Shown here: positions 1 through 10,562 of the stretch, in pieces | Layout of the letters: each line of letters opens with the position of its first letter | Numbering within the stretch: the first letter of the stretch is position 1 | Source: Ferrithrix thermotolerans DSM 19514 | GTDB lineage: Bacteria; Actinomycetota; Acidimicrobiia; Acidimicrobiales; Ilumatobacteraceae | Length of the DNA: 10,562 nucleotides | Direction of reading: 5' to 3' | Assembly (NCBI GenBank): GCA_945878705.1 | Contig: CAMCUE010000019.1 | Location: forward strand, 1 to 10,562 | Notes under the pieces: model-generated | The model's input: only the letters and a program-made list of their open reading frames with translations | Databases searched by the model: none | Told to the model about the DNA's origin: nothing | Translations under genes and position numbers: made by a program

Positions 1-1
1 T

Positions 2-604
2 GAACTAGTTGCATCGGGTCACACTGTTGCCGTAATTGATAGAAAACCGGACGCTTTTAAGCGTTTGGGCGAAAACTTTTCAGGTATCACGATTGCAGGC
101 ATCGGCTTTGATCGTGACGTTTTGCAAGAAGCCGGTATTGAAAAAGCACAGGCAGTTGCCGCGGTTACTAATGGTGACAATTCAAATATTTTGATTGCTC
201 GTGTTGCTCGAGAAAAATTTGGTATCGAAAAAGTAGTTGCACGAATTTACGACCCAAAACGTGCCGAAATCTATGAGCGCCTTGGTGTCGCCACAGTTGC
301 GACAGTCAAGTGGACATCAGAACGTATCTTGCGCCGAATTTTGCCAGATGTTTCCAGAATTGAGTGGACAGACCCAAGTTCTAATGTGGTTTTAGTTGAG
401 CGCGAATTCCCAGATAGTTTTGTCGGTAAAAAAATTGCCGACATTGAATTGTCCGCTGCACGAATTTCCGCGCTACGTAGACTTGGCTCTGCAATAGTTC
501 CAGATGACGGCACAATTATTCAACAGGGTGATGTCGGATACTTCATTGTTGAAGTGAATTCATTGAATCAATTAGACAGTCTTTTAAAGCAGGGCACCTC
601 ATGA
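2..604 (+). CDS. ceoB: TrkA-type potassium uptake regulatory protein (CeoB-like), 5' truncated
   Basis: Cytoplasmic regulator of a Trk/Ktr K+ channel: an N-terminal RCK_N domain binds NAD(H) or nucleotides and an RCK_C domain follows. The frame is open from base 2, so the first in-window start-like codon (TTG at 65) is not the real start. Aligning ELVASGHTV here with EELVAAGHDV in the next gene suggests that about 16 codons, including the GxGxxG dinucleotide loop, lie upstream of the window. Visible RCK features are VIDRKPDAF (end of beta-2), TIAGIGFDRDVL, AVAAVTNGDNSNI and KVVARIYDPKRAEIYERLG; the RCK_C part spans about the last 75 residues. The stop overlaps the start of the second TrkA gene as ATGA (601-604), so the two are translationally coupled. 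A tandem TrkA pair is the usual actinobacterial arrangement (ceoB-ceoC). The family assignment is firm; the ion partner lies outside the window. Confidence 0.93.
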   Translation, partial: ELVASGHTVAVIDRKPDAFKRLGENFSGITIAGIGFDRDVLQEAGIEKAQAVAAVTNGDNSNILIARVAREKFGIEKVVARIYDPKRAEIYERLGVATVATVKWTSERILRRILPDVSRIEWTDPSSNVVLVEREFPDSFVGKKIADIELSAARISALRRLGSAIVPDDGTIIQQGDVGYFIVEVNSLNQLDSLLKQGTS

Positions 605-1269
605 AAGTAATCGTTGCGGGTGGAGGAAGCGTTGGGCGCTTCACGGCAGAAGAACTAGTTGCCGCTGGGCACGATGTCTTGCTTATCGAAAATGATCGTG
701 CAGTATTTCGAGACTATGGCAAGGCCGAAGAAGCCAAAGGCGTGCGTTGGCATCTTGGCGATGCATGTGATGTTGAAGTGCTTCGTGCCGCTGGTGCATC
801 TGACGCTGATGTCGTCGCCGCTGTAACCGGTGACGACGAAGATAATTTGGTTGTCTCACTTCTTGCAAAACAAGAGTTCGGTGCGCCAAGAGTTATTGCT
901 CGGGTGAATAATCCAAAAAATCATTGGATGTTTAACGAGATGTGGGGTGTAGATGTTGCCGTTTCAACACCACACTTAATTACAAGTCTTGTTCAAGAGG
1001 CAGTTTCTGTTGGCAACTTTGTCAAACTTATGGATTTCGCTGGTGGTAAAGCAGAATTAGCAGAAGTTACGCTTGCTGAAAATTCGCCGGCGATCAACAA
1101 GACGCTCAAAGATTTGAAATTTCCTCGAAGCGCGACAGTTGTGGCAATTGTTCGTCACGAGGTTGTACTCGTGCCCGAGAGCGACACAATTTTGCGAGCA
1201 GGCGACGAAGTTATGGTCTTAATAACAGAAGACGCAGAACTTGCAATTCAAAAAATTCTCGTTGGCTAA
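601..1269 (+). CDS. ceoC: TrkA-type potassium uptake regulatory protein (CeoC-like)
   Basis: Second RCK protein of the pair, 222 aa, the normal full length. The dinucleotide-binding loop GGGSVG is at residues 7-12 and the acidic end of beta-2 (LLIEND) is near residue 30; AVTGDDEDNLVVSLLA and RVIARVNNPKNHWMF are typical RCK_N helices. The RCK_C domain covers about residues 140-222 and ends in DEVMVLITEDAELAIQKILVG. It should bind NAD(H) or ATP and form, with the upstream paralogue, the gating assembly of a Trk-type K+ transporter at the inner face of the membrane. The ATG shares bases with the previous stop (ATGA). It runs toward a convergent OB-fold gene, the same order and orientation as ceoB-ceoC-(DUF3159)-Rv2694c in Mycobacterium, supporting the CeoC label over a generic TrkA one. 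Confidence 0.94.
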   Translation: MKVIVAGGGSVGRFTAEELVAAGHDVLLIENDRAVFRDYGKAEEAKGVRWHLGDACDVEVLRAAGASDADVVAAVTGDDEDNLVVSLLAKQEFGAPRVIARVNNPKNHWMFNEMWGVDVAVSTPHLITSLVQEAVSVGNFVKLMDFAGGKAELAEVTLAENSPAINKTLKDLKFPRSATVVAIVRHEVVLVPESDTILRAGDEVMVLITEDAELAIQKILVG

Positions 1270-1280
1270 ATACAAATTAG

Positions 1281-1297
1281 TTCTCGCTAAGCGAGAA
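1281..1297. terminator. Bidirectional hairpin between convergent genes
   Basis: Perfect 7-bp inverted repeat TTCTCGC-TAA-GCGAGAA located 11 bp after the ceoC stop. It also contains the stop codon of the minus-strand OB-fold gene (TAG, at 1289-1287). One hairpin can therefore serve both converging transcripts. Neither side has a long T-run (the minus side has only a scattered ATTTGTATTT), so this is a weak intrinsic terminator or an mRNA end-stabilising hairpin. Confidence 0.6.
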
Positions 1298-1640
1298 GTG
1301 TGTAAGCAGGATTCAACACGACAGTGCGATCAGCATCTTGATGTGGAACGCCATCAATCATGATGCATCGGCCTAGGTCAATCCCGGGGATATTGCGTCG
1401 TCCACTAAAAATAACCACTGCCTCTCCTGTGCCGTCGCTGATCACAACTTCAACTGCTGGTATCCCGCTGCGTGGCTTGGTTCGCATGCGTTTTACTTCT
1501 CCGGCAATTTTTGTGCGCGTTCGCAACTGCAAGTCTTCAAGTGCAGTGAAGCCAGTGTCTTTAAACCGAAAACAAAGTCGCTGTGTGTCAATTTCTTGCG
1601 TGTCAGCGTTAAGCCGTTTGCCGTAGTCGCGAATACCCAT
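1287..1640 (-). CDS. OB-fold nucleic acid-binding domain protein (Rv2694c-like)
   Basis: Small cytoplasmic protein of 117 aa. The start is taken at the ATG at 1640-1638 (MGIRDYGKRL), because the family N-terminus begins there and the ATG overlaps the preceding thioredoxin stop by one base (TGATG), implying translational coupling. A longer open frame runs upstream to an ATG at 1859, but that part is out-of-frame reading of the thioredoxin gene and gives an Arg/Cys-rich, non-family sequence. From about residue 38 (RTRTKIAGEVKRMRT) the protein follows the OB-fold pattern: AVEVVISDGTGEAVVIFSGRRNIPGIDLGRCIMIDGVP, ending NPAYTLLA. FSGRRNIPGIDLGR closely resembles the WLGQRRIPGIDSGR segment I recall from mycobacterial Rv2694c. 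Nucleic acid binding is inferred from the fold; the role is unknown. It is probably expressed from the thioredoxin promoter near 2200. Confidence 0.88.
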   Translation of the reverse strand: MGIRDYGKRLNADTQEIDTQRLCFRFKDTGFTALEDLQLRTRTKIAGEVKRMRTKPRSGIPAVEVVISDGTGEAVVIFSGRRNIPGIDLGRCIMIDGVPHQDADRTVVLNPAYTLLA

Positions 1641-2188
1641 CAGCTCGTTGCCAGTCTGTTCAATTCCTGTTCTAATTCTAAATCTGAAAGCACACCGATT
1701 CTTGTCGTGACAATGCCATCTTTGGCGATAAATACCCAAGCCGGTTGGTACGGCACATCGAATCGTGCAAAAATTTCGCCTGCCGAGTCGTTGATGTTCG
1801 TAAAGGTGAGACCGTTTTCGTTGACAAAATCTTGCATGTCTCCACCGCTGCCGTTCCATGCGACGCCAGTAACTTGAACTTTGCCCTTAAAAGTTTTGTA
1901 TGCAGCCTCGACCGAGGAAGACTCAGATTTGCATGCCCGTCAACCTGGTGCCCAAAACCAGAGGGCAAGTGGCTGCGACGCTAAAACTTTCGTGCTATCA
2001 AAAGTTGCACCACTCAACAGTGTCGCGGTAAAAATTGCTGGTGATGATGATGCCTGTGTCGCTTGTGTCTGTTGATCTGAAGTTTTTACAGGGTCAGTTT
2101 GTTTTGCAGAATCTGAACCGCAGCCAAAAACTGTGAGAATTAAAATAGATGCAAATATTTGTCCACTTAGTTTCAATGACTTGTTCAC
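1640..2188 (-). CDS. Predicted selenoprotein: DsbE/MPT53-like thioredoxin-fold lipoprotein with Sec-X-X-Cys active site
   Basis: A single 182-residue protein if the TGA at 1942-1940 is read as selenocysteine. The GTG start (2188-2186) opens a lipoprotein signal peptide: Lys residues, a hydrophobic core (IFASILILTVFG) and a lipobox-like VFG-C with the lipidated Cys at residue 23, then a Ser/Thr/Gln-rich linker to about residue 50. The thioredoxin fold follows: beta strand LALWFWAPG, then residue 83 = UGA, then RAC (Cys86) KSES, i.e. U-X-X-C replacing CXXC. Downstream is AYKTFKGKVQVTGVAW, MQDFVNENGLTFTNINDSAG and the cis-Pro motif FDVPYQPAWVFI (Pro149), all strongly reminiscent of mycobacterial DsbE/DsbF (MPT53). 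Both halves are in the same frame with no indel, and only the catalytic first Cys is replaced. It is probably an extracytoplasmic thiol-disulfide oxidoreductase. The alternatives are a TGC/TGT-to-TGA sequencing error or a nonsense pseudogene; the SECIS-like hairpin argues against both. Confidence 0.85.
1900..1934 (-). promoter_or_regulatory. Bacterial-type SECIS element for the UGA at 1942-1940
   Basis: Read on the minus strand, the RNA just after the UGA can fold into a basal stem AUGCA (1934-1930) with UGCAU (1904-1900), and an upper stem CCUC (1917-1914) with GAGG (1909-1906) closing an apical loop GGUC (1913-1910). Two more pairs, AG (1923-1922) with CU (1905-1904), can stack under the upper stem, leaving UCUU (1921-1918) bulged; in that case the basal stem shortens to AUGC/GCAU. 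The loop begins 27 nt after the UGA. A G at the start of the apical loop, a GGUC loop and U bulging on the 5' side are features of the E. coli fdhF SECIS bound by SelB. The hairpin lies inside the coding sequence, as in bacteria generally. Folding energy was not computed. Confidence 0.72.
1940..1942 (-). other. In-frame TGA, predicted selenocysteine codon (Sec83)
   Basis: On the minus strand the codons read TGG GCA CCA GGT TGA CGG GCA TGC, giving W-A-P-G-U-R-A-C. In thioredoxin-fold oxidoreductases the residue after WAP-x is the nucleophilic, solvent-exposed Cys of CXXC, and selenocysteine replaces precisely this residue in known Sec-containing thioredoxin-like proteins. The resolving Cys (Cys86) is kept. 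There is no other stop between the GTG at 2188 and the TGA at 1642-1640. Confidence 0.82.
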
Positions 2189-2195
2189 GTTGATA

Positions 2196-2201
2196 AGAGT
2201 A
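2196..2201 (-). promoter_or_regulatory. Candidate -10 box (TACTCT) for the selenoprotein/OB-fold operon
   Basis: TACTCT fits the actinobacterial TANNNT consensus and ends 7 nt before the GTG start codon at 2188, so transcription would begin at or next to the GTG (leaderless mRNA). No Shine-Dalgarno sequence precedes the GTG. The -35 region is weak. The 7-nt spacing is the same as at the phytanoyl-CoA dioxygenase gene in this window. Confidence 0.45.
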
Positions 2202-2249
2202 ACTCATTTAGGGCGAAATAATCTGAGATCACCCGTAGCCTGATTGTTT

Positions 2250-2342
2250 ATGAGCACTAGAAAGTTGATATTTTTTGCATTACTTTGTGGCGTGGCTATT
2301 TTGTTAGCGGGCTCTTTGCAACTGTTCTTAATGTCACGGTAG
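2250..2342 (+). CDS. Possible 30-aa single-pass membrane small protein
   Basis: An ATG opens a short frame encoding MSTRKLIFFALLCGVAIL followed by LAGSLQLFLMSR and a TAG. This is a textbook small membrane peptide: a basic N-terminus, about 20 hydrophobic residues, and a terminal Arg. A TANNNT box (TAGCCT, 2236-2241) lies 8 nt before the ATG, the leaderless arrangement seen at other genes here; no Shine-Dalgarno is present. It is divergent from the selenoprotein gene and precedes lpdA by 75 bp. I do not recognise a family. Chance hydrophobicity in an AT-rich spacer is the main alternative. Confidence 0.35.
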   Translation: MSTRKLIFFALLCGVAILLAGSLQLFLMSR

Positions 2343-2382
2343 ATCTGCGATAAGTCATAGTTCGGTCACGAACCTAAACGGC

Positions 2383-2388
2383 TACGAT
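2383..2388 (+). promoter_or_regulatory. Candidate -10 box (TACGAT) upstream of lpdA
   Basis: TACGAT fits TANNNT and lies 29 nt before the TTG start of lpdA, leaving room for a short leader with a purine-rich ribosome site (AGAAAGAGAAA, 2405-2415). A -35-like TTCGGT lies at 2361-2366 with a 16-bp spacer, which is a weak match. This would be the promoter of the lpdA-E2-lipBA cluster. Confidence 0.4.
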
Positions 2389-2417
2389 AAACAAGGCATT
2401 CACAAGAAAGAGAAACC

Positions 2418-3818
2418 TTGGCAGACCAATTTGATCTCGTTGTAATCGGCGGAGGTCCTGGTGGCTACGCATCAGCCTTTTATGCAGCATCCTGCGGAAT
2501 GAGCGTTGCGTTAGTCGAACGCGACACAATCGGTGGAACATGTTTAAACCGTGGTTGCATCCCAGCAAAGGCATTTTTAGAAACCGCTGCAGCCAATCGC
2601 CATGTCGCCCATGCTTCAGAATTTGGGATCAACGCAACTTCGTCGGGCGTCGATTTTTCGGTTAGCCAAGCACGTAAAGCGCGAATCGTCGACGGCTTGG
2701 TTAAAGGATTAACCGGATTAACAAAGTCAAAGAAAGTTACATACTTGCTCGGCACCGGATCACTTGAAACGGGCCGAGTTGTAAGTGTTCAACTTGCTGA
2801 TGGCACCTCAAAAAAAATTCAAGCCACGAATGTGATTTTGGCTAGTGGCTCAGTGCCTCGCACAATTAAGGGTTTTCCGATTGGCGGATCAATCATGACC
2901 TCGGATGAGGTACTGATGTTAAACACGATTCCAAAACGGATTGCAGTAATTGGTGGTGGGGCAATCGGTTGTGAGTTCGCGTCGACATTTGCAGATCTTG
3001 GTTCGCAAGTCACGATTCTCGAAGGTGCACCGAAAATTTTGCCTGGTCTCGACCCTGATGTTGCAAACGTCGTTGTTAAGAGTTTCACTAAAAAGAAAAT
3101 CAACATTAAAACAGGCATCGTCGTAACTGGTCAAAGTTCTTTGCCAGATGGTTCGACACAAATAACTTTTGCGACGGGTGACCCGCTAATTGTTGACGTC
3201 GTGATTATTTCAATTGGGCGTCGTGCGTTTTCTGATGCGTTAGGTCTTGTTGGTACGAATGCAAAAGTTGACGATCGGGGTTTTGTTGTTGTCAATGAAT
3301 ATTGTCAAACAGCAGAGCCGGGCGTTTATGCAATCGGCGACTTAATTAACACTCCACAACTTGCGCATGTTGCATATGCCGAAGCAATTTTGTCTGTGAA
3401 ACATATGCGTCATGAAGATGCGACGCCGATTATGTATGACCGTGTGCCGTGGGCAATTTATTGTCATCCAGAAGTTGCTTGGGCGGGGCCATCAGAAGAG
3501 CAGGCTCGTGAAGCAGGTCATAACGTCATTGTCGCCAAGCATCAATTTCGTGCCAACTCTAGGGCGATGATTCTTGGTGAGATAGATGGGCTTGTCAAAG
3601 TAATTGCGAAAAAAAATGCTGACGGTTCTGCTGGTCAAGTTCTTGGTGTGCACATGGTCGGGCCCTGGGTTACAGAGCAACTAGCCGCAGGCTATTTAGC
3701 CGTTAACTGGGAAGCGTCGGTTGACGAAATCGCCGAATTCGTGATGCCGCACCCAAGTTTGAGTGAACTGTTTGGAGAGACGGTTCTCTCACTAACTGGC
3801 AGAAGTTTTAATGCGTGA
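2418..3818 (+). CDS. lpdA: Dihydrolipoyl dehydrogenase (E3)
   Basis: Cytoplasmic FAD-dependent E3 that reoxidises the dihydrolipoyl group of 2-oxoacid dehydrogenase E2 proteins and passes electrons to NAD+. It has 466 aa, the family length. The FAD Rossmann motif GGGPGGY is at residues 11-17, the redox disulfide GGTCLNRGCIPAK at 39-51 (Cys42/Cys47), the NAD-binding GGGAIGCE at 179-186, the second FAD motif YAIGD at 304-308, and the C-terminal catalytic base HPSLSE (His445, Glu450) in the dimer interface domain. All catalytic residues are present. The start is TTG, preceded by the purine-rich AGAAAGAGAAA, with no better start nearby: MADQFDLVVIGGG begins exactly where the family does. It is followed 35 bp later by E2, so it is probably co-transcribed with it. 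It may serve several complexes (pyruvate, 2-oxoglutarate, branched-chain). Confidence 0.96.
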   Translation: MADQFDLVVIGGGPGGYASAFYAASCGMSVALVERDTIGGTCLNRGCIPAKAFLETAAANRHVAHASEFGINATSSGVDFSVSQARKARIVDGLVKGLTGLTKSKKVTYLLGTGSLETGRVVSVQLADGTSKKIQATNVILASGSVPRTIKGFPIGGSIMTSDEVLMLNTIPKRIAVIGGGAIGCEFASTFADLGSQVTILEGAPKILPGLDPDVANVVVKSFTKKKINIKTGIVVTGQSSLPDGSTQITFATGDPLIVDVVIISIGRRAFSDALGLVGTNAKVDDRGFVVVNEYCQTAEPGVYAIGDLINTPQLAHVAYAEAILSVKHMRHEDATPIMYDRVPWAIYCHPEVAWAGPSEEQAREAGHNVIVAKHQFRANSRAMILGEIDGLVKVIAKKNADGSAGQVLGVHMVGPWVTEQLAAGYLAVNWEASVDEIAEFVMPHPSLSELFGETVLSLTGRSFNA

Positions 3819-3840
3819 CAAACTTAGAATTAAAACGATA

Positions 3841-3845
3841 GAGAG
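3841..3845 (+). promoter_or_regulatory. Ribosome binding site of the E2 gene
   Basis: GAGAG sits 8 nt before the ATG at 3854, within a purine-rich run. It is one of the few recognisable Shine-Dalgarno-like sites in the window, consistent with an internal operon gene, in contrast to the apparently leaderless first genes. Confidence 0.5.
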
Positions 3846-3853
3846 AAAATCAA

Positions 3854-5275
3854 ATGGCTGACATCACACTTCCACAACTAGGCGAAACTGTTACCGAAGG
3901 AACAATCACACGTTGGTTTAAAAAAGTTGGCGATGCTGTTGCCGCTGACGAACCTTTGTTCGAAGTCTCGACAGACAAAGTCGATACTGAAGTTCCATCT
4001 CCTGTTGCTGGCACACTGACTGAAATTCGTGTCAAAGAGGGCGAAACAGTTTCTGTCGGAACCGTAATTGCAGTCGTTGGTTCGGCTAACGCGAGTTCTG
4101 CGCCTGCGCCAGTAGTTCAAGCGCCGGTAGTACAACCTGCGCCATTAGTTGTGCCGGTTGCACCTGCGCCAGTTGCTCAAGCACCCGTAGCGCAAACCCA
4201 GCCAATTCGTGCCGCACAACCAGTTGCCAGTGTTGCAACTGCAACACGAACACCAATCTCGGCGGCCGCGTCAAACAAGTTACTTTCACCAGTTGTGCGC
4301 CGACTTGTTTCGGATCACGGCATTGATGTCAACACGCTTGTTGGTACTGGTCCTGGAAGTCGAATCACGCGTGAAGATGTTTTGGATTTCATTGACAAAA
4401 ATGGATCGGCGCCACAAATTATGGCACCAGTTGTCGCAGCGCCCGCGCCAATTGTTCAAGCGACTGCGCCAATTGTTCTTGCGCCTGCGCCAGTTGCAGA
4501 AGTGCCAAAAGTTGCCACACCAACATCACAGCCGCCGGCGCCAAAGTTCACGCAAAGCTCAGAGCGCGAAACTGTTATTCCGCTCACGAAAATTCGCAAA
4601 CTCACTGCAGCGCACATGATTATGTCGCAGGCAGTTAGCGCGCATGCTTTCAGTGTCGTCGAAGTTGATTATGCAAATGTCGATGCAACCAGAAGCGAAG
4701 TCAAAGATCAATGGAAGCAAGCCGAAGGCTTTACGCTGACGTATCTTCCGTTTATCGCTCGCGCAATTGTTGATGCCCTTGCCGAGTATCCAAATCTCAA
4801 TGCGAGTATCGAAGCCGACAAGTTGGTCGTTCACAATTATGTCGACCTGGGCATTGCTGTTGATCTTGAATTCAATGGATTGCTAGTGCCTGTTGTACGC
4901 AGCGCGGACGGCAAGCGGTTGCGTGCAATCGCTCGCGAAATTTCTGATCTTGCAACGCGTGCTCGCGGGCGAAAATTAACCCCAGACGAAATTCAAGGTG
5001 GAACATTTACGATTTCAAATAACGGATCTGCCGGTTCTGTTCTAACGATGCCAATTATCAATCAGCCACAGGTTGCAATTATGTCAACCGATGCAATTGT
5101 ACGTAAGCCAGTTGTCGCTCGACTTAGCGATGGCTCAGAGAGCATTGCAATTCATCCAGTTGGCAATCTTGCAATGAGTTGGGATCACCGTGCGTTCGAC
5201 GGAGCATACGCAGCCGGATTTCTCGCAAAAGTAAAACGAGTTCTTGAAACACAGGATTGGTCAGCGGAGATCTAA
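3854..5275 (+). CDS. sucB: 2-oxoacid dehydrogenase E2 (dihydrolipoyl acyltransferase, SucB/DlaT-like)
   Basis: Core acyltransferase of a 2-oxoacid dehydrogenase complex: it transfers the acyl group from its lipoyl arm to CoA. It has 473 aa. A single lipoyl domain spans residues 1-77, with the modified lysine in STDKVDTE (Lys42). An Ala/Pro/Val/Gln-rich flexible linker covers about 83-119. The E1/E3-binding domain covers about 140-180 (LLSPVVRRLVSDHGIDVNTL, GSRITREDVLDFI). A second Ala/Pro linker spans 189-230, and the catalytic domain runs from about 240 to the end with SWDHRAFDG (His445, Asp449). A GAGAG ribosome site lies 8 nt before the ATG. The substrate cannot be fixed: annotation pipelines usually call it 2-oxoglutarate E2, but SAHAFSVVEVDYANVDATR and GFTLTYLPFIARA also resemble branched-chain-type E2, and mycobacterial DlaT beside lipB-lipA serves pyruvate dehydrogenase. 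No E1 gene is in the window. Confidence 0.93.
   Translation: MADITLPQLGETVTEGTITRWFKKVGDAVAADEPLFEVSTDKVDTEVPSPVAGTLTEIRVKEGETVSVGTVIAVVGSANASSAPAPVVQAPVVQPAPLVVPVAPAPVAQAPVAQTQPIRAAQPVASVATATRTPISAAASNKLLSPVVRRLVSDHGIDVNTLVGTGPGSRITREDVLDFIDKNGSAPQIMAPVVAAPAPIVQATAPIVLAPAPVAEVPKVATPTSQPPAPKFTQSSERETVIPLTKIRKLTAAHMIMSQAVSAHAFSVVEVDYANVDATRSEVKDQWKQAEGFTLTYLPFIARAIVDALAEYPNLNASIEADKLVVHNYVDLGIAVDLEFNGLLVPVVRSADGKRLRAIAREISDLATRARGRKLTPDEIQGGTFTISNNGSAGSVLTMPIINQPQVAIMSTDAIVRKPVVARLSDGSESIAIHPVGNLAMSWDHRAFDGAYAAGFLAKVKRVLETQDWSAEI
4100..4210 (+). repeat. Ala-Pro-Val linker repeats inside E2 (first linker)
   Basis: Imperfect short repeats built on GCGCCTGCGCCAGT-like units encode APAPVVQAPVVQPAP-type sequence (residues 83-119). 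A second block of the same composition lies at about 4418-4543 (residues 189-230). These are the flexible, extended linkers that let the lipoyl domain swing between E1, E2 and E3. They are coding low-complexity sequence, not a mobile repeat. Confidence 0.6.
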
Positions 5276-5278
5276 TTC

Positions 5279-6898
5279 GTGTCGCGCGAAGATACAAAAG
5301 GTACAACGAAACTTAATATTCGTTGGCTTGGCAAAGTGCCTTATCGCGAAGCACTAGCAGTGCAAACTGCGATGTTCTCGCAGTCACCAAATCAGCATTT
5401 GCTAATGCTCGAGCACCCACATGTTTTTACTTATGGTCCGAGTGCTGATCTGAAAAACAATTTGAAGTGCGACCCAAAACAAGTTGGCGCAGAACTCGTA
5501 AAAGTCAATCGTGGCGGTGACATCACGTACCACGGCCCCGGCCAACTAGTTGTGTATCCGATACTTTCGCTTGAAGCGAAGCATGGTGTTGGCGGGCCAG
5601 CCGATCTGCAGGCATATGTTTGCGGTGTTGAGCAACTTGTGATTGACACACTTGCTCATCTTGGTGTGGTTAATGCTGGTCGTTTCGCTGGCTATCCGGG
5701 TGTTTGGATTGATCATCAGTCGGCAACTCCGAAAAAGATTTGTGCAATCGGTGTTCGAGTTTCGCGTGGGCGCACGATGCATGGGTTTGCATTAAATGTT
5801 TCGACAGATCTCAGTTATATGCGTGAGCACATCGTGCCTTGTGGCATCGCCGAGTACCCAGTTACATCGCTCGCCGAACTTGGCTTCAACTTTTCAGTTC
5901 AGCAAGTTGCCGATGTGGTTGCAAAATTGGCAGCCAAGCGTTGGACAAGTGGCGAATTTGATCGACACGATGTGGCGTGGACAGCAGCAACAGAAAATCC
6001 TAATGCCGAGTCAAATATCCAGATCACCGAGCGCAAACCTGATTGGTTGCGTCCTCATGTGAGTCATGGTGCTGAAGTCTTGGCAACGAAAAAAACTTTG
6101 CGTGACTTGAATCTTGTAACTGTTTGTGAAGAGGCTGGTTGTCCGAATTTGTCAGAATGTTGGGCTGACGGCACCGCAACAATGATGGTGCTCGGCGAGC
6201 GATGCACGCGTGCATGTGGCTTTTGTTTAATTGACACTCGCAAACCACTTGCGCCCGATGTAAGTGAACCACTTCGTGTTGCTCAAGCCGTTCTTCAAAT
6301 GAAACTCGAACATGCTGTTTTGACAATGGTCGCACGCGATGATTTAGCCGACGGCGGAATGGCGCATGTTGCACAATGCGTTCGTGAAATTCGACGTATC
6401 TCACCGAAGACACGTGTTGAAACTTTAATTTCAGACGCCAAAGGCAGTGATGCACTCGACGCAATTTTTCTTGAGCGACCAGATGTTCTGAATCACAACA
6501 TCGAAACAGTTGCGCGGTTACAACGCCAAGTTCGCCCGTCGGCGGGTTATGCGAGAAGTTTGTCTGTCTTAGCTCGTGCTCGCGCCGCAGGTCTAGTCAC
6601 GAAATCTGGTTTCATGTTGGGTCTAGGCGAAAGTAAAGATGAAGTTGAAGCAACGTTGATTGACCTGGCATCTGTTGGTGTGCAGATTGTCACAATCGGC
6701 CAATATTTACGACCCACGCAAGACCATCTGCCTGTTGTGCGATGGGCAGAGCCGGCTGAGTTCACGAACTATGCCGAGTTTGGTGAAAAACTTGGCATTA
6801 AACATGTTGAAGCGAGTCCGTTGACAAGATCTAGTTATCATGCCAAGCATGCAGCCGAGCAAACTGTTTCTGTACAACTCGTGAGTATTCGATCATGA
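5279..6898 (+). CDS. lipB-lipA: LipB-LipA fusion: octanoyltransferase plus lipoyl synthase
   Basis: One 539-aa open frame holding both steps of lipoate assembly. Residues about 10-225 are LipB, which moves octanoate from acyl carrier protein to the target lysine: RGGDITYHGPGQ (78-89), catalytic Lys153 in KKICAIGVRV, MHGFALNV, and catalytic Cys188 in IVPCGIAEYPVTSL. Residues about 250-539 are LipA, a radical-SAM enzyme that inserts sulfur at C6 and C8: auxiliary cluster cysteines 283, 288 and 294 (CEEAGCPNLSEC), the SAM cluster CTRACGFC (309, 313, 316), and C-terminal RSSY (517-520). All key residues are intact in both halves. A linker of roughly 25-30 residues (AATENPNAESNIQ...) joins them without a stop, whereas in most actinobacteria lipB and lipA are separate neighbours. 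The GTG start lies 3 bp after the E2 stop, so it is co-transcribed. An in-frame internal GTG (residue 232) could also start a separate LipA. Confidence 0.94.
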   Translation: MSREDTKGTTKLNIRWLGKVPYREALAVQTAMFSQSPNQHLLMLEHPHVFTYGPSADLKNNLKCDPKQVGAELVKVNRGGDITYHGPGQLVVYPILSLEAKHGVGGPADLQAYVCGVEQLVIDTLAHLGVVNAGRFAGYPGVWIDHQSATPKKICAIGVRVSRGRTMHGFALNVSTDLSYMREHIVPCGIAEYPVTSLAELGFNFSVQQVADVVAKLAAKRWTSGEFDRHDVAWTAATENPNAESNIQITERKPDWLRPHVSHGAEVLATKKTLRDLNLVTVCEEAGCPNLSECWADGTATMMVLGERCTRACGFCLIDTRKPLAPDVSEPLRVAQAVLQMKLEHAVLTMVARDDLADGGMAHVAQCVREIRRISPKTRVETLISDAKGSDALDAIFLERPDVLNHNIETVARLQRQVRPSAGYARSLSVLARARAAGLVTKSGFMLGLGESKDEVEATLIDLASVGVQIVTIGQYLRPTQDHLPVVRWAEPAEFTNYAEFGEKLGIKHVEASPLTRSSYHAKHAAEQTVSVQLVSIRS

Positions 6899-7017
6899 AC
6901 ATCACGATGCGCAAAATAAATCGCGCTATGGTCCATTTGTAATGAACACTCGACAGCAAATCGTTGACGTAGTAACTGATTATCAAGAAGGTCGACTAGT
7001 TAAATGATCAATGTCAA
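6899..7017 (+). other. 119-bp spacer with overlapping mini-frames
   Basis: The spacer contains two tiny frames in tandem: 6895-6942 (15 aa), whose ATG overlaps the lipB-lipA stop as ATGA, and 6942-7007 (21 aa, MNTRQQIVDVVTDYQEGRLV plus K), whose ATG overlaps the previous stop as TAATG. A TTGACG at 6964-6969 could be a -35 box, but no convincing -10 follows. I recognise no family; these may be chance frames or a degraded gene. Confidence 0.25.
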
Positions 7018-8139
7018 ATGACTATTAGCAAAACTTTAAGTTCAAGTGCGCTTTATGCTTCGCGAATCTCGCGTGTGCGCCAAGAGATGCAACGCCGCTC
7101 AATTGACGCCACATTGCTGAGTATCGGCCATGATTTGCCGTATCTAACTGGTTATTACGCAATGCCCCTCGAGCGATTAACAATGCTTGTTGTCACGCAC
7201 GAGTCGGTGGCGGCGTTAGTTGTGCCAAGACTTGAAGCCCCGCGAGTGACGCCATTTGATGACGTGTTTCGTATTGTTCCTTGGGGTGAAACTGAGAATC
7301 CAGTAGCAATTGTCGCCAAACTTTTGAATGACGCCAAAACTATTGCAGTTGGCGATCAAATGTGGGCAAGGTTTTTGGTTGAGTTGATGAGTTTTGTAAC
7401 GAATGCAAAATTTGTCCGCGCTGTTGATGTTGTCGGTCCAATGCGCATGGCCAAAGATGTAAATGAGATTGAGGCGCTTCGTTTAGCTGGCGCCGCAGCC
7501 GATCGTGTAGCGATGCAACTTCAGGCCGGCGAAATTGATCTTGTCGGTCGCTCAGAAGCCCAAGTCTCAACAGATATCTCGGCGAGATTAATTGATCAGG
7601 GCCATGATGTCGTTAATTTCGCAATTGTCGCCGCAGGCGAAAATGCTGCAAGCCCGCATCACCATGCCGGCCCACGAGTTATTCAAAAAAATGAAATCGT
7701 ATTATGCGACTTCGGCGGCACAATGAACGGCTATTGCAGCGACATCACTCGATGTGTGTTTGTCGGTACACCATCTCGAAAAATCACTAGTGCGTATTCT
7801 GTTCTGCACGCGGCTCAAGCCGCTGGCGTTAAAGCTGGCGTGGTCGGTGCAACATGTGAGTCAGTCGATGCAGCAGCGCGCAGGATTATTGATGATGCTG
7901 GGTTCGGCGATTTTTTCATCCATCGCACGGGTCACGGCATTGGAATGGAAGCGCACGAAGACCCTTACATGGTCAGCGGCAACAAGTTGACAATTGTTGC
8001 AGGTCATGCGTTTAGTGTCGAGCCAGGTATTTACTTGCCAGGCAAATGGGGAATGCGTCTTGAAGACATTGTTGTCGCCACCGATGCTGGCCCAGTGTCA
8101 ATGAACAATGTTGATCATTCGTTAGTGATTTTGAATTAA
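7018..8139 (+). CDS. M24 family metallopeptidase (Xaa-Pro aminopeptidase/PepP-like)
   Basis: Cytoplasmic dinuclear-metal aminopeptidase of the pita-bread fold, predicted to release an N-terminal residue ahead of proline. It has 373 aa. An N-terminal creatinase-type domain (about 1-140) includes IDATLLSIGHDLPYLTGY. The catalytic domain (about 150-373) carries all five metal ligands: Asp231 (LCDFGG), Asp242 (CSDITR), His306 (HRTGHGIGMEAHE), Glu335 (FSVEPGIYLPG) and Glu349 (MRLEDIVV). There is no signal peptide. The ATG at 7018 is taken because family homology (SRISRVRQEMQRRSIDATLLS) begins shortly after; there is no Shine-Dalgarno. Its stop overlaps the start of the next gene by one base. The true substrate may be a Pro-dipeptide or a non-peptide, since creatinase-like paralogues share this fold. 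Confidence 0.93.
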   Translation: MTISKTLSSSALYASRISRVRQEMQRRSIDATLLSIGHDLPYLTGYYAMPLERLTMLVVTHESVAALVVPRLEAPRVTPFDDVFRIVPWGETENPVAIVAKLLNDAKTIAVGDQMWARFLVELMSFVTNAKFVRAVDVVGPMRMAKDVNEIEALRLAGAAADRVAMQLQAGEIDLVGRSEAQVSTDISARLIDQGHDVVNFAIVAAGENAASPHHHAGPRVIQKNEIVLCDFGGTMNGYCSDITRCVFVGTPSRKITSAYSVLHAAQAAGVKAGVVGATCESVDAAARRIIDDAGFGDFFIHRTGHGIGMEAHEDPYMVSGNKLTIVAGHAFSVEPGIYLPGKWGMRLEDIVVATDAGPVSMNNVDHSLVILN

Positions 8140-8864
8140 TGCGTCTCGATGCGGCCACATTTTTATTGCAGTGGGCGACGGGTGGTATCGCGTTTTTGTG
8201 GTTCACACTTCGTAGTCAAGAGATTTCGTCTGGTTACTCAAAACTATTGCGCGGTGTATTTGGCTCGCTTGCAATTTTTGCGGTTGCCGCGGGTTTCTTT
8301 TTTGACAAAGTTCTAATCCGTGAACTCGCCAGCATTGCCGTCGCTTTAACTGCTTTTGCGACACTGGCCAAAAAATCTGCAAAATTTGATTTGGTTGCGG
8401 TGGCAATCGGCGCAGTCGGATTAGTTGCTTCCGTAGTTGCAAACAACAGTGCAAATTTTGTTGATTTGTTGCGAGTAGTTGTTGGTGCGGCATTTCTTGG
8501 TGCGGTCACAGATTTGATGTTGCTCGGACACTGGTATCTAGTGCAACCAGGCATGACTCGAAAACTTCTCAATGAATTAACGAACACACTGTTGATTATT
8601 TGGCCACTCGAAATTGCAGTAATGCTTTTACCAACCGGAATGATCAGCGTGCTCAACGGCACGATTGATGACGGATGGAACGGCATCCTTGGATATTTCT
8701 GGGTCGGATGTGCGGCACTAACTGGTGTGCTTGCGTGGTTCACTCGCGCCGCTTTGAAAGAGCGAAGTTACTCGGCAGTTATGGCGGCAACTGGTTTGAG
8801 TTATTTGGCGATACTCACAGCATTCGGTACAGATCTTGTTGCGCGCGCAATTCTCGCACTCTAA
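8139..8864 (+). CDS. Multi-pass membrane protein of unknown function
   Basis: 241 aa, mostly hydrophobic, with about eight predicted membrane spans (near residues 6-24, 36-54, 61-77, 84-102, 109-131, 147-166, 180-203 and 212-237). The one segment that looks functionally constrained is TDLMLLGHWYLVQPGMT (124-140), where a span ends in charged and aromatic residues, with a His that could bind a metal or haem; the helix after it (RKLLNELTNTLLIIWPLE) is amphipathic. I do not recognise the family. The ATG shares one base with the M24 stop (TAATG), so it is translationally coupled to the peptidase. No signal peptide or ATP-binding motif is present. The gene ends in an AT-rich inverted repeat. Confidence 0.85.
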   Translation: MRLDAATFLLQWATGGIAFLWFTLRSQEISSGYSKLLRGVFGSLAIFAVAAGFFFDKVLIRELASIAVALTAFATLAKKSAKFDLVAVAIGAVGLVASVVANNSANFVDLLRVVVGAAFLGAVTDLMLLGHWYLVQPGMTRKLLNELTNTLLIIWPLEIAVMLLPTGMISVLNGTIDDGWNGILGYFWVGCAALTGVLAWFTRAALKERSYSAVMAATGLSYLAILTAFGTDLVARAILAL

Positions 8865-8886
8865 TTTTAAATTGTTACAAAATTAG
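8861..8886. repeat. AT-rich inverted repeat spanning the stop of one gene and the promoter of the next
   Basis: CTAATTTT (8861-8868) and AAAATTAG (8879-8886) form a perfect 8-bp inverted repeat around a 10-nt loop. It overlaps the membrane-protein stop codon (8862-8864) and encloses the TTGTTA -35 box of the downstream promoter. It could act as a weak terminator for the M24/membrane-protein operon, or as an operator controlling the next gene. Confidence 0.5.
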
Positions 8887-8900
8887 ATTTCGTCTACTAT
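8872..8900 (+). promoter_or_regulatory. Promoter of the PhyH-family gene (TTGTTA-17-TACTAT), leaderless
   Basis: The -35 TTGTTA (8872-8877) is followed by an ideal 17-bp spacer and the -10 TACTAT (8895-8900), which ends 7 nt before the GTG start at 8908. The mRNA should therefore begin at or right beside the start codon. There is no Shine-Dalgarno, which also supports this GTG as the true start. Confidence 0.65.
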
Positions 8901-8907
8901 CGCCTAT

Positions 8908-10143
8908 GTGAATAGTGATTACAAAGTTGATGACAAGTGGGATGCTGTAACTAAACAGTCGATCAAAGTCGGTCGACAGGGTTGGCATTCGTTGGTGCCA
9001 CCGAATGGTCATGCCAATAGGGCATCTGCAGAAAACTTTAAGTACAACGACAATCCGCTGGGTCTAGATACTCCCGAAAATGAAATTGAGACAACTCCGG
9101 AGCACAGAAATTTAGTTGCGGGAGACCCGTCTTGCGCGGGTTGGACGCGCACGCATGACGATCCAAATGTCGCGCAACTTCGCCAGAAATTGAAACTTAC
9201 AAATGGAATACGCGGACTTGAAGTTGTTTCGCATACAGAAGTTGAACGTGCTGCTGAATTATTTCATCGTGACGGTTTTGTCGTAGTCGCTGATGCAATT
9301 AAACCTGAACAACTCGGACGAATGCGAATTGCTGCCGACCGTGCAATTGATGAGATGCTCGCAGTTGATCCAGACTGTTCAGTGGGCGGTGGTGCAGGTG
9401 GGTTGCCGCATCGTTATTCGTTCGGCAGCAGTTCGGCTTCACGTCACATGTTGCATGCAAGTGAGTGGGTTGAATTAATTGATATGCCGACGACGACGCC
9501 GATAATCACAGCAATTTTTGGTTCGCCAAATTACATCGTGATTGGTGGGGGAGGCGACATTGCGATGCCTGGTTCTATCGAATATCAAGGTTTGCATTCA
9601 GATAACACTTGGGCAGAGCCGCATGATCCGAGCGGGCGAATAACCATGCGCGAGATGCCGGTACCCGCAGTGACAATTAATTTTCCGATGATTGATTTAA
9701 CTCCCGAGAACGGACCAATACGACAGATTCCTGGCACGCAAAATTCACGAGAGCCAATCCCGAGTTTGTACAACGAACCACAGTGGATGAAACTCAGCAC
9801 ACTTTGTCCGGCTCCCGCAGGATCAGCAATCATTCGTGATTTGCGTTGTTGGCACGGTGGAACACCTAATTTGTCGCGCGATGTTCGAGCGATGCCGAAC
9901 ATTGAATATTTTGCGCCATGGTTTCGCAGTGAAGCAGTTGTTCGTTCGATGCCTTACGAGCAATGGAAGTCATTATCGTCGCATGGTCAGCGAATTTCTA
10001 GATATGTAATGTGCGGCAAAGATGAAATCGTGGTTGGCGCCGGTTACATTCATCCGAAATCAAAAATGCGCGAAGAATTTAAAACAAAGCAACTCGCCGA
10101 ACTCGGCGCAGAAGCCGCCGCCGAATACCTTCGCCGCCTCTAG
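8908..10143 (+). CDS. Phytanoyl-CoA dioxygenase (PhyH) family Fe(II)/2-oxoglutarate oxygenase
   Basis: Non-haem iron oxygenase of the double-stranded beta-helix fold. It has 411 aa, longer than many family members because of about 105 N-terminal residues with no recognisable domain. The PhyH domain begins at VERAAELFHRDGFVVVADAI (about 112-131). The facial triad is His230 and Asp232 (GLHSDNTW) plus His316 (CWHGGTPN); Arg324 or Arg327 (SRDVR) would bind the 2-oxoglutarate carboxylate, and the segment IDLTPENGPIRQIPGTQNS precedes the distal His as usual. The last 70 residues (ISRYVMCGKDEIVVGAGYIHP) are extra. The substrate is unknown: the family hydroxylates lipid acyl-CoAs, amino acids, ectoine and secondary metabolites, and nothing nearby decides. 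It has its own strong leaderless promoter, so it is likely a single-gene unit. Confidence 0.9.
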   Translation: MNSDYKVDDKWDAVTKQSIKVGRQGWHSLVPPNGHANRASAENFKYNDNPLGLDTPENEIETTPEHRNLVAGDPSCAGWTRTHDDPNVAQLRQKLKLTNGIRGLEVVSHTEVERAAELFHRDGFVVVADAIKPEQLGRMRIAADRAIDEMLAVDPDCSVGGGAGGLPHRYSFGSSSASRHMLHASEWVELIDMPTTTPIITAIFGSPNYIVIGGGGDIAMPGSIEYQGLHSDNTWAEPHDPSGRITMREMPVPAVTINFPMIDLTPENGPIRQIPGTQNSREPIPSLYNEPQWMKLSTLCPAPAGSAIIRDLRCWHGGTPNLSRDVRAMPNIEYFAPWFRSEAVVRSMPYEQWKSLSSHGQRISRYVMCGKDEIVVGAGYIHPKSKMREEFKTKQLAELGAEAAAEYLRRL

Positions 10144-10157
10144 CTAAACAATTAGCT
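10142..10157. terminator. Hairpin just after the PhyH-family gene
   Basis: AGCTAA-ACAA-TTAGCT is a perfect 6-bp stem with a 4-nt loop starting at the TAG stop codon. No T-run follows, so it is a weak candidate terminator. A second small stem (GCGA-TTTAG-TCGC) lies about 15 bp further on. Confidence 0.35.
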
Positions 10158-10277
10158 GGGCAATCCACTTGGCGATTTAGTCGCTAGCCAGCGAATTCGG
10201 CACAAAACTTGACGTCCACTGCGACAAAAAGTTTACACATTGCGGGCATGATTGAAAATGCTGTATATCTAATCCGA

Positions 10278-10283
10278 TATAAT
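10278..10283 (+). promoter_or_regulatory. Consensus -10 box TATAAT before the XRE regulator
   Basis: A perfect TATAAT lies 6 nt before a GTG at 10290, matching the leaderless geometry of the other first genes here. The preceding 40 bp are very AT-rich. A TTGAAA lies 20 bp upstream, a longer spacer than ideal. An alternative, weaker promoter (TTGACG at 10209-10214, then TTTACA at 10232-10237) would serve the upstream ATG at 10248. Confidence 0.5.
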
Positions 10284-10289
10284 AATAAA

Positions 10290-10562
10290 GTGCCGAAAGA
10301 ACTGTTTTCGAGAAGTCTCATTAGCCGGGCACGACGCGATGCGAATATCTCACAGGCCGAACTTGCGCGAAGAGCGAAGACCAGCCAGGCAGCGATTTCA
10401 ATGTATGAAGCGGGCACACGGTCGCCGACTTTAGATACTTTGCTGCGCATCATTCGAGCTGCGGGTTTTGATTTGCGTATCGGTTTGTCGGGCCCTGATA
10501 CCCACACGATTACTCGTGAGCGGTTTGAAAAAACTCTTGATCCGAAAGTTTTAGAAGAGTTC
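10290..10562 (+). CDS. XRE-family helix-turn-helix regulator, 3' truncated (possible antitoxin)
   Basis: DNA-binding protein whose frame runs off the window end. From the GTG at 10290 it reads MPKELFSRSLISRARRDANI, then SQAELARRAKTSQAAISMYEAGTRSPTLDTLLRIIRAAGFDLRIGL. The helix-turn-helix lies at about residues 20-45 (Q-A-E-L-A-R-R-A-x-x-S-Q-A-A-I-S-x-Y-E-x-G), typical of Cro/XRE domains that bind operators as dimers. The frame extends upstream in phase to an ATG at 10248 (14 more codons), but that stretch contains a consensus TATAAT and is AT-rich, so I prefer the GTG. Short XRE proteins ending AAGFDLRIGL are often antitoxins placed just before a toxin gene; any partner lies beyond the window, so this is only a possibility. 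About 91 codons are visible. Confidence 0.82.
   Translation, partial: MPKELFSRSLISRARRDANISQAELARRAKTSQAAISMYEAGTRSPTLDTLLRIIRAAGFDLRIGLSGPDTHTITRERFEKTLDPKVLEEF

Follow-up and report, generated by a model that had tools for sequence, protein, structure and literature searches.

An initial annotation of the window, a 10,562-nucleotide stretch of DNA from Ferrithrix thermotolerans DSM 19514, described two open reading frames on the minus strand (2188–1940 and 1837–1640) that share the same phase and are separated by a single TGA codon. This arrangement raises the question of whether the TGA is a disabling stop or a codon for selenocysteine (Sec, U). Translation confirmed the arrangement, since the 34 codons between the two frames are open and the TGA is the only break. 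The joined gene (minus strand, 2188–1640) begins with GTG, has its sole internal in-frame stop at codon 83, and terminates with another TGA (1642–1640) after codon 182. As had been claimed, the internal TGA falls exactly on the first Cys of the thioredoxin CXXC motif in a complete 182-aa frame (FWAPG-U-RAC), and the resolving Cys (Cys86) and the cis-Pro (Pro149, in VPYQP), both described as intact, are present. The features discussed below are as follows.

1640–2188, minus strand: candidate selenoprotein gene, 182-aa predicted lipoprotein with a thioredoxin fold and a UxxC motif (translation with TGA as U)
2120–2188, minus strand: predicted signal peptide up to the lipobox-like Cys23 (VFG-C), by inspection
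1940–1942, minus strand: codon 83 (UGA), interpreted as selenocysteine, where CXXC has its first Cys (translation, genus alignment)
1931–1933, minus strand: TGC codon 86, resolving Cys of UxxC (translation)
1906–1917, minus strand: putative bacterial SECIS hairpin, CCUC-GGUC-GAGG (comparison, covariation)
1742–1744, minus strand: codon for Pro149 (VPYQP), at the cis-Pro position, invariant in alignments A1 and A3
1287–1640, minus strand: next gene, OB-fold-like protein (PF01336 at 25.2 bits, just below the cut-off of 27)
2418–3818, plus strand: divergent neighbour, dihydrolipoamide dehydrogenase-like (PF07992/PF02852)

The predicted protein matches PF00578 at 46 bits (Pfam cut-off 26) and carries the UxxC motif. 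Its AlphaFold2 model has a mean pLDDT of 84.6, with blocks of 90–98 from residue 51 on. A hydrophobic N-terminus leads to Cys23, which is nearly invariant in an 18-row alignment (A1), and export is predicted by inspection. By the lipobox rule, Cys23 (VFG-C) is presumably the lipoprotein site, and we take Pro149 to occupy the cis-Pro position familiar from thioredoxin-fold proteins.

If the internal TGA were a nonsense mutation, a mark of a pseudogene or a sequencing error, then the frame would be broken and the full protein would not be made. The window taken by itself shows just such a stop in an open frame, and one relative has lost its resolving Cys. Comparison across the genus argues against this explanation. 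A gene with one TGA is present in 25 of the 29 genomes of the genus, including the window's own, and the four genomes in which it was not found (G003, G009, G015 and G027) are 57–82% complete. The codon-83 column reads TGA in all 25 aligned genus sequences, and the protein is conserved after it: 36 of the 51 invariant columns of A1 are located there. Codon variants after the TGA (136 synonymous versus 161 non-synonymous in the genus alignment) resemble those of the preceding 30 codons (51 versus 64), unlike those of the loosely conserved N-terminus (66 versus 351). The argument of the initial annotation that a chance nonsense mutation would be unlikely to leave such a pattern is supported by this retention of the TGA column and of coding conservation beyond it.

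The junction with the next gene is likewise maintained. The ATG of the OB-fold-like gene overlaps the terminal TGA of the selenoprotein gene by one base. All 25 genus loci read have a stop (TGA or TAA) followed by TGGG, with the same ATG overlap, which again argues against a decaying gene. By tblastn, every genus locus with a match has the OB-fold start at offset 0, as do L080, L085 and L038/L081, the last two being the same gene; none was found beside more distant relatives. Given these observations, together with the covarying hairpin and the co-occurrence of SelA described below, we assign almost no weight to a broken frame.

Other genes of the window were also noted. The dihydrolipoamide dehydrogenase-like gene lies near the selenoprotein gene in many relatives and is regarded here as a conserved neighbour only; beyond the genus, such a divergent gene is nearby at L040, L041, L045, L048, L103, L110, L112 and L136. 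A single 539-aa frame (5279–6898, plus strand) combines lipoyl transferase (LplA/B) and lipoyl synthase-like radical SAM domains, with tblastn matches along its entire length in several genus and family relatives. A phytanoyl-CoA dioxygenase-like protein is encoded at 8908–10143 (plus strand), and at the window end (10248–10562, plus strand) a frame begins that by eye resembles a helix-turn-helix regulator.

Homologues carrying either Cys or an in-frame TGA at codon 83 had been proposed as a check on the Sec reading, and both forms were found. Family matches (E 1e-10) occur in 136 of the 298 genomes of the order, and the fetched loci, duplicates included, gave 136 aligned rows, each with TGA, TGC or TGT in the active-site column. 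The residues W79-A-P81-G-[U/C]83-x-x-C86 and P149 are invariant in a 27-row alignment (A3) in which Sec was read as Cys. The trait is spread over the order Acidimicrobiales, and the earlier view that an exported Sec-containing oxidoreductase is unusual in this actinobacterial setting does not hold, because such genes are present in many genomes of the order. In one gene of a genus member (L028, identical to L069), Phe (TTT) occupies the position of the resolving Cys, while the UGA and the hairpin are kept.

A protein homologue search, in which the 7999 candidates sharing most words were scored, was evaluated for the best 120 of 838 matches. Among the matches listed, nine metagenome proteins (P0004–P0012) have Cys in place of Sec (WAPGC..C) at 42–52% identity, and in two others (P0002 and P0003) the Sec position is occupied by Trp. 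The Trp residues could be taken to suggest that UGA is read through with insertion of Trp, Cys or a mixture of residues, or that the full-length protein is a minor regulated product. However, the Trp in these two entries is probably the result of a pipeline reading TGA as Trp, and the homologues without TGA have Cys. Moreover, the selenoprotein gene itself ends in TGA, so this codon also works as a stop here. The hairpin and the Sec machinery, described next, provide further arguments against read-through as a residue other than Sec, and we consider this alternative quite improbable.

The hairpin begins 22 nt after the UGA, and its GGUC loop begins at 26 nt. Within the genus alignment, codons +9 to +11 (TCG GTC GAG) are invariant. 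Of the 83 distinct TGA sequences, 80 carry a GGTC loop and three lack it; the loop is present in 2 of 15 Cys homologues, a class that includes distant homologues. Pairing across the five-pair structure amounts to 92.1% in 78 TGA sequences (those distinct over 54 nt, out of the 83 distinct over 96 nt), and paired cells changed on both sides number 69 versus a shuffled mean of 20.3, a value reached in 0 of 500 shuffles. Sliding the partner by 1–3 columns reduces pairing to only 33.6–56.4%. When pairs with two-sided changes are simply counted, the value (4 of 5) does not exceed that of shuffles (195 of 500). Stem variants around the constant loop include CUUC-GGUC-GAAG, CUGC-GGUC-GCAG and CCAC-GGUC-GUGG.

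A published model of bacterial SECIS elements, as given in the portion of PMC13188914 (section 5) that was accessible, specifies a loop of 3–9 nt, an upper stem of 4–16 bp, a distance of 16–37 nt from the UGA, a G in the first two loop positions and a free energy of -7.5 kcal/mol or lower. The window hairpin agrees with that account in its 4-nt loop (GGUC), its 4-bp stem, the position of its G and its spacing of 26 nt, and this agreement in loop, stem and spacing is a further point against non-Sec read-through. Its 22-mer has a free energy of -4.7 kcal/mol. The minimum free energy (MFE) structure of the 54-nt stretch from the window reaches -10.3 kcal/mol via a competing helix and -6.2 kcal/mol with the conserved hairpin forced, although the stretch used by the published filter may differ. 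For a 29-nt stretch the z score is +0.41, and 134 of 200 shuffled versions fold equally well; in the window itself, the hairpin is of marginal thermodynamic stability. Relatives with the hairpin in their 54-nt MFE structures include L034 (-13.5), L037 (-12.7) and L129 (-15.1). Overall, the hairpin appears within the 54-nt MFE structure in 44 of 83 TGA rows and in the 22-mer fold in 75 of 83. The case for this putative SECIS rests on comparison, not on energy.

Scanned against Rfam with E values of up to 1, the window returned no match. A bare pattern (TGA, 25 bases of any kind, CGGTCG) gave 12 matches in the window's own genome and 11 in a reversed control, and because this is background level, the pattern was rejected as a counter of selenoproteins. 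A search with a hairpin model (R1) detected a single strong site, at E 2.1e-12 or below, in each of 25 genomes among the 29 of the genus, but since the model contains coding signal and 150 candidates per genome were scored, this result cannot show that there is a single selenoprotein per genome.

The initial annotation had suggested a search of the same genome for selA, selB, selC and selD, and all four were found. SelA and SelB adjoin on the same strand and both exceed their NCBIfam cut-offs, and the genome also encodes a tRNA-Sec with anticodon TCA (selC) and SelD. In this draft (1.27 Mb, 205 contigs, 70% complete), selA/selB, selC and selD reside on three contigs other than that of the window. 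The tRNA-Sec search with RF01852 is not specific when used alone, being above cut-off in 5 of 14 control genomes, and the SelA search gave matches in 2 of 14. The presence of the complete set in one genome argues against read-through of the UGA as a residue other than Sec.

SelA was matched in 183 of the 298 genomes of the order, 181 of them above cut-off. It is present in 96 of 97 genomes with TGA among the matches listed versus 5 of 12 with only Cys matches listed, where a genome was counted as TGA if any listed row had TGA, with the position of the TGA checked only in fetched rows. For this count, the three weakest SelA matches (G046, G056 and G118) were scored as absent, none of which falls in the TGA or the Cys-only class, and 27 of the 136 matching genomes, whose rows are outside those listed, are unclassed. 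In the one exception, G206 (83% complete), the TGA form is present but SelA was not matched. A further 67 SelA genomes have no family match, so the Sec machinery serves other genes too.

Candidates for such genes include formate dehydrogenase-like (Fdh-alpha) sequences. Fdh-alpha matches above 400 bits contain one TGA in 20 of 21 cases, across 18 other genomes of the genus, although the family cut-off is passed by only 1 of 29 genus genomes; no match was detected in the window's own draft. In two Fdh-alpha-like loci (L206 and L207), the context is CNRT-U-HAP and a GGUCU hairpin loop lies 18 nt downstream of the UGA, so that these bacteria have the GGUC loop also in a selenoprotein of a classical type. 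Thus, by the Fdh-alpha search, the gene studied here is not the sole TGA-containing candidate of the genus.

Taken together, a UGA at the catalytic position, conserved coding on both sides of it, a covarying hairpin, the Sec machinery and a thioredoxin fold form the comparative basis of the Sec reading. On these grounds, the stop codon at the active site almost certainly codes for selenocysteine, and we estimate a probability of about 93% that the gene encodes an exported, Sec-containing thiol oxidoreductase of the MPT53/DsbF type. What we infer from these data is the insertion of Sec, the export of the protein and the direction of its redox reaction. In the proposed mechanism, the GGUC hairpin, 26 nt downstream, would recruit SelB with charged tRNA-Sec for the decoding of UGA-83 as Sec, and translation would run on to the terminal stop that overlaps the start of the OB-fold gene. 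The thioredoxin-fold protein would then be exported and probably membrane-anchored, with Sec83 as the attacking residue. Outside the membrane, Sec83 and Cys86 might form a selenylsulfide that is exchanged with substrate thiols.

The assignment to the MPT53/DsbF type reflects similarity to known structures. The best PDB sequence match is MPT53 (Mt-DsbE, Rv2878c, PDB 1lu4; E 3e-24), whose WTPW-C-PF-C motif has Cys where the window protein has Sec (WAPG-U-RA-C). DsbF and MPT53 lead the fold lists, and Mt-DsbF (Rv1677, PDB 3ios) likewise has Cys at this position. By fold alone, MPT53 and the thiol-disulfide oxidoreductase ResA are tied. ResA shares ~22% identity with the window protein, and membership of the ResA family was rejected because its model scores 46.7 bits versus a cut-off of 170. 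The label 'DsbE/MPT53-like' given earlier is therefore appropriate in the sense of Mt-DsbE, but not in that of the E. coli-type DsbE/CcmG (NCBIfam TIGR00385, 21.1 bits versus a cut-off of 123.15).

With regard to redox direction, we lean toward a function as an oxidant (disulfide former), although we would put the odds of this assignment at roughly even. According to the accessible portion of PMC3853704, MPT53 and DsbF fold hirudin oxidatively and exhibit no insulin reduction in the tests described. DsbB was found in the genus (not in the window's own draft, which is 70% complete), and VKOR had no match in the genus. The Sec protein could instead be a reductant (ResA/CcmG-like) or a thiol peroxidase. 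Arguing against these roles, the activities of MPT53 and DsbF just cited are oxidative, and a DsbD/CcdA transmembrane domain was found in none of the 29 genus drafts, four of which have a completeness of 90% or more and a contamination of 5% or less. The partners proposed for MPT53 in the same portion of PMC3853704 are DsbD or Rv2877c. A reductant or peroxidase function retains a substantial chance, if one below even.

Selenoproteins of this general kind have been described previously. UxxC and UxxU Prx-like thiol:disulfide oxidoreductases of PF00578 appear in the accessible parts of published lists (PMC13188914, PMC9312934), and these share the Pfam family and UxxC with the window protein and UxxU with some of its relatives. 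The published group (reference WP_010940744.1) is likened to ours by Pfam family and motif alone. Ocean-metagenome Trx-like 1 and Prx-like 1 selenoproteins, characterized in the available text of PMC2398784 as COG0526 or pfam00578 proteins, also share UxxC; they are likened by description, and no host is named there. These lists indicate that the kind is already known. The word stem 'actinobact' is absent from PMC13188914, PMC9312934, PMC12013277, PMC1088965 and PMC2398784, and PMC5029168, as far as its accessible text goes, names Sec-using actinobacteria but not an exported MPT53-type family. We found no description of the exported MPT53-type Acidimicrobiales branch or of its spread in the literature searched, which left most subscription journals outside. 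The initial annotation knew of no described DsbE/MPT53-type example, and this stands for the exported branch; UxxC/UxxU proteins of the same Pfam family do appear in the accessible parts of these lists.

The distribution of Cys and Sec was mapped on a tree of 74 hand-picked rows. The two states are separated by 8 changes, at least 7 of which are forced by well-supported branches; since the root was placed at the midpoint, Sec gain and Sec loss are not distinguishable. Nine actinobacterial Cys proteins, including the MPT53-named P0096 and P0117, form a clade (98/95) among Sec rows. In one genome (L136, G246:C154:58000-64000), a Cys copy (WCSVC) lies directly upstream of a Sec copy (WUSVC).

Ten loci (L126–L135), all those with two TGAs among the matches listed, have UGA at both active-site positions, with the motifs FWAPWUPFURxE or UPHU, and the six that were placed in the tree form one clade (100/99). 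Their hairpin loop is located 26 nt after the first UGA and 17 nt after the second. As the published range covers both distances, a single SECIS could be sufficient for the two UGAs. These patterns permit the tentative, and in our estimation unlikely, proposal that the ancestral active-site residue was Sec in a large lineage of exported MPT53-like proteins in Acidimicrobiales, that the actinobacterial Cys proteins (MPT53 included) are later replacements, and that one sub-branch went on to a UxxU diselenide centre with a single hairpin for two UGAs.

These findings have consequences for how such genes are recognized. A gene caller that stops at UGA splits the selenoprotein gene, as the mechanical list of open reading frames did, and two metagenome entries carry Trp instead. 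Because relatives share the in-frame TGA, ordinary annotation is likely to split their genes in two as well. Within this one protein family, Sec and Cys have been exchanged at least several times on the 74-row tree, and the occurrence of UxxC, CxxC and UxxU forms offers a natural experiment on the benefit of Sec in extracytoplasmic disulfide chemistry. If the Sec reading is correct, an aquatic actinobacterial group employs selenium in an exported thiol-exchange protein. Should Sec also prove to be ancestral, the extracellular disulfide chemistry of this widespread aquatic group would depend on selenium.
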